51,782 bases of DNA, from positions 1 to 51,782 of the forward strand of contig JAJRXM010000075.1 in the NCBI GenBank assembly GCA_024276275.1, written 5' to 3'. The notes beneath the pieces were generated by a model that saw only the letters and a program-made list of their open reading frames with translations, did not search any database and was not told the origin of the DNA. Shown piece by piece: positions 1 through 51,782 of this stretch (the first letter of the stretch is position 1; each line of letters starts with the position of its first letter). The DNA comes from Candidatus Zixiibacteriota bacterium (lineage in GTDB: Bacteria; Zixibacteria; MSB-5A5; GN15; FEB-12). The position numbers were made by a program, and so were the translations under genes.

Positions 1-258
1 AACTTCTTTAATAGGGTGATTCTTGCAATACTCAAATAGACGAAATTCAAATTCATATGGGGTACGAAAAAGTTTAACTGTTAAGCAACTATTTGTAGTG
101 GCTACATTACTAAATTGTCCTGTAATTTCTTGTTGTATAAATTTTCCAGCCTTATCGCCAAACTCATCTGTAAAATGTCCAACAGTCCAGGTTTGAGCAT
201 ATGACATAGTACTACATAGCATTACAGTAATTACTAATACTGATATTAATCTTATCAT
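1..258 (-). CDS. secreted protein, N-terminal part (cut by window edge)
   Basis: An open frame of 86 codons runs off the window start, so only the N-terminus is seen. It begins with ATG at 258 preceded by a strong GGAGG seven bases upstream. Residues 1-21 form a typical Sec signal peptide ending in SYA before QTW. The mature part (WTVGHFTDEFGD...) has no motif I recognise; two cysteines lie at about residues 58 and 78. It starts 18 nt after lspA on the same strand and could be the last gene of that operon, although its own Shine-Dalgarno sequence allows independent translation. Function unknown. Confidence 0.7.
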   Translation of the reverse strand, partial: MIRLISVLVITVMLCSTMSYAQTWTVGHFTDEFGDKAGKFIQQEITGQFSNVATTNSCLTVKLFRTPYEFEFRLFEYCKNHPIKEV

Positions 259-276
259 TAATAAACCTCCTAATTT

Positions 277-810
277 TTACTCAATAATGTTATTCGTTTC
301 ATCATCACCAACCCCATCCAGCTTCTTCGTCAGTATCAAATACAACAAGTACACTATCGAAACAGAAATTGCAGAATCGGCGATATTGAACGTCCACCAT
401 CGGTGAAGTACAAATCCGAACAGATCAATATCAAAAAAATCGACATCAAGAAAATCAACAACCTTGCCAAGTCTGACACGGTCAATCAAATTCCCGATTG
501 CCCCGCCGGCTATAAACGAAAGAGGAATTGACAACATCATCTTTGTACGGTTGGCATAGATATAATAAAGGACAAACAGAAGTATCAGCGATGCCGAGAT
601 AAGATAATACATCGATGAGCCCAAATTAGTTCCCATCGCACCACCCTCGTTGTAGACAAGGGTAAACATAAAGAACTGTCCGATAACTTCAATAGGTCTG
701 CCAAAACTTAATGCATCAACAGCCCATATTTTTGTCAGCTGGTCAAAAAGAACTACAAAGAAAATGATAGCAAGCGGTATAAAAAGGTGTCGTTTGGTAG
801 AGTTATTCAA
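277..810 (-). CDS. lspA: lipoprotein signal peptidase (signal peptidase II)
   Basis: Inner-membrane aspartyl protease that removes the signal peptide of prolipoproteins after diacylglyceryl transfer to the lipobox cysteine. The 177 aa length and four hydrophobic segments are usual. All family motifs are visible: FDQLTK near residue 23, NEGGAMG (54-60, usually NxGxAFG), GGAIGNLIDR with catalytic Asp110, VVDF, and FNIADS with catalytic Asp145. The start lies 4 nt after the dksA/traR stop, so it is the third gene of ileS-dksA-lspA, an order common in Bacteroidota-like genomes. Substrates in this window include the lipoproteins at 4578 and 38295. Confidence 0.96.
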   Translation of the reverse strand: MNNSTKRHLFIPLAIIFFVVLFDQLTKIWAVDALSFGRPIEVIGQFFMFTLVYNEGGAMGTNLGSSMYYLISASLILLFVLYYIYANRTKMMLSIPLSFIAGGAIGNLIDRVRLGKVVDFLDVDFFDIDLFGFVLHRWWTFNIADSAISVSIVYLLYLILTKKLDGVGDDETNNIIE

Positions 811-814
811 ATTA

Positions 815-1213
815 TTATCTCTTGCTTTTTTTAATATTAGGCGGCTTTTTCTTTTCTTCAGCCTCTTTACAGCTTATACAAAACCGTGCGTGCGGAACAA
901 TTTCAAGCCTTGCAACCGGAATATCCTTTTCACACTCAAAGCATTTGCCGTAGGTTCCGTCTTCAATCCGTTTAAGGGCGGCATCAATATGATGCACAAA
1001 CCGTCCGGATTTAGAACCGCGGGCAAAAGCCATCTCACGTTCCATTGCATCAGTACCCTGATCTGCCATATGGTAGGAATGCGATGAAAGGTCGCCGGTT
1101 TTTTCTTTTAAAGTTGCATCAAAACGGGAGGTAATACCTGAAATCTCGTCTGTCATAGTTTCTCGTTTTTGAAGCAAAAGCTGTTTAAATTTTTTTAAAT
1201 CGGTTTTTTTCAT
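815..1213 (-). CDS. DksA/TraR family zinc-finger protein
   Basis: A 132 aa protein of the DksA/TraR C4 family, whose members bind the RNA polymerase secondary channel and adjust transcription, often with ppGpp. The N-terminal part is an alpha-helical coiled coil with an acidic tip (DQGTDAMERE, 51-60), closer to the YteA-like subgroup than to the DxxDxA tip of E. coli DksA. The C-terminal zinc finger uses C91, C94, C112 and C115. A lysine-rich tail ends the protein. It lies between ileS and lspA with gaps of 16 and 4 nt and is surely co-transcribed. Which promoters it controls cannot be read from sequence. Confidence 0.92.
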   Translation of the reverse strand: MKKTDLKKFKQLLLQKRETMTDEISGITSRFDATLKEKTGDLSSHSYHMADQGTDAMEREMAFARGSKSGRFVHHIDAALKRIEDGTYGKCFECEKDIPVARLEIVPHARFCISCKEAEEKKKPPNIKKSKR

Positions 1214-1229
1214 TTTGTACCCCGATTCT

Positions 1230-4200
1230 CTATTTTTTAAGTACTTCTATATTTGCTTTTTGGCCGTTAATGTTCCACTCGGTACCGTTGTCGAGTTTCT
1301 CTTTAAACTCCAATAAGTCTGCTAAAGTTTCACTTTTAATAAAGTCATTATATTCAGATAAAGCATCAACTAATTTTTCCGATGATACCACAAAAATTTC
1401 TATTCGGTCAGTCACTTCAAAACCGTTTGTTTTCCGCATATTCTGAACTTTATTGACAACCTCGCGGGCGAAACCTTCGTTTAATAATTTGTCCGTAAGT
1501 AAAGTCTCAAGAGCAACAGTAAGCTCTCCTTCTGATTCAACAGCATAATTATCAATTTCCGTTTTAATAATATCAATTTCTTCGATTGATAACTCAAATG
1601 ATGTACCGTTTATGTCAAGATTCATTGTCTTGTCAGCGCTAAACTTTTTAACTGTGTCAGAATCAAGAGCTGCTATTTGAGCGGCTCCATCTTTGGCATT
1701 TTTACCGAGTTTTGACCCTGCTGTTTTGAAATTCAGCTTAGCGGAATATGAAACTAAACTGTCTAAATTATCAGCTGCTTCAATCTCTTTTACGTTCAAC
1801 TCATCTTTGATAACGTTTATAAATTTAGAAAGCGAATTAAACGATTGTCCTTGCGGTAAATTGATAATTAGTTTAGCAAGAGGTTGTCTGACTTTTAAAT
1901 TCTTACGCGACCGAGCTGCTCTTCCGAGCGATACGATTTTTTCTGTCAGCCCCATCGCTGTTTCAAGTTCACTATCAATAAGAGTCTCGTCGGTTTTCGG
2001 ATATTCTGACATATGAATAGAAAGAGGAATGTCATGTTTCGTTCTGTTTTCACCCATCAACTCTTTCCAAATCATTTCAGAAACAATCGGGATAACAGGA
2101 GCAGACAATTGACATACACCGGCAAGCATTTGATAAAGCGTTAAATAGGCACGCATCTTGGATGGGTCGTCACCTTTTGCCCAGAACCGACGTCGATTAT
2201 TACGGACATACCAGTTGGAAAGTTCTTCGATAACAAAATGCTGAATAGCGCGAGTCGGTTTTGTGATTTCGTAATTATCAAATGATTCGGTTACTTCTTT
2301 AACAAGTGAGTTATATTTTGAAATTACCCATTTATCGAAAATATCTTTTTCACCCGCTTTGCTTTCTAAAAACGCTTCTACTGATTTGTTTTCATCATCG
2401 GCACGCTGTGGAATATTATCGATATTGGCATAGATAGCAAAAAACGAATATGTATTTTTTAGTGTATCAAAATATTTTCGAATAACTTCTTTAAGACCTT
2501 CTAAATCAAATTTAGTTGGAAGCCAGGGGTTTGATGTTGACACCATATACCAACGAACCGGGTCGGCACCAAAATCATCGACTGTTTTAAACGGGTCGAC
2601 AACATTCCCTTTATGTTTAGACATCTTTTTACCATGTTTGTCTAAGATAAATTCTAAGACTATAACATTTTTAAATGGTATTTCATCAAAAAGGATTGTC
2701 GAAATAGCCAATAGCGAATAGAACCATCCACGGGTTTGGTCGACCGCTTCAGAAATAAAATCAGCCGGATATTTATCTTCAAATTTTTCTTTATTTTCAA
2801 ATGGATAGTGCCATTGAGCAAACGGCATCGCACCCGAATCAAACCAGACATCTACAACTTCGGGAATACGCGACATCGTGCCGCCGCACTCGCAGGTCAG
2901 TTTAATATTATCCATCATCGGTTTGTGCAAATCTACTTCATCGGGAACATCGACTCCCTCTTTGCGAAGCTGTTCTATAGAACCGACAGCACGTTGTTTT
3001 TTGCAAGAATCCTCATCACAAATCCAAATCGGAATAGGCGTACCCCAGAACCGTTCGCGTGAGAGTGCCCAGTCGACATTATTCTCAAGCCAGTTGAGCA
3101 TACGTCCCGAACGGATTTCATCGGGATGCCAGTTGATTTTGTTATTGTTCTCAATCAGTTTATCTTTAAACTGTGTTGTTTTGAGATACCATGATTTTTG
3201 TGCAATGTAAATAAGAGGTGAATCACACCGCCAGCAGAACGGATAGTTATGTTCATACTGTTCTTTTTTGAACATCTTACCGGCGATTTTTAAATTCTTG
3301 ATTATTTCTTTATCGGCATCTTTGATAAACATACCGGCATACGGTTTTACAAAATCTTTAAATGTTCCGTTGTTGTGGATAGCCTGAAAAACGGGAAGAT
3401 TATTTTCTTTACCGATTAAGTAATCATCGGCACCAAACCCGGGAGCAATATGCACAATTCCGGTACCGTCATCGAGAGTTACAAAGTCACCGTTGACGGC
3501 AATGTATGCTTCTTCGGCTTGGTCAGTAAAACAATCAAAGAGTGGTTGATATTTTTGTCCGACAAAATCAGAACCTTTAAATTTTTCTAAAACTTTTACT
3601 TCTTCTTCACCGCCGAAAACTTTATTGATAAGTGCTTCGGCAAGCAGTAGTTTTTCACCCTCATGTTCAACCAGTGCGTAGTCGGCATCGGCTTTGAGAC
3701 AGATAGCGGCGTTCGACGGAAGAGTCCATGGGGTTGTTGTCCAGACAAGATATGAAAAATCGGAATCGGCAGCTTTTATTTTGACATAAATCGAGGGGTC
3801 TGTAATCATCTGATAACCTTGAGCAACCTCATGCGATGAAAGTCCGGTGCCGCATCGGGGGCAATATGGAACAATTTTATGACCCTGATAAATCAGGTCG
3901 CGGTCATAGAAGTTTTTCAGTATCCACCAGACTGATTCAATATAATCGTTGGTCAGCGTAACATAGGCGTCATCTAAATCAAGCCAGTAACCGGTTCGTT
4001 CGGTGATTGTGTTCCAATCTTCAAGATAGGTAAAAACCGATTCACGGCATTTTTTGTTAAATTTATCAATTCCGTATTCTATAATTTCTTTTTTCGATTT
4101 TAACCCGAGCTGTTTTTCCACTTCAATTTCAACCGGTAGACCGTGGGTGTCCCATCCGCCTTTACGGTCGACTCTGAACCCTTGCATAGATTTATAGCGG

Positions 4201-4409
4201 CAGACTAAGTCTTTGACAGTACGGGAGATAACATGATGAATTCCGGGTCGTCCGTTAGCTGTCGGGGGACCTTCAAAAAAGACAAAATGCGGTTTATCAG
4301 CAGAAGCTTTTTGGGTTTCATTAAAGACGCTGTGCGTCTTCCAGAATTTGAGTATATTTTCTTCCTCTTTAGGAAGTGAGTAATTTTCTTTTAATTCGTT
4401 AAATTTCAT
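1230..4409 (-). CDS. ileS: isoleucyl-tRNA synthetase, type 2, with GIHH signature
   Basis: Charges tRNA-Ile with isoleucine. The 1059 aa length and C-terminal domain without an obvious zinc-binding Cys cluster fit the type 2 (eukaryote-like, mupirocin-tolerant) clade. Visible: the catalytic N-terminus PPTANGRPGIHH (48-59), where the usual HIGH tetrapeptide is GIHH (56-59); the CP1 editing domain with WTTTPWTLPSN and GIVHIAPGFGADD; and KMSKH at 595-599. First gene of ileS-dksA-lspA, with a sigma70-type promoter at 4450-4478. No T-box leader is visible. The altered signature lies in an otherwise intact protein, so it is unlikely to be an error. Confidence 0.97.
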   Translation of the reverse strand: MKFNELKENYSLPKEEENILKFWKTHSVFNETQKASADKPHFVFFEGPPTANGRPGIHHVISRTVKDLVCRYKSMQGFRVDRKGGWDTHGLPVEIEVEKQLGLKSKKEIIEYGIDKFNKKCRESVFTYLEDWNTITERTGYWLDLDDAYVTLTNDYIESVWWILKNFYDRDLIYQGHKIVPYCPRCGTGLSSHEVAQGYQMITDPSIYVKIKAADSDFSYLVWTTTPWTLPSNAAICLKADADYALVEHEGEKLLLAEALINKVFGGEEEVKVLEKFKGSDFVGQKYQPLFDCFTDQAEEAYIAVNGDFVTLDDGTGIVHIAPGFGADDYLIGKENNLPVFQAIHNNGTFKDFVKPYAGMFIKDADKEIIKNLKIAGKMFKKEQYEHNYPFCWRCDSPLIYIAQKSWYLKTTQFKDKLIENNNKINWHPDEIRSGRMLNWLENNVDWALSRERFWGTPIPIWICDEDSCKKQRAVGSIEQLRKEGVDVPDEVDLHKPMMDNIKLTCECGGTMSRIPEVVDVWFDSGAMPFAQWHYPFENKEKFEDKYPADFISEAVDQTRGWFYSLLAISTILFDEIPFKNVIVLEFILDKHGKKMSKHKGNVVDPFKTVDDFGADPVRWYMVSTSNPWLPTKFDLEGLKEVIRKYFDTLKNTYSFFAIYANIDNIPQRADDENKSVEAFLESKAGEKDIFDKWVISKYNSLVKEVTESFDNYEITKPTRAIQHFVIEELSNWYVRNNRRRFWAKGDDPSKMRAYLTLYQMLAGVCQLSAPVIPIVSEMIWKELMGENRTKHDIPLSIHMSEYPKTDETLIDSELETAMGLTEKIVSLGRAARSRKNLKVRQPLAKLIINLPQGQSFNSLSKFINVIKDELNVKEIEAADNLDSLVSYSAKLNFKTAGSKLGKNAKDGAAQIAALDSDTVKKFSADKTMNLDINGTSFELSIEEIDIIKTEIDNYAVESEGELTVALETLLTDKLLNEGFAREVVNKVQNMRKTNGFEVTDRIEIFVVSSEKLVDALSEYNDFIKSETLADLLEFKEKLDNGTEWNINGQKANIEVLKK

Positions 4410-4449
4410 ATTCTTACACGAGTTTGAAGTTATTCTGTTTTAGCGTATA

Positions 4450-4478
4450 ATAATAGCCGTTTTGAGTCATTTTGTAAA
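4450..4478 (-). promoter_or_regulatory. sigma70-type promoter for ileS operon
   Basis: On the minus strand TTTACA (4478-4473) and TATTAT (4455-4450) are separated by 17 nt. The -10 box lies 40 nt upstream of the ileS ATG. Sequence match only. Confidence 0.55.
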
Positions 4479-4577
4479 GGTTTTAATGGTGGGAGGAGAA
4501 ATATTGAATTTTACTTGATTAAATATTTAGGTTATTATAATATTAATATATAACGTAGCCTATTTTGGGGAGGTTTA

Positions 4578-5933
4578 ATGATAAAACATATTTTAACTTT
4601 AATCTTAATTCTACTATTCGCTTCAAGTTGCAATGAATTAGACAAAAAAATTGAACAAGCTCTTATATCAAATGACTGGCAACAAGTGTATGAGTTGCTT
4701 GAGAAGAAAAATAAATACGAAAAAGACCCATTGCATAAGTTTCTGATGTTCCAAGCTTGTTTTGCAATCGATTGTAATCTAAATATCGAATATCCTAAGT
4801 TAGATGTAAAATCACTTAAGAAAGTAGATAAATGGATAGAAATATTTAGCTCAAGAAATCAGAATAATATTGTTTCAAAACATTTATTAACCGAATTGCA
4901 ATTAATCAAAGGCAATTATAATCAAGCAATTCGTAACTCTATTGAAATTTCAGATGAAGATAGTTCCTTTTTACTGACTTACAATACCCGAAGCAACGCC
5001 TTTATTGCTCAGAGAGATTATGAGAACGCTCTCATTGATTTAAATGAATTAATAAAACAAAATCCTACTCATTCAAAAGGATACCTTTATAGAGCATTTG
5101 TATATGATGAATTACAAGACTATACAAATGCAATAAAAGATTATAATAAATCAATTTCATTAAACCCTACATATTCTATGACATACTACAATAAGGGAAA
5201 TACCTATCGGCAATTGAATAATGATTCATTAGCAATAAAAAGTTTTAGTAAAGCTATTGAATATGATTCAAATAATTATTCAGCGTATCATAACCGTGGA
5301 AATACATTTTTTGATGTAAAAGATTTTACAAACTCAAAAAGAGATTATGAAAATTTTCTAAAGCTTGCCCCAAAAGAGATGTATAATCAAAAAAATATTA
5401 TAAAATTCAAAATAGAAACTATTGAAAACGGTGGCATTAGTTTTGATGAACAGAAAATCGAAAAAATTATTGCAAATGCCTACACAGCATGGGCAAATAA
5501 AGATTGGGAAAAATTTACAAGTTATATTCACCCCCAAGCATTATCAAGATTTAAAGAAGCATTATTGCCGTTTTATGAAGTATTATTCAAAGACAAGGAT
5601 GATAGAGAACCTATAATTGTATCTGGATTAATTCTAACTATTGAAGGGGCTAGAAGAAGTTCAGGCAAGAAATTTTTTGAAACAGAAGCAAAGTTATCAA
5701 ATTCTAAAAATAATAACTCAAAAGATATGTCTCTTCCAAAAACTTTTATCGTAAATAATATAGAACAACTGAGCTTTGAACTTTTAAGTGTAAAAATGTA
5801 TACAACTTATATAAACAATTATAAGCAAGATGAAGAACTAGGGCTAATGCTAGATGGTGCCGAATGGAAAATATTATTACCCGCACCGTATATGAGAGTA
5901 ATGCTTGCAATGATTGAACATTTTAAAAAATAA
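4578..5933 (+). CDS. TPR-repeat lipoprotein with C-terminal NTF2-like region
   Basis: A 451 aa predicted lipoprotein. The signal sequence ends in a lipobox FASSC with Cys18. Roughly residues 130-265 hold about four tetratricopeptide repeats, recognisable by the spaced A-x-x-x-Y-x-x-A-I pattern (for example YLYRAFVYDELQDYTNAIKD). The region from about 295 (ANAYTAWANKDWEKFTSYI) resembles an NTF2/SnoaL-like fold in spacing, but this is inference. The start is fixed by GGGGAGG seven bases before ATG. It stands alone, divergent from ileS and convergent with the M1-like peptidase. Probably a protein-protein interaction or envelope assembly scaffold; no specific role can be assigned. Confidence 0.8.
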   Translation: MIKHILTLILILLFASSCNELDKKIEQALISNDWQQVYELLEKKNKYEKDPLHKFLMFQACFAIDCNLNIEYPKLDVKSLKKVDKWIEIFSSRNQNNIVSKHLLTELQLIKGNYNQAIRNSIEISDEDSSFLLTYNTRSNAFIAQRDYENALIDLNELIKQNPTHSKGYLYRAFVYDELQDYTNAIKDYNKSISLNPTYSMTYYNKGNTYRQLNNDSLAIKSFSKAIEYDSNNYSAYHNRGNTFFDVKDFTNSKRDYENFLKLAPKEMYNQKNIIKFKIETIENGGISFDEQKIEKIIANAYTAWANKDWEKFTSYIHPQALSRFKEALLPFYEVLFKDKDDREPIIVSGLILTIEGARRSSGKKFFETEAKLSNSKNNNSKDMSLPKTFIVNNIEQLSFELLSVKMYTTYINNYKQDEELGLMLDGAEWKILLPAPYMRVMLAMIEHFKK

Positions 5934-5955
5934 GTACTACAGAATTATTCTTTCC

Positions 5956-8007
5956 CTACAACCCAACTTTCAATGGTGAACTCTCAACTTCCCATTGACC
6001 TTTGGCGACATTCTTGGAACCCTTAAAAACCAAATACGAGTATTTTCCATAATGAGGAATCAACTGCCCCAAGCGGGCAAGCGATTCAAAGTCAGATGTT
6101 ATTACAGTTAAATACTTTTTATACCCCATATAATTATCACCCGACAAAACAAAAGTATGACCATCTTTCGGAAATGTCTCACCGTTAACAGTTATAGAAT
6201 CATCTGTCATTGTAATCATACCGGCAACATATTCTGGAATCATCTTCGGGTTTAGGACAATCACAGATGTTGTATCATTGCCGTATTGTAGCTCGCGAGT
6301 AAAAGTAATAGTCTGATCTTCACCGTTCATGTTTTGAGCAAACTGCCTGTATGCATCGGTTCCTGCAGATTCTAAATTTTCCATAGCGTACATCTGATTT
6401 TCAAATCCAAGTATAGCCGAAACAATCGGCTCAACTTCTTCAGGGTATAGTTTACGAAACAGATGAAACTCCGGGTCGATTTCTATTTTATCGGCTTTGG
6501 CAGGTGCTATCAGTTGATATATCTGTTCGTTGCTATACAATGTTACGGTCGTGTCAAATTTTGTATCAACAGATGAAAAACGTACCGGTACTTGCAGTTT
6601 ATATCTTCCGCCCGAGGTTTCCGAAAGTTTAAAAGTAACCCGTTTACTTCCTGTGTCATCGGTAACAAAAATATCAGAAATAGACAAGACAGGTGCACCG
6701 GTTTGGTCAATCCATTGTGGAATAATATGTTTTAAATCTTGTCCCGATGTTAATTCAAATGTTTTGATCCACTCTTCCCATGATATTTTTTTTGTAATAT
6801 ACTCGGCATAGATATCTTTCCATGTTTGCCAAAATGCATCAGCACCGATTTCTTCCTCAATCATGTGATAGACCATCATCGCTTTATTGTATCCGATAGT
6901 ACGGGTATTCTTTGATGTACGCGAGGTAAACTCTCTAATCGGGAAATCATTACCGTCGTTCACATAACTGACATACTGTTTCAAAATATCTTTTCGGTAT
7001 GCCATCGCAGAGCTTTCCGAACGCATCAGCTTATATCTGTAATCAGCTCCGTAAACCGTTGCTGATTCGCACCAGTTACCTCGTTCGTAATCAACATAGA
7101 CAGAATTTCCCCACCAGTTGTGCAGAACTTCATGTCCGAGCGAGGTGTACTTTATAAACGGTAGACGGATTATCTGTTGCCCCAATAAAGTCCAGCCCGG
7201 CATGCCGTAACCGGTCGGAAAAAAGTTTTCAGCAACAATAAAAGAATTGTATGGGTAAGGACCTATCATTTCAGAATACATTTCCATATACCCTACCGTT
7301 GCCGAGAGATAAGATTCAAACAGCGATGTATCTTCTACGAAAAAGTAACAGGCGATATTTATATCGTTTACAGTTGTGTCTTTAACAACGTACGGTGCCG
7401 CCATAAACATAAGCCCGTCAGACTTGTACGGGTTCGTCCATGACTGAACTTTATGACGAACCTGTTCTATTTTATTTCCATCAGCTACTGACTCCCAATC
7501 CATTGGAATAACAGCAGTCACAGAAAATGAACTTACTTCTTCTTTCCCTTGTGGGTAGTAATAAGATGACGGCGAGAGATAAGCGCCTTTTTCTAATATA
7601 GTTCCGGTAACTTCACGACCAACATTTTCATTGGAGAACCGAGCATTTTCAACATCATCGTTGAAAGTGGCGGTATAAGTAAATAAAAACGTAAAAGTTC
7701 CCTCGGTTTCATTGTTAAAATTGAAAAGAGAATAAGAGCTATCTTCAGACAAAGCTACATTATATTCTGTCTTCACATTATTAACGATAAAAGAACTAAT
7801 ATTTGCTGACTTGTTTAATTTAAAAAAACATGCACCACTTGGAATAGTGAATGTTCCTCTATCAGCAATAATTGCACTTTGATTTGGAACGTCTAAGGTA
7901 ATGTGTAAATCATGCGATTCAAATGTGACAAGATTAACATCGTTAGCAAATAAAAATGTCGGCATTAACAGAACAAATGCGATTATACAAATTTTTGAGA
8001 ATTTCAT
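5956..8007 (-). CDS. secreted M1-like zinc metallopeptidase
   Basis: A 683 aa exported peptidase of the gluzincin type. A signal peptide ends at FLFA (about residue 21). The zinc motif HEVLHNWWGN gives H292, E293 and H296, and W312-C313-E314 probably supplies the third ligand. Two departures from M1 aminopeptidases are visible: the substrate-anchoring GAMEN is replaced by GYGMPGWTLL (267-276), and only 17 residues separate the last His from the Glu instead of 18. It may therefore not be an aminopeptidase. The C-terminal part is beta-rich. The stop lies 22 nt from that of the convergent TPR gene, and the gene follows pepF after a terminator. Confidence 0.85.
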   Translation of the reverse strand: MKFSKICIIAFVLLMPTFLFANDVNLVTFESHDLHITLDVPNQSAIIADRGTFTIPSGACFFKLNKSANISSFIVNNVKTEYNVALSEDSSYSLFNFNNETEGTFTFLFTYTATFNDDVENARFSNENVGREVTGTILEKGAYLSPSSYYYPQGKEEVSSFSVTAVIPMDWESVADGNKIEQVRHKVQSWTNPYKSDGLMFMAAPYVVKDTTVNDINIACYFFVEDTSLFESYLSATVGYMEMYSEMIGPYPYNSFIVAENFFPTGYGMPGWTLLGQQIIRLPFIKYTSLGHEVLHNWWGNSVYVDYERGNWCESATVYGADYRYKLMRSESSAMAYRKDILKQYVSYVNDGNDFPIREFTSRTSKNTRTIGYNKAMMVYHMIEEEIGADAFWQTWKDIYAEYITKKISWEEWIKTFELTSGQDLKHIIPQWIDQTGAPVLSISDIFVTDDTGSKRVTFKLSETSGGRYKLQVPVRFSSVDTKFDTTVTLYSNEQIYQLIAPAKADKIEIDPEFHLFRKLYPEEVEPIVSAILGFENQMYAMENLESAGTDAYRQFAQNMNGEDQTITFTRELQYGNDTTSVIVLNPKMIPEYVAGMITMTDDSITVNGETFPKDGHTFVLSGDNYMGYKKYLTVITSDFESLARLGQLIPHYGKYSYLVFKGSKNVAKGQWEVESSPLKVGL

Positions 8008-8122
8008 AGGAAATCCTTTTTCATGATTTTATTTTATTAAAATAAAGTAGGTGATATATGCGATGTTATCAAGGTTTTTTTGTAGAGAATTAATTTTTCA
8101 AATGACAGTTTATTATCTTGCT

Positions 8123-8178
8123 GTCATTGCGAGTTGAGTTCTCGATAGAGAACGTAACGTGGCAATCTTATCTTTTAT
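8123..8178. repeat. nested palindromic intergenic repeat, copy 1
   Basis: The left arm GTCATTGCGAG and right arm CGTGGCAATCTTATCTTTTA enclose an inner hairpin (GTTCTC/GAGAAC). A second copy at 18086-18129 has the same arms but ATAGC/GCTAT instead of ATTGC/GCAAT, a compensating change that keeps the outer stem paired. It looks like a REP-like dispersed element. Confidence 0.65.
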
Positions 8179-8184
8179 ATTAAC

Positions 8185-8233
8185 AAAAAAAGGCAGAACC
8201 GTCAAAGAGCTTTAAAGCTCGTTGGGTACTGCC
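8185..8233 (-). terminator. rho-independent terminator of pepF
   Basis: A long hairpin with arms GGCAG...CTGCC and core GAGCTTTAAAGCTC (8192-8233) is followed on the minus strand by seven T residues (8191-8185). It lies 25 nt after the pepF stop. Confidence 0.85.
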
Positions 8234-8257
8234 CTACATAATCAATACGTAAAAACC

Positions 8258-9211
8258 CTAATTGTTTGTCAAACGTTCGACTTCTTCAACATTTGCTTTA
8301 AACAATTCAATCGTTGCATCAACTGGTTCAGGAGTCGACATATCAACGCCGCATTCTTTCAACAGTTGAATAGGATAATCGCTACCACCAGATTTAATAA
8401 GTTCTAAATAGCGTTCAATAATACCGTCATCACCGTCGATAATTTTTTTCAGTATCGCCTGTGAGGCGGCATATGATGTCGCATACTGATAAACATAGAA
8501 TGTCATATAAAAATGTGGAATCCGACTCCACTTATAGTTTGACATCGCATCAACTTTCATCGATGGTCCATAATATTGACTTATTAAATCACCCCATAAT
8601 TTATTTAATGTATCAGGTGATAAAGCTCCACTCTTTTCAACTATTTGATGAATCTTTAGTTCAAAACGAGCATAAAGAATCTGATTGAAAAATGTCCCCA
8701 TAGTACCATCAATTTGACGGTTCAACAGATACAGTTTTTCTTCTTTGGTAGAAGCATCTTTCAATAGGTGTTGCATTAGCAGTCCTTCATTAAGAGTCGA
8801 TGCAACCTCAGCAACAAAAATCGAATACTGTGCTTTTTGGAACGGTTGTTTTTCATTTGAATAAACCGAGTGCAGACAATGTCCAAGTTCGTGAGCAAGG
8901 GTAAACATATTATCAACTGTGTCGTTGTAGTTCATCAAAACATACGGATGAGTCGTGTAATTTCCCCAACTGTAGGCTCCGCCTCGTTTCCCCTCTGTTT
9001 CATAAACATCAACCCAACGATTGTCAAAGGCAAACTTGAGTCGCTTATGATAGTCTTCACCAAGAGGACGGCATCCCTCGATAACTTTTGTAACAGCCTG
9101 TTCATACGGAACTTCATAATCGTAGTCCGGGAATAACGGACACATCATGTCGTAAGGTGCTATCTCATCAAGCTTTAAAATCTTCTTGCGGAGAGCTGTC
9201 CATTGATGCAT
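8258..9211 (-). pseudogene. pepF: oligoendopeptidase F, C-terminal catalytic part (after in-frame TAA)
   Basis: The catalytic half of an M3-family oligopeptidase, which degrades cytoplasmic peptides. The zinc site HELGH (fragment residues 107-111) and a downstream Glu (VAEVASTLNE, 135) are intact, as is the family C-terminus. It is in the same frame as the N-terminal half at 9227-10078: ignoring the TAA at 9227-9229, the reading is ...LLDTT-stop-AKLDGMHQW..., which joins without loss of family sequence. The ATG used here is simply the next in-frame Met, with no Shine-Dalgarno sequence, so it is unlikely to be a true start. One substitution in a Lys, Gln or Glu codon would explain the break. 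Confidence 0.85.
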
Positions 9212-9226
9212 ACCGTCAAGTTTTGC

Positions 9227-10078
9227 TTAAGTAGTATCAAGCAGGGAATGGTAGACCGTTGTAGGAATATTGTCACCGTCCAAAGCACGGTGTAAAGCGT
9301 TTTCGTAATTGCGGGCTTTAGTATAAAATATATTTTTGTTCACCTCAGTTGAAAGTGTCGAACTGATAGTGTTAATATGTTCTTTATATACAGACATAAA
9401 CTCGTTACTGGCATCACGACGCACCCGAGGATCCGATGAATCCATAAACTTTGCGAATCGCTGTTTTGTAAGCTGTACGTCGTTACCTTCTTCATCTTTG
9501 ATAGTCGGATATTTTATATCGGCACCGTCTAACATTTCAAATATCTGCTCGGGTCCGTTTGCAAATGTCTGTGTAAGTGACAGCAATTCTTCGATTTCTT
9601 CAGAACGAATATGCTGGCGAGAGCGAATAAGCTCTTTGATATATAAATCGTAAATATCAGTTTGTTTAAACTGATAAGAAAGTTTCAGCAGCTCTTCATC
9701 GGTCATTTTCAACAGTTCAGGTTCTATAAACGATGATGCCGCCCCGATTTCAGCCGAGAGCATCATAGCCCGGTCGGTCATTTCCTGATACTCAGATTGA
9801 CGGCTGTCTAAATCAAGACTCAATTTTGCGTATTGGTATAAACAGGATACTTTTTTAGAAATTTCAGCTCGAAGCTCCAAACAATCAAAAAGCGAATCAG
9901 CGGCCGAAAGTTGTCCGGCAAAAGTAATCAGGATGGCTGCCTGTTCTTTCGCTTGGGTAAAAACAGATTCCCATTCATCGCTGTTTTTGTAAATATCAGT
10001 AAGGTTCCATTTGTCTTTGGTTGCTATATCATCCCGCTGAGGAATTTTATTTTCTTTTTCTTTTGTTTCGGTAGTCAT
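9227..10078 (-). pseudogene. pepF: oligoendopeptidase F, N-terminal part (ends at in-frame TAA)
   Basis: A 283-codon N-terminal half of PepF (M3 family), the helical region before the zinc site. It contains the typical start (IPQRDDIATKDKWNLTDIY) and the conserved YENALHRALDGDNIPTTVY segment that normally continues straight into the catalytic domain. The frame ends at TAA 9227-9229, and the remainder follows in the same frame at 9211-8258. Without the zinc site this product would be inactive. Lesion type: single nonsense codon, not a frameshift, no homopolymer involved. The total length if read through is about 606 aa, normal for the family. Confidence 0.87.
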
Positions 10079-10118
10079 TTTAACCTCATTTATGGTATGT
10101 CATTTTGCAAAAGAATAA

Positions 10119-10364
10119 CGTGAATTTATTTATAAAAAGCAAGAATTGGATATATTTTTAATCGAAGTTGTAGGATTAAATACTATCGATGATAGTTTGG
10201 AAATGTATGCTTTAGGAAGGTTTAAATATGACTCTCTTAGCAAGAAAATATATCAAGGGAAAGCCAGTTATTATAGAAACAGTGACGACGGTTAGCATAT
10301 AAGATATCTTTTCGACGGAGGTCAGGCATTTCCTGGTGGAGATTTTGATTTATTAAAACTATGA
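10119..10364 (+). pseudogene. gene remnant with internal TAG
   Basis: A plus-strand frame of about 81 codons reads like protein (LDIFLIEVVGLNTIDDSLEMY..., then YLFDGGQAFPGGDFDLLKL) but is interrupted by TAG at 10293-10295 and has no start codon or Shine-Dalgarno sequence at its 5' end. TAG could derive from TGG (NSDDG-W-HIRYLF). I do not recognise the family. It may be the tail of a lost gene; coding origin is inferred only from residue composition. Confidence 0.35.
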
Positions 10365-10370
10365 AAAAAC

Positions 10371-10421
10371 TAAAAAAAATGTCAGTTCACAATTCAGCTT
10401 TAGTGAATCAGGAACTGACAT
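10371..10421 (-). terminator. rho-independent terminator of transsulfuration operon
   Basis: A ten-base perfect stem ATGTCAGTTC/GAACTGACAT (10379-10388 with 10412-10421) is followed on the minus strand by a T tract (10379-10372). It lies 20 nt after the stop of the cystathionine enzyme gene. Confidence 0.88.
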
Positions 10422-10441
10422 AACATGTAATTTTAATTTTC

Positions 10442-11611
10442 TTACGACTGTTTTACAGGCTCGCTTATCGCCGCAAACGCCAACCGTAAATCAATAAGCA
10501 AATCATCTATATGTTCAATACCGACCGAAAGTCTGATAAGTCCGTCGGTCACGCCGGCTTTTTCGCGAATTTCTTTCGGAATCGATGCGTGCGTCATCAA
10601 GGCAGGATGATTCAATAATGACTCCACTCCGCCTAATGATTCAGCCAAAATAAACAGCTTAGTCGACATCGTAAACTTCTTCACAGTTTCCAAATCAGCA
10701 TTAATTGTGAATGAAACCATACCGCCCGGCATTGTCATATTGTTCGGAACTTTGGAACCGTCCAAACCGGGGAAATAAACTTTATCAACCAAATCAACAG
10801 ACTCTAAGTACTCGGCAATTTTCATAGCATTTAATGAATGACGTTCCATCCGCAGGTGCAGAGTTTTTATACCCCGCATCAATAGCCACGACTCAAACGG
10901 TGCCAGCATCCCGCCGACAGCGTACTGATTAAAGTGCAGTTTTTCGGCAAGCTCGGAATCTTTAACAATCAAGGCACCACCGATTACATCACAATGCCCA
11001 CCCAAATATTTCGAGGCGGAGTGCATGACAATATCAGCACCCAAATCAAGAGGTTTTCGGATATACGGAGTCGCAAATGTATTATCAACAGCGATAAGAA
11101 TATTTTTTTCTTTTCCGATTTTAACAATTGCTTCAATATCAGCCAACTTCAAGAGTGGATTAGTCGGAGTTTCAATCCAGAATAATTTTGTATTGTCCTG
11201 TATAGCATTTTTAAAATTTACAGGGTTAGTGCAATCAACATACGAAAATTCAATTTTGAATTTTTTCATCAATCTTTCGAACAACCTATGAGTCCCGCCA
11301 TAGAGATCATCAACAGCAACAACATGGTCACCCGGGTCAAGCAGATGTAAAACTGCTGTAATAGATGCCAACCCCGAGGCATAGGCAAAAGCATCGGTTC
11401 CGTTTTCTAATTCCGCCAATACTTCTTCAAGTGCTTTACGGGTAGGGTTTGACCAACGGGAATAAACATAGCCCGACTCATCACCCGGAAATCCGACCTT
11501 GTAGGTTGTACTCATGTGAAGCGGAGTTGTTACGGCACCGGTTTTATCTTCGGGAATCTGTCCGCAATGAATAGCGTTAGTTTCAAATTTTCTGTTTTTA
11601 TATTTACTCAT
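10442..11611 (-). CDS. cystathionine gamma-lyase/gamma-synthase family PLP enzyme
   Basis: A 389 aa Cys/Met-metabolism PLP enzyme (fold type I). Visible: the phosphate/PLP contact YSRWSNPT (50-57), AYASGLASI, VDNTFATP with Asp176, and the PLP lysine K201 in SASKYLGGH. Sequence alone does not separate gamma-lyase, gamma-synthase and beta-lyase. The gene follows a cystathionine beta-synthase-like gene by 12 nt, so splitting cystathionine to cysteine (reverse transsulfuration) is the most economical role. The start is supported by AGGAG before ATG. A strong terminator follows. The cysteine made could feed bacillithiol, whose deacetylase lies at 39687. Confidence 0.93.
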   Translation of the reverse strand: MSKYKNRKFETNAIHCGQIPEDKTGAVTTPLHMSTTYKVGFPGDESGYVYSRWSNPTRKALEEVLAELENGTDAFAYASGLASITAVLHLLDPGDHVVAVDDLYGGTHRLFERLMKKFKIEFSYVDCTNPVNFKNAIQDNTKLFWIETPTNPLLKLADIEAIVKIGKEKNILIAVDNTFATPYIRKPLDLGADIVMHSASKYLGGHCDVIGGALIVKDSELAEKLHFNQYAVGGMLAPFESWLLMRGIKTLHLRMERHSLNAMKIAEYLESVDLVDKVYFPGLDGSKVPNNMTMPGGMVSFTINADLETVKKFTMSTKLFILAESLGGVESLLNHPALMTHASIPKEIREKAGVTDGLIRLSVGIEHIDDLLIDLRLAFAAISEPVKQS

Positions 11612-11623
11612 TGTGTACTCCTA

Positions 11624-12613
11624 TTAAAGAAAACCTTTTTCTTTCATCCAGTCATCATTGAAAACTTTACTCATATATTTCACTCCGCCGTCGGGAAGAA
11701 TGACAACAATAACTTTATCTTTATCTAATGTTTTAGCATAATTAAGAGCAACATGTACTGCCGCACCACAGGAACCGCCGCCGAAAATGCCTTCTAAACG
11801 GGTAAGGTCTCGACAGGCTAAAAATGATTCTTTGTCGGTTACCTGGTAAACTTTATCAATAACAGAAAAATATATAGTCGGGCAGAGCATATCTTCTCCG
11901 ATACCTTCAACAAAGTAAGTATGCGGTTCTATCATTGTTTGGTCTTTATGATAATTATAGTAAACAGAACCTATCGGGTCGGCTCCAATAATTTCGATAG
12001 ATTTGTTTCTTTCTTTGATATAGCGAGCAACCCCCGAGACAGTTCCACCGGTTCCGATTCCTCCGACAAATACATCAAATTTTCCGTCTGTTTGTTTCCA
12101 TAATTCCGGACCGGTGATATTGTAGTGAGCCTCAATATTATCGAGATTAAAATACTGACCTATATAATATGAGCCGGGCGTCTCACGGTGAATTCGTTTT
12201 GCTGTTTCATAATAACTTTCCGGAGATTCAGCAGGTACCGTAGTCGGACAGATATGCACTTCAGCACCAAACGCTTTTAAAGCGTTCACTTTTTCATCGG
12301 ACATTTTATCAGGAATTGTAAAAATCGCTTTATATCCATGGGCAGCGGCAAACATTGCCACGGCAGCTCCGGTGTTTCCCGAGGTTCCCTCAACTATAGT
12401 TCCACCCGGTTTAAGTTCCCCGCGTTCAATAGCTTGGTTTAAAATATAGGCTGCCATACGGTCTTTTACAGAACCCGATGGGTTCATATATTCCGGTTTT
12501 ACCAGTACGGTTGCCTTAACACCGTACTTTTCTGCCATCCGATTAAGTTTGATAAGCGGTATATCTCCGACAGCATCGGTAATAGAATTCAAATAGTAAT
12601 TATTATTATCCAA
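11624..12613 (-). CDS. cystathionine beta-synthase-like / cysteine synthase family enzyme
   Basis: A 329 aa fold type II PLP enzyme. K50 (NPSGSVKDR) is the PLP lysine, GTSGNTG (76-82) binds the phosphate-side substrate, and GGIGTGGTVSG binds PLP phosphate. The segments FTIPDKMSDEKVNALKAFGAEV and VEGIGEDMLCP are more like cystathionine beta-synthase than O-acetylserine sulfhydrylase, though no regulatory CBS pair is attached. It begins at TTG (12613) with GAGGA upstream; no nearby ATG fits. With the next gene it would convert homocysteine plus serine to cystathionine and then cysteine. Substrate preference is inferred. Confidence 0.9.
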   Translation of the reverse strand: MDNNNYYLNSITDAVGDIPLIKLNRMAEKYGVKATVLVKPEYMNPSGSVKDRMAAYILNQAIERGELKPGGTIVEGTSGNTGAAVAMFAAAHGYKAIFTIPDKMSDEKVNALKAFGAEVHICPTTVPAESPESYYETAKRIHRETPGSYYIGQYFNLDNIEAHYNITGPELWKQTDGKFDVFVGGIGTGGTVSGVARYIKERNKSIEIIGADPIGSVYYNYHKDQTMIEPHTYFVEGIGEDMLCPTIYFSVIDKVYQVTDKESFLACRDLTRLEGIFGGGSCGAAVHVALNYAKTLDKDKVIVVILPDGGVKYMSKVFNDDWMKEKGFL

Positions 12614-12756
12614 AATATCCTCATTTTTACAAATAGATTATCTCATTCATTATTCATAAAGTATATAGTTTTAAGAATATGTCCACCAAAAAATTATAGT
12701 AATCATCTAACTATGAAGCCGGCATAAAGTTCCGCCTGAAAAAGTAAAAAAAGTTA

Positions 12757-12785
12757 TTGACATAATTTTATCAATAAATTAATAT
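12757..12785 (+). promoter_or_regulatory. consensus promoter upstream of zinc-ribbon gene
   Basis: A perfect TTGACA (12757-12762), a 17 nt spacer and TAATAT (12780-12785) lie in the otherwise empty 12614-12849 gap, pointing at the small zinc-ribbon gene. Confidence 0.7.
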
Positions 12786-12849
12786 ATTCTCATAAAAGCT
12801 TATTTCTCAGTAACTGAACATGAACATACTTGTATGGAATAATGTGACT

Positions 12850-13026
12850 ATGAAATGTAAACAATGTCATGACGAAATATCAGACACACCGATTAAACAA
12901 AGTGATGAGTTCTTTTGCTCACTGGAATGTGCCAATCTTGCTGCCGGGTATGAACCGGATGATGATTTGTCATATTTTGAAGAAGATGAGCTTTCAAAAG
13001 ATTTATATAATGATTTTGAAGAATAA
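12850..13026 (+). CDS. small zinc-ribbon protein
   Basis: A 58 aa protein beginning MKCKQCHDEIS and continuing FFCSLECAN: two CxxC-type pairs (CKQC, CSLEC) that probably bind one zinc, followed by a strongly acidic tail ending NDFEE. An upstream ATG at 12820 would add ten residues; I prefer 12850 because the ribbon then starts at residue 3, but neither start has a good Shine-Dalgarno sequence. A consensus promoter lies 65 nt upstream. It converges on greA with only 4 nt between stops. Small proteins of this type are common in FCB genomes but have no known role. Confidence 0.65.
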   Translation: MKCKQCHDEISDTPIKQSDEFFCSLECANLAAGYEPDDDLSYFEEDELSKDLYNDFEE

Positions 13027-13030
13027 ATTA

Positions 13031-13507
13031 CTAGTCGCGGGATATTTTTAATATCTCATATTTTACAACTCCCGCCGGGACTTGTATTTCAACAATTTCA
13101 CCTACACCTTTTCCTAAAAAAGCCATTCCGATAGGCGATTTCACAGAAATAATATCATTGTCCAAATCAACCTCTTCAGGTGGTGCTATAGTGTATTCAA
13201 TTTCTTCGTCATCTTCTAAATCTTTAATTAATACTTTGGCATAAAGATATACTTTATCGGTAGGGATTGAATTAGGATCAATAATTTGAATTCTTAAAAG
13301 TTTTTGCTGAAGTTCTGCAATCCTGCCTTCAATAACTTTTTGTTTATCTTTGGCAGCATGATACTCGGCATTTTCAGACAAATCACCCATTTCGCGGGTA
13401 CGTTTAATCTCCGCAACGATTTCCTGGCGGTCATTGTATTTTAAACTTTTGAGTTCCGCTTCAATTTTTTGGCGGCCCTCTTTCGACATTAGTATTGGTT
13501 CACTCAT
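13031..13507 (-). CDS. greA: transcription elongation factor GreA
   Basis: A 158 aa factor that stimulates transcript cleavage by backtracked RNA polymerase. The N-terminal coiled coil carries the acidic tip motif MGDLSENAEYHAAKD, and the C-terminal FKBP-like domain carries SPIGMAFLGKGVGEIVEI. Length and motifs are normal. The promoter TTGCAC-17-TATAAT ends only five bases before the ATG and there is no Shine-Dalgarno sequence, so the transcript is probably leaderless. The promoter overlaps the tail of the upstream symporter gene when that gene is read past its TAA. Confidence 0.96.
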   Translation of the reverse strand: MSEPILMSKEGRQKIEAELKSLKYNDRQEIVAEIKRTREMGDLSENAEYHAAKDKQKVIEGRIAELQQKLLRIQIIDPNSIPTDKVYLYAKVLIKDLEDDEEIEYTIAPPEEVDLDNDIISVKSPIGMAFLGKGVGEIVEIQVPAGVVKYEILKISRD

Positions 13508-13512
13508 ATTAA

Positions 13513-13541
13513 ATTATAACAAAATTTTCAGTTATGTGCAA
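13513..13541 (-). promoter_or_regulatory. greA promoter, leaderless arrangement
   Basis: On the minus strand TTGCAC (13541-13536), 17 nt, TATAAT (13518-13513), then five bases to ATG (13507). The expected transcription start falls on or next to the start codon. Confidence 0.65.
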
Positions 13542-13614
13542 CTGCTGAAACAGTTTCTTTTCTCGCAAAAGATAGAAATATTAAAATAGAGAGAATCAGT
13601 CCGGGAAATATCGG

Positions 13615-14922
13615 TTAAACTGAAAACCAGTAGCCTCCCGTATTAGTATAGAACTTTGAACAATACCACACCAAAGAGAAACTTCCGCTGGATACTATCG
13701 AAAGAAAGGCATATTTTGCTGGTAATCGTTTCGTGCCGACAAATGAGAAAAAGACCGGAATCAACAACGCAGGTGTACCGACTGATCCAAAAATATGCCA
13801 AATATCTATAACAGACTTAATAAAGAACAAAGGTACAATAGCAAGCAGCATTGTTACGACTAATCCGATACGGGTATACTTTATCGTTTGCTTTTCATCT
13901 ATCTTAAATAACCTCATAACAATATCTCTGGAAAATGTTGTAGCAGCTACAAACGAATTCGAATCAACAGTAGACATTACCGTCGCAAAAAGAGCCAGAG
14001 CAAACATCCCCATTAATCCGACCGGTAAAACCTCCAAGGCAATTGCAGGAAATGACCCGACCGGATTTTCTAAATTCGGAAGAACCGCTCTGGCATACAT
14101 CCCACAGCTTGTAGTCAGAAAATCAAAAAACGCCCAACAGACTATAGAAATATAAATTCCGTTTTTAGCAATCTTGCCTGATTTAGCAGCATAACATCTT
14201 TGATAAAAAGTCGGCTCAATAAGTGCTGCCAAAGCTATAACATACCAAACGGCAATATATGCTTTTGAATTTCCTCCATGCCAGGTGAAATGCATTTCGG
14301 GAAGATTTGCCTGTAAAAACGACACACCGCCATAAGTAAAATAGAGAGTGCTAAGTAAAATTATAAAACCGATAAACATCAGCCCAAACTGAAACAGATC
14401 AGTTCGAACAACAGAATTAAACCCGCCGACAAAAACATATACCAATGAAAAAAGTGAACCGATAATTATGCCGACCCAAAGGTCCCAGCCGAAAAGAAAA
14501 TTGGCAAGAGTCCCAAGCATAAGTACATATGCTGCCGGAACTGTCATAAAATAAATAATAACCGACCCGGTAACCGCAGTTTTTTTGTCATAAACGGCCA
14601 TCAATCGGTCGGGAATCGTAAGCACTTTCGACTCTCTTGCTCTTTTTGCCAAAAATACCGCAAAGAAAAATGCTGCTAAATAGTACGGAAGCCCAAACGC
14701 CAGCCAGTTGGAAAGTCCATAGTTGTAACTATATTCGCCCACTCCCAGAATCCCGCCGTACCAGGTAGAAACAAGCGATGCAACAAACGCCGGCAGAGTC
14801 AGCATCCGTCCGCCTACTATTAGTTCAGCGGTAGAGCTGTTCTTACTCAGACGTTTTTTAAATCCCACTAACAAGAGAATTCCAAGATAGAGAATTATAA
14901 TTGTGTAATCTAATGCATGCAT
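13615..14922 (-). CDS. sodium/solute symporter (SSS family), probable thiamin-related uptake, interrupted near C-terminus
   Basis: A 435 aa inner-membrane symporter of the SSS/PanF type with about twelve helices. Typical segments: STWYGGILGVGEYSYNYG, a proline-rich bend FMTVPAAYVLMLGTL, and FATVMSTVDSNSFVAATTFSRDI with sodium-site serines/threonines. The frame ends at TAA 13615-13617 after GGYWFSV, but the same frame stays open to 13528 and encodes PIFPGLILSILIFLSFARK, the last helix expected of the family (usually EPxxPGL). The stop therefore looks like a nonsense change from GAA. It lies 52 nt after the TonB receptor gene, under the same TPP riboswitch, so thiamin or its pyrimidine is the likely substrate. 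PanF-like SSS members called ThiV have been proposed for this role in other lineages. Confidence 0.85.
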   Translation of the reverse strand: MHALDYTIIILYLGILLLVGFKKRLSKNSSTAELIVGGRMLTLPAFVASLVSTWYGGILGVGEYSYNYGLSNWLAFGLPYYLAAFFFAVFLAKRARESKVLTIPDRLMAVYDKKTAVTGSVIIYFMTVPAAYVLMLGTLANFLFGWDLWVGIIIGSLFSLVYVFVGGFNSVVRTDLFQFGLMFIGFIILLSTLYFTYGGVSFLQANLPEMHFTWHGGNSKAYIAVWYVIALAALIEPTFYQRCYAAKSGKIAKNGIYISIVCWAFFDFLTTSCGMYARAVLPNLENPVGSFPAIALEVLPVGLMGMFALALFATVMSTVDSNSFVAATTFSRDIVMRLFKIDEKQTIKYTRIGLVVTMLLAIVPLFFIKSVIDIWHIFGSVGTPALLIPVFFSFVGTKRLPAKYAFLSIVSSGSFSLVWYCSKFYTNTGGYWFSV

Positions 14923-14974
14923 ATCAATTTTTCTTCCTCTCTTTCAAGAGAGGTTTGTTTAGAAATATAAATTT

Positions 14975-16639
14975 CTAAAACAACTCCACCTTTATCTGTG
15001 TAAAAAATGACAACTCCGATGCAACATAATATGTCGACCATCCGTCAATATTTGCTATTTCATTCGGTGTGCGGTATGCATAGTTCTCTGCATAAGCAAC
15101 TGCTGATTCATATTTTTTGGAAAATAGATTATCAATCCGAATCTTTAATGAAAAATCACCTACTGATTCAATTTTTCCCAGTTGAATTTCCCCGGCAACA
15201 GATGATACAAAAACAGGATTTATAGAAAGAGATTTAATATTTTGTAACCCCGAATACTGCCGCCCTATATAATTACCATAATATGTAAACCTAAAATTAT
15301 CGCTCTTATAGTCAGCAATAATATTGGCAAGAATCTCAGGGAACCTACTTACTTTTTTACCTGAAAAATCAACGGCAACGGTTTCGTTTAGAGTTACCGA
15401 GTCGCCAACTGCATTTGTAGTATCAAATGAATAATCAAACAGCTGAGTAAATTCTTTTATACGGTTATAGTTATAGGCGGCATTACCACTTAACTGAAAT
15501 GAGTTGTTCAGTTTTAAGGTTGTTGATAATTCTATCCCTGAGTGAACGACTCTTTCGATATTAAGCGAATTAGTAATACCGTCGGTAACACCCCCCTCAG
15601 CAACTATCATATTTTGAAAATTCATCCAATAGAGATTTGCGTCAACCCCAAACTTTGCGGTACGGTAATTCATACCAAACTCAATATCTGTTACCCGTTC
15701 AGGTTTTACAGTAGGCTTACCAAAACTCAATCGCATAACTCCGTTTACAGATGTTGAGTCAAGCAGTTCTAACTTTGGTAGTAATCCCGGTGTCGGATTG
15801 TCCCCGTCAAAAATTGCTTTATCAGTCGGCGTGCGCGATGCCACCGATGCTGACCCATAAAATTTCAACTGTTCTGACGATGTAAAATACAAACCGATTC
15901 GGGGAGAGACAAACAGATAGTCAATACTGTAATTATACGGAAGGTACGGTCCTATTTGTTCGCGGTCAAAATCATATTGTTGGAACCTTAACTGAACTGT
16001 AGCAAGTGTAGCAAATTTTTCACTCAACTTATAATTTTCTTGAGCATACAAAGAGCCTACATACTTTTTTCCGTAATAGGTATGGTACCTGTGTTGCGGG
16101 TCTAATCGACCGTTAATGTTTTGAGCCCAGACAACTTTACCGTAATGTTCTGAATTAAAATAATAAAAAGAACCTCCAAACGAATGTTTTCCTTTGTCAT
16201 GTTCTATTATTACAGAAGGACTCCAGCCTATTTGATTTTTTTCGACCCACTGTTGTCTAACCAAATCACCGGAATTTTGCGAACTGACCGATGTGTCTAT
16301 ACTATAATCATCATAATTTTGAAAAGGTTTATATTGTTCGTAGAACCCTTTGCCTCGGATAAAATAAAAGGTGTTATTGATTGTTGTCTTATCATTTAGT
16401 TTATATCTATTGATTAACTGGAAATGCGGTTGTGAAAAATTATCGGTCGCATTGGCATAGGTCAGCTCATCATATCCCGGGATTCCAACATTAACACGCC
16501 TGTCTTTGGCAAGTTCACTTCGAGAGGCACCATACCATGCAGCATGATATTTTATAGGACCGCCATATACATGCAGCTCTGTTACCATATTTTTATCTAA
16601 TCGACCGACGGTAAATAATATGATTTTCCGGTATACCAA
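14975..16639 (-). pseudogene. TonB-dependent receptor, beta-barrel part (after frameshift)
   Basis: The C-terminal barrel of the receptor that starts at 17505. It continues the family sequence from FTVGRLDKNMV onward and ends ASELSFFTQIKVELF, with a terminal aromatic as expected for an outer-membrane barrel. Alternating beta strands are visible throughout (for example YFTSSEQLKFYGSASVASR). The break is near 16613-16615: the minus strand reads TATTATTTACC, and one more T restores SYYFTVGRLD. No Shine-Dalgarno sequence precedes the nominal ATG at 16639, so independent translation is unlikely. It would take up thiamin or a thiamin precursor across the outer membrane, judged by the riboswitch. 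Confidence 0.82.
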
Positions 16640-17505
16640 CTGCTATGACGGTACCCGTCTGATTTTTGCTTTGATAGTCTTCCGCCGTAAATCCATCTGC
16701 CGTTTACAATGCCCGATGAGTATTCTATGTTTTGTTTATAAATCGATCCTATAGAATTACCCGATGCAATATATTCACCGTATCCAAATGACATAGAGGT
16801 TTGCTGTGGGGCAGAAAAAAGGTCGGTTACAATATTGATAGTTCCGCCAAACGATGCGTCGCCGTAGAGCGAATTACCTATACCGCGTTGCACCTGTATA
16901 TCGGAAACATTCGAGGCAAAATCAGGCAGATCAACAAAATATGTCATCTGGTCTTCAGGGTCATTTAAGGGAACTCCGTTGATATAGGTCATTACTCGCT
17001 TATCGTCAAATCCACGAATACGTACAGATCCAAACCCGAGCGATGAACCCGCATCAACATACGTATGTAAATTAGGTGTTGTTTTCAGCAGAAGCGGGAA
17101 CTCTCCGACTCCATAGTCACGGTCAATTTCTTGAGCAGAAAAATTTTCAAATGCTATTGGTGTAATTCCAAGTTCGGCACGGTCGGCACGAACTAAAATA
17201 TCACCGGAACGATAATAAATACTTTCAAGTTTTATCTCTTGTGGAATCTCACTAATAGAAAAATTAACTGCCTTAAACCCTATAGACGAAACAGTGATAT
17301 ACTTGATTCCTTCTTTTAAACTGAGATCAAAAGAACCGTCTTGTTTTGATATTGTACCGATTGTAGAGATATTGGTAGCAATAGTAGCACCTACAACAGG
17401 GTTGCCGTCGGAGTCTACAACTTTACCGGAAAAAGCATAAATTTGTGTAGTAGTAAACAATAACAAAACTGTTACAACGGTAATAAGTCGAACATTCATT
17501 CGCAT
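16597..17505 (-). pseudogene. TonB-dependent receptor, signal peptide, CarboxypepD_reg-like domain and plug (before frameshift)
   Basis: The N-terminal part of a TonB-dependent outer-membrane receptor. I place the start at ATG 17505 (MRMNVRLITVV), preceded by GAGG six bases upstream, rather than at the upstream end of the open frame. A signal peptide ends near QIYA; a carboxypeptidase-regulatory-like repeat follows (FSGKVVDSDGNPVVGATI), then the plug domain (VRIRGFDDKRVMTYINGVPLND, GDASFGGTINIV). The frame ends at 16597 through loss of one T, and the barrel follows in another frame. The TPP riboswitch upstream marks it as the thiamin-related receptor type known from Bacteroidota. Confidence 0.85.
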
Positions 17506-17655
17506 GACGTACCTCATTTTCCTGCGGTAATAGCCGCATTTCGTCAACTGATGTGTTGACATTCGGTTGCGTCCTGAAATCGTGGGTGTGCCGTTAATGG
17601 CATGGGGGGATGATACTATCATCTACAATGAATTTTTATCAACGATGAATTCTCA

Positions 17656-17740
17656 TCTCCGTTTCCCTACGCCGGTATTATCCGGATCAGGTCGAGGGGG
17701 TATATTCTCAGGCGGTGCTTTATGCGCCACCCCCAACGGA
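17656..17740 (-). promoter_or_regulatory. TPP riboswitch (THI element)
   Basis: The minus strand carries the conserved THI-box parts in order: GGGGGTGGCGC, GCCTGAGAATATACCC, ACCTGATCCGGATAATACCGGCGTAGGGAA (compare consensus CTGAGA...ACCC...GAACCTGATCTGGATAATGCCAGCGTAGGGA). Downstream, before the receptor start, lie two hairpins, GTCAAC/GTTGAC and TGCGG/CCGCA. The second sits just upstream of the Shine-Dalgarno sequence, which suggests translational control. It governs the TonB receptor and the symporter. Confidence 0.95.
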
Positions 17741-18085
17741 TTATAATTTACGTTTGTAACTTGGTGAATAAACGGAACAAGGTCAAGCTGTTTTTTTGGG
17801 AGATGTGAACACCTCTCTTTAATATTTTATCTACACAATAAAGAAACCAGCCATGTAATCACTAACAAAGGGGTCAGCACTACTCCTTTCCTGCGAAAGC
17901 AGGAATCCAGTCTTTTTATAATTACAGTCAAGTAGGTCGGCGTTCCGATTCTATAAATTATAATTGTGAGAAACCCGACATCTTTACTGAGTCACCCTGA
18001 GCTAATAAAATAGTCAGTCTACCCCATCCCGTGCTTGACACGGGACCCAGTACAGAAACATATTTAACAAATACTTCAATCAGCA

Positions 18086-18129
18086 GTCATAGCGAGGCGA
18101 TTTATCGCCGTGGCTATCTCATCTTTTAA
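18086..18129. repeat. nested palindromic intergenic repeat, copy 2
   Basis: GTCATAGCGAG ... CGTGGCTATCTCATCTTTTA with inner stem GGCGAT/ATCGCC. The arms match copy 1 at 8123-8178; the outer stem differs by a compensating base pair. Confidence 0.65.
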
Positions 18130-18130
18130 A

Positions 18131-18159
18131 TTGACTTAAGAAACTATTATAATTATTCT
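18131..18159 (+). promoter_or_regulatory. promoter of the membrane protein gene at 18165, leaderless arrangement
   Basis: TTGACT (18131-18136), 17 nt, TATTCT (18154-18159), then five bases to ATG. No Shine-Dalgarno sequence is present. Confidence 0.5.
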
Positions 18160-18164
18160 TATTT

Positions 18165-18632
18165 ATGTCTACGGAAGAAATTTTATTTAAACCTTCAGAT
18201 TATATAGCATTAGGTGCATCTTTGATAGCATTATTAGCCGTTATTGTCGGACCATTGATTTCATTAAGGATAGCTCGTCGACAAACAATTTCGCCAATGA
18301 GACAAAAGTGGATTAATGTTTTAAGGAGTAAAATAGTTGAATATGTTACTGAATTGCGTACAGCAATTTTACCATTAGAGGGACAATATCCGTTAGCCGA
18401 TAAAGAGGTGATTGTTTTTTATAAAAGGGTTGTATCTATAAGAATAGAAATTGAATTAATGTTGAATCCTGAAGAAGAAGACCATAATAAACTAATTAGT
18501 CTTATGAAAGATTCAATAGAAGAAAATGAAACAAAAGGGAAAATAATAAATAAGAAAAAATTAAGAGAACTTCTTGATGATACAAAAAAGGTTTTAAAAA
18601 GTGAGTGGAAAGTTGTTAAAATAGGTAAATAA
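18165..18632 (+). CDS. one-helix membrane protein, unknown function
   Basis: A 155 aa protein with one N-terminal transmembrane helix (about residues 14-36, YIALGASLIALLAVIVGPLIS) followed by a positively charged RIARRQ and a helical cytoplasmic region (MRQKWINVLRSKIVEYVTELR...). The pattern 'helix then RQxWINxLR' recurs in uncharacterised bacterial proteins, but I cannot name a function. It sits alone inside a repeat-rich island and its base composition is lower in G+C than arsM. The start codon lies five bases after a plausible -10 box and has no Shine-Dalgarno sequence. A palindromic terminator follows at 18748. Confidence 0.7.
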   Translation: MSTEEILFKPSDYIALGASLIALLAVIVGPLISLRIARRQTISPMRQKWINVLRSKIVEYVTELRTAILPLEGQYPLADKEVIVFYKRVVSIRIEIELMLNPEEEDHNKLISLMKDSIEENETKGKIINKKKLRELLDDTKKVLKSEWKVVKIGK

Positions 18633-18747
18633 TCTACCCCACTTTTCCCTACAACTACACCGCAGATTCTCAACTCATCAGCTTTAACAGAGAACCTTAT
18701 ACCAAGAGGAAATATTGTTCATCAAAAACACTACAACTAATATTAGC

Positions 18748-18769
18748 AAAAATGGCTTAAGCCATTTTT
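18748..18769 (+). terminator. terminator after the gene at 18165
   Basis: A perfect palindrome AAAATGGCTTAAGCCATTTT followed by further T residues. The loop is minimal (TTAA), so it is strong as a palindrome but short as a stem. Confidence 0.55.
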
Positions 18770-18885
18770 TTAGGGCAAAGCCATTTCGCCGTATCTATCT
18801 ATGTATCATTGAATTATGGCAATAAAAGTATGAAAAATATACCTTTTAAAAACTTTTTATATGCGACTGAACCCATTTTAAAACT

Positions 18886-18975
18886 GTAGGGGCGATTCGC
18901 GAATCGCCCTTCAGACCGTAGGGGTGAACCTGTGTGTTCACCCAAATTTTGACAGACACGCAGGTCTGCCCCTAC
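18886..18975. repeat. compound inverted repeat bounded by GTAGGGGC/GCCCCTAC
   Basis: Outer arms GTAGGGGC and GCCCCTAC enclose two hairpins, GGGCGATTCGCGAATCGCCC and GGGTGAAC/GTTCACCC. The motif GTAGGGG occurs twice in direct orientation and once inverted. It resembles short mobile intergenic palindromes seen in many environmental genomes. Confidence 0.65.
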
Positions 18976-19117
18976 AAAAACAGGCTTTTGCTATTGAAAC
19001 ATTTTCCGCTTTCCAATGTTATAATTTATTGTACATTAGATGCTAAGAAAAATAATATTTTTAACCAAGTCCCCTACGACTCCGCTCAGGGTGACTTGTA
19101 GAATAAAGGTTCCCAAA

Positions 19118-20050
19118 ATGTCCGAACACAAAGCACCAAAAGATATCAAAGAAAAAATCAAAGACCATTACGCCAAGGCAATAAACTTAAAAGTTCAAAA
19201 TGTAACAGATTCTCTTCAGATGACATCGACAAATTCATGCTGCTCTTCGACAGATGACAAAAAAGAATCTACAGAGTCCTCTTGCTGTTCACCTCAACCG
19301 GTTGAGTTTGACAAAGAGGCTGCCGAACGGTTTGCAAAGATGGCAGGTTACACCGATGAACAACTTGCCGATATGCCGGGGACAGTTTCGTCATTCGGAT
19401 GCGGTAATCCGGTTGCCTTTATGAAAGTAAAACCGGGTGAAGTTGTCTTAGACCTCGGTTCCGGTTCAGGGCTAGATTTAATTTTAGCCGCCAAAAAAGT
19501 TGGCGACACAGGTAAGGCTATAGGGCTCGACATGACCGATGCTATGATAGATGTCTGCCGTAAGAATTTAGTAACAGCAGGAATAAAAAACGCCGAAGTC
19601 CGCAAAGGTGAAATGGAAAAAATGCCGGTTGTAGATTCCGAAGTCGACTGGATAATTTCAAACTGTGTCATAAACCTCTCCCCTGAAAAAGAACAGGTAT
19701 TTGCCGAGGCGTTTCGAGTACTCAAACCGGGTGGGCAGGTTATGGTTTCAGACATTGTTACAATAGGACTCCCCGATGAGTTTCGTTCAGACATCGGAGC
19801 ATGGGTCGGTTGTATCGCCGGAGCTGTTGAAGAAGATGAATATATCAGCCTGATGCAAAAAGCAGGTTTTACCGATGTAGAAGTGACCGAAAAACTCGTA
19901 TATGATTCATCATCGCTTGCCGCCATGGCAAATGATAACTGCGGATGCGGCACCGACGGTGACCGTACATTTTCTCTTGAAGATGCCGACAAGTATGCCG
20001 GTAAAGTAGCAACTGTACGAGTCTACGCCAAAAAACCGGGCGGATGCTGA
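19118..20050 (+). CDS. arsM: arsenite S-adenosylmethionine methyltransferase
   Basis: Methylates As(III) using SAM. I start at ATG 19118 (MSEHKAPKD), with AAAGG nine bases upstream; the open frame extends further but through repeat DNA. The 310 aa protein has SAM motif I VLDLGSGSGLD (110-120). The cysteines required in the family are present: C95 in SSFGCGNP, C183 in SNCVINLSPEK and C232 in GCIAGA. Additional Cys pairs (C41-C42, C56-C57, C275/C277, C310) could bind arsenic. No arsR or arsenite pump is adjacent. The gene stands at the edge of a repeat-rich island, so acquisition by transfer is possible but unproven. Confidence 0.93.
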   Translation: MSEHKAPKDIKEKIKDHYAKAINLKVQNVTDSLQMTSTNSCCSSTDDKKESTESSCCSPQPVEFDKEAAERFAKMAGYTDEQLADMPGTVSSFGCGNPVAFMKVKPGEVVLDLGSGSGLDLILAAKKVGDTGKAIGLDMTDAMIDVCRKNLVTAGIKNAEVRKGEMEKMPVVDSEVDWIISNCVINLSPEKEQVFAEAFRVLKPGGQVMVSDIVTIGLPDEFRSDIGAWVGCIAGAVEEDEYISLMQKAGFTDVEVTEKLVYDSSSLAAMANDNCGCGTDGDRTFSLEDADKYAGKVATVRVYAKKPGGC

Positions 20051-20138
20051 AGCTGCTAAAAAAAAGAGAAGTTTCTCTTTCAGAATAATATCGTAGGGAA
20101 GAACCTTTTAGTGGTTCTGCTAAATAATTTTACAAATA

Positions 20139-20170
20139 CAAAAACGCCGCACTATGTACTGTACGGCGTT
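20139..20170 (-). terminator. rho-independent terminator of the gene at 20204
   Basis: Stem AACGCCG/CGGCGTT (20143-20149 with 20164-20170), then a T tract on the minus strand. Confidence 0.8.
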
Positions 20171-20203
20171 TCTGGTAAGGATCACAGGAGGGAAATCAAA
20201 AAT

Positions 20204-20794
20204 TTATCTGATAAACCGAACTTTCCCGGCATCTTCTTTAAGTTCCGAAACATCCTCGGCGATTTCAATCTTTCCTGCATCAATATCTTTTTTCAATAAT
20301 TGGAGATAGTCGGCTAGCAAACGATACGAATAACCAAATGATTTAGATTTTTTTAACGATGATAAAAGTAATTTTTTCGCATTTAATATAGAGGTTTCAT
20401 TTTGTAAATCACGCTTGTCATCGCTATAATCAAACTTATCATCAATCTTATCTTTTCTGTTCTTAGAATTTTTGTATTCAGCATGTGAATAAGATGCTTC
20501 AAGTTTTGCATAAGCAACCGACTGATGACTTTCTTTGATATCTTCAGAAATAATAGCTTGAATCATTTGTGTATGTTCAGATACCGCTTTACTGTCACCC
20601 TTGAGCGAGGCATCATGCCAAAAATCAATTGCCAAAGAGAGATTGTTGTATGCAGCAATTGAGCTGTTGACCTGCTTTTTGCTTTGTTTTACATCTCGGA
20701 TATCATTTTTTAATTCCTGTTTTGCTCCTGCTGTTGCGACTGATGCAAAGACAACAAGAAGGCTAAGTACGGTGCATAGAAATCTTTTTTTCAT
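20204..20794 (-). CDS. secreted helical protein, unknown function
   Basis: A 196 aa protein with a clear signal peptide (MKKRFLCTVLSLLVVFASVATAGA). The mature part is almost entirely charged helix: KQELKNDIRDVKQSKKQ, several heptad-like stretches, and no cysteines. No enzyme motif is visible. Such periplasmic coiled-coil proteins can act as chaperones or structural spacers, but that is speculation. It is transcribed alone, with a good terminator downstream. The start is supported by AGGAGA upstream of the ATG. Confidence 0.75.
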   Translation of the reverse strand: MKKRFLCTVLSLLVVFASVATAGAKQELKNDIRDVKQSKKQVNSSIAAYNNLSLAIDFWHDASLKGDSKAVSEHTQMIQAIISEDIKESHQSVAYAKLEASYSHAEYKNSKNRKDKIDDKFDYSDDKRDLQNETSILNAKKLLLSSLKKSKSFGYSYRLLADYLQLLKKDIDAGKIEIAEDVSELKEDAGKVRFIR

Positions 20795-20941
20795 AACGAC
20801 ACATTCTCCTGTGATTGTTTTTTCTTGTTATATAACAAAAGTTGTGCCGTTTATGTAAGTCGTTGAAAGCAAATAAAGTTGTACGGTTAGGGATGAAAAA
20901 AGAGAGGTGAAAATCTGTTACAGTATGGGAAAAATCCTATA

Positions 20942-21892
20942 CTATTTTTTCGATTTTTTGGTGTATTCGAATTTAAGAATATCGAGCATACGGAAACCTA
21001 AAGCGGAATCAGCGTTGAATAAATCTTTTAAGATAGCGTCACATTTTTCTATCTCACCGGCTAATGAATATGAGACACCTAATGAGATATTTGCATTTAC
21101 AAAAGAAGGGTCTATTTCCAGGACTTTTTTGTACTGTCCGATAGCATCTTGATATTTATCCTGTATTGAATATAAAATACCTAAAGCCATGTTCGTTTTT
21201 AAGTCGTTTTTATTTTGTTCAATAATTTTTATAAAGAGAGACTCAGCTTCATCGTATTTTTTTAGATTTCTTTTGATTGTTGCTAAGAAATAATATAATT
21301 CCTGATTTTTTTGTCCGAGAGAAATACATTCTTCGTAGTATTTTTCTGCCTCAGCATTATTTTTTGAAGCGGCATACGCATTACCGAGATTAAAAAGTGT
21401 TATCGGTTGACTTGGTTCAAGTTTATTAGATTTAGTTAATAACTCTATAGCTTTGCTTAGTTGATGTGTTTTTATAAACTCTTGTCCAAGATTGGACAGA
21501 TAGACAGCTTTGTTCGGTTGTAAGGAAACAGCCTGTTCATAGAAAGAAATTGCTTTTTTTCTGTTACCTTCTTCTGAGTAGATAACACCCAAGTTATTAC
21601 AGACATCATGATCGGTAGGATTCATTTTATAGGCACGTTCAAAATACTCTTTGGCAGATTTTTGGTCGCCGAGGGCAGAATATATAATTCCAAGACTTTT
21701 AATAGCGTTGTAATTATTATCATCAAGACGCAGTACATTATAGTAATTTGTTTTTGCCTTGTCATATTTTTTATCGTAAAGTGATTTTCCGGCAATTTGA
21801 GTATAAACTTGTACAGAATCATACGATTGGGCGGTACTAACTGAATTTGCTGTTAATAAAAGCAAAAGTATAATTGAAATGTTTTTTATCAT
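20942..21892 (-). CDS. secreted TPR-repeat protein
   Basis: A 316 aa protein with a signal peptide ending around SVSTAQ and about seven to eight tandem tetratricopeptide repeats from residue 25 to 290, for example YNAIKSLGIIYSALGDQKSAKEYFERAYKMNP. It ends in a lysine-rich tail (YTKKSKK). The repeat array suggests a periplasmic protein-interaction scaffold. It has no close operon partner: 85 nt separate it from the DUF899-like gene upstream. Exact function cannot be assigned. Confidence 0.85.
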   Translation of the reverse strand: MIKNISIILLLLLTANSVSTAQSYDSVQVYTQIAGKSLYDKKYDKAKTNYYNVLRLDDNNYNAIKSLGIIYSALGDQKSAKEYFERAYKMNPTDHDVCNNLGVIYSEEGNRKKAISFYEQAVSLQPNKAVYLSNLGQEFIKTHQLSKAIELLTKSNKLEPSQPITLFNLGNAYAASKNNAEAEKYYEECISLGQKNQELYYFLATIKRNLKKYDEAESLFIKIIEQNKNDLKTNMALGILYSIQDKYQDAIGQYKKVLEIDPSFVNANISLGVSYSLAGEIEKCDAILKDLFNADSALGFRMLDILKFEYTKKSKK

Positions 21893-21977
21893 ATCTCTTC
21901 TATCGACTAAATTAGTAATTATTGTAGTAATTCATTGTTGTTCATTATACCGAATGTATGAGATAAGTATGCATTAC

Positions 21978-22529
21978 TCAATAAGAAAATTTTTCAGGGA
22001 GAAGGTCATAAATATGCCAAACTGAACAGAAATTATCTCCCGGTCCAAACGGTTCTTGGGATAAAAGTTCTATGATGTTATCCGATTTTTTTCTTAATGT
22101 AGAAATCCCGGGATATAAACTGTTATCTCCCATTACAAATCCTAAATCTTTATTAAAACTGTTATTTGAAGCAGAATATATAGGGAAAGTCCAGCCTTGT
22201 TTGTCGGCAAACTCTTTTTGAGATTCGATAGTATCATGATTTATGAGTACAAACCCTGCTTTATCATCAAAATGTTTATATACTCCTTCAAATCCATTTG
22301 CCCACATAGTGCAGTAATTACATGATTGTCCCATATTATGAATAACCACTAAATATTTATGGGAGCCGAACATTTCTGATAACTTTGTATTGCCCCCTTT
22401 GTGGTTTTTAAAGGTGAAATCATCTAATTGTTTTGGCTGCAATGCATTTTTAAGTTTGGTGAGTTCATTTTTTTCAGCTAATATTTTTTGACTTAGCTCT
22501 TGAATTTGGTTATTAGACATGATTGGCAT
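21978..22529 (-). CDS. DUF899-like thioredoxin-fold protein
   Basis: A 183 aa cytoplasmic protein. The ATG at 22529 (MPIMSNNQIQ) has AAGGAG seven bases upstream and is preferred over the longer open frame, which runs into the rex terminator. The region MGQSCNYCTMWANGFEGVYKH has the CxxC and WAxG features of the DUF899 branch of the thioredoxin superfamily, and later VMGDNSLYPGISTLRK fits the rest of the fold. Members are poorly characterised; a redox role is likely. It lies downstream of rex but is separated from it by a terminator. Confidence 0.8.
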   Translation of the reverse strand: MPIMSNNQIQELSQKILAEKNELTKLKNALQPKQLDDFTFKNHKGGNTKLSEMFGSHKYLVVIHNMGQSCNYCTMWANGFEGVYKHFDDKAGFVLINHDTIESQKEFADKQGWTFPIYSASNNSFNKDLGFVMGDNSLYPGISTLRKKSDNIIELLSQEPFGPGDNFCSVWHIYDLLPEKFSY

Positions 22530-22582
22530 ATTGTTCTCCTTTTTGTATATCTGATATACGTCAGGAGTTAGAAAATTGTTAT

Positions 22583-22613
22583 AAAAAAAGCGACCTGTCG
22601 CCACAGGCCGCTT
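22583..22613 (-). terminator. rho-independent terminator of rex
   Basis: Stem AAGCGGCCTGT/ACAGGTCGCTT with loop GGCG, then seven T residues on the minus strand. Confidence 0.88.
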
Positions 22614-22668
22614 ATCAAAGGTGACGTTTAAAAAAGAGGTTACAATTCATCCATAAATTATAACAATA

Positions 22669-23331
22669 TTACTTCATATTCTTAGGTGTATGGTTATTTA
22701 CAATTGCAAAAGATAGATATTCAAGCTCCATCGACATATTTTCATTGCGGAGATAGACATGAGATGGAACTTTCAAATTTATCGGAGCAAAATTTAAAAT
22801 TGCTTTTACACCGGCACGGACAACATCATCAACCATATATTGAGCCACCGTAGCCGGAACAGTAATAATAACCATTTCAATACCGTCTTCAGCAATTTCT
22901 TTTTCAAGGTTTTTAATATCTGAAACAACAATTCCTTTGTGGTTTGAACCGATTTTTCGTTGGTCGTTGTCAAAAAGTTTTTCGATATGAAAACCTTGAC
23001 GTGAAAATTCTTTATAGCTGACTAAGGCAGAACCGATATTTCCGATTCCTATAACGGCAACTTTCCAATGACGGTCGATGCCTAAAATTTCACCAATTTT
23101 GGCTTTCAGTTCGACAACATCGTAACCTAAACCACGTGTACCGAATGAACCAAAAAACGAGAGATCTTTACGAACCTGTGCAGGAGTTAATTTTTCCCGT
23201 TTAGCCAATTCTTTTGATGAGACTGTTTCGTATCCTTCTTTTTGTAAAAGAGACAGAGTTCGAAAATACATAGAAAGTCTATGAATAGTTGATTCGGAAA
23301 TTCTCTTTTTGTCAGGCAACTCAGATGACAT
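22669..23331 (-). CDS. rex: redox-sensing transcriptional repressor Rex
   Basis: A 220 aa repressor that senses the NADH/NAD+ ratio and controls fermentative and respiratory genes. The N-terminal winged helix (TVSSKELAKREKLTPAQVRKDLSFFGSFG shortened here to key parts SSKELA and QVRKDLS) is followed by the Rossmann motif GIGNIGSAL (95-103) and a C-terminal swap helix. I use ATG 23331, with AGGAG upstream; the longer frame begins with TTG and would bury that Shine-Dalgarno sequence. Its promoter is a consensus sigma70 box with a Rex operator just downstream, so autoregulation is predicted. Confidence 0.95.
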   Translation of the reverse strand: MSSELPDKKRISESTIHRLSMYFRTLSLLQKEGYETVSSKELAKREKLTPAQVRKDLSFFGSFGTRGLGYDVVELKAKIGEILGIDRHWKVAVIGIGNIGSALVSYKEFSRQGFHIEKLFDNDQRKIGSNHKGIVVSDIKNLEKEIAEDGIEMVIITVPATVAQYMVDDVVRAGVKAILNFAPINLKVPSHVYLRNENMSMELEYLSFAIVNNHTPKNMK

Positions 23332-23381
23332 ACTTATACCTACTCCTACAAATTTACTCAAACAAAATTATATAATTATTC

Positions 23382-23399
23382 ATGTGAAATGCTTCACAA
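23382..23399. promoter_or_regulatory. Rex operator in the rex promoter
   Basis: The minus strand reads TTGTGAAGCATTTCACAT. The family consensus is TTGTGAA-N4-TTCACAA, so 13 of 14 half-site bases match. It starts 3 nt downstream of the -10 box and covers the expected transcription start. Confidence 0.85.
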
Positions 23400-23402
23400 G
23401 AA

Positions 23403-23431
23403 ATTATATCTTTTTTGAGTCTTCTTGTCAA
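23403..23431 (-). promoter_or_regulatory. rex promoter (full consensus)
   Basis: TTGACA (23431-23426), 17 nt, TATAAT (23408-23403): both hexamers are perfect. Confidence 0.85.
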
Positions 23432-23540
23432 GAGAAATATCAGTTCTAATGCCGACAAAAGGAGCAATGTTGTTGCTATACAATCGTTTAGGGTTTAAGA
23501 AATTACGATAAAAAAGGTTCAGTTTTGCTAATATAGTGAT

Positions 23541-24695
23541 TTATAGTACAATTTCACGGTATATTTCACCAGAAAGGCGAGCTAGAATTTCATAATTTAT
23601 AGTGCCTGACCAGTCAGCTATTTTGTTTGCGGATATGATTTCATTTTTTTCAGAACCGATTAGGGTAACCTCGTTTTCTAAAGTTACCTTTGGTATATCT
23701 GAAATATCTACCATCATCAGGTTCATACAAATCCGTCCGCGGATAGGAGCCCGTTTTCCGTTTACTAAAACATATCCCTTATTTGATATAGAGCGGTCGT
23801 AACCGTCGTAATAGCCGACCGGGATAATTCCGATTTTTGATTTTGTGGTTGTCTGGTAGGTACATCCATAACTTATAAATGAATCTGTCTCTAAGTTTTT
23901 TATCTGAGTGATTCTAGATTTCCAGGTTAAAACAGGTTCAAACAAATTGTTTGTTCCGCCCTCTAGTTTATGGGAAAGATATGTTTCTTTTGAGGGCCAA
24001 TAACCGTAAATAGAAATCCCTGGGCGTACCATTTCAAAATGAGTTTTCCCAAAGAGAATAGTTGCCGCCGATGAGGCAGTATGTCTTATTTCCGGTTTGA
24101 TATTATGAGCAGTCATAACATCGAGAAGTTTATGAAACTGACTTAGTTGATATTCGGCGTATTCATGATTAGTGGTGTCTTCGATGTTTGCAAAATGTGT
24201 TGAGGCAGCATACGGTTTTTGAAGTGATTTGTATTTTTTATATACAACCGCAAATTTTTCAATATCTTTTTCGGTTATTCCCTGGCGGTTCGTACCGGTT
24301 TCTAATTTCAGATGTGTTTTGACCGTTCTGTTGAATTTATCGGCTCGTTTGCCGATGTTTTCTAAAAATTCTCTGTTAAAAACTATCGGTTCGACATCAA
24401 ATTCTAAAACAGCATCGGAGTCGCACAACTCGACAGGCCCTAATAGTAGTATCTGCTTACGCCACCCTGCCCGACGGCATTTGATAGCCTCACGCATCGA
24501 ATGGACAGTCAAATAATTTACCCTATGGTTTTCAAGCAGAATTTTAACTGTTTCAGTAATACCGTGTCCGTAAGCATTTGCCTTGACACAGACAGCAAAT
24601 AATTTGTCGGGGGCTAAGGTTGTGAGCGATTGGATATTATTGTGTAACGCTTTTTGCGATAACTCAATCCATTGGAGTTTTCTTGTCGGTGGCAT
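23541..24695 (-). CDS. alr: alanine racemase
   Basis: A PLP enzyme that makes D-alanine for peptidoglycan. From ATG 24695 it is 384 aa. K38 in AVCVKANAYGHG binds PLP and Tyr276 in SYGCTYQ is the second catalytic base; MVRPGISIYG and IPVGYYDGYDRS are also typical. The open frame could start at TTG 24731, but that TTG is part of a -35 box (TTGTCA) whose -10 (TATACA) ends seven bases before the ATG, so the message is probably leaderless. It is monocistronic: 209 nt separate it from rex, which has its own promoter. Confidence 0.94.
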   Translation of the reverse strand: MPPTRKLQWIELSQKALHNNIQSLTTLAPDKLFAVCVKANAYGHGITETVKILLENHRVNYLTVHSMREAIKCRRAGWRKQILLLGPVELCDSDAVLEFDVEPIVFNREFLENIGKRADKFNRTVKTHLKLETGTNRQGITEKDIEKFAVVYKKYKSLQKPYAASTHFANIEDTTNHEYAEYQLSQFHKLLDVMTAHNIKPEIRHTASSAATILFGKTHFEMVRPGISIYGYWPSKETYLSHKLEGGTNNLFEPVLTWKSRITQIKNLETDSFISYGCTYQTTTKSKIGIIPVGYYDGYDRSISNKGYVLVNGKRAPIRGRICMNLMMVDISDIPKVTLENEVTLIGSEKNEIISANKIADWSGTINYEILARLSGEIYREIVL

Positions 24696-24702
24696 GGTAG
24701 TA

Positions 24703-24731
24703 TGTATACACCGAAAAGGAGTAAATGACAA
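24703..24731 (-). promoter_or_regulatory. alr promoter, leaderless arrangement
   Basis: TTGTCA (24731-24726), 17 nt, TATACA (24708-24703), then seven bases to ATG (24695). No Shine-Dalgarno sequence is present. Confidence 0.6.
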
Positions 24732-24779
24732 TAAAATAATAAAGGGAAGCCTGTTTAAATAAATGTTAATTTTAACAGT

Positions 24780-24808
24780 AAAAAAGCCCCAAACAATGAG
24801 GCCTTTTT
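24780..24808 (-). terminator. terminator of the ferritin-like gene
   Basis: AAAAAGGCC...GGGGCTTTTT on the minus strand with a loop of about 9 nt; imperfect stem, T tract present. Confidence 0.65.
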
Positions 24809-24836
24809 AACAAAAGATTAGATGTGCCTATAGACT

Positions 24837-25319
24837 CTATAATTTTTTACGCATTTCATCAATTAAAATCATATGTCCTTGTTCAAACTTGGAAAGTTCC
24901 GTAAAAATCTTCTTGCCTTCATCGGTTTCGCATTTGTCAATTGCAGCATGAAACATTTTGTATGCTTCTTCTTCCAAACGATAGGCGATGTCCAATATAG
25001 TTTCCATCGAATCGGCATTTTTTACTTCATCTATTAAATTTTGATGTTCATTGGTCATATCTTCAGAAATTTCAGGGAGACCTTCAGATTTTAAAATATC
25101 GGCAGTTGAAATCCATTTTTCTGTTCTAACTAATGAGTCATATTGTCTTTCCAAAATATGAAAATGATCTTTTTCTTCAAATGCTAATTTTTGTAGAACC
25201 GTTTTTTGTTCATCATTATTAGCCTTTTTGGCTGCTTCAAGATAAAAAACATACGAGGCAACCTCGGCTTGAATACCGGTGGATAATGCTGAAAGAGTAT
25301 CAGGGTGTACGGGGGTCAT
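24837..25319 (-). CDS. ferritin-like (rubrerythrin-type) diiron protein
   Basis: A 160 aa four-helix protein. The metal-site pattern is visible: E in GIQAEVASY, E-x-x-H in FEEKDHFHILE, E in YRLEEEAYKMF and E-x-x-H in KFEQGHMIL. There is no C-terminal rubredoxin domain, so it is the rubrerythrin-core type rather than full rubrerythrin. Such proteins reduce peroxide or handle iron in anaerobes; the exact role is inferred. The start has AAAGGAC upstream. A TTGACA box (25392-25387) lies upstream; only a Rex half-site (TTGTGAA) is seen there, so Rex control is not supported. Confidence 0.85.
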   Translation of the reverse strand: MTPVHPDTLSALSTGIQAEVASYVFYLEAAKKANNDEQKTVLQKLAFEEKDHFHILERQYDSLVRTEKWISTADILKSEGLPEISEDMTNEHQNLIDEVKNADSMETILDIAYRLEEEAYKMFHAAIDKCETDEGKKIFTELSKFEQGHMILIDEMRKKL

Positions 25320-25450
25320 TTTGTTCTGTCCTTTGCGTTTAAATCTATTTTTTTAGTTATTTATAAGTTATAAATTTCACAAACTTTGTCAAGTATCAAT
25401 CAACTGTTCTTTTGTCTTGGTTGTGTGAGGCTTTAGGGAATTAGTCATCT

Positions 25451-25458
25451 GCCGATAT
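25451..25458 (+). promoter_or_regulatory. possible sigma-28 -10 element
   Basis: GCCGATAT matches 7 of 8 positions of the flagellar -10 consensus GCCGATAA, 37 nt before the start of the unknown gene. The -35 at 11 nt spacing (TTTAGGGA) is poor. Confidence 0.3.
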
Positions 25459-25495
25459 AATTTGTAGTTTCATAACTAAATATATGAGGTAAAAA

Positions 25496-26659
25496 ATGCA
25501 ATTCTCAAGTTTTTTTAATCAAGTAGCGAATAATTTTCGTGACCGTTATCAGCAATTGACAGATTCTATTTCTATCGGGCGTACTCCAAAGTATTATACT
25601 GACAGTTCCAAAGAAACGGCTCCAAAAGAACAGATTCCGATAGACTCTTATGTTCCGTCTAGCAAATTAGAAAAACCGAGATCATCGACAGATAACGATA
25701 AACACAAAACGGAAAAACCTTCTACCTCAACAGAGAATGACAAACATAAGGTTGATGACTCTACATATAAGAAACCGTCCGAACATAACAATGATAAAAA
25801 AACAGAAGACTCTAAAACGGGCGAAGTCGGTTATTATAACAGAAAAACGACATTAGATTATAAAATGAAGCTGCAATTTGATTTACGTGCTATTCAAGGT
25901 ATTGCTGAAAAAATAGCTGACGGTGATACCAGAGAAATAACAGAGTTTGCTGCCGGAGGTTTTGGTCTAAAGGCGGCATTTGACATTAAAAGCAAAGAGA
26001 TTATTGAAACTAATATGGCTGAAAATATTGACGGAAAATTAGTTGTAAAGTCTAAGATGAAAAACAAATCTAAATTTGCAGGTGCTTTTGGAGCTCAATC
26101 AAGAAACTTTAATGTACAGTCATTTTATAAAGAATCTACAAAAATTAGTAAGTCGATGAAGGCAGAAGCATCGGAAGGGTATCGTCGGACGGTCAATAAA
26201 TTTGCTCTGCGGTATCGAATGGATTCCAAATTTAACTTCTCCTTTATAAATAAATTCAATGTACAGACAAAACAGATTTCTGAAACTGATCCTAAGAATC
26301 TGGAAGGTTATGTAAAATCTGCCGGTAATGTTGCCGAGTCAGGCACAACCGAAATGATGGGAAAATTCTTTGATACTGTAGACAGTTATCTAAATGCTGC
26401 CGAGTCTGACATGGTTGCCAAAGCTGAAGAATTTTTCACAATGGCGGTTGAAGAGCTTGGCTTTGCTGAAGATACTGTTGCTTTAGTGAAAGACCAACTG
26501 GTTAACTCTATTGAATCATTCTTTGGAAGAGTTGATGATGCTTTGTCAATGATGTCTTCACAATTTATTCCGAAGGCTCCGGAAGTAGCTGAATTACCTG
26601 TTATACTGCCTGAGATTCCGACGAATAAAGAAGATATAGCCGATATTGCTGTTGTGTAG
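25496..26659 (+). CDS. unknown protein with charged linker and helical C-terminus
   Basis: A 387 aa protein I do not recognise. It has no signal peptide or membrane helix. Residues about 35-110 are a low-complexity charged linker with a repeated TENDKHK/TDNDKHK motif. The middle (115-260) has alternating polar and hydrophobic residues (LDYKMKLQFDLRAIQGIAEKI). The end (280-350) is helical (GKFFDTVDSYLNAAESDMVAKAEEFF). GAGG lies six bases before the ATG. A sigma-28-like -10 upstream hints at co-regulation with motility, but this is weak. It precedes the YggS-family gene by 62 nt on the same strand. Confidence 0.75.
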   Translation: MQFSSFFNQVANNFRDRYQQLTDSISIGRTPKYYTDSSKETAPKEQIPIDSYVPSSKLEKPRSSTDNDKHKTEKPSTSTENDKHKVDDSTYKKPSEHNNDKKTEDSKTGEVGYYNRKTTLDYKMKLQFDLRAIQGIAEKIADGDTREITEFAAGGFGLKAAFDIKSKEIIETNMAENIDGKLVVKSKMKNKSKFAGAFGAQSRNFNVQSFYKESTKISKSMKAEASEGYRRTVNKFALRYRMDSKFNFSFINKFNVQTKQISETDPKNLEGYVKSAGNVAESGTTEMMGKFFDTVDSYLNAAESDMVAKAEEFFTMAVEELGFAEDTVALVKDQLVNSIESFFGRVDDALSMMSSQFIPKAPEVAELPVILPEIPTNKEDIADIAVV

Positions 26660-26721
26660 CAAATAAATTCAATAAATATCTTGCTTCTTTTTAAAGTTTC
26701 GTGTTTTATTATCAGGAACTT

Positions 26722-27411
26722 ATGAAAGATAGATTTGCAAAAAATTTAATGGAACTGAACGGTCAAATTGCAGAAGTCTGCGAGGAATGCGACCGTGATG
26801 CCGATGATATAACAATTGTAGCCGTTACCAAGACATTTCCGTCAGCGGCTATAAATATAGCGGTAGCATCGGGTATTTTCAATATCGGTGAAAGTCGTTT
26901 GCAAGAAGCAGAACCAAAAATTGACGAGCTTGGGCAAATAGCACGATATCACATGATTGGACATCTCCAGACAAATAAAGTTAAAAAAGTAGTACAGATG
27001 TTTGATGTGATTCAATCAGTTGATTCATTTAAACTCGCTGAAGAAATTTCAAAACGTGCTGCTGAAATCAACCGTACAATAGAATGTTTTGTAGAAATAA
27101 ATTCTTCGGAAGAACCTCAAAAACATGGGGTCTCATTTACTGAGACAATTGAACTTATAAAACAAATATATCAGCTTCCGAATATCGACCTTACCGGTCT
27201 TATGACTATCGGACCACACACTACCGATAAACAGAAAGTTCGTTCAGCATTTAATAAATGCTATCAATTATTTAAAGAGGGAAAACAAATAGTCGGTGAT
27301 GATTTTTCACATCTTTCGATGGGGATGAGTGCAGATTTCAAACTTGCAATCAAAGAAGGGTCGACCATGATTCGGGTCGGTTCGGGATTATTTGGAACAC
27401 GGGAAAACTAA
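26722..27411 (+). CDS. YggS-family PLP homeostasis protein
   Basis: A 229 aa single-domain PLP-binding protein (alanine racemase N-terminal fold, PLPBP family) that helps manage free PLP and amino-acid pools. K37 in VAVTKTFP binds PLP; HMIGHLQTNK, INSSEEPQKHG, GLMTIGPHT and LSMGMSADFKLAI are all family signatures. The start is ATG 26722 with AGGAA upstream; the longer frame begins at GTG 26701 without a site. It lies 187 nt ahead of divIVA, an association often seen in the yggS-sepF-divIVA cell-division neighbourhood. Confidence 0.94.
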   Translation: MKDRFAKNLMELNGQIAEVCEECDRDADDITIVAVTKTFPSAAINIAVASGIFNIGESRLQEAEPKIDELGQIARYHMIGHLQTNKVKKVVQMFDVIQSVDSFKLAEEISKRAAEINRTIECFVEINSSEEPQKHGVSFTETIELIKQIYQLPNIDLTGLMTIGPHTTDKQKVRSAFNKCYQLFKEGKQIVGDDFSHLSMGMSADFKLAIKEGSTMIRVGSGLFGTREN

Positions 27412-27598
27412 TCAATTATTCTCATTTAAAAGTCTCTGTATAACAACAAGATAGAACGTCAAAAAACTTCATAATTCAGGTTAATATTTTCTTTATTTTG
27501 TTCGATAATAATAGAAAGAAACAATTTTGAAATGTTTCAGTTAGAAACAAAAATAATCGAATGAAAAAGAACAATATATAAAGAAAGTAAGGTTTGTT

Positions 27599-28588
27599 AT
27601 GAATTTATCCCCAAATGATATTCGTAATTATGAATTTCCAAGTCAGATGCGTGGATATGATAAAGAAGAAGTCGATTCATTTTTAGATCAGATAGCCAAT
27701 GCTCTTGAAAGTATTAAACAGGAGTCTCTGAAGTTGTCGATGGAAAATGATTCTATAAAAAGTCAGCTTGATAATTTAAAACAATTTGAAGATTCTATCA
27801 AAGGTGCCGCTATTGATGCCCGTCAGAATGCTGACTCAACAATGGCAAACGCCAAAGAAGAAGCTGAAAAGATTCTTGCCGAAGCAAAAGAAAAAGCAAA
27901 CGGATTGGTATCATCAAAAGAAGCTAAAGTTTCTGAATACAAACAGCAGCTGAACAGGTTGGAGCAAACTAAAGAATCATTCTCAACTGAATTAAAAGAT
28001 ATGATTCATATCCACTTGAGGATGATAGAAAAAATAGCTGACGCGGAATTTAGCTATACTTCTGAAACAGCGGAAGAAATAGAAGTAACGAACTCATCAG
28101 AAGTCGAGCGCGATCAAATGACCTCGGTTGGATCAGAATCGAAAAATGAACAGATAATTACCGAAGAAACTAATGCCGCCGATGAAATAGTTCCTGTTTC
28201 AGAAGATACTCCCGTTGATCCTGAGTTAGCAGCAGCTTTATCAGGGTTTGACCATCATGACAATGTTCCGGAAAAAGTATCACCTGATACTATGATAGGT
28301 TCTGATGATGTCCCGAAACAGGGAGCTTTAGTAGAAACTACAAAACGGGCAGAAGATGTGCCGGAAGGATTTGTAGTTGGTGGTACAATAGTAGAATCGA
28401 AGGATACTAGTTCAGATGAAAATAGTACCGATAAACTGCACTTAGCACCTGATGCTCAAGATTCAGCTTGCGAACATAATGCTATTTCTGTTGACGAAGA
28501 AAAAGTTGATTCTGAAAATATACTAGAAGAGCTTGATAGTGTAGCAGCGAAATTTGAAGAAGAGATGAATAAAGCAGAAGCAAAGTAA
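27599..28588 (+). CDS. DivIVA-domain protein with long acidic tail
   Basis: A 329 aa coiled-coil protein. Residues 1-60 are the DivIVA membrane-binding and coil start (SPNDIRNYEFPSQMRGYDKEEVDSFL). The coil continues to about residue 140 and includes a rod rich in Ala/Glu/Lys (NAKEEAEKILAEAKEKANG). The remaining ~190 residues are acidic, low in hydrophobics and probably disordered, longer than in Bacillus DivIVA. It probably marks poles or division sites by sensing membrane curvature. A perfect hairpin terminator follows. Confidence 0.9.
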   Translation: MNLSPNDIRNYEFPSQMRGYDKEEVDSFLDQIANALESIKQESLKLSMENDSIKSQLDNLKQFEDSIKGAAIDARQNADSTMANAKEEAEKILAEAKEKANGLVSSKEAKVSEYKQQLNRLEQTKESFSTELKDMIHIHLRMIEKIADAEFSYTSETAEEIEVTNSSEVERDQMTSVGSESKNEQIITEETNAADEIVPVSEDTPVDPELAAALSGFDHHDNVPEKVSPDTMIGSDDVPKQGALVETTKRAEDVPEGFVVGGTIVESKDTSSDENSTDKLHLAPDAQDSACEHNAISVDEEKVDSENILEELDSVAAKFEEEMNKAEAK

Positions 28589-28608
28589 TTATAAATAATT
28601 ATATATAA

Positions 28609-28638
28609 AAAAACCGGTTCTCTATAGAACCGGTTTTT
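28609..28638. terminator. bidirectional terminator between divIVA and Cys-rich gene
   Basis: Stem AAAAACCGGTTC/GAACCGGTTTTT with a six-base loop, flanked by A and T tracts, serving both converging genes. Confidence 0.9.
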
Positions 28639-28653
28639 TTATTAGTATATTTT

Positions 28654-29082
28654 TTATTTAGCTGAACAACCGTCCATAGACGCACAGTTATCACACCAGC
28701 TTACAGTTTTACCTTCAACAGTAATAGTCTGAACATCCATTGTGTTGGCATTTGCGAAAAATGTTCCGGTAACTTTTATTTGCTTCCCGGCATACTTCGT
28801 ATCTTTGAGACCTTGAGAATACTTATTATCTAAGAATTCAACAAATTTACCGTCAGTTGTTTTTAGGGCATGTTGACATCCACGAATTTTACACTCCGAA
28901 CGGGCACCAAAATCTTTTTTTAGAGAACAGTTTTTGCAAACTAAAACACCTTCAAGTGTTGTCACTTTGCCATCAATTTTCTCTACGTTTTTTTGTCCAT
29001 GATCATGTTCCGGTCCTGCTTGTACCATAATAGGTAAAACCAGCAAAAATGAACAGATAATGAAAAATGTTTTTTTAGACAT
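28654..29082 (-). CDS. Cys-rich secreted protein, paralogue A
   Basis: A 142 aa exported protein with a signal peptide ending VQAGPEH. Pattern after cleavage: LVCKNCSLKK, SECKIRGCQH, then a beta-rich segment (KQIKVTGTFFANANTMDVQTI) and a C-terminal WCDNCASMDGCS. Seven cysteines are arranged as two CxxC pairs plus three singles, which suggests metal or haem-like ligand binding or thiol redox in the periplasm; no CxxCH is present. It is clearly a paralogue of the next gene upstream (29193-29621). AGGAG supports the start. I do not know the family. Confidence 0.8.
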   Translation of the reverse strand: MSKKTFFIICSFLLVLPIMVQAGPEHDHGQKNVEKIDGKVTTLEGVLVCKNCSLKKDFGARSECKIRGCQHALKTTDGKFVEFLDNKYSQGLKDTKYAGKQIKVTGTFFANANTMDVQTITVEGKTVSWCDNCASMDGCSAK

Positions 29083-29192
29083 TTTCTACTCCTGTTTTAA
29101 TATCTCTGATTATATACATATTTTATAAAACGGAAAATGTCCTAAAAAAGTTCCGATATAATGGAAACAAAGAGTTCTTTTGTACTCTATTA

Positions 29193-29621
29193 CTATTTCT
29201 GCGAGCAGTTATCCATTTTTTGACAAACAGTACACCAACCGATTGATTTGTTATTAAATGAATATGAAATCAAATCAATTGCATGAGCATTTGCAAAATG
29301 GAATCCTTTAATTTCTATAGGCTTATACAGCATTGAAGTATCCGTAAGCAGCTTTTCAGAATACCTGTTTGACAACAAAGTCAGGTATGACCCGTTTTCG
29401 GCAATAAGCCGTATGTTGTGACCGCTTTCTTGACAATCAGTACGGGCACCACTTTTTTTGAGATTGCATCCTAAACATACAAGCTCGCCTTTAAATACTC
29501 TTTCAACTCCGGTCATTTTGTTATTATGAGCTTTACCGGAATAAACATTTTCATCTTCGGCAAATAAAAGACTTCCGAATAATAAAAAAAGCGAACAGAG
29601 AAGTATTGTGAATCGTTTCAA
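29193..29621 (-). CDS. Cys-rich secreted protein, paralogue B
   Basis: A 142 aa exported paralogue of the gene at 28654, of equal length. Shared features: LVCLGCNLKK, GARTDCQ, the NRYSEKL segment (NKYSQGL in A), FHFANAHAIDLIS and the tail WCTVCQKMDNCSQK. It lacks the cysteine that A has in RGCQH (here SGHNI). Translation starts at TTG (29621) with AAAGGAG seven bases upstream; no ATG fits. It follows the Wzi-like gene by 19 nt and so probably belongs to the polysaccharide operon. Confidence 0.8.
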   Translation of the reverse strand: MKRFTILLCSLFLLFGSLLFAEDENVYSGKAHNNKMTGVERVFKGELVCLGCNLKKSGARTDCQESGHNIRLIAENGSYLTLLSNRYSEKLLTDTSMLYKPIEIKGFHFANAHAIDLISYSFNNKSIGWCTVCQKMDNCSQK

Positions 29622-29640
29622 AATTGACTCCTTTATCTTA

Positions 29641-31092
29641 TCAGATACTTTTTGAGAAAAAAGTAAATAGTTTTATAGTTAAAAATTTGTTTTGTTGTGA
29701 ATTCTGTATACTGTTATTTTTATTTTTGATATTTTCAATTCCAGCTTCAAGGTCCAGATAAAAGTAACTCCCTAAGAAACTTTTAAATTGTCCACTAAGT
29801 CTGTTAGATTTTTCAACAATTCCATAAGGAAATGTTTCGCTATAGTCTCCGTTTGTTTCCAGCCACGGTTCTGTCCAAGTATCAGTAATAGTTCCTTCAC
29901 CTTTTCTAAGATGCGTATAATGCAGTGAAAGAGAACGAAGAGGTGAAAACCATTTAGTTACAGATAAATTTATTTTGTCAAAATCATTTGTGTTAAAATA
30001 TCCGAGAGATTTGTTTTCGAATATATATCTATTACGTTCAAAAGCCTGGTTGTAGGTGCGATTGGTAACTTTTATATATTCAAGCCTTACGTCATAAGAC
30101 TTTATAAAGTCGACAGAATACCCACCGATTATAAAACCGTATTGGTTCGGCTCCTGATCGCCCTGTGAATTATTTTCAATTTGATAGTCATCTATTAATA
30201 GTTGTCCGTAAATTTTTGTTTTTTGTATAGGGTAATACGTGAAGTCGGCACCTAAAAAACTATTATCATTTACATCGTTGTTTAATTGTTCGGCATGATA
30301 TGACATTAACGGGTTCAAGTAGTTAAATTCAACTGTTCTTCCGATTCCACCAAAAACTATAGATTCAAACAAACCTATGCGTAATTTTTTGTGTAGTCTG
30401 ACATCAATCCTGTGTCCTGCAAAATATCTGTTGTCAAAAACCGAAGTAGTAAGACTTGTTTCCAATTGATTTAGTTTTGCCAAACGGTAAGTAAGTGAAA
30501 TTTTTTTATAAGTTACCGTATATTGCAATCCGTCGAGGGCATTTGATTCTGAGAGCAGTAGGGATTTTTTAATTCCCCAGAATGACTTAAAGCGACCGGC
30601 AAAAATATTAAAATGTTTAAACTGAGCGAAGAGGAAAGATTGTTCAACTCCTCCCGCCAGACCACGCCACTTTTTCCCACTGTAGAGTTTATCCTCTGCT
30701 TTGTTTTCATCAAGTGATATGTTTGAAAAGAAAAATATATTCTTGTTAAACATTCCGGAAAGACCGGCTCTGATAGTTTCCAGCGATTCGCCGGAGCTAA
30801 AAGTCTGAGTAGTAAATGTCTCGGTTCCGATAGCGAATATATTTATTTTCTTATTTGAATTATATTTTAAAAAATTTAACGGCGTTATGTCTACTGTGTT
30901 TTTAGGTATAAGATAAGGTGCTATTGTATAGATATATATATCCTGTTGGGTTGCTTCATATTTTTCCATTTTGTCATAGACAAAATCAAACAGTTCTATA
31001 CCTAACGGAAGAAGAGTAGAGGCTGATATTTTAGCTGAGTAGATACTTATACTAAGTATGAAGAAAATAAATCTATATAATTTATTATACAT
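29641..31092 (-). CDS. outer-membrane barrel, Wzi-like capsule assembly family
   Basis: A 483 aa protein with a signal peptide (to about residue 25) and a predicted beta barrel. Wzi-family-like features are LPLGIELFDFVYDK after the signal, FNYLNPLMSYHAEQ, NDNSFLGADFTYYP and a long run of alternating strands to the end. In E. coli Wzi anchors capsule at the cell surface. Family assignment rests on pattern memory, not alignment. It follows the sugar transferase by 36 nt with GGAAG upstream, consistent with the surface-polysaccharide operon. Confidence 0.75.
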   Translation of the reverse strand: MYNKLYRFIFFILSISIYSAKISASTLLPLGIELFDFVYDKMEKYEATQQDIYIYTIAPYLIPKNTVDITPLNFLKYNSNKKINIFAIGTETFTTQTFSSGESLETIRAGLSGMFNKNIFFFSNISLDENKAEDKLYSGKKWRGLAGGVEQSFLFAQFKHFNIFAGRFKSFWGIKKSLLLSESNALDGLQYTVTYKKISLTYRLAKLNQLETSLTTSVFDNRYFAGHRIDVRLHKKLRIGLFESIVFGGIGRTVEFNYLNPLMSYHAEQLNNDVNDNSFLGADFTYYPIQKTKIYGQLLIDDYQIENNSQGDQEPNQYGFIIGGYSVDFIKSYDVRLEYIKVTNRTYNQAFERNRYIFENKSLGYFNTNDFDKINLSVTKWFSPLRSLSLHYTHLRKGEGTITDTWTEPWLETNGDYSETFPYGIVEKSNRLSGQFKSFLGSYFYLDLEAGIENIKNKNNSIQNSQQNKFLTIKLFTFFSKSI

Positions 31093-31128
31093 ATGTTAGC
31101 TTCCATGCAACATATTAAAAGATGATAC

Positions 31129-32523
31129 TTATGATGCCCCGCTTCCTTTCATAACCGCAGGAATAGTTTTGACAATTATTTTGGTATCATTCCAAAGTGA
31201 CCACTGGTCAATATACTCTAAATCAAGTTTCATCCAATCATCAAAATCAATATTATTTCGTCCGCTTACCTGCCAAGTACATGTTACCCCCGGTTTAACC
31301 GATAAACGTCGATGCTGCCATTGCTCGTACTGGGAGACTTCTTTTGGTAAAGGAGGACGCGGTCCGACAATCGACATGTCGCCTAAAAGGACATTAAAAA
31401 ACTGTGGAAGTTCATCCATTGAAGTTTTCCGTAAAATATGACCGACTTTTGTAACTCTTGGGTCGTTTGTGATTTTAAAAACCGGCCCTGACATTTCATT
31501 TAATTTCTCTAGTTCGGCTTTTTTCTCTTCAGCATTGATACACATCGTTCTGAATTTAAACAAGTGGAATTGTTTACCGTTTATACCCGAACGGATTTGA
31601 TTAAAGAAAATCGGACCACGGTCTTCAATTTTAATTGCTAATGCGGTTAATAGCATAATAGGTGAAAAAATGATTATGCCAACTACAGCACCGATTTTAT
31701 CAATAATTGATTTTGTGAACAGTTTTATTTGGTTATCTTCGACAGCCCTATACAGCATCATCGGAAGAGAGTTTATGTAGGCGTGTTTCATTTTTCTATT
31801 AACTGCCGGTAAGAAGTTCGGCATAAAGCAGATAGGAATTCCCATTTTGTCGGCTACGGCAAATACTGATTGCGCCGAAGAAATATCTTCATTTTCCAAA
31901 GCACAGATGATTAAATCAATATGTGAGTTAGCGATTATTCCTGATAGTTCATCGGGATGTCCTATCATCGGTATATCGCGATATCTCCAGAACCCTGTAC
32001 GGTGAAAATCCATAAATCCGGTGAGAACAGATTTACTTTCCGGTGCGTTGAGTATCGCATCGGCAGTTTGTTTTGCATTTTTGCCGGTACCGATTATTAT
32101 AATTTGTTGATTTGATTTTCTGAAGATATTATTTGCGGTTAATGCTGAAAGGATTTTATTTGTTATAAATAGACTTCCAAGTTGTGCTATAAAATTCAGA
32201 CTTAAAACTAACAATAAATCATTTCCTAAAACAGGCCACTCCGCAAACAAACAGAATGCTGCTAAAGTAAGCCCTACACGGGTTTCATCTTCAATTACTC
32301 GTTTAATTTTTTTACGGATAGACTGAATTTCCATCACCGGTTTAGGAGCACTGTTCAAATAAAAGAACAAACGTACAACAGCAGTAATAGTTATAGTTTT
32401 TACTATAAATTCTATTGAATATCCTAAATAGATAAATGATGCTGCGAACGAAAGAGCCATCAATAGATAAATCTGTATTTGTCCGGTTAACAATAGAACT
32501 ATGTTGTATATATATTTTCGCAT
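31129..32523 (-). CDS. polyprenyl-phosphate sugar-1-phosphate transferase (exopolysaccharide initiation)
   Basis: A 464 aa inner-membrane enzyme of the WbaP/WcaJ family that transfers a sugar-1-phosphate to undecaprenyl phosphate to start a polysaccharide repeat unit. Order: N-terminal membrane helices, a nucleotide-fold middle (IIIGTGKNAKQTADAIL), a re-entrant helix near SPIMLLTALAIKIEDRGP, and the catalytic domain with FKFRTMCINAE, LRKTSMDELPQFFNVL, MSIVGPRPPLP and PGVTCTWQVSGRN. The Asp-Glu pair in MDELPQ is the conserved acidic pair. It starts 6 nt after the HisC-like gene and is surely co-transcribed. Confidence 0.94.
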   Translation of the reverse strand: MRKYIYNIVLLLTGQIQIYLLMALSFAASFIYLGYSIEFIVKTITITAVVRLFFYLNSAPKPVMEIQSIRKKIKRVIEDETRVGLTLAAFCLFAEWPVLGNDLLLVLSLNFIAQLGSLFITNKILSALTANNIFRKSNQQIIIIGTGKNAKQTADAILNAPESKSVLTGFMDFHRTGFWRYRDIPMIGHPDELSGIIANSHIDLIICALENEDISSAQSVFAVADKMGIPICFMPNFLPAVNRKMKHAYINSLPMMLYRAVEDNQIKLFTKSIIDKIGAVVGIIIFSPIMLLTALAIKIEDRGPIFFNQIRSGINGKQFHLFKFRTMCINAEEKKAELEKLNEMSGPVFKITNDPRVTKVGHILRKTSMDELPQFFNVLLGDMSIVGPRPPLPKEVSQYEQWQHRRLSVKPGVTCTWQVSGRNNIDFDDWMKLDLEYIDQWSLWNDTKIIVKTIPAVMKGSGAS

Positions 32524-32529
32524 AATATC

Positions 32530-33045
32530 TTAATCGGCTATTTTAAATAGATGTTTATTATTTACTACTTCAGACGACTTAGAGCGGTCTTTAACTTTAC
32601 CGGTCATGAGTTCATTTATAAGAGATTTCTGAGCAACTGATTCACCGGCAGGTCGACGAAGAGTTAGAGTACGTTTTTCAACAAGTTTCATTTTGTAGAA
32701 ATTTTCCGGCATTTTTTCAAAAGATTTGATAAGTCTGTCATTAGAGAAAAATGATTCGATGCGGAACCGTATATAGTTTTTCATGTTTGGATATCCGCTT
32801 AGATTTTCTACATCTACCTTATTTTTAATAAGGAAATTTCCGACATCTTTTGGCGATGCGACCCGCATGAGCAGAAAGTCTGTTGCCGTAATGCGACATT
32901 GAACACCGAGAGAAGTCAGTTTTTTTGTTATACGGAGAGATTCTTCACGAATTTCGTGTAATCTTTCTTGCAAAGCATCAGTATTTGACATAGTAGCAAG
33001 GATTGTTTTACGCAAAATTGTAGAGATTTGTTTTTGTGAAAACAT
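32530..33045 (-). pseudogene. HisC-like aminotransferase fold, C-terminal part (after frameshift)
   Basis: The C-terminal half of the gene that starts at 33605. The frame opens well before this ATG: from about 33230 it reads TIIDEYYFDFYG, NIIVLRSFTAAYGIYSSDAGY and on into MFSQKQ. Compared with HisC (RTFSKAFxLAxxRxGY) the PLP lysine is Ala (codon 33118-33120) and the phosphate-binding Arg is Asp. The rest resembles the HisC C-terminal domain (GVQCRITATDFLLMRV). If whole, it would be a catalytically dead aminotransferase fold. The stop is 6 nt before the sugar transferase start. Confidence 0.75.
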
Positions 33046-33161
33046 ATCTTTGCAATGCTGAACAATTTTTTTGGATGATACTGCATAGCCGGCATCGGAT
33101 GAATATATTCCGTATGCGGCAGTAAAAGATCTAAGGACTATGATATTTTCAAAACTTTCGA

Positions 33162-33605
33162 CTAAGGACAGTCCGGTAATACCGTAGAAATCAAAATAGT
33201 ATTCATCAATGATAGTAAGACCGTCGATATTTTTTTTGCAATTTTTTTAAGACCTGTTAATGAAAAATTTGCCCCCGAAATTTTGTGAGGGTTAGCGATA
33301 TATATAATATCACCGTTTGTGATTTGATCTAAGACTGTATCTAGTGAGTAGGTAAAAGGATTTTTACCGGTTATTTCAGCAATGTGCATGTTTGCTTTAT
33401 CGGCGGCAATAGCGATATCCGGTGTTGATGCACCGACAGAAATAAGGTTTATTCCTTCGCAGTCGTGTTGAATGAATAATTCTGTTAGAAACTCTCTATT
33501 GTCGGCAAAAGGAAAAATAACATTCTTTGACAGATGATGATTATGGGCTACCAGTTGGGCTATATCATCGTTTGATTCGTGTAATGTGTTTGTGTATAGT
33601 TTCAT
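33162..33605 (-). pseudogene. HisC-like aminotransferase fold, N-terminal part (before frameshift)
   Basis: Starts at ATG 33605 (MKLYTNTLHES), with TAGGAG seven bases upstream; the frame upstream of this lacks such a site. It contains the segment INLISVGASTPDIAIAADK and the strand DIIYIANPHKISGANFS, where HisC has NPNNPTG. The frame is lost at a run of eight A on the minus strand (33237-33230); nine would continue into KKNIDGLTIIDEYY. The product without the shift ends in an unrelated tail (STVLLSLMNTILISTVLPDCP, split here as STVLLSLM...). Confidence 0.72.
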
Positions 33606-33775
33606 ATTTTTTTCTCCTAACATCATGTTTAATTGCAAAGGTGATGCCGAAAAGATAGAAATCGTGTTATCTTGTTGTTATTCAACAGTTAATCTGTGTG
33701 AAGACAATGCGATGTAGGCATAATATGAGTAGAAAAAGGGTTGTTCTTTCCTTACTTAAAAGAAAATTATTCCAT

Positions 33776-33811
33776 AAAAAAAAGCCGAAACCAAGATAGT
33801 TTCGACTCTTT
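33776..33811 (-). terminator. terminator of the SLBB polysaccharide-export gene
   Basis: Stem GTCGAAAC/GTTTCGGC extended by AAAG/CTTT, then eight T on the minus strand. It separates the export gene from the downstream operon. Confidence 0.8.
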
Positions 33812-33837
33812 ATTAGGAAGGTAAAAAAAGATGAAAT

Positions 33838-36207
33838 TTATAATTTACTGATAATATAAACCGATGTAAGCACGCCTGTAGCAGCACTTAATGCGGAGGT
33901 AAATGTTTTCATGAAGTTTCGTTCTTTATCAATTTTTGTAGGGATGATTATAACATCACCGATATCAACATAATTTTTTGTTATACCACCTCCGCTGAGA
34001 ACTTCTCCGGTAGCCCGTATTAAACGAGTCTGTTTTTTATCAGCCTGCTTAGTGAAGTTACCGGCACGTTTTATATAATCTTTTACAGTTAAGCCTTCTG
34101 AGTATTTTAAAGTTCCGTTTGACCCAACGGCACCTATAATAGAGATACCTGATGGAATAGTAGGGATAAATATCTTATCATTTTGTTCTAAAATAATATT
34201 TCCTTCTTGTCCGTTAGTCGCAACAATTTTTTCCATGTCGATAATAATTCTGTTCATCGAAAGAGGATCATAATCAACTTTGGACTCTTTAACCTGATGC
34301 CCTAAAGAATCTAATTTAATCGGGCTTGAGCGTTTGATAACATCGGAAACTCTTAAGCGGTTAAGGTTTTCATTTATAGATGTTCTTTCAAAAACAATAC
34401 CTCTCGGGAAGGCATTATCAGAAAAGCCGCCACTTCTTAAGAGAAGCTCATATAGAGTCTCAGAACGGTTGGCGATAGTATATTCTCCCGGATATTTTAC
34501 GGCACCTTCTATGGTGACTGTTCGGTTATTTTCCCATTCCGGAATTTGACGAATGTACAAATGGTCATCTTCGGTTAATTTAAACGAATTTGCCTCTCCA
34601 TTGTTGATACCGACGAACATAAGAGAGACTTCAGCTTTATCATTTATTCTAGCAATTTCAGCCCGATGTCGTTGAGCCGAACGGGTATATGAGCCGGCCA
34701 AAAATATAAGATCGTTGACGGTCATATTATCATAAAGAGGGTAACGTCCTGGATTTTTTACCATTCCTTCTATAAAGACAAATTTATCCCATTCGACCTC
34801 TTCAATAGCGTAAATATGTAAGGAATCTTTATCTTGTAAAAGAATATCAGCAGATGAATTTCCGTTTATGATTTCCTGTAAATTGACCGGAATTATTTCA
34901 ATTTTTCTGTTTTGATGTTTTCTGAAAAGATCGGCACGTTCATAATAGACATCATACGGCTGAAGTTTTGCCTGGTTGATTAAATCAGAGACTCTAGTCG
35001 TTTCTTTTCTTTCAAAAAATCCTTCATGTTTAACTTTACCAAAAATTGCTACGATATTTTGTTTTGCTTCAAAAATAGAATAGATAGTGATTCTATCGCC
35101 TCGTTTTAGAATTGTCTGTTCATTTTCAGGATTATTACCTTTGAGGTTTAAATCTAAAACATTCCATTCCGAATTGTCAGAAATTCTTTCAAGCATGACT
35201 CTTTCAAGATGTGCCTGGGGAGTTGGGTTACCGGCAAGAGTAAGAAGGTCCGATGCTGTTTCGTTTCCTTTGAGTTCGTAAATAGCTTCACGACGGATTT
35301 CACCTCTTATAGCGACTTGTAGTCCCGCAACCGGAACAAAAACAACGTCACCTGACTCCAAATGGATATCTGTTGAGTTGTCTCCTTCCAAAAGTAATTT
35401 ATATAAATCAACTTCTGCGACAGTTTTCCCCTGTCTTTTAAGTTTTATAGACCGCATGGAACCCCGTTCTGAAGGGCCACCGGAAAGATAGAGGGCATTT
35501 AAGAGCGAAGTGAGCGATGAGACCGTATATGCTCCGGGGCGTTGAACTTCTCCGGCAACAAAAATACGAATTGAGCGAATTTTTCCTAACGATGCTGTTA
35601 ATTCAAAATCAGAATATACTTTTGAAAAATTATTCTGAACTTTTGTTCTGAACTTTTCAAGCGAAAGACCCCATACTACAATATTACCGACTTGAGGTAT
35701 AAATACTTTTCCTTCACGGTCTATAGTAAGGTTGTACTCTTTTTCGACTCGTCCCCAAAGATAAATAATGATATTATCACCCGGTCCGAGAATATAATCA
35801 GATGAAGAACTTATATCTGTCGGTTGGTCTATTTGGTCATCAATATGAGTAAATAGTTCCATCCCAAAAGGTTTGAGCTTGTCAAACGGGGTTTGCTGAT
35901 GAGAATAATTGTTCTTGGGCGGCTCTATTTGTTGTTTTTGGTGGACTTGTAGAGCTGATTTTTCAGTTTTGGGAGCATTGGCAGTAGTAAAATCATTATC
36001 AGAAAGCTGTTTATTTTGTTTGTAGAAGTCCGCTGATTGATAATAATCAGAACTCTTTTTTGTTTGAGAGCTTTTGTATTTTTTTAGAAGCTCTTGTTTT
36101 TGTTGGTCAGTTAAGTTAGACAGATCTGCCGCTGAGACAGTGTGAAACCAGTTTAACGAAACCAAGATTATAATTAAAATAACAACGGTAATAATTTTTT
36201 TGGACAT
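33838..36207 (-). CDS. polysaccharide export protein with multiple SLBB domains
   Basis: A 789 aa exported protein. A signal peptide ends near VSAADLS and has no lipobox, unlike Wza. A charged coiled linker (TDQQKQELLKKYKSSQ) is followed by a Poly_export domain (YILGPGDNIIIYLWGR, IDREGKVFIPQVGNIVVWG) and then about five to six SLBB repeats, each with the pattern G-x-V-x-x-P-G-x-Y (for example VAGEVQRPGAYTV, IEGMVKNPGRYPL, IEGAVKYPGEYTI). A hydrophobic segment near the end may insert in the membrane. It probably forms the outer-membrane/periplasm conduit for the exopolysaccharide made by the downstream operon. AGGAAGG precedes the ATG. Confidence 0.93.
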   Translation of the reverse strand: MSKKIITVVILIIILVSLNWFHTVSAADLSNLTDQQKQELLKKYKSSQTKKSSDYYQSADFYKQNKQLSDNDFTTANAPKTEKSALQVHQKQQIEPPKNNYSHQQTPFDKLKPFGMELFTHIDDQIDQPTDISSSSDYILGPGDNIIIYLWGRVEKEYNLTIDREGKVFIPQVGNIVVWGLSLEKFRTKVQNNFSKVYSDFELTASLGKIRSIRIFVAGEVQRPGAYTVSSLTSLLNALYLSGGPSERGSMRSIKLKRQGKTVAEVDLYKLLLEGDNSTDIHLESGDVVFVPVAGLQVAIRGEIRREAIYELKGNETASDLLTLAGNPTPQAHLERVMLERISDNSEWNVLDLNLKGNNPENEQTILKRGDRITIYSIFEAKQNIVAIFGKVKHEGFFERKETTRVSDLINQAKLQPYDVYYERADLFRKHQNRKIEIIPVNLQEIINGNSSADILLQDKDSLHIYAIEEVEWDKFVFIEGMVKNPGRYPLYDNMTVNDLIFLAGSYTRSAQRHRAEIARINDKAEVSLMFVGINNGEANSFKLTEDDHLYIRQIPEWENNRTVTIEGAVKYPGEYTIANRSETLYELLLRSGGFSDNAFPRGIVFERTSINENLNRLRVSDVIKRSSPIKLDSLGHQVKESKVDYDPLSMNRIIIDMEKIVATNGQEGNIILEQNDKIFIPTIPSGISIIGAVGSNGTLKYSEGLTVKDYIKRAGNFTKQADKKQTRLIRATGEVLSGGGITKNYVDIGDVIIIPTKIDKERNFMKTFTSALSAATGVLTSVYIISKL

Positions 36208-36797
36208 TTCGTACCTTCCTATTAGTTTGAAATATATGTACCGTCAAACTGTAAAGCAAAGTGAGTGCCGGTTATGAAAAACTCATTTTAACGTATTTGT
36301 TTTCATATAGTTAGGTGTGTGAAGCTATTGAAAGTCCTGATGTGAAAGAGCTGTTATTAGAAATTGATTCCGGTTGTAAAGGAATTATTTTCCGTTAAAC
36401 TGTGTTTGGAATAATAACGAGGTTTCAAATACCTTCAGATGTGAATTTGAGAAAAGTATCGGCTGTAAGTCTAAATGGTTCAATTTTTTTAACTTTCCAA
36501 TAATTTTTTCTAAAGAGTATAAGTTTCTTTCTCAACAAAATCGCAAGTGATTCGTCTGTTGTTATGATAAAGTAACACTAATAACGGCAGACAGTTAAAT
36601 CTCTGTTTCCAGGGAAAATAAAGTAGAATTCCTTGACAATGAAGTATGGGCATAGTAACTTGACTGCTTCATTTTAAGGTACAAAAGATGTTGATGCTAT
36701 TAACTTATTTCTAATATGACATTATTTTATAAAAAGTATTCGATTTACAATTTAAAGAGAAAAATAAACGATGTATTCTAAATGTATGGAGATGAGA
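36208..36797. other. long intergenic stretch
   Basis: About 590 nt between divergent genes. It holds the SLBB promoter region on one side and, toward ompP1, a TTGACA-17-TAACTT match near 36633-36661. A 27-codon frame at 36315-36398 reads like protein but is too short to call. No RNA gene is recognisable. Confidence 0.5.
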
Positions 36798-38285
36798 ATG
36801 GGGTTTACCAAATTCCTTGTTTTACTCTTAGCAATAATTGCTCTTTTCTCAATGCGTGTTGGTGCCAGCGGATTTGAAATATCCGGTGTCGGTACCAAAG
36901 CAATGGGGATGGGTGGTGCTTTTCGAGCTATTGCTGATGACTGGACAGCAGCTTATTACAATCCGGCAGGTTATGCAAAAATATATGATACTCAAGTGGG
37001 TTCATCAAATGGATTTTTACAGTATAGGTACGATCTTGACCCGAACTATTTATGGGGCGGTCAATATGAATCAGGTATCTATAATGACCAAACAAACTAT
37101 AATAACCATGAGATATTATCTAATCCATCCGGTGGAATAGTTACCAGGCTTCCAATTTTTGGTGAAATTAGTACCGGATTATCGGCCTACCAATTGTTTG
37201 ACCAAAATAACACATGGAACTTATATAATATTCCGCTAGCTTATAACGATCAGCTAACTTTACCGGATGATCAGTATAGTGTAAATTTGGATGTAGTTGC
37301 TTTTCAATTAACAGCTGCTAAAGAATTTATGAATGATAAGCTTTCATTAGGTATTGGTTTTCAATTACTGCGTGCTGACTTAATTTATACTAATATATAT
37401 TTTAGGGATAATCTATTTTATGACGCTAATACATTTAATCCAATAGCAGTCAGACCGTTTGACAAAATAACTCAATGGAATAAAAATGACGGTAACGGGT
37501 ATGGTTTTGGCCTTAACTTAGGCATGATGTATGATGTTACTGAAAAATTACGTATCGGTCTAAATGCACGTGTGCCGTTTAATATAACTCTCGAAGGTCG
37601 CTCAGCTTTAGAATTCTATATGCCGGAAGTTAATTTCCTTGATTCTGCTTCAATTGACGACCCAAATCGTCCGGGAACAGCAGGTAATTTATTTGTTGCC
37701 GGTAATAAAATAGTTGATTCAGCCGATTTTGAATTGGAACTTAAATTGCCGACATCATTTGCTTTTGGTCTGGCTTATAAAGTTCACGATAAATTCTTAG
37801 TCTCTTTTGATGCCGAGTACACGATGTGGTCAAAATACGACGGTTTAAATTTCCGCTATTCTAACCATTCAGGATTAACCGGTGCTGCTGATACAATAGC
37901 TTTGGCAAATGATTATTTAACTGCCGACGTATCCAATCCGGTTGATTGGAAAGATGCCGGTAAATTCTCATTAGGCTTTATGTACGATTATAATCAATAC
38001 TTTACTTTTATAGGTGGCGGTTCTGTTGATCAATCACCTGCTCGCTCTAACTCTCTTATGACTCCTCAATTTATTGATACCGGAGATAAAAATAGAATTA
38101 GTGGCGGTTTGATTTGGCATTATAGACAGTATGATTTTGGTTTTGTAACAAGCTATACATCATATCCTGATTTAACTTCTACTGATTTAGTCGATGTCAA
38201 TTCAGATGGTTTATTTGATAACATGAACGGTTTTTACGGGGCTGAATCTTATGAAACCGTATTTTCATTTATATATCGGTTTTAA
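36798..38285 (+). CDS. OmpP1/FadL-family outer-membrane transporter
   Basis: A 495 aa outer-membrane barrel of the FadL/TodX type, which admits hydrophobic compounds. I choose ATG 36798 (MGFTKFLVLL) because GGAG lies six bases upstream and the signal peptide then has normal length; the open frame starts nine codons earlier. After cleavage near VGA the mature protein begins SGFEISGVGTKAMGMGGAFRAIADDWTAAYYNPAG, with the family pattern AMGxGGAFxAxADD...NPAG. It ends YETVFSFIYRF with a terminal Phe. It precedes an esterase-like lipoprotein by 9 nt; the two are probably translationally coupled and may act on the same hydrophobic substrate. Confidence 0.92.
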   Translation: MGFTKFLVLLLAIIALFSMRVGASGFEISGVGTKAMGMGGAFRAIADDWTAAYYNPAGYAKIYDTQVGSSNGFLQYRYDLDPNYLWGGQYESGIYNDQTNYNNHEILSNPSGGIVTRLPIFGEISTGLSAYQLFDQNNTWNLYNIPLAYNDQLTLPDDQYSVNLDVVAFQLTAAKEFMNDKLSLGIGFQLLRADLIYTNIYFRDNLFYDANTFNPIAVRPFDKITQWNKNDGNGYGFGLNLGMMYDVTEKLRIGLNARVPFNITLEGRSALEFYMPEVNFLDSASIDDPNRPGTAGNLFVAGNKIVDSADFELELKLPTSFAFGLAYKVHDKFLVSFDAEYTMWSKYDGLNFRYSNHSGLTGAADTIALANDYLTADVSNPVDWKDAGKFSLGFMYDYNQYFTFIGGGSVDQSPARSNSLMTPQFIDTGDKNRISGGLIWHYRQYDFGFVTSYTSYPDLTSTDLVDVNSDGLFDNMNGFYGAESYETVFSFIYRF

Positions 38286-38294
38286 GGAGATCTT

Positions 38295-39614
38295 ATGAAA
38301 CTATATAAAATTATTTCTTACGTAACACTTTTGGCATTCATGTTTGTTCTTGGCTGTACAGACCGAGGTGTTAATTATGGAAAAGAAAATTATACACTTG
38401 TTGAAGGCGGTCTTGTACCAAAGACCGGTGCCCATGTTTTTACTGATGAATTAGTATTCCAACTTCAGAACAAATTCCAGCAAATGCCATTAAAAGGGTA
38501 TATGCCAAAAGTCGGTTTTCCGGTACAAAACGGTGGCGATTTCAAACCGGTACCGTTATTGATTTTACTTCCACCTCAGGACGGTGATGAGAATTTTTAT
38601 TTTCAACACGGCCTAAAAGAGGTAGCCGATGAGCTTATTTCAAAAGGTGAAATTCAACCGATGGCAATTTTGTGTGTACCGAACGGTAAATTGTTTGGTG
38701 GATATTTCTTTGCAGGATCATCACCTGCTGCCGGATTTTATGATTCTTTAATCGGAACAGAACTTATTCGTTTTGTTGAAGAAGAATATATGATTCCTAC
38801 TCTTAAGATGACTTCCAAAAGAGGCATCGGTGGAATTGGTATGGGTGCTTATGGTGCCTATCGAGCTGCTATACTTAATCCCGGTGTATTTAGTTCTGTA
38901 AGCGGTGTATCCGGACCTATGGATTTTGACGGTGCTGACGGTGCTTCAGGATTAATGACACCTTTTGATGATGCTTTAAATGAGCAAGGACTTATGGGAC
39001 AAAATTTACAGGATCCTCTGACCGGGTTCAGTTACGCAGGGAATTGGCATATATCAAGATTGTTTATTGGCGGTAGTTTTGCTTTTTCTTCTCATCAACT
39101 TTCTGTTAATTATGAAGATTCTGTTACGTTTAATCAATTATCGGGAACTCAGGAAAAAGAATTTTACTTTATTTCTGATGTAACATTAGATACTACGGTT
39201 TTCCCTGAATCAACTGCTATTAGTTATGCCGGATTTACAAATCCTCCAAACGTGTTTAAAAACAATATAAACTATATCTTTAGTTACCATCTTCCATTTG
39301 ATAACAACGGTAATCCTATAACACCGGTTTGGGACCTATGGCTGCAAAATAACTTACCGGTAATGTTTGTTGCTAATCCAAATGCATTTGATAATGTAAA
39401 TCTTTGGATGGGGAACTCATCTGAAAGTACTTTTGGAAACTATAATGAACAAACAGATTCATGGATTTCTACTTTGAAGAACTCCGGTGTTCCAGTTTCT
39501 ATTGAAACGTACGAACTAAGTGGATATGACGGACATCCTGCGAACAAAGATCAGTATGTATATGACATTCTTCGTGAGATGCTAATATTCCATTCTAAGA
39601 GATTCGGTAATTAA
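38295..39614 (+). CDS. esterase-fold lipoprotein lacking the nucleophile serine
   Basis: A 439 aa lipoprotein; the lipobox VLGC gives Cys21. The body resembles the alpha/beta-hydrolase putative-esterase family (PLLILLPPQDGDENF; KRGIGGIGMGAYGAYRAAILNPGVFSSVSGVSG; late SGYDGHPANKDQ, where a catalytic His might sit). At the nucleophile elbow, where active members have GxSxG, this protein has G180-I-G182-M-G184 (GGT codon at 38838-38840), so the serine is missing. It may bind rather than cleave its ligand. GGAG lies just upstream of ATG. Encoded right after the OmpP1 barrel, so a surface partner role is plausible. A terminator follows. Confidence 0.82.
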   Translation: MKLYKIISYVTLLAFMFVLGCTDRGVNYGKENYTLVEGGLVPKTGAHVFTDELVFQLQNKFQQMPLKGYMPKVGFPVQNGGDFKPVPLLILLPPQDGDENFYFQHGLKEVADELISKGEIQPMAILCVPNGKLFGGYFFAGSSPAAGFYDSLIGTELIRFVEEEYMIPTLKMTSKRGIGGIGMGAYGAYRAAILNPGVFSSVSGVSGPMDFDGADGASGLMTPFDDALNEQGLMGQNLQDPLTGFSYAGNWHISRLFIGGSFAFSSHQLSVNYEDSVTFNQLSGTQEKEFYFISDVTLDTTVFPESTAISYAGFTNPPNVFKNNINYIFSYHLPFDNNGNPITPVWDLWLQNNLPVMFVANPNAFDNVNLWMGNSSESTFGNYNEQTDSWISTLKNSGVPVSIETYELSGYDGHPANKDQYVYDILREMLIFHSKRFGN

Positions 39615-39634
39615 TAGTTTTTTATAAAAGCTTT

Positions 39635-39668
39635 AACCCGGGTGATATAAAATCATCCGGGTTTTTTT
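39635..39668 (+). terminator. rho-independent terminator after ompP1-esterase pair
   Basis: Stem AACCCGGGTGAT/ATCATCCGGGTT (one bulge) followed by eight T. Confidence 0.88.
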
Positions 39669-39686
39669 AGATAGAGAGTGTTTATT

Positions 39687-40391
39687 ATGGCTTATGATTT
39701 ATTATCAATAGGTGCACATCCTGATGATGTTGAAGTCGGTACCGGTGGGGTATTGATTGATCAGCAAAAAAGAGGGAAGAAAACAGGAATTGTTATTCTT
39801 ACCGAAGGGGAAATGGGAACCGGGGGAACAGCAGAGATAAGATCGAGAGAAATCGAAGATGCTGCATCGGTGATGGGTACTGATGTTGTAAAAGTTTTTA
39901 ACTGGGGGGATACAAAACTTGCTCATAGTTATGAAAACCGATTAGAACTTGCTAAAGTAATACGGAAATGTCGTCCAAAGATGTTACTTACTCCATATCC
40001 TCATGTCGGTCATGGACGCAGACAATCACATCCCGATCATGTTGCGGCAGGTATTATTACAGTTAATGCTGCTAATTTGGCTGCCTTAAAAAAAATTGAT
40101 ATTGAAGGCGAACCTCATTTGGTAACTCGTATATACCATTATTTTTTACCTCCGCAGGTAATACCTAATTTTATTGTAGATATAACTCCGCATTTTGATC
40201 AATGGATAAAAGCTCTTTCGGCACATCGCTCACAATTTTTAAATAAAGATAAATCAAAAGACTATATAGAGCATATAGCTGCCATGTCACGTTCATTCGG
40301 TTTGCAGGCACGATGTCAGTATGGGCAGGGTTTTTATGCCGTTGAACCTATCTTAGTGAAAGATATTATGGTTCTTACTGAAGGTGAGTAG
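39687..40391 (+). CDS. bshB1: bacillithiol biosynthesis deacetylase BshB1
   Basis: A 234 aa zinc deacetylase of the LmbE/PIG-L family. It deacetylates GlcNAc-malate in bacillithiol synthesis. The metal motif AHPDDVE (10-16) gives H11 and D14; SHPDHVAAG supplies the third ligand. PYPHVGHGRRQSHPDH and HRSQF are typical of the BshB1 subgroup. I start at ATG 39687 (MAYDLLSIGAH); the frame extends three codons upstream. bshA and bshC are not in the window. It converges on the split methyltransferase with nine bases between stops. Confidence 0.93.
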   Translation: MAYDLLSIGAHPDDVEVGTGGVLIDQQKRGKKTGIVILTEGEMGTGGTAEIRSREIEDAASVMGTDVVKVFNWGDTKLAHSYENRLELAKVIRKCRPKMLLTPYPHVGHGRRQSHPDHVAAGIITVNAANLAALKKIDIEGEPHLVTRIYHYFLPPQVIPNFIVDITPHFDQWIKALSAHRSQFLNKDKSKDYIEHIAAMSRSFGLQARCQYGQGFYAVEPILVKDIMVLTEGE

Positions 40392-40400
40392 GTTGCCGGT

Positions 40401-40979
40401 TTATTTCTTTTGAGCTACGACACATATTCGGTACGAATTTCGGGTCGGTTTACTGAACTTATAACAGTCATAAAATCCTCTTATTGAAAAACCGGAATTG
40501 TTGAGCAATTTTTTAATTATTGTATTGGAATATCCTTTTTCATAATGTGTTTCATCAAATCTTTCATATAACTCTCCGCGTTTTTTAAAGAAGGTAGCAT
40601 GGCAGGCTGCTTTTTTTTCTTTGGGGTCATAGTCATTTTGCCAGACCCATGCCATTGAGCCTTTTACTCCCGCATAAATTTGTTCATCCCAAATTGTTTT
40701 GAGAGCATGGGGAGTGTTCATGTCAAAGATAAACCATCCAAGTTGGTTCAAATGTTTATGAACAGACTTAAAAGTTTTTGATAAATCTTCTTCAGTCAGC
40801 ATATAGTTTAATGAGTCATAAAAAGAAGTTATCATATCAAACTGAACGTTTTTTTGTGAATTTTTTAAATCTAGAAGTTTAAATGACGGTAGTGATTTTT
40901 GATATAGTTTAACTTTAAATTTTTTAGTTTTTTTGGCAGTGACGGCAAGCATTTCGGCACTTTGGTCTAAACCGGACAT
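40401..40979 (-). pseudogene. class I SAM methyltransferase, C-terminal part (after frameshift)
   Basis: Continues the methyltransferase started at 41161. It contains the motif after the SAM loop (MSGLDQSAEML), the central strand FDMITSFYDSLNYML and FIFDMNTPHALKTIW, and ends RICVVAQKK, all typical of small-molecule or cofactor methyltransferases of the UbiE/Methyltransf_25 type. The nominal ATG is just an internal Met; adding one A to the A7 run on the minus strand (40995-40989) joins the halves as FEKKGIKMSGLDQ. Confidence 0.83.
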
Positions 40980-40981
40980 TT

Positions 40982-41161
40982 TTATACCTTTTTTTCAAAC
41001 TCTAAAATAGCTGATCCGGTTCCACAACAAAGATCTAATCCTTCGGAAGGATTAGTTTTAAATTTTTTAAGGATTTTGAGACAATAGGGTACCATAAGTT
41101 TAGAATGCAGGTCGGCATCCATTTGGTCGTAAACAGTAGCAAATTTTTTATATATGTGCAT
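40982..41161 (-). pseudogene. class I SAM methyltransferase, N-terminal part (before frameshift)
   Basis: Starts at ATG 41161 (MHIYKKFATVYDQM) with GGGAG upstream; the frame extends 16 codons further but this is the usual family start. SAM motif I is GLDLCCGTGSAIL. The frame ends at TAA 40984-40982, right after a slippery-looking A AAA AAG. Reading one base back at that heptamer gives the correct continuation, so either one A is missing from the sequence, the gene is broken, or -1 frameshifting occurs. Substrate unknown. Confidence 0.8.
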
Positions 41162-41312
41162 TGTTCTCCCAGAGTTTTTAAATTGACTTTCATCTAAGTT
41201 TTCTTTCATAATGTAATGATTCGATTTTTCTGAATAAAGAAAAAAATAGAAAGTATATAATATAGAAGTCAGTATTTGTATATATTGATGAGTTTAGAAA
41301 GGAGTTGTTCAA

Positions 41313-41740
41313 ATGCCTGATGTTGTTTGGATTTGGCTGGCAGCGTTTATTATATTTTTAATACTGGAAGTATTGACACCGTCTATGCTGTTTATCGGGT
41401 TTTCAATCTCAGCACTTGTCTGTGGGATTTTTGCGTACTTTTATCCTGAGAGTTATTACTGGCAAATAGGAATGTTCGTTGTTGTTTCTGCAATTTTATT
41501 ACCGATGACTCGGAAGATGGCAAAAAAATTACCAAAGAATCTCCACAGTCAGTAAATGTAGATGCTATGATTGGTCATGTAGGATTGGTACTTAAAACAA
41601 TTGATTCTGATGTAGCAGGTCAAGTGCAAGTAAATGGAGAAGTGTGGAGAGCTGTTGCTGAAGAGATTATACAAGAACATGAAAAAGTAACAATCTTAAA
41701 AGTTACCGGTACAACAGTTATTGTAGAGAAGAAAAAATAG
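41313..41740 (+). pseudogene. NfeD-family membrane protein (frameshifted)
   Basis: An approximately 142-codon NfeD-like protein in two frames. The first (41313-41555) carries two or three membrane helices (WIWLAAFIIFLILEVLTPSM, FVVVSAILLPMTRK). The second (from about 41529 to 41740) carries the C-terminal OB fold: MIGHVGLVLKTID, GQVQVNGEVWRAVAEE, VTILKVTGTTVIVEKKK. The break is at A7 (41522-41528); eight A would join them as MAKKITKESPQ. AAGGAG precedes the start. It lies 13 nt before the SPFH gene, its usual partner. Confidence 0.88.
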
Positions 41741-41753
41741 AAAGGAGTTTTAT

Positions 41754-42695
41754 ATGAATATGGAACTAATGTTGTTTCTAGGTGTGGCAGTAGTATTAGT
41801 TTTTCTATTAGTAGTATTTGCAATCAGAATTATACGTCCTTACGAAAAAGGATTAGTAGAAAGACTTGGTAAATTTCAGCGTGTGATGGATCCGGGGCTA
41901 AACTTGATAATGCCGTTTATGGATATAGTTTTAAAAGTCGATATGCGTGAAGTTGTACTAGATGTACCACCGCAACTCGTTATTACAAAAGATAACGTGA
42001 ACGTCGAAGTTGACTGTATTGTGTATGCTCAGGTTACTGATCCTTTTCGTTCAAGGTATGAAATTGCAAACTATATTATGGCTGCTACGAAACTTGCTCA
42101 GACTAACTTGAGGAATGTTATCGGCGAGCTTGATTTGGATGCTTGTCTGACATCAAGAGATGAGATTAACGGACAGCTTCGTGATGTTTTGGATAATGCT
42201 ACAGATAAATGGGGTGTAAAAGTTAACAGAGTCGAACTGCAGCGTATTGACCCTCCTCGTGATATTACCGAGGCAATGAGTCGCCAGATGAAAGCAGAGC
42301 GTGATAAACGTGCCGCAATATTGGAAGCTGAAGGAATAAAACAGGCAGAGATTACACGTGCGGAAGGACATAAACAGTCACAGATTTTGGATGCCGAAGG
42401 GTTTGCTATATCAGTTAGAGCAAAAGCGGATGCTGAGAAGTATAAGAAAATTACTGTAGCTCAGGGTGAAGGTGAAGCTGTGCTGACTGTGTTTACCGCA
42501 ATACATGAAGGTAAACCCGACAACGAATTGATTACGCTTAAATACCTCGAAATGCTTCCAAAACTTGCCGAGGGTGATGCTAATAAAATATTCATGCCGT
42601 ACGAGGCAAGCGGAATTATTTCGTCATTGGCTGCTATGGTAGAGGGCGTTAAAGACAATAAGTCAGAGCAAAAACCTGTTGAAACGACTTCGTAA
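41754..42695 (+). CDS. SPFH-domain (slipin/QmcA-like) membrane protein
   Basis: A 313 aa stomatin-family protein. An N-terminal hydrophobic anchor (6-25) is followed by IIRPYEKGLVERLGKFQRVMDPGLN and the SPFH core (VDMREVVLDVPPQLVITKDNVNVEVDCIVYAQV), then a coiled region rich in Ala/Glu (KQAEITRAEGHKQSQILDAEG). It forms large membrane assemblies linked to membrane microdomains and protein quality control. The operon with NfeD (13 nt apart) is a textbook pairing. AAAGGAG supports the start. A bidirectional terminator follows. Confidence 0.95.
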   Translation: MNMELMLFLGVAVVLVFLLVVFAIRIIRPYEKGLVERLGKFQRVMDPGLNLIMPFMDIVLKVDMREVVLDVPPQLVITKDNVNVEVDCIVYAQVTDPFRSRYEIANYIMAATKLAQTNLRNVIGELDLDACLTSRDEINGQLRDVLDNATDKWGVKVNRVELQRIDPPRDITEAMSRQMKAERDKRAAILEAEGIKQAEITRAEGHKQSQILDAEGFAISVRAKADAEKYKKITVAQGEGEAVLTVFTAIHEGKPDNELITLKYLEMLPKLAEGDANKIFMPYEASGIISSLAAMVEGVKDNKSEQKPVETTS

Positions 42696-42717
42696 ATAAT
42701 CTAAATAACTGCAATAA

Positions 42718-42746
42718 AAAACCGGACTATTAGAAGTCCGGTTTTT
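42718..42746. terminator. bidirectional terminator between SPFH gene and chemoreceptor
   Basis: Stem AAAACCGGACT/AGTCCGGTTTT with flanking A and T tracts, between converging genes. Confidence 0.9.
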
Positions 42747-42752
42747 TTATAA

Positions 42753-44852
42753 TTAAATTTTGAACTGTTCTACAATAATTTTTAACTCTTCTGCTTGTTT
42801 ACTTAAGCCTAAGGCAGCATCCGATGATTCTTCGGCACCTTTTGTATTTTCAATAGATATGTTTGAAATGTATTCGATATTCTTAGCAATCTCCTCTGCC
42901 GCACATGTTTGTTGTTCTGAGGCAACCGCAATTTGTTGAATCATATGCATGACAGATTCTGACATTGTTACAATAGAAGATAGAGCATTACCTGCTTTGT
43001 CGGTAAGTTCCCTGCCTTTGTCGACTTCAGAACTTCCGGTTTCCATTGATGTAACAGCTTCACTTGTCTCCAGCTGAATACTATTAATCATCTGAGTTAT
43101 TTCATTAGTAGCCGTGCCGGTTCTTTCAGCAAGTTTTCGTACTTCATCGGCAACTACAGCAAAACCGCGACCTTGTTCACCTGCACGGGCAGCTTCAATA
43201 GCTGCATTTAATGCGAGGAGGTTTGTCTGGTCGGCTATATCGTCGATGACTCCTATAATTTCACCGATTTGATTAGAAGACTCAGCAAGTTTTCCAATTG
43301 ATTGAGCTGATTCAGAGACAACAGAAGAGATTCTCTGCATGCCGTCAATAGTTTCGCTTACAATCTGTCCACCCTCGGTTGCTGTTTGTGCGGCAGATTG
43401 AGCCGATTGACTTGCTTCGGCAGAATTATTTGAAGACTCCACAATCGTAGCGGTGATTTCTTCTATTGCTGTTGAAACTTGTGTAACCATGTTTGTTTGG
43501 TCTTGAGACCCTTTTGACATTATTTCGGCAGAAGATGCAATTTCGGTTGCGGCAGCTGCTACTAAGCTTGTGTTTTCATTCAAGTTTTGCAGGGTTTTAG
43601 TTAAGTTGAGTCTCATTTTATCTAGTGAGGAACCTATCTTATTTTTAGACTCTAAAGTTAGTTCTATAGAATTGACTAATTGACCGATCTCATCTGTTGA
43701 ATTAATACCTGTCGACTCGATTTTGGATTGAGATATTTTTTGAGTTAAGTCATTATTAGCAATTGCATCAACAACTTTCACAAATGAATTATATTCCTCA
43801 TTCATCTTATTTGTAAGAGAAACAAGAGTGCAAATTGGCTTTGTTATTCCTGCTACAATAATGAATGTCAAACCTAACGCGGTAATAACAAGAGTTATCG
43901 ATACAATAAGAGAGAAATACAAAGAACTATTCGCATTATTTAAATATTGTTCAGCGTTGGACAATAATTGCTCTGCGTTTTCATTTTCGATTTTTTTCAG
44001 TAGATTTATTTTTGTTGTTATAGTTTTGAACCAGTATGAAGCATCTACATTAAACTGACCTGCAGAACCTTTTTCGATTGCTATTTGTCTCATATCTTGA
44101 ACTTCTGATACTTCTTTACCTCGCAATGTATTATTGTAAAAAGCAACGAGATCATCGGTAGCGAGAGTTTTATAAGCATCGGCATAGGCACTGTGCTCTG
44201 TTATGAGTTGAATTAGCTTATTATACATTCCCGGGCCGAATTTGTTTGCTGCAAAAGTGTCGGTTAATACAGCCCGTTCAATACCGGCTCTTTCTTTAGA
44301 TTTTAAAAAATTTGTGTATGCTTCTGCTCTATTTGAAATATCCGCAATCGAGCTTAGTTTTGCAATTTCTCCGATTGCACTTAATACTTGGTTATTAAAA
44401 GAAGTGTAGTATAGAATAGCCTCTTTTGTTTCGATGTTTAATGAGGACACTTTTGAACGGATAGCTCCAATTTCGTCGAGTTGACTTAGGGCAGAATTTA
44501 CATGTTTTATAAATGCAGGACTGAAGATATCAAGATCCATTTGTTGAACAAATTCTTTTAATTCAGACCGTTTTTTATCTGTATTTTGATGTTGTGTCGA
44601 AAGTTCAGAGACAAATTTAGTACCGTTACTACCAAGAAAACCTGCAGTAGCACCTCGTTCCTTTTGTGTTTCATGTACTAAAGCAGATGCTATAACCGCA
44701 AACTCCGATAAATCTCTTACTTTACACAATTCAGTTGACAGTTGATTCTTCTCCATGATTTCACCTACTGAAAAATACAGTAACCCTACAATAGGTAGCA
44801 GTACTAAAATAAATAGTTTGTTTTTTATTTTGATGTTTTGTAATGCTTTCAT
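42753..44852 (-). CDS. methyl-accepting chemotaxis protein with NIT-like sensor
   Basis: A 699 aa chemoreceptor. TM1 is about residues 12-30 and TM2 about 318-338. The periplasmic region contains [22 protein letters not shown], the hallmark of the nitrate/nitrite-sensing NIT domain. A HAMP-like segment ([17 protein letters not shown]...) follows, then the signalling domain with its tip [34 protein letters not shown] and flanking Ala/Glu-rich methylation helices. Upstream is a sigma-28-type promoter (44935-44961). Closely related in its cytoplasmic part to the next receptor. A ligand such as nitrate is suggested, not shown. Confidence 0.95.
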
Positions 44853-44876
44853 TTTTCCGACTCCCTTTTTTTTAGC

Positions 44877-44907
44877 AAATGATTACATGATTATCTAATC
44901 ATTTGTT
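44877..44907. promoter_or_regulatory. hairpin in the leader of the NIT chemoreceptor gene
   Basis: CAAATGATTA/TAATCATTTG, a ten-base perfect stem between the predicted sigma-28 promoter and the start codon. Its role is unknown. Confidence 0.45.
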
Positions 44908-44934
44908 TATATAGACTTTCCCTAGCTATAGAAA

Positions 44935-44961
44935 TTATCGGCAAAAACACTAAACCAATTA
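44935..44961 (-). promoter_or_regulatory. sigma-28 (FliA) type promoter for the NIT chemoreceptor
   Basis: On the minus strand TAATTGGT (44961-44954), 11 nt, GCCGATAA (44942-44935). The -10 is a perfect match to the FliA consensus; the -35 is partial. Confidence 0.65.
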
Positions 44962-44989
44962 TGGGTCAACAAAGTCCTTGTAATAAAAA

Positions 44990-45014
44990 AGCCGGATGAT
45001 ATAATCATCCGGCT
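44990..45014 (-). terminator. terminator of the second chemoreceptor
   Basis: Stem AGCCGGATGAT/ATCATCCGGCT with loop TAT, then a T tract on the minus strand. Confidence 0.85.
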
Positions 45015-45035
45015 AAAAATATATTGTTAATCTGT

Positions 45036-47138
45036 TCAGATTTTGAACTTAGAAATTGCTACTTTAAGCCCTTCAGCTTCTTTGCTTAAAACTTCAGCAG
45101 CTTGCGATGATTCTTCGGCACCGACTGCTGTTTCTTTTGAAATAGCAGATATTTGTTCTACAGACTGTGAAATTTCTTCGGCAGCATTAGATTGTTCATT
45201 GGTTGCTGTTGAAATCTGATGGATCATATCTGTTAATCTTTGAGACATATTAATAATTTCGCTCAAAGAATTACCTGCTTTGTCGGTTAATTCAGTGCCG
45301 GTTTGCACTTCTTTGATACCGGATTCCATGAAACCGACCGCCTCATTTGTTTCTTTTTGAACACCTTGAATCATTTGAGTGATTTCACCGGTAGCTTTAC
45401 CGGTACGTTCGGAAAGTTTCCGTACTTCATCGGCAACAACCGCAAACCCTCGGCCTTGTTCACCAGCACGGGCTGCTTCAATAGCTGCATTTAATGCCAG
45501 TAGATTTGTTTGATCGGCGATTTCATCGATAACACCTATAATTTCACCGATTTGTTCTGCTGATTTTGAGAGCTTCTCAATAGACTGAGCGGCATCACTG
45601 ATAACTTCAGTAATACGATGCATTCCCTGAATTGTCTCATTTATTATTTCCCCACCATTTCCGGCAGTATCTGAGGCATCTTTGGAAACATTATTTACTT
45701 CGCCTGTATTTTTCGATGTTTCAACAATTGTAGCTGTAATTTCTTCTATAGCAGTTGAAACCTGCATAACCTGTTCATTCTGAGTTACGATACCTCTTGA
45801 CATCTGTTCTGATGAAGATGCTATTTCAGTTGCGGCAGCAGCAACCTGAGTTGTGTTTTCAGTAAACTGCTGCATAGTTTTTCTTAAATTTGATGTCATG
45901 TTGTTGAGAGCATTACCGATTTTATTTTTTGAATTGATAGTCTGTTCTAAAGCACAAACTAGAACATTAACTTCGTTTTCAGAAATAGTACACTTCGGGT
46001 CTATTTCTGTCTGTGTTATTTTTTGAGTGAGGTCATTTGCGGCTATTGCATCGACTACGGTAACAAAGTCATCAAATTCTTTATTCATCATTTCAGTAAG
46101 GTCTACGACTCTGTTTATCGGTTTTGATATTTCTCGTCCAAGATATACTCCTATAATGGCACATAGAATTAGACCGATCCCTAACAATATCCATTGCAAA
46201 TCAAGCAATGATAACAACATGCTTTCAGCATGTTTCGCATCTTTGTTTAAAAGTTGTTGCTGATTTGCGGCTAACGAACTGAGAAGTTCTTTAATTTTAA
46301 ATGCTTTCGGAGCAGCCTTAGTTCCGAGCATGTAATTAGCTAAATCGTATCGGTCAGATACTCGAATTTCAAACATTTGTGACGGAATAGGGTCGAAGGA
46401 TGCTCTTGCTTCAACAAACTTATCAAAAGCAGTTTGTTGATTTTTTTTCAAAAGGTTAGAGTTTTTTTGTAGGTCAGCAAACCTTCTACTGTTTTTATCC
46501 CATAATTTTTCAAAATTGTTTTTGTAATTTTCATCACCGGATAACAGGTAAGCTCTTATATTAGCCAGTCCAAGTCCTAATGAACCTCGTACGTCTGCCA
46601 TCATACCCAATAGCTGTTTACGAGCAGGTGTTGCTTTTTCTGTCAGTTCCTGATCAATCATTTTTGTTATTTCAGACGACATAATTGCGGCTACCGGAGC
46701 GGCATCTTCAAACAACATTTTAAGGTCAGGTCGTTGGTCTATAGTATTAGCGATATTTTCAATTTCAATCTGATAGTCTTTGAATTCACTTAATAATGAG
46801 TTGATTTGCTGCAGTTTATTTTTATTTTCTGCAGATGCCCAGTTTTGAGAAAGTTTATTTATCTCACCGAGAGAAGCATCAATGTTTGTCCAGGCAATAC
46901 TTCTTTCATCTTTAAACTTATCTTTTCCAAGTATTATCCAACCACGCAGAGCAGCAAGAGAATGGTTAACTCCGTTTAAAACTTTAAGTTCTGCTTGTGC
47001 CGAAGGTACATGATTGTTAATCACTTGATCAGTGACTTTAATATCTTCTGTAACTTGGTATGCAGTAAAAATTACCGAGCCGGCAAGTACTAAAGCTACC
47101 AGAGCGAACCCAAACAGGATTTTAGTTTGAACTTTCAT
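45036..47138 (-). CDS. methyl-accepting chemotaxis protein with helical-bundle sensor
   Basis: A 700 aa chemoreceptor. TM1 is residues 8-28; TM2 is about 313-335 ([21 protein letters not shown]). The large periplasmic part is all helical (4HB/HBM-like) with no NIT motif: [28 protein letters not shown] is a typical helix of such sensors (key part LRGWIILG). The cytoplasmic domain carries [31 protein letters not shown] and is a close paralogue of the previous receptor. GGAG lies upstream of the ATG. A sigma-28-type promoter sits at 47201-47227. Ligand unknown. Confidence 0.95.
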
Positions 47139-47200
47139 TAATTGTGCTCCATAAATATAGATTATAAATAAACAAAGACTAATTTCTTAATTAGTAGATA

Positions 47201-47227
47201 CTATCGGCATCGATAGGCCGCACTTTA
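47201..47227 (-). promoter_or_regulatory. sigma-28 (FliA) type promoter for the second chemoreceptor
   Basis: On the minus strand TAAAGTGC (47227-47220), 11 nt, GCCGATAG (47208-47201), against the consensus TAAAGTTT-N11-GCCGATAA: 13 of 16 positions match at the exact spacing. Confidence 0.75.
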
Positions 47228-47286
47228 TAGACTATTATTATCTAGATTTTGGATAAAAAATAAGCAAAACAAAGATTAATGTTGAA

Positions 47287-47315
47287 TTGACAATATCAGA
47301 ATATCTGCGTATTAT
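47287..47315 (+). promoter_or_regulatory. sigma70-type promoter for MEMO-AMMECR1
   Basis: TTGACA (47287-47292), 17 nt, TATTAT (47310-47315), 25 nt before the ATG. Confidence 0.7.
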
Positions 47316-47340
47316 TGAGAAAATATAAAAGAGAAGATTG

Positions 47341-47571
47341 ATGACTACTGAAGAGAAAAATATACGAAAAGCGGTTTGTGCAGGAGATTGGTATCCAAAA
47401 TCCCCGATTGAATTAACAAAACAGATAGCTTCATATTTTGCCGAATCTGAAAAAATTCCTCTTGAAAACTCTATTTCTGCCTTAATAGTACCTCATGCCG
47501 GGTATATGTATTCCGGAAAACAGCAGCTAAAGCATATAAACAGTTGGAAGGTAAGCAGTATGATACTGTAA
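47341..47571 (+). pseudogene. MEMO1-family domain, N-terminal piece (before first frameshift)
   Basis: The first 60 or so residues of a MEMO1-like protein (AmmeMemoRadiSam system protein B type). It starts at ATG 47341 (a TTG codon precedes it) and carries VCAGDWYPKSP and the conserved metal-site strand LIVPHAGYMYSG. The frame is lost at A4 (47517-47520): with one more A the text continues SGKTAAKAYKQLEGKQYDTVIV, exactly the family sequence. The observed tail (QLKHINSWKVSSMIL) is therefore spurious. Confidence 0.82.
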
Positions 47572-48260
47572 TTGTAATTTCTCCTTCTCATAAAGTCTTT
47601 TTTCAAGGTTGTTCTGTTTTTGACGGTGACGGGTATTCCACTCCACTCGGTGTTGTGGAAATTGATAAAGATTTTTCTGAGAAAATCGGTACTCTTTTGC
47701 CGTCAGTCTATCTTTCTAATATGGGACACGGAGCAGGAGAAGAACGGGGAGAACATGCCCTGGAATTGCAGCTTCCATTTTTACAAATCGTATTGGGAAA
47801 ATTTAAACTGGTTGCAATTGTAATGGGTGACCAGGAGGAATCATCAATTAATGCTCTAAGCGAAGTTCTTGCTACTACAGTTGCAGGATGCAACTGTCTG
47901 CTGGTTGCCTCGACCGACCTCTCCCATTTCCATACTGAAAAACAGGCAAACAGGCTGGACGGAGAAATGCGAAAAGCGATTGAATCTTATGACCCCGAAC
48001 TCTTAATAGATAAACTAGAACGTGGAAAAACAGAAGCATGCGGGGGCGGTATTGTGGCATCTGTTTTAAAAGCAACCAAGCGGTTGGGTGGCTCACGAGT
48101 TGAAATTTTTGAATATACAACATCGGGAGCAGTAACAGGAGATTTTGAGGAAGTTGTCGGATATTTATCTGCGGTGGTTATTGCCGGTAAAGAATCAGTA
48201 AAACAAAAAAAATCATTATTGGGTGAACGTGCGGCAGTCAAAAAAATGAATTCGTATTAA
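47520..48260 (+). pseudogene. MEMO1-family domain, main part
   Basis: The bulk of the MEMO domain, in the frame that follows the first shift. Metal-site and family residues are present: VISPSHK, GEHALELQLPFLQ, ASTDLSHFH and TEACGGGIV. MEMO proteins share a fold with class III non-haem iron dioxygenases, but their bacterial role is unknown. The frame ends shortly after AVKKMNSY, at a run of seven A (48240-48246). One more A would continue KKNEFVLTAEDKQQL into the AMMECR1 domain, so the intended product is a MEMO-AMMECR1 fusion. Confidence 0.85.
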
Positions 48261-48781
48261 CTGCTGAAGATAAACAACAGCTAAAAGATATTGCAAAAGA
48301 TTCTATTTTAGCACGGATAAACGGAAAAAATTATGCAGCTCCTTTGTATGATAAATTTCAGGTAAAACGCGGATTGTTTGTGACTTTAAAAATTAATGGT
48401 GAACTTCGGGGTTGTATAGGAACGATAAAAGCAAGAGAGCCGTTGGCAGATGCCGTAGCAAATATGGCTGTGGCGGCAGCTTTTGAAGACCCCCGTTTTA
48501 TTGAAATCTCTGAAGAAGAGTTTCAAATGTCAGAAATTGAAATTTCGGTTCTATCGCCGTTAAAAGTTGTTCGTTCAGTTTCTGAAATTAAAGTAGGTCG
48601 TGACGGGTTACTCATTAATCTTGAGATGCATTCGGGGCTATTACTTCCGCAGGTAGCAACAGAAAATGATTGGGATGTAATCGAGTTCGTTGAGCAGACA
48701 TGTTTAAAAGCAGGCTTACCAAAAAACAGCTATAAAGAAAGAACTGTTGAGATTTACCGCTTTGAGGCAGTTGTTTTTTAG
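48248..48781 (+). pseudogene. AMMECR1 domain of the MEMO-AMMECR1 fusion (after second frameshift)
   Basis: The frame is open from EFVLTAEDKQQLKDIAKDSI, with the first in-frame ATG only at 48344 and without a Shine-Dalgarno sequence. The AMMECR1 core is clear: KRGLFVTLKINGELRGCIGTI, ADAVANMAVAAAFEDPRF and EIEISVLSPL (key residues RGCIG). AMMECR1 and MEMO are encoded together, often fused, with a radical SAM protein in many prokaryotes (the AmmeMemoRadiSam set); no radical SAM gene is in this window. Function unknown. Confidence 0.88.
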
Positions 48782-48807
48782 TCTAATTTATCTTTTGTAT
48801 CAAATCC

Positions 48808-48836
48808 TTGTGTAATAATTATCAATTCAGTACATT
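48808..48836 (+). promoter_or_regulatory. promoter of the epimerase gene, leaderless arrangement
   Basis: TTGTGT (48808-48813), 17 nt, TACATT (48831-48836), then six bases to ATG 48843. No Shine-Dalgarno sequence is present. Confidence 0.45.
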
Positions 48837-48842
48837 CTCATC

Positions 48843-49838
48843 ATGGATAGCAATAAGCGAACAGTCTTAATTACCGGAGCCAACGGATTTGTCGGTACTC
48901 GGCTATGTGCTAAGTTTCTTGATGAAAATTTTCATGTTATCGCCGGAGTACGAAAATCTTCTGATTTGTCAAATCTCGACGGGTTAGATGTTACCTTTCG
49001 ATATGGCGATGTTACCAAGCCGGACACACTTAGTGAAATGGTTAAAGATGTTGATTATATTATTCATAATGCCGGAGTTGTAAAAGCAAAAAAGAAAGAA
49101 ACATATTTTGATGTCAATGAAGTCGGTACAAAATTACTTCTTGATGCTGTTACAAGTCATAATCAAAATCTTAAAAAACTAATTTATATTTCCTCGCTTG
49201 CGGCTGCGGGACCGTCTGTTAATAACATTCCTGTAACAGAGGAGGATGTTCCCCATCCGATTACTATGTACGGTAAATCTAAATTAGCAGGCGAGAAAGT
49301 TCTGTTCTCTTTTAAAGAAAAACTCTCTGTTGTATCAGTCAGACCGCCGGGTATTTATGGACCGGGTGATAAAGAGATATTCTCATTTTTTAAAACTGTC
49401 CATAAAGGTATCAAACCATATATAGGCAATATACAACGAAAATTACAATTGGTGCATGTTGATGATCTCTGTGACGGAATTTACAAAGCTCTATTGTCTG
49501 ATACAAAATCCGGGTCTATATATTTTATTTCAGAAGATAGGTCGTACACAATGGAGAATCTAATTCAGCTTCTAGAAGAAGCTGTCGGAAAAAAAGGATT
49601 CCCACTCATATTACCGGCATCTATTTTTAAAGCGATTTCGTATATTTCCAAAGCAGCATTTAAATTAGTGAATGCAACCCCGATGCTGACCCCTGAAAAA
49701 GCAAACGAGCTGTTAGCATCATGGGAAGTTTCAACTGAAAAAGCAAAAAATGAATTAGGGTTTGTTTCGCAGATGCCTTTTGCCGAGGGTGCCAAACAAA
49801 CATACAACTGGTATATAGAAAAACATTGGTTAAAATAA
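48843..49838 (+). CDS. NAD-dependent epimerase/dehydratase family protein
   Basis: A 331 aa extended short-chain dehydrogenase. The nucleotide motif is TGANGFVGTRL (11-21, GxxGxxG), followed by the catalytic set: Ser118 region (YISSLAAAG), Tyr143 and Lys147 in YGKSK. RPPGIYGPGD and LVHVDDLCDGI are typical of nucleotide-sugar epimerases or related reductases; the substrate cannot be read from sequence. It begins a three-gene run with the membrane protein (overlap TAATG) and the class V aminotransferase. Its start codon lies six bases after a -10-like box. Confidence 0.92.
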   Translation: MDSNKRTVLITGANGFVGTRLCAKFLDENFHVIAGVRKSSDLSNLDGLDVTFRYGDVTKPDTLSEMVKDVDYIIHNAGVVKAKKKETYFDVNEVGTKLLLDAVTSHNQNLKKLIYISSLAAAGPSVNNIPVTEEDVPHPITMYGKSKLAGEKVLFSFKEKLSVVSVRPPGIYGPGDKEIFSFFKTVHKGIKPYIGNIQRKLQLVHVDDLCDGIYKALLSDTKSGSIYFISEDRSYTMENLIQLLEEAVGKKGFPLILPASIFKAISYISKAAFKLVNATPMLTPEKANELLASWEVSTEKAKNELGFVSQMPFAEGAKQTYNWYIEKHWLK

Positions 49839-50254
49839 TGAACAACACATTACTTTTATATTGTTTGGTTGGCGGTGGAGTAGGATTACTATTACTGAGT
49901 TTTTTGCTGGAATTTATTTCGGGAAAATTAAAATTACTCAATGGTATTCCAAAAGAGATGCTTGAAGAAAGCTCCGTAGCATGGTTTACGATGAATTTTT
50001 TTATGGAGTTTTTATTTTATGTTGTTATTCCGTCAGTGGGGTATAGCTTTTTCTATTTAATGCTACCGTTTGAAGGGTTACGGGTCGGGCTTGCGGCTGC
50101 TCTGTTTGCACTCATTATGGGGGCGGTTCCGCTTGTCATGGTTCTATCGGTACGCATAAAAATACCTATGCCGTATCTTACATTTTTACTGCTGTCGTAT
50201 TTTCTGAAACTTATTACTTCTATGACAATTATTGGTTATTTATATTCGCTATAG
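49838..50254 (+). CDS. small integral membrane protein, unknown function
   Basis: A 138 aa protein with about four hydrophobic helices (LLLYCLVGGGVGLLLLSFLL; FFMEFLFYVVIPSVGYSFFY; GLAAALFALIMGAVPLVMVL; YLTFLLLSYFLKLITSMTII). The ATG overlaps the epimerase stop in TAATG, so translation is coupled. I do not recognise the family; the arrangement suggests a partner of the epimerase or of the aminotransferase that follows nine bases later. Confidence 0.75.
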   Translation: MNNTLLLYCLVGGGVGLLLLSFLLEFISGKLKLLNGIPKEMLEESSVAWFTMNFFMEFLFYVVIPSVGYSFFYLMLPFEGLRVGLAAALFALIMGAVPLVMVLSVRIKIPMPYLTFLLLSYFLKLITSMTIIGYLYSL

Positions 50255-50263
50255 GATAGATAT

Positions 50264-51436
50264 ATGCACAAAGACATTACAAAAAAATTTCAGAGAGCAA
50301 GAAAATTATTTCCTCATACAAACGATATAATCTATCTCAACTCAGCATCGTATGGTCCTTTTTCCACACCTCTTGTTAACGCTATAAACGGTAATATGAA
50401 AATTCGTATGGAGGCTGACAAAGATGACTCACATGATGCTTTCAAACTTCGGATTGATTTAAGAAAAAGATATGCAAAGCTGATAGGAGCCAAGCAGTCA
50501 GATGTCGGTGTTAGCATGAACACTACCCAAGGACTCAATATTGCCGCCTTTGGGTTGCCATTGAAAAAAAATGATGAAATCCTGATTTCTGATATTGAAT
50601 TTCCTGCGATGGTGTATACGTTCAAGGCTGCCGCACAAGAACGAGGTTTAAAAATAAAATTCTTAAAATCACGTAATCGCTGTTTTGATATTGAGGCAGT
50701 TGAAAAAGCAATTACCAAACGAACTAAAGTTTTAGCAGTTTCGTTTGTACAGTTTTTTAACGGATACAAAAATGACTTGCGGGTACTTTCAGAAATATGT
50801 CAAAAACATGATTTATATTTTGTAGTTGACGGCATACAGGGGATGGGTGTAGAACCTATCAATGTGAAAAAATTAAAAATAGATGTGTTTTCAACCGGTT
50901 GTCAGAAATGGATGCTCTCACCGCAGGGTTGCGGATTTTTCTACCTGAGTGAAAAAATTAGACCGCAATTACAGATATCTTTTATGAGCTGGATGGGTGT
51001 GGACTGGAATATGCAGTTTGGAAATCTCTTCCAATATGATAAACCATATTTTGAAACAGCAGAAAAATTTGAACTTGGATACTATGCTGTTTTAAATTTA
51101 TACGGTATGGCAGCCTCTTTGGATATTTTTGAAAGTTTAACAATAAAAAATATTCAAACACACAACTATGAACTTATTGACAGTCTTGCGGAATACTTAA
51201 CAACCTCCGATAAATATAGAATTACATCATCACAAGATAAAAAACACCGTTCTTCAATAATCACCTTCACAACAGACAACATTGCAGATCTTAAACTGTT
51301 TTTGGATGAAAAGAAAATTATGGTTTCTCTCCGAGAAGGTTCTATACGAGTTTCAATACATTTATATAATAACCGGTCTGATATAGCAAAACTTATTCAA
51401 GCGTTAAAACAATTTGCAGTAAATTATAAAGATTGA
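50264..51436 (+). CDS. class V aminotransferase / cysteine desulfurase-like protein
   Basis: A 390 aa fold type I PLP enzyme. Start IYLNSASYGPFS, PLP-stacking region NTTQGLNIAAFG, Asp189 and Gln192 in VVDGIQGMG, and the PLP lysine K215 in TGCQKWMLSPQGCGFFYL. It lacks the active-site cysteine loop typical of group I NifS/IscS, so the reaction may be a transamination or lyase rather than desulfuration. It is the third gene of the epimerase run. The C-terminus overlaps the convergent SGNH gene by 13 nt. Confidence 0.88.
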   Translation: MHKDITKKFQRARKLFPHTNDIIYLNSASYGPFSTPLVNAINGNMKIRMEADKDDSHDAFKLRIDLRKRYAKLIGAKQSDVGVSMNTTQGLNIAAFGLPLKKNDEILISDIEFPAMVYTFKAAAQERGLKIKFLKSRNRCFDIEAVEKAITKRTKVLAVSFVQFFNGYKNDLRVLSEICQKHDLYFVVDGIQGMGVEPINVKKLKIDVFSTGCQKWMLSPQGCGFFYLSEKIRPQLQISFMSWMGVDWNMQFGNLFQYDKPYFETAEKFELGYYAVLNLYGMAASLDIFESLTIKNIQTHNYELIDSLAEYLTTSDKYRITSSQDKKHRSSIITFTTDNIADLKLFLDEKKIMVSLREGSIRVSIHLYNNRSDIAKLIQALKQFAVNYKD

Positions 51437-51782
51437 ATGAGGGGAATCAACAAGGCTTCTATCGGTTTGGTAAAAACTTTTTGACCTTTAATATTAAAAT
51501 GAATCGGGTCATCATCGGGGTTGTCGAAAAGGTCATTGTATAAATCAAAATTTGGTTGATGGTTGATGAAATTTATATTTTCATATTTTGCAGAATTGAT
51601 TACCTGATTTTGATACCTTTCATGTTGTTTATGAAATTTATAAATTTTCCCTTCAAAATAATTTTCAACCGATGCGACCGGGGGAACCATCAAAACAGGG
51701 ATTATAGAATTTTCTTTGGCAACTCTTACAATAGTTTTTAAATTATCCTTAAATTCTGAAACAGAAACTCTTTTTTTGCCGC
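51424..51782 (-). CDS. SGNH/GDSL hydrolase, C-terminal part (cut by window edge)
   Basis: The final 119 codons of a hydrolase; the frame is open to the window edge. It reads SEFKDNLKTIVRVAKENSIIPVLMVPPV and ends near DDDPIHFNIKGQKV, where D-x-I-H-F is the Asp-x-x-His pair of the SGNH catalytic triad. The Ser and Asn blocks lie outside the window. It converges on, and overlaps by 13 nt, the class V aminotransferase gene. Carbohydrate or lipid esterase activity is likely; the substrate is unknown. Confidence 0.82.
   Translation of the reverse strand, partial: GKKRVSVSEFKDNLKTIVRVAKENSIIPVLMVPPVASVENYFEGKIYKFHKQHERYQNQVINSAKYENINFINHQPNFDLYNDLFDNPDDDPIHFNIKGQKVFTKPIEALLIPLIQSL

Follow-up and report, generated by a model that had tools for sequence, protein, structure and literature searches.

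The first histidine of the HxGH signature is important for transition-state stabilization in class I aminoacyl-tRNA synthetases (PMC10485003). An exchange of the first and third residues of this signature, specific to type 2 isoleucyl-tRNA synthetases (IleRS2), was described by Brkic et al. (2023; PMC10485003), who surveyed 379 IleRSs and found G/AxHH in 86 and HxGH in 77 of the 163 IleRS2 sequences, with no altered IleRS1. In the G/AxHH enzymes the third histidine replaces the first. Natural and engineered GxHH and AxHH variants of IleRS2 are active (the Deinococcus radiodurans enzyme, DrIleRS2, has a kcat of 45 per s), and motif swaps shift the Ki for mupirocin by about 200- to 800-fold, or up to about 1000-fold, the G/AxHH form having the higher value, at a mild catalytic cost; a steric clash is the probable cause of the effect on mupirocin (PMC10485003). 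According to the same authors, the altered motif leaves the housekeeping role uncompromised; they infer that it was acquired twice or more and reverted once, in Deinococcus-Thermus (PMC10485003). The association of GxHH with mupirocin hyper-resistance in some IleRS2 enzymes, stated in the first-pass annotation of the DNA analysed here, is a genuine and IleRS2-specific one (PMC10485003).

Enzyme type and domain organization

The window, a stretch of 51,782 nucleotides from a Candidatus Zixiibacteriota draft genome (3.39 Mb, 95.4% complete, 100 contigs), encodes an IleRS near its start (Table 1). The protein scores 978.7 bits with TIGR00392 (curated cut-off 621.4), identifying it as an ileS product, and its domains follow the order PF00133, PF08264 and PF19302/DUF5915. 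Its best PDB match is P. megaterium IleRS2 (PDB code 8c8w; E = 3.4e-291 over residues 10-1056), whereas an IleRS1 structure (PDB code 8c9f; E = 7.3e-107) reaches residue 838 only. The IleRS2 structures far outscore those of IleRS1, and a domain search of the protein detected no PF06827, the zinc finger of IleRS1. On these best matches, the DUF5915 C-terminus and the missing IleRS1 zinc finger, the enzyme is classified from its sequence as an IleRS2. The second signature and the editing domain, described as intact in the first-pass annotation, hold up in the alignment, where KMSK is kept and two editing motifs are present; the fifth position of KMSKS is histidine here and in most relatives.

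Table 1. Features of the window discussed in the text.
Feature	Position	Strand	Basis and remarks
lspA, signal peptidase II	277..810	-	TIGR00077, 79.8 bits (cut-off 73.95); conserved order
DksA/TraR-family zinc-finger protein, downstream of ileS	815..1213	-	DksA-type models below curated cut-offs; adjoins ileS in relatives
ileS, IleRS type 2, 1059 aa, ATG start	1230..4409	-	TIGR00392, PF00133, PF08264, PF19302, 8c8w
C-terminal DUF5915 (PF19302), residues 865-1058	1236..1817	-	E = 1.7e-58; stands where IleRS1 has its zinc finger
KMSKH, second class I signature, residues 595-599	2613..2627	-	Aligned to KMSKS of 8c8w
Editing domain motif GTGIVHIAPGFGADDY, residues 315-330	3420..3467	-	8c8w alignment
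Editing (CP1) domain motif WTTTPWTLPSN, residues 223-233	3711..3743	-	8c8w alignment
GIHH signature, residues 56-59, replacing HxGH	4233..4244	-	Codons GGA ATT CAT CAT (4244 down to 4233), Gly-Ile-His-His; structure alignment and relatives
TPP riboswitch RF00059	17647-17744	-	73.1 bits; only Rfam match in the window; upstream of a TonB-dependent receptor-like gene

The signature site

The Gly-Ile-His-His signature lies exactly where the first-pass annotation had placed it, with codons and strand as given there. The protein context is ...FVFFEGPPTANGRP-GIHH-VISRTVKDL..., with EGPPTANGRP immediately preceding the motif. Full-length alignment to P. megaterium IleRS2 (PDB codes 8c8w, PPTANGLPGVHH, and 8c8v) puts GIHH on the class I HxGH site without gaps nearby, and the relatives agree, so that the claim of a replaced signature stands and is not a product of misalignment. 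With G/A-x-H-H exactly at the HxGH position, the protein belongs to the G/AxHH group of IleRS2.

Could the motif be an artefact of sequencing or assembly? The same draft carries nonsense changes in several essential genes, although the ileS frame is intact despite these apparent errors elsewhere. However, a minimum of four base changes separates HxGH from GxHH, and the motif recurs, in different codons, in independently derived genomes from the genus, the family and the order. GIHH is also encoded in three sister genomes (G001, G002 and G003), with different synonymous codons, so it is no sequencing error; we give this explanation practically no weight.

By analogy with the characterized enzymes, His58, at the third position, would be expected to act in place of the canonical first histidine in stabilizing the activation transition state, and should itself block mupirocin, leading to hyper-resistance, with a Ki expected in the mM range (PMC10485003). 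The importance of the first histidine for the transition state (PMC10485003) could be taken to mean that GIHH abolishes synthesis, leaving a non-catalytic or degenerate paralogue. This is extremely improbable given that other GxHH and AxHH IleRS2 enzymes are active, DrIleRS2 among them, that the ileS frame is open across the phylum and that the gene is the only ileS found in its genome.

Copy number and genomic context

Genome-wide, PF00133 matched this IleRS, ValRS (contig C37, with HLGH), LeuRS (C48), a MetRS-like frame (C37) and CysRS (C51), and the only PF06827 match was a 282-residue MutM/Fpg-like frame; no second ileS was thus found in PF00133 and PF06827 searches of the 95.4%-complete draft. 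An ileS match was present in 92 of the 98 relatives' genomes searched, among them every one of the 60 well-complete genomes; nearly all of those with a match had one full-length or split ileS. The gene order ileS-dksA-lspA is kept in 30 of 30 loci of the window's own family (L009-L038) and recurs in distant Caldithrix and bin522 loci; the dksA label itself is a putative one, assigned by family only. Searches for a T-box or other RNA regulation near ileS gave no Rfam match, and a PADLOC search likewise returned none.

A rival reading is that the gene is instead an accessory, horizontally acquired resistance ileS of the MupA/MupB kind, beside a canonical housekeeping copy that is missing from the draft. 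Such a copy might lie in the missing part of the assembly, and the MupA and MupB models do match the window IleRS (935.4 and 933.9 bits), because MupA and MupB are also IleRS2 enzymes. Both scores are far below the curated cut-off of 1900 bits, at about half its value, and membership of either family was rejected. Moreover, the draft yielded no second IleRS, the gene keeps its synteny with dksA-lspA and shares 89-90% identity with single-copy orthologues of sister species (the nearest named records being Candidatus Zixiibacteriota MAGs), and nearly every one of the 60 well-complete relatives has a single full-length or split match. We therefore regard an acquired resistance gene as very unlikely.

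The window gene is, with high confidence, the sole housekeeping IleRS of a Zixibacteria-type bacterium, an IleRS2 of the known G/AxHH class. The first-pass annotation had considered it the only ileS in view, heading an ileS-dksA-lspA operon, with the altered motif probably serving essential charging; the searches and the conserved gene order bear out both views. Since no second ileS was found and the motif stands at the signature, essential charging by this enzyme is the best reading within the 95.4% completeness of the draft. This lends support to the idea that, where no second enzyme is detected, essential isoleucine charging can be carried out with a swapped class I signature.

Distribution of the motif in the phylum

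A total of 132 genomes of the phylum Candidatus Zixiibacteriota were scanned, of which 112 were readable and 20 were not, partly through incompleteness. The pattern PPTANGxPGxHH was present in 96 genomes and the HxGH form in eight in the first scan; a looser pattern and fetched genes added eight further GxHH cases (with I, A, S, T or V as the second residue, or with a divergent PITANNPM context), giving GxHH in 104/112 and HxGH in 8/112 readable genomes. Every readable ileS of the window's own order is GxHH, and no HxHH or GxGH intermediates occur among the 112. GxHH is the rule in this phylum, where it is inherited and is neither recent nor an acquired resistance gene. As GxHH has been described before and is phylum-wide, GIHH is already explained by the known variant, and the window enzyme is an ordinary housekeeping member that holds little surprise. 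By analogy with the characterized enzymes, most of an environmental phylum would be predicted to be intrinsically mupirocin hyper-resistant.

Two relatives stand apart. One from the same order (L111, genome G074) has a divergent IleRS2 of 36% identity, with the context PITANNPMGVHHAWGR and the motif EMHKS, which we take to resemble the actinobacterial-type minor IleRS2 clade; horizontal replacement is possible. In another, from the same family (L095, genome G018), the IleRS2 still carries GIHH but sits on a long branch and shares just 52-53% identity with the ileS of its own family, a possible gene replacement.

Motif changes on the gene tree

In full-length protein trees, one of them computed with the motif residues masked, the sequences grouped largely by family. 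The phylum's HxGH sequences all fall within one clade of four families (f6, f7, f13 and f18; support 95/97), to which f7 and f18 contribute GxHH members too, so that both forms are mixed within these two families (L056-L063 and L082-L085). With the Bacillota outgroup included in the count, the motif label requires five changes on the tree (four to five over bootstraps), at least three changes being forced by well-supported branches.

Besides column 795, only columns 56 and 58 separate the eight HxGH from the four GxHH sequences of this clade, and column 795 is variable on both sides of the split; no second-site residue cleanly tracks the swap in this comparison. This suggests that the swap may need no fixed second-site partner, with recombination of the N-terminal part as a possible alternative. 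Whether the signature has gone back and forth several times between GxHH and HxGH within the four-family clade, with no other residue tracking cleanly, is in our judgement an even call, and the direction could be either reversion or regain. If it did, motif polarity would be readily reversible in the IleRS2 scaffold and could be a natural record of mupirocin-like selection. The natural switches in the phylum offer closely related enzyme pairs for asking what the swap needs beyond the two residues.

In-frame stops and other features of the window

Several conserved genes of the draft contain in-frame stops. Four have one TAA each, which replaces a residue that in sister species is Glu in PepF (window positions 9227-9229, minus strand) and LeuRS (C48, L118), Glu or Asp in ProRS (C48; L145/L144) and Glu or Gly in ValRS (C37, L116); in PolA (C48; L145/L144) TAG occupies a Ser position. 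All of these stops fit single G:C-to-T:A changes (GAA to TAA, TCG to TAG), and in the substitution spectrum of the window C>A is just slightly over-represented. Other same-frame breaks were recorded across 306 kb. Stop-codon reassignment, with TAA read mostly as Glu and TAG as Ser, was considered and rejected: the involvement of two residues and two stop codons argues against it, and internal stops are absent from most of the window's genes, ileS among them. The stops probably stem from assembly error, polymorphism or DNA damage and not from recoding, and the ileS motif is unaffected.

A TonB-dependent receptor-like gene (14975-17622, minus strand) appears to be split over the overlapping frames 14975-16639 and 16597-17622, likely by a frameshift. 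The position of the TPP riboswitch (Table 1) suggests thiamin-related uptake by this gene.

Comparison with known systems

MupA and MupB are of the IleRS2 type and linked to mupirocin resistance, whereas the window gene belongs to a housekeeping cluster on the chromosome. P. megaterium IleRS2 (PDB codes 8c8u, 8c8v, 8c8w and 8c9d) shares its domain order with the window enzyme and is homologous over the full length; however, its wild type has HVGH and the GVHH of 8c8w is engineered, whereas GIHH occurs naturally here, and P. megaterium also has an IleRS1, in contrast to the window's genome with its single detected ileS. Other close counterparts are the IleRS2 enzymes of S. griseus and D. radiodurans (ALHH in the latter), which have the same first/third exchange, the same third-position histidine and the same housekeeping role; the window enzyme differs from them in its GIHH motif and in belonging to another lineage.
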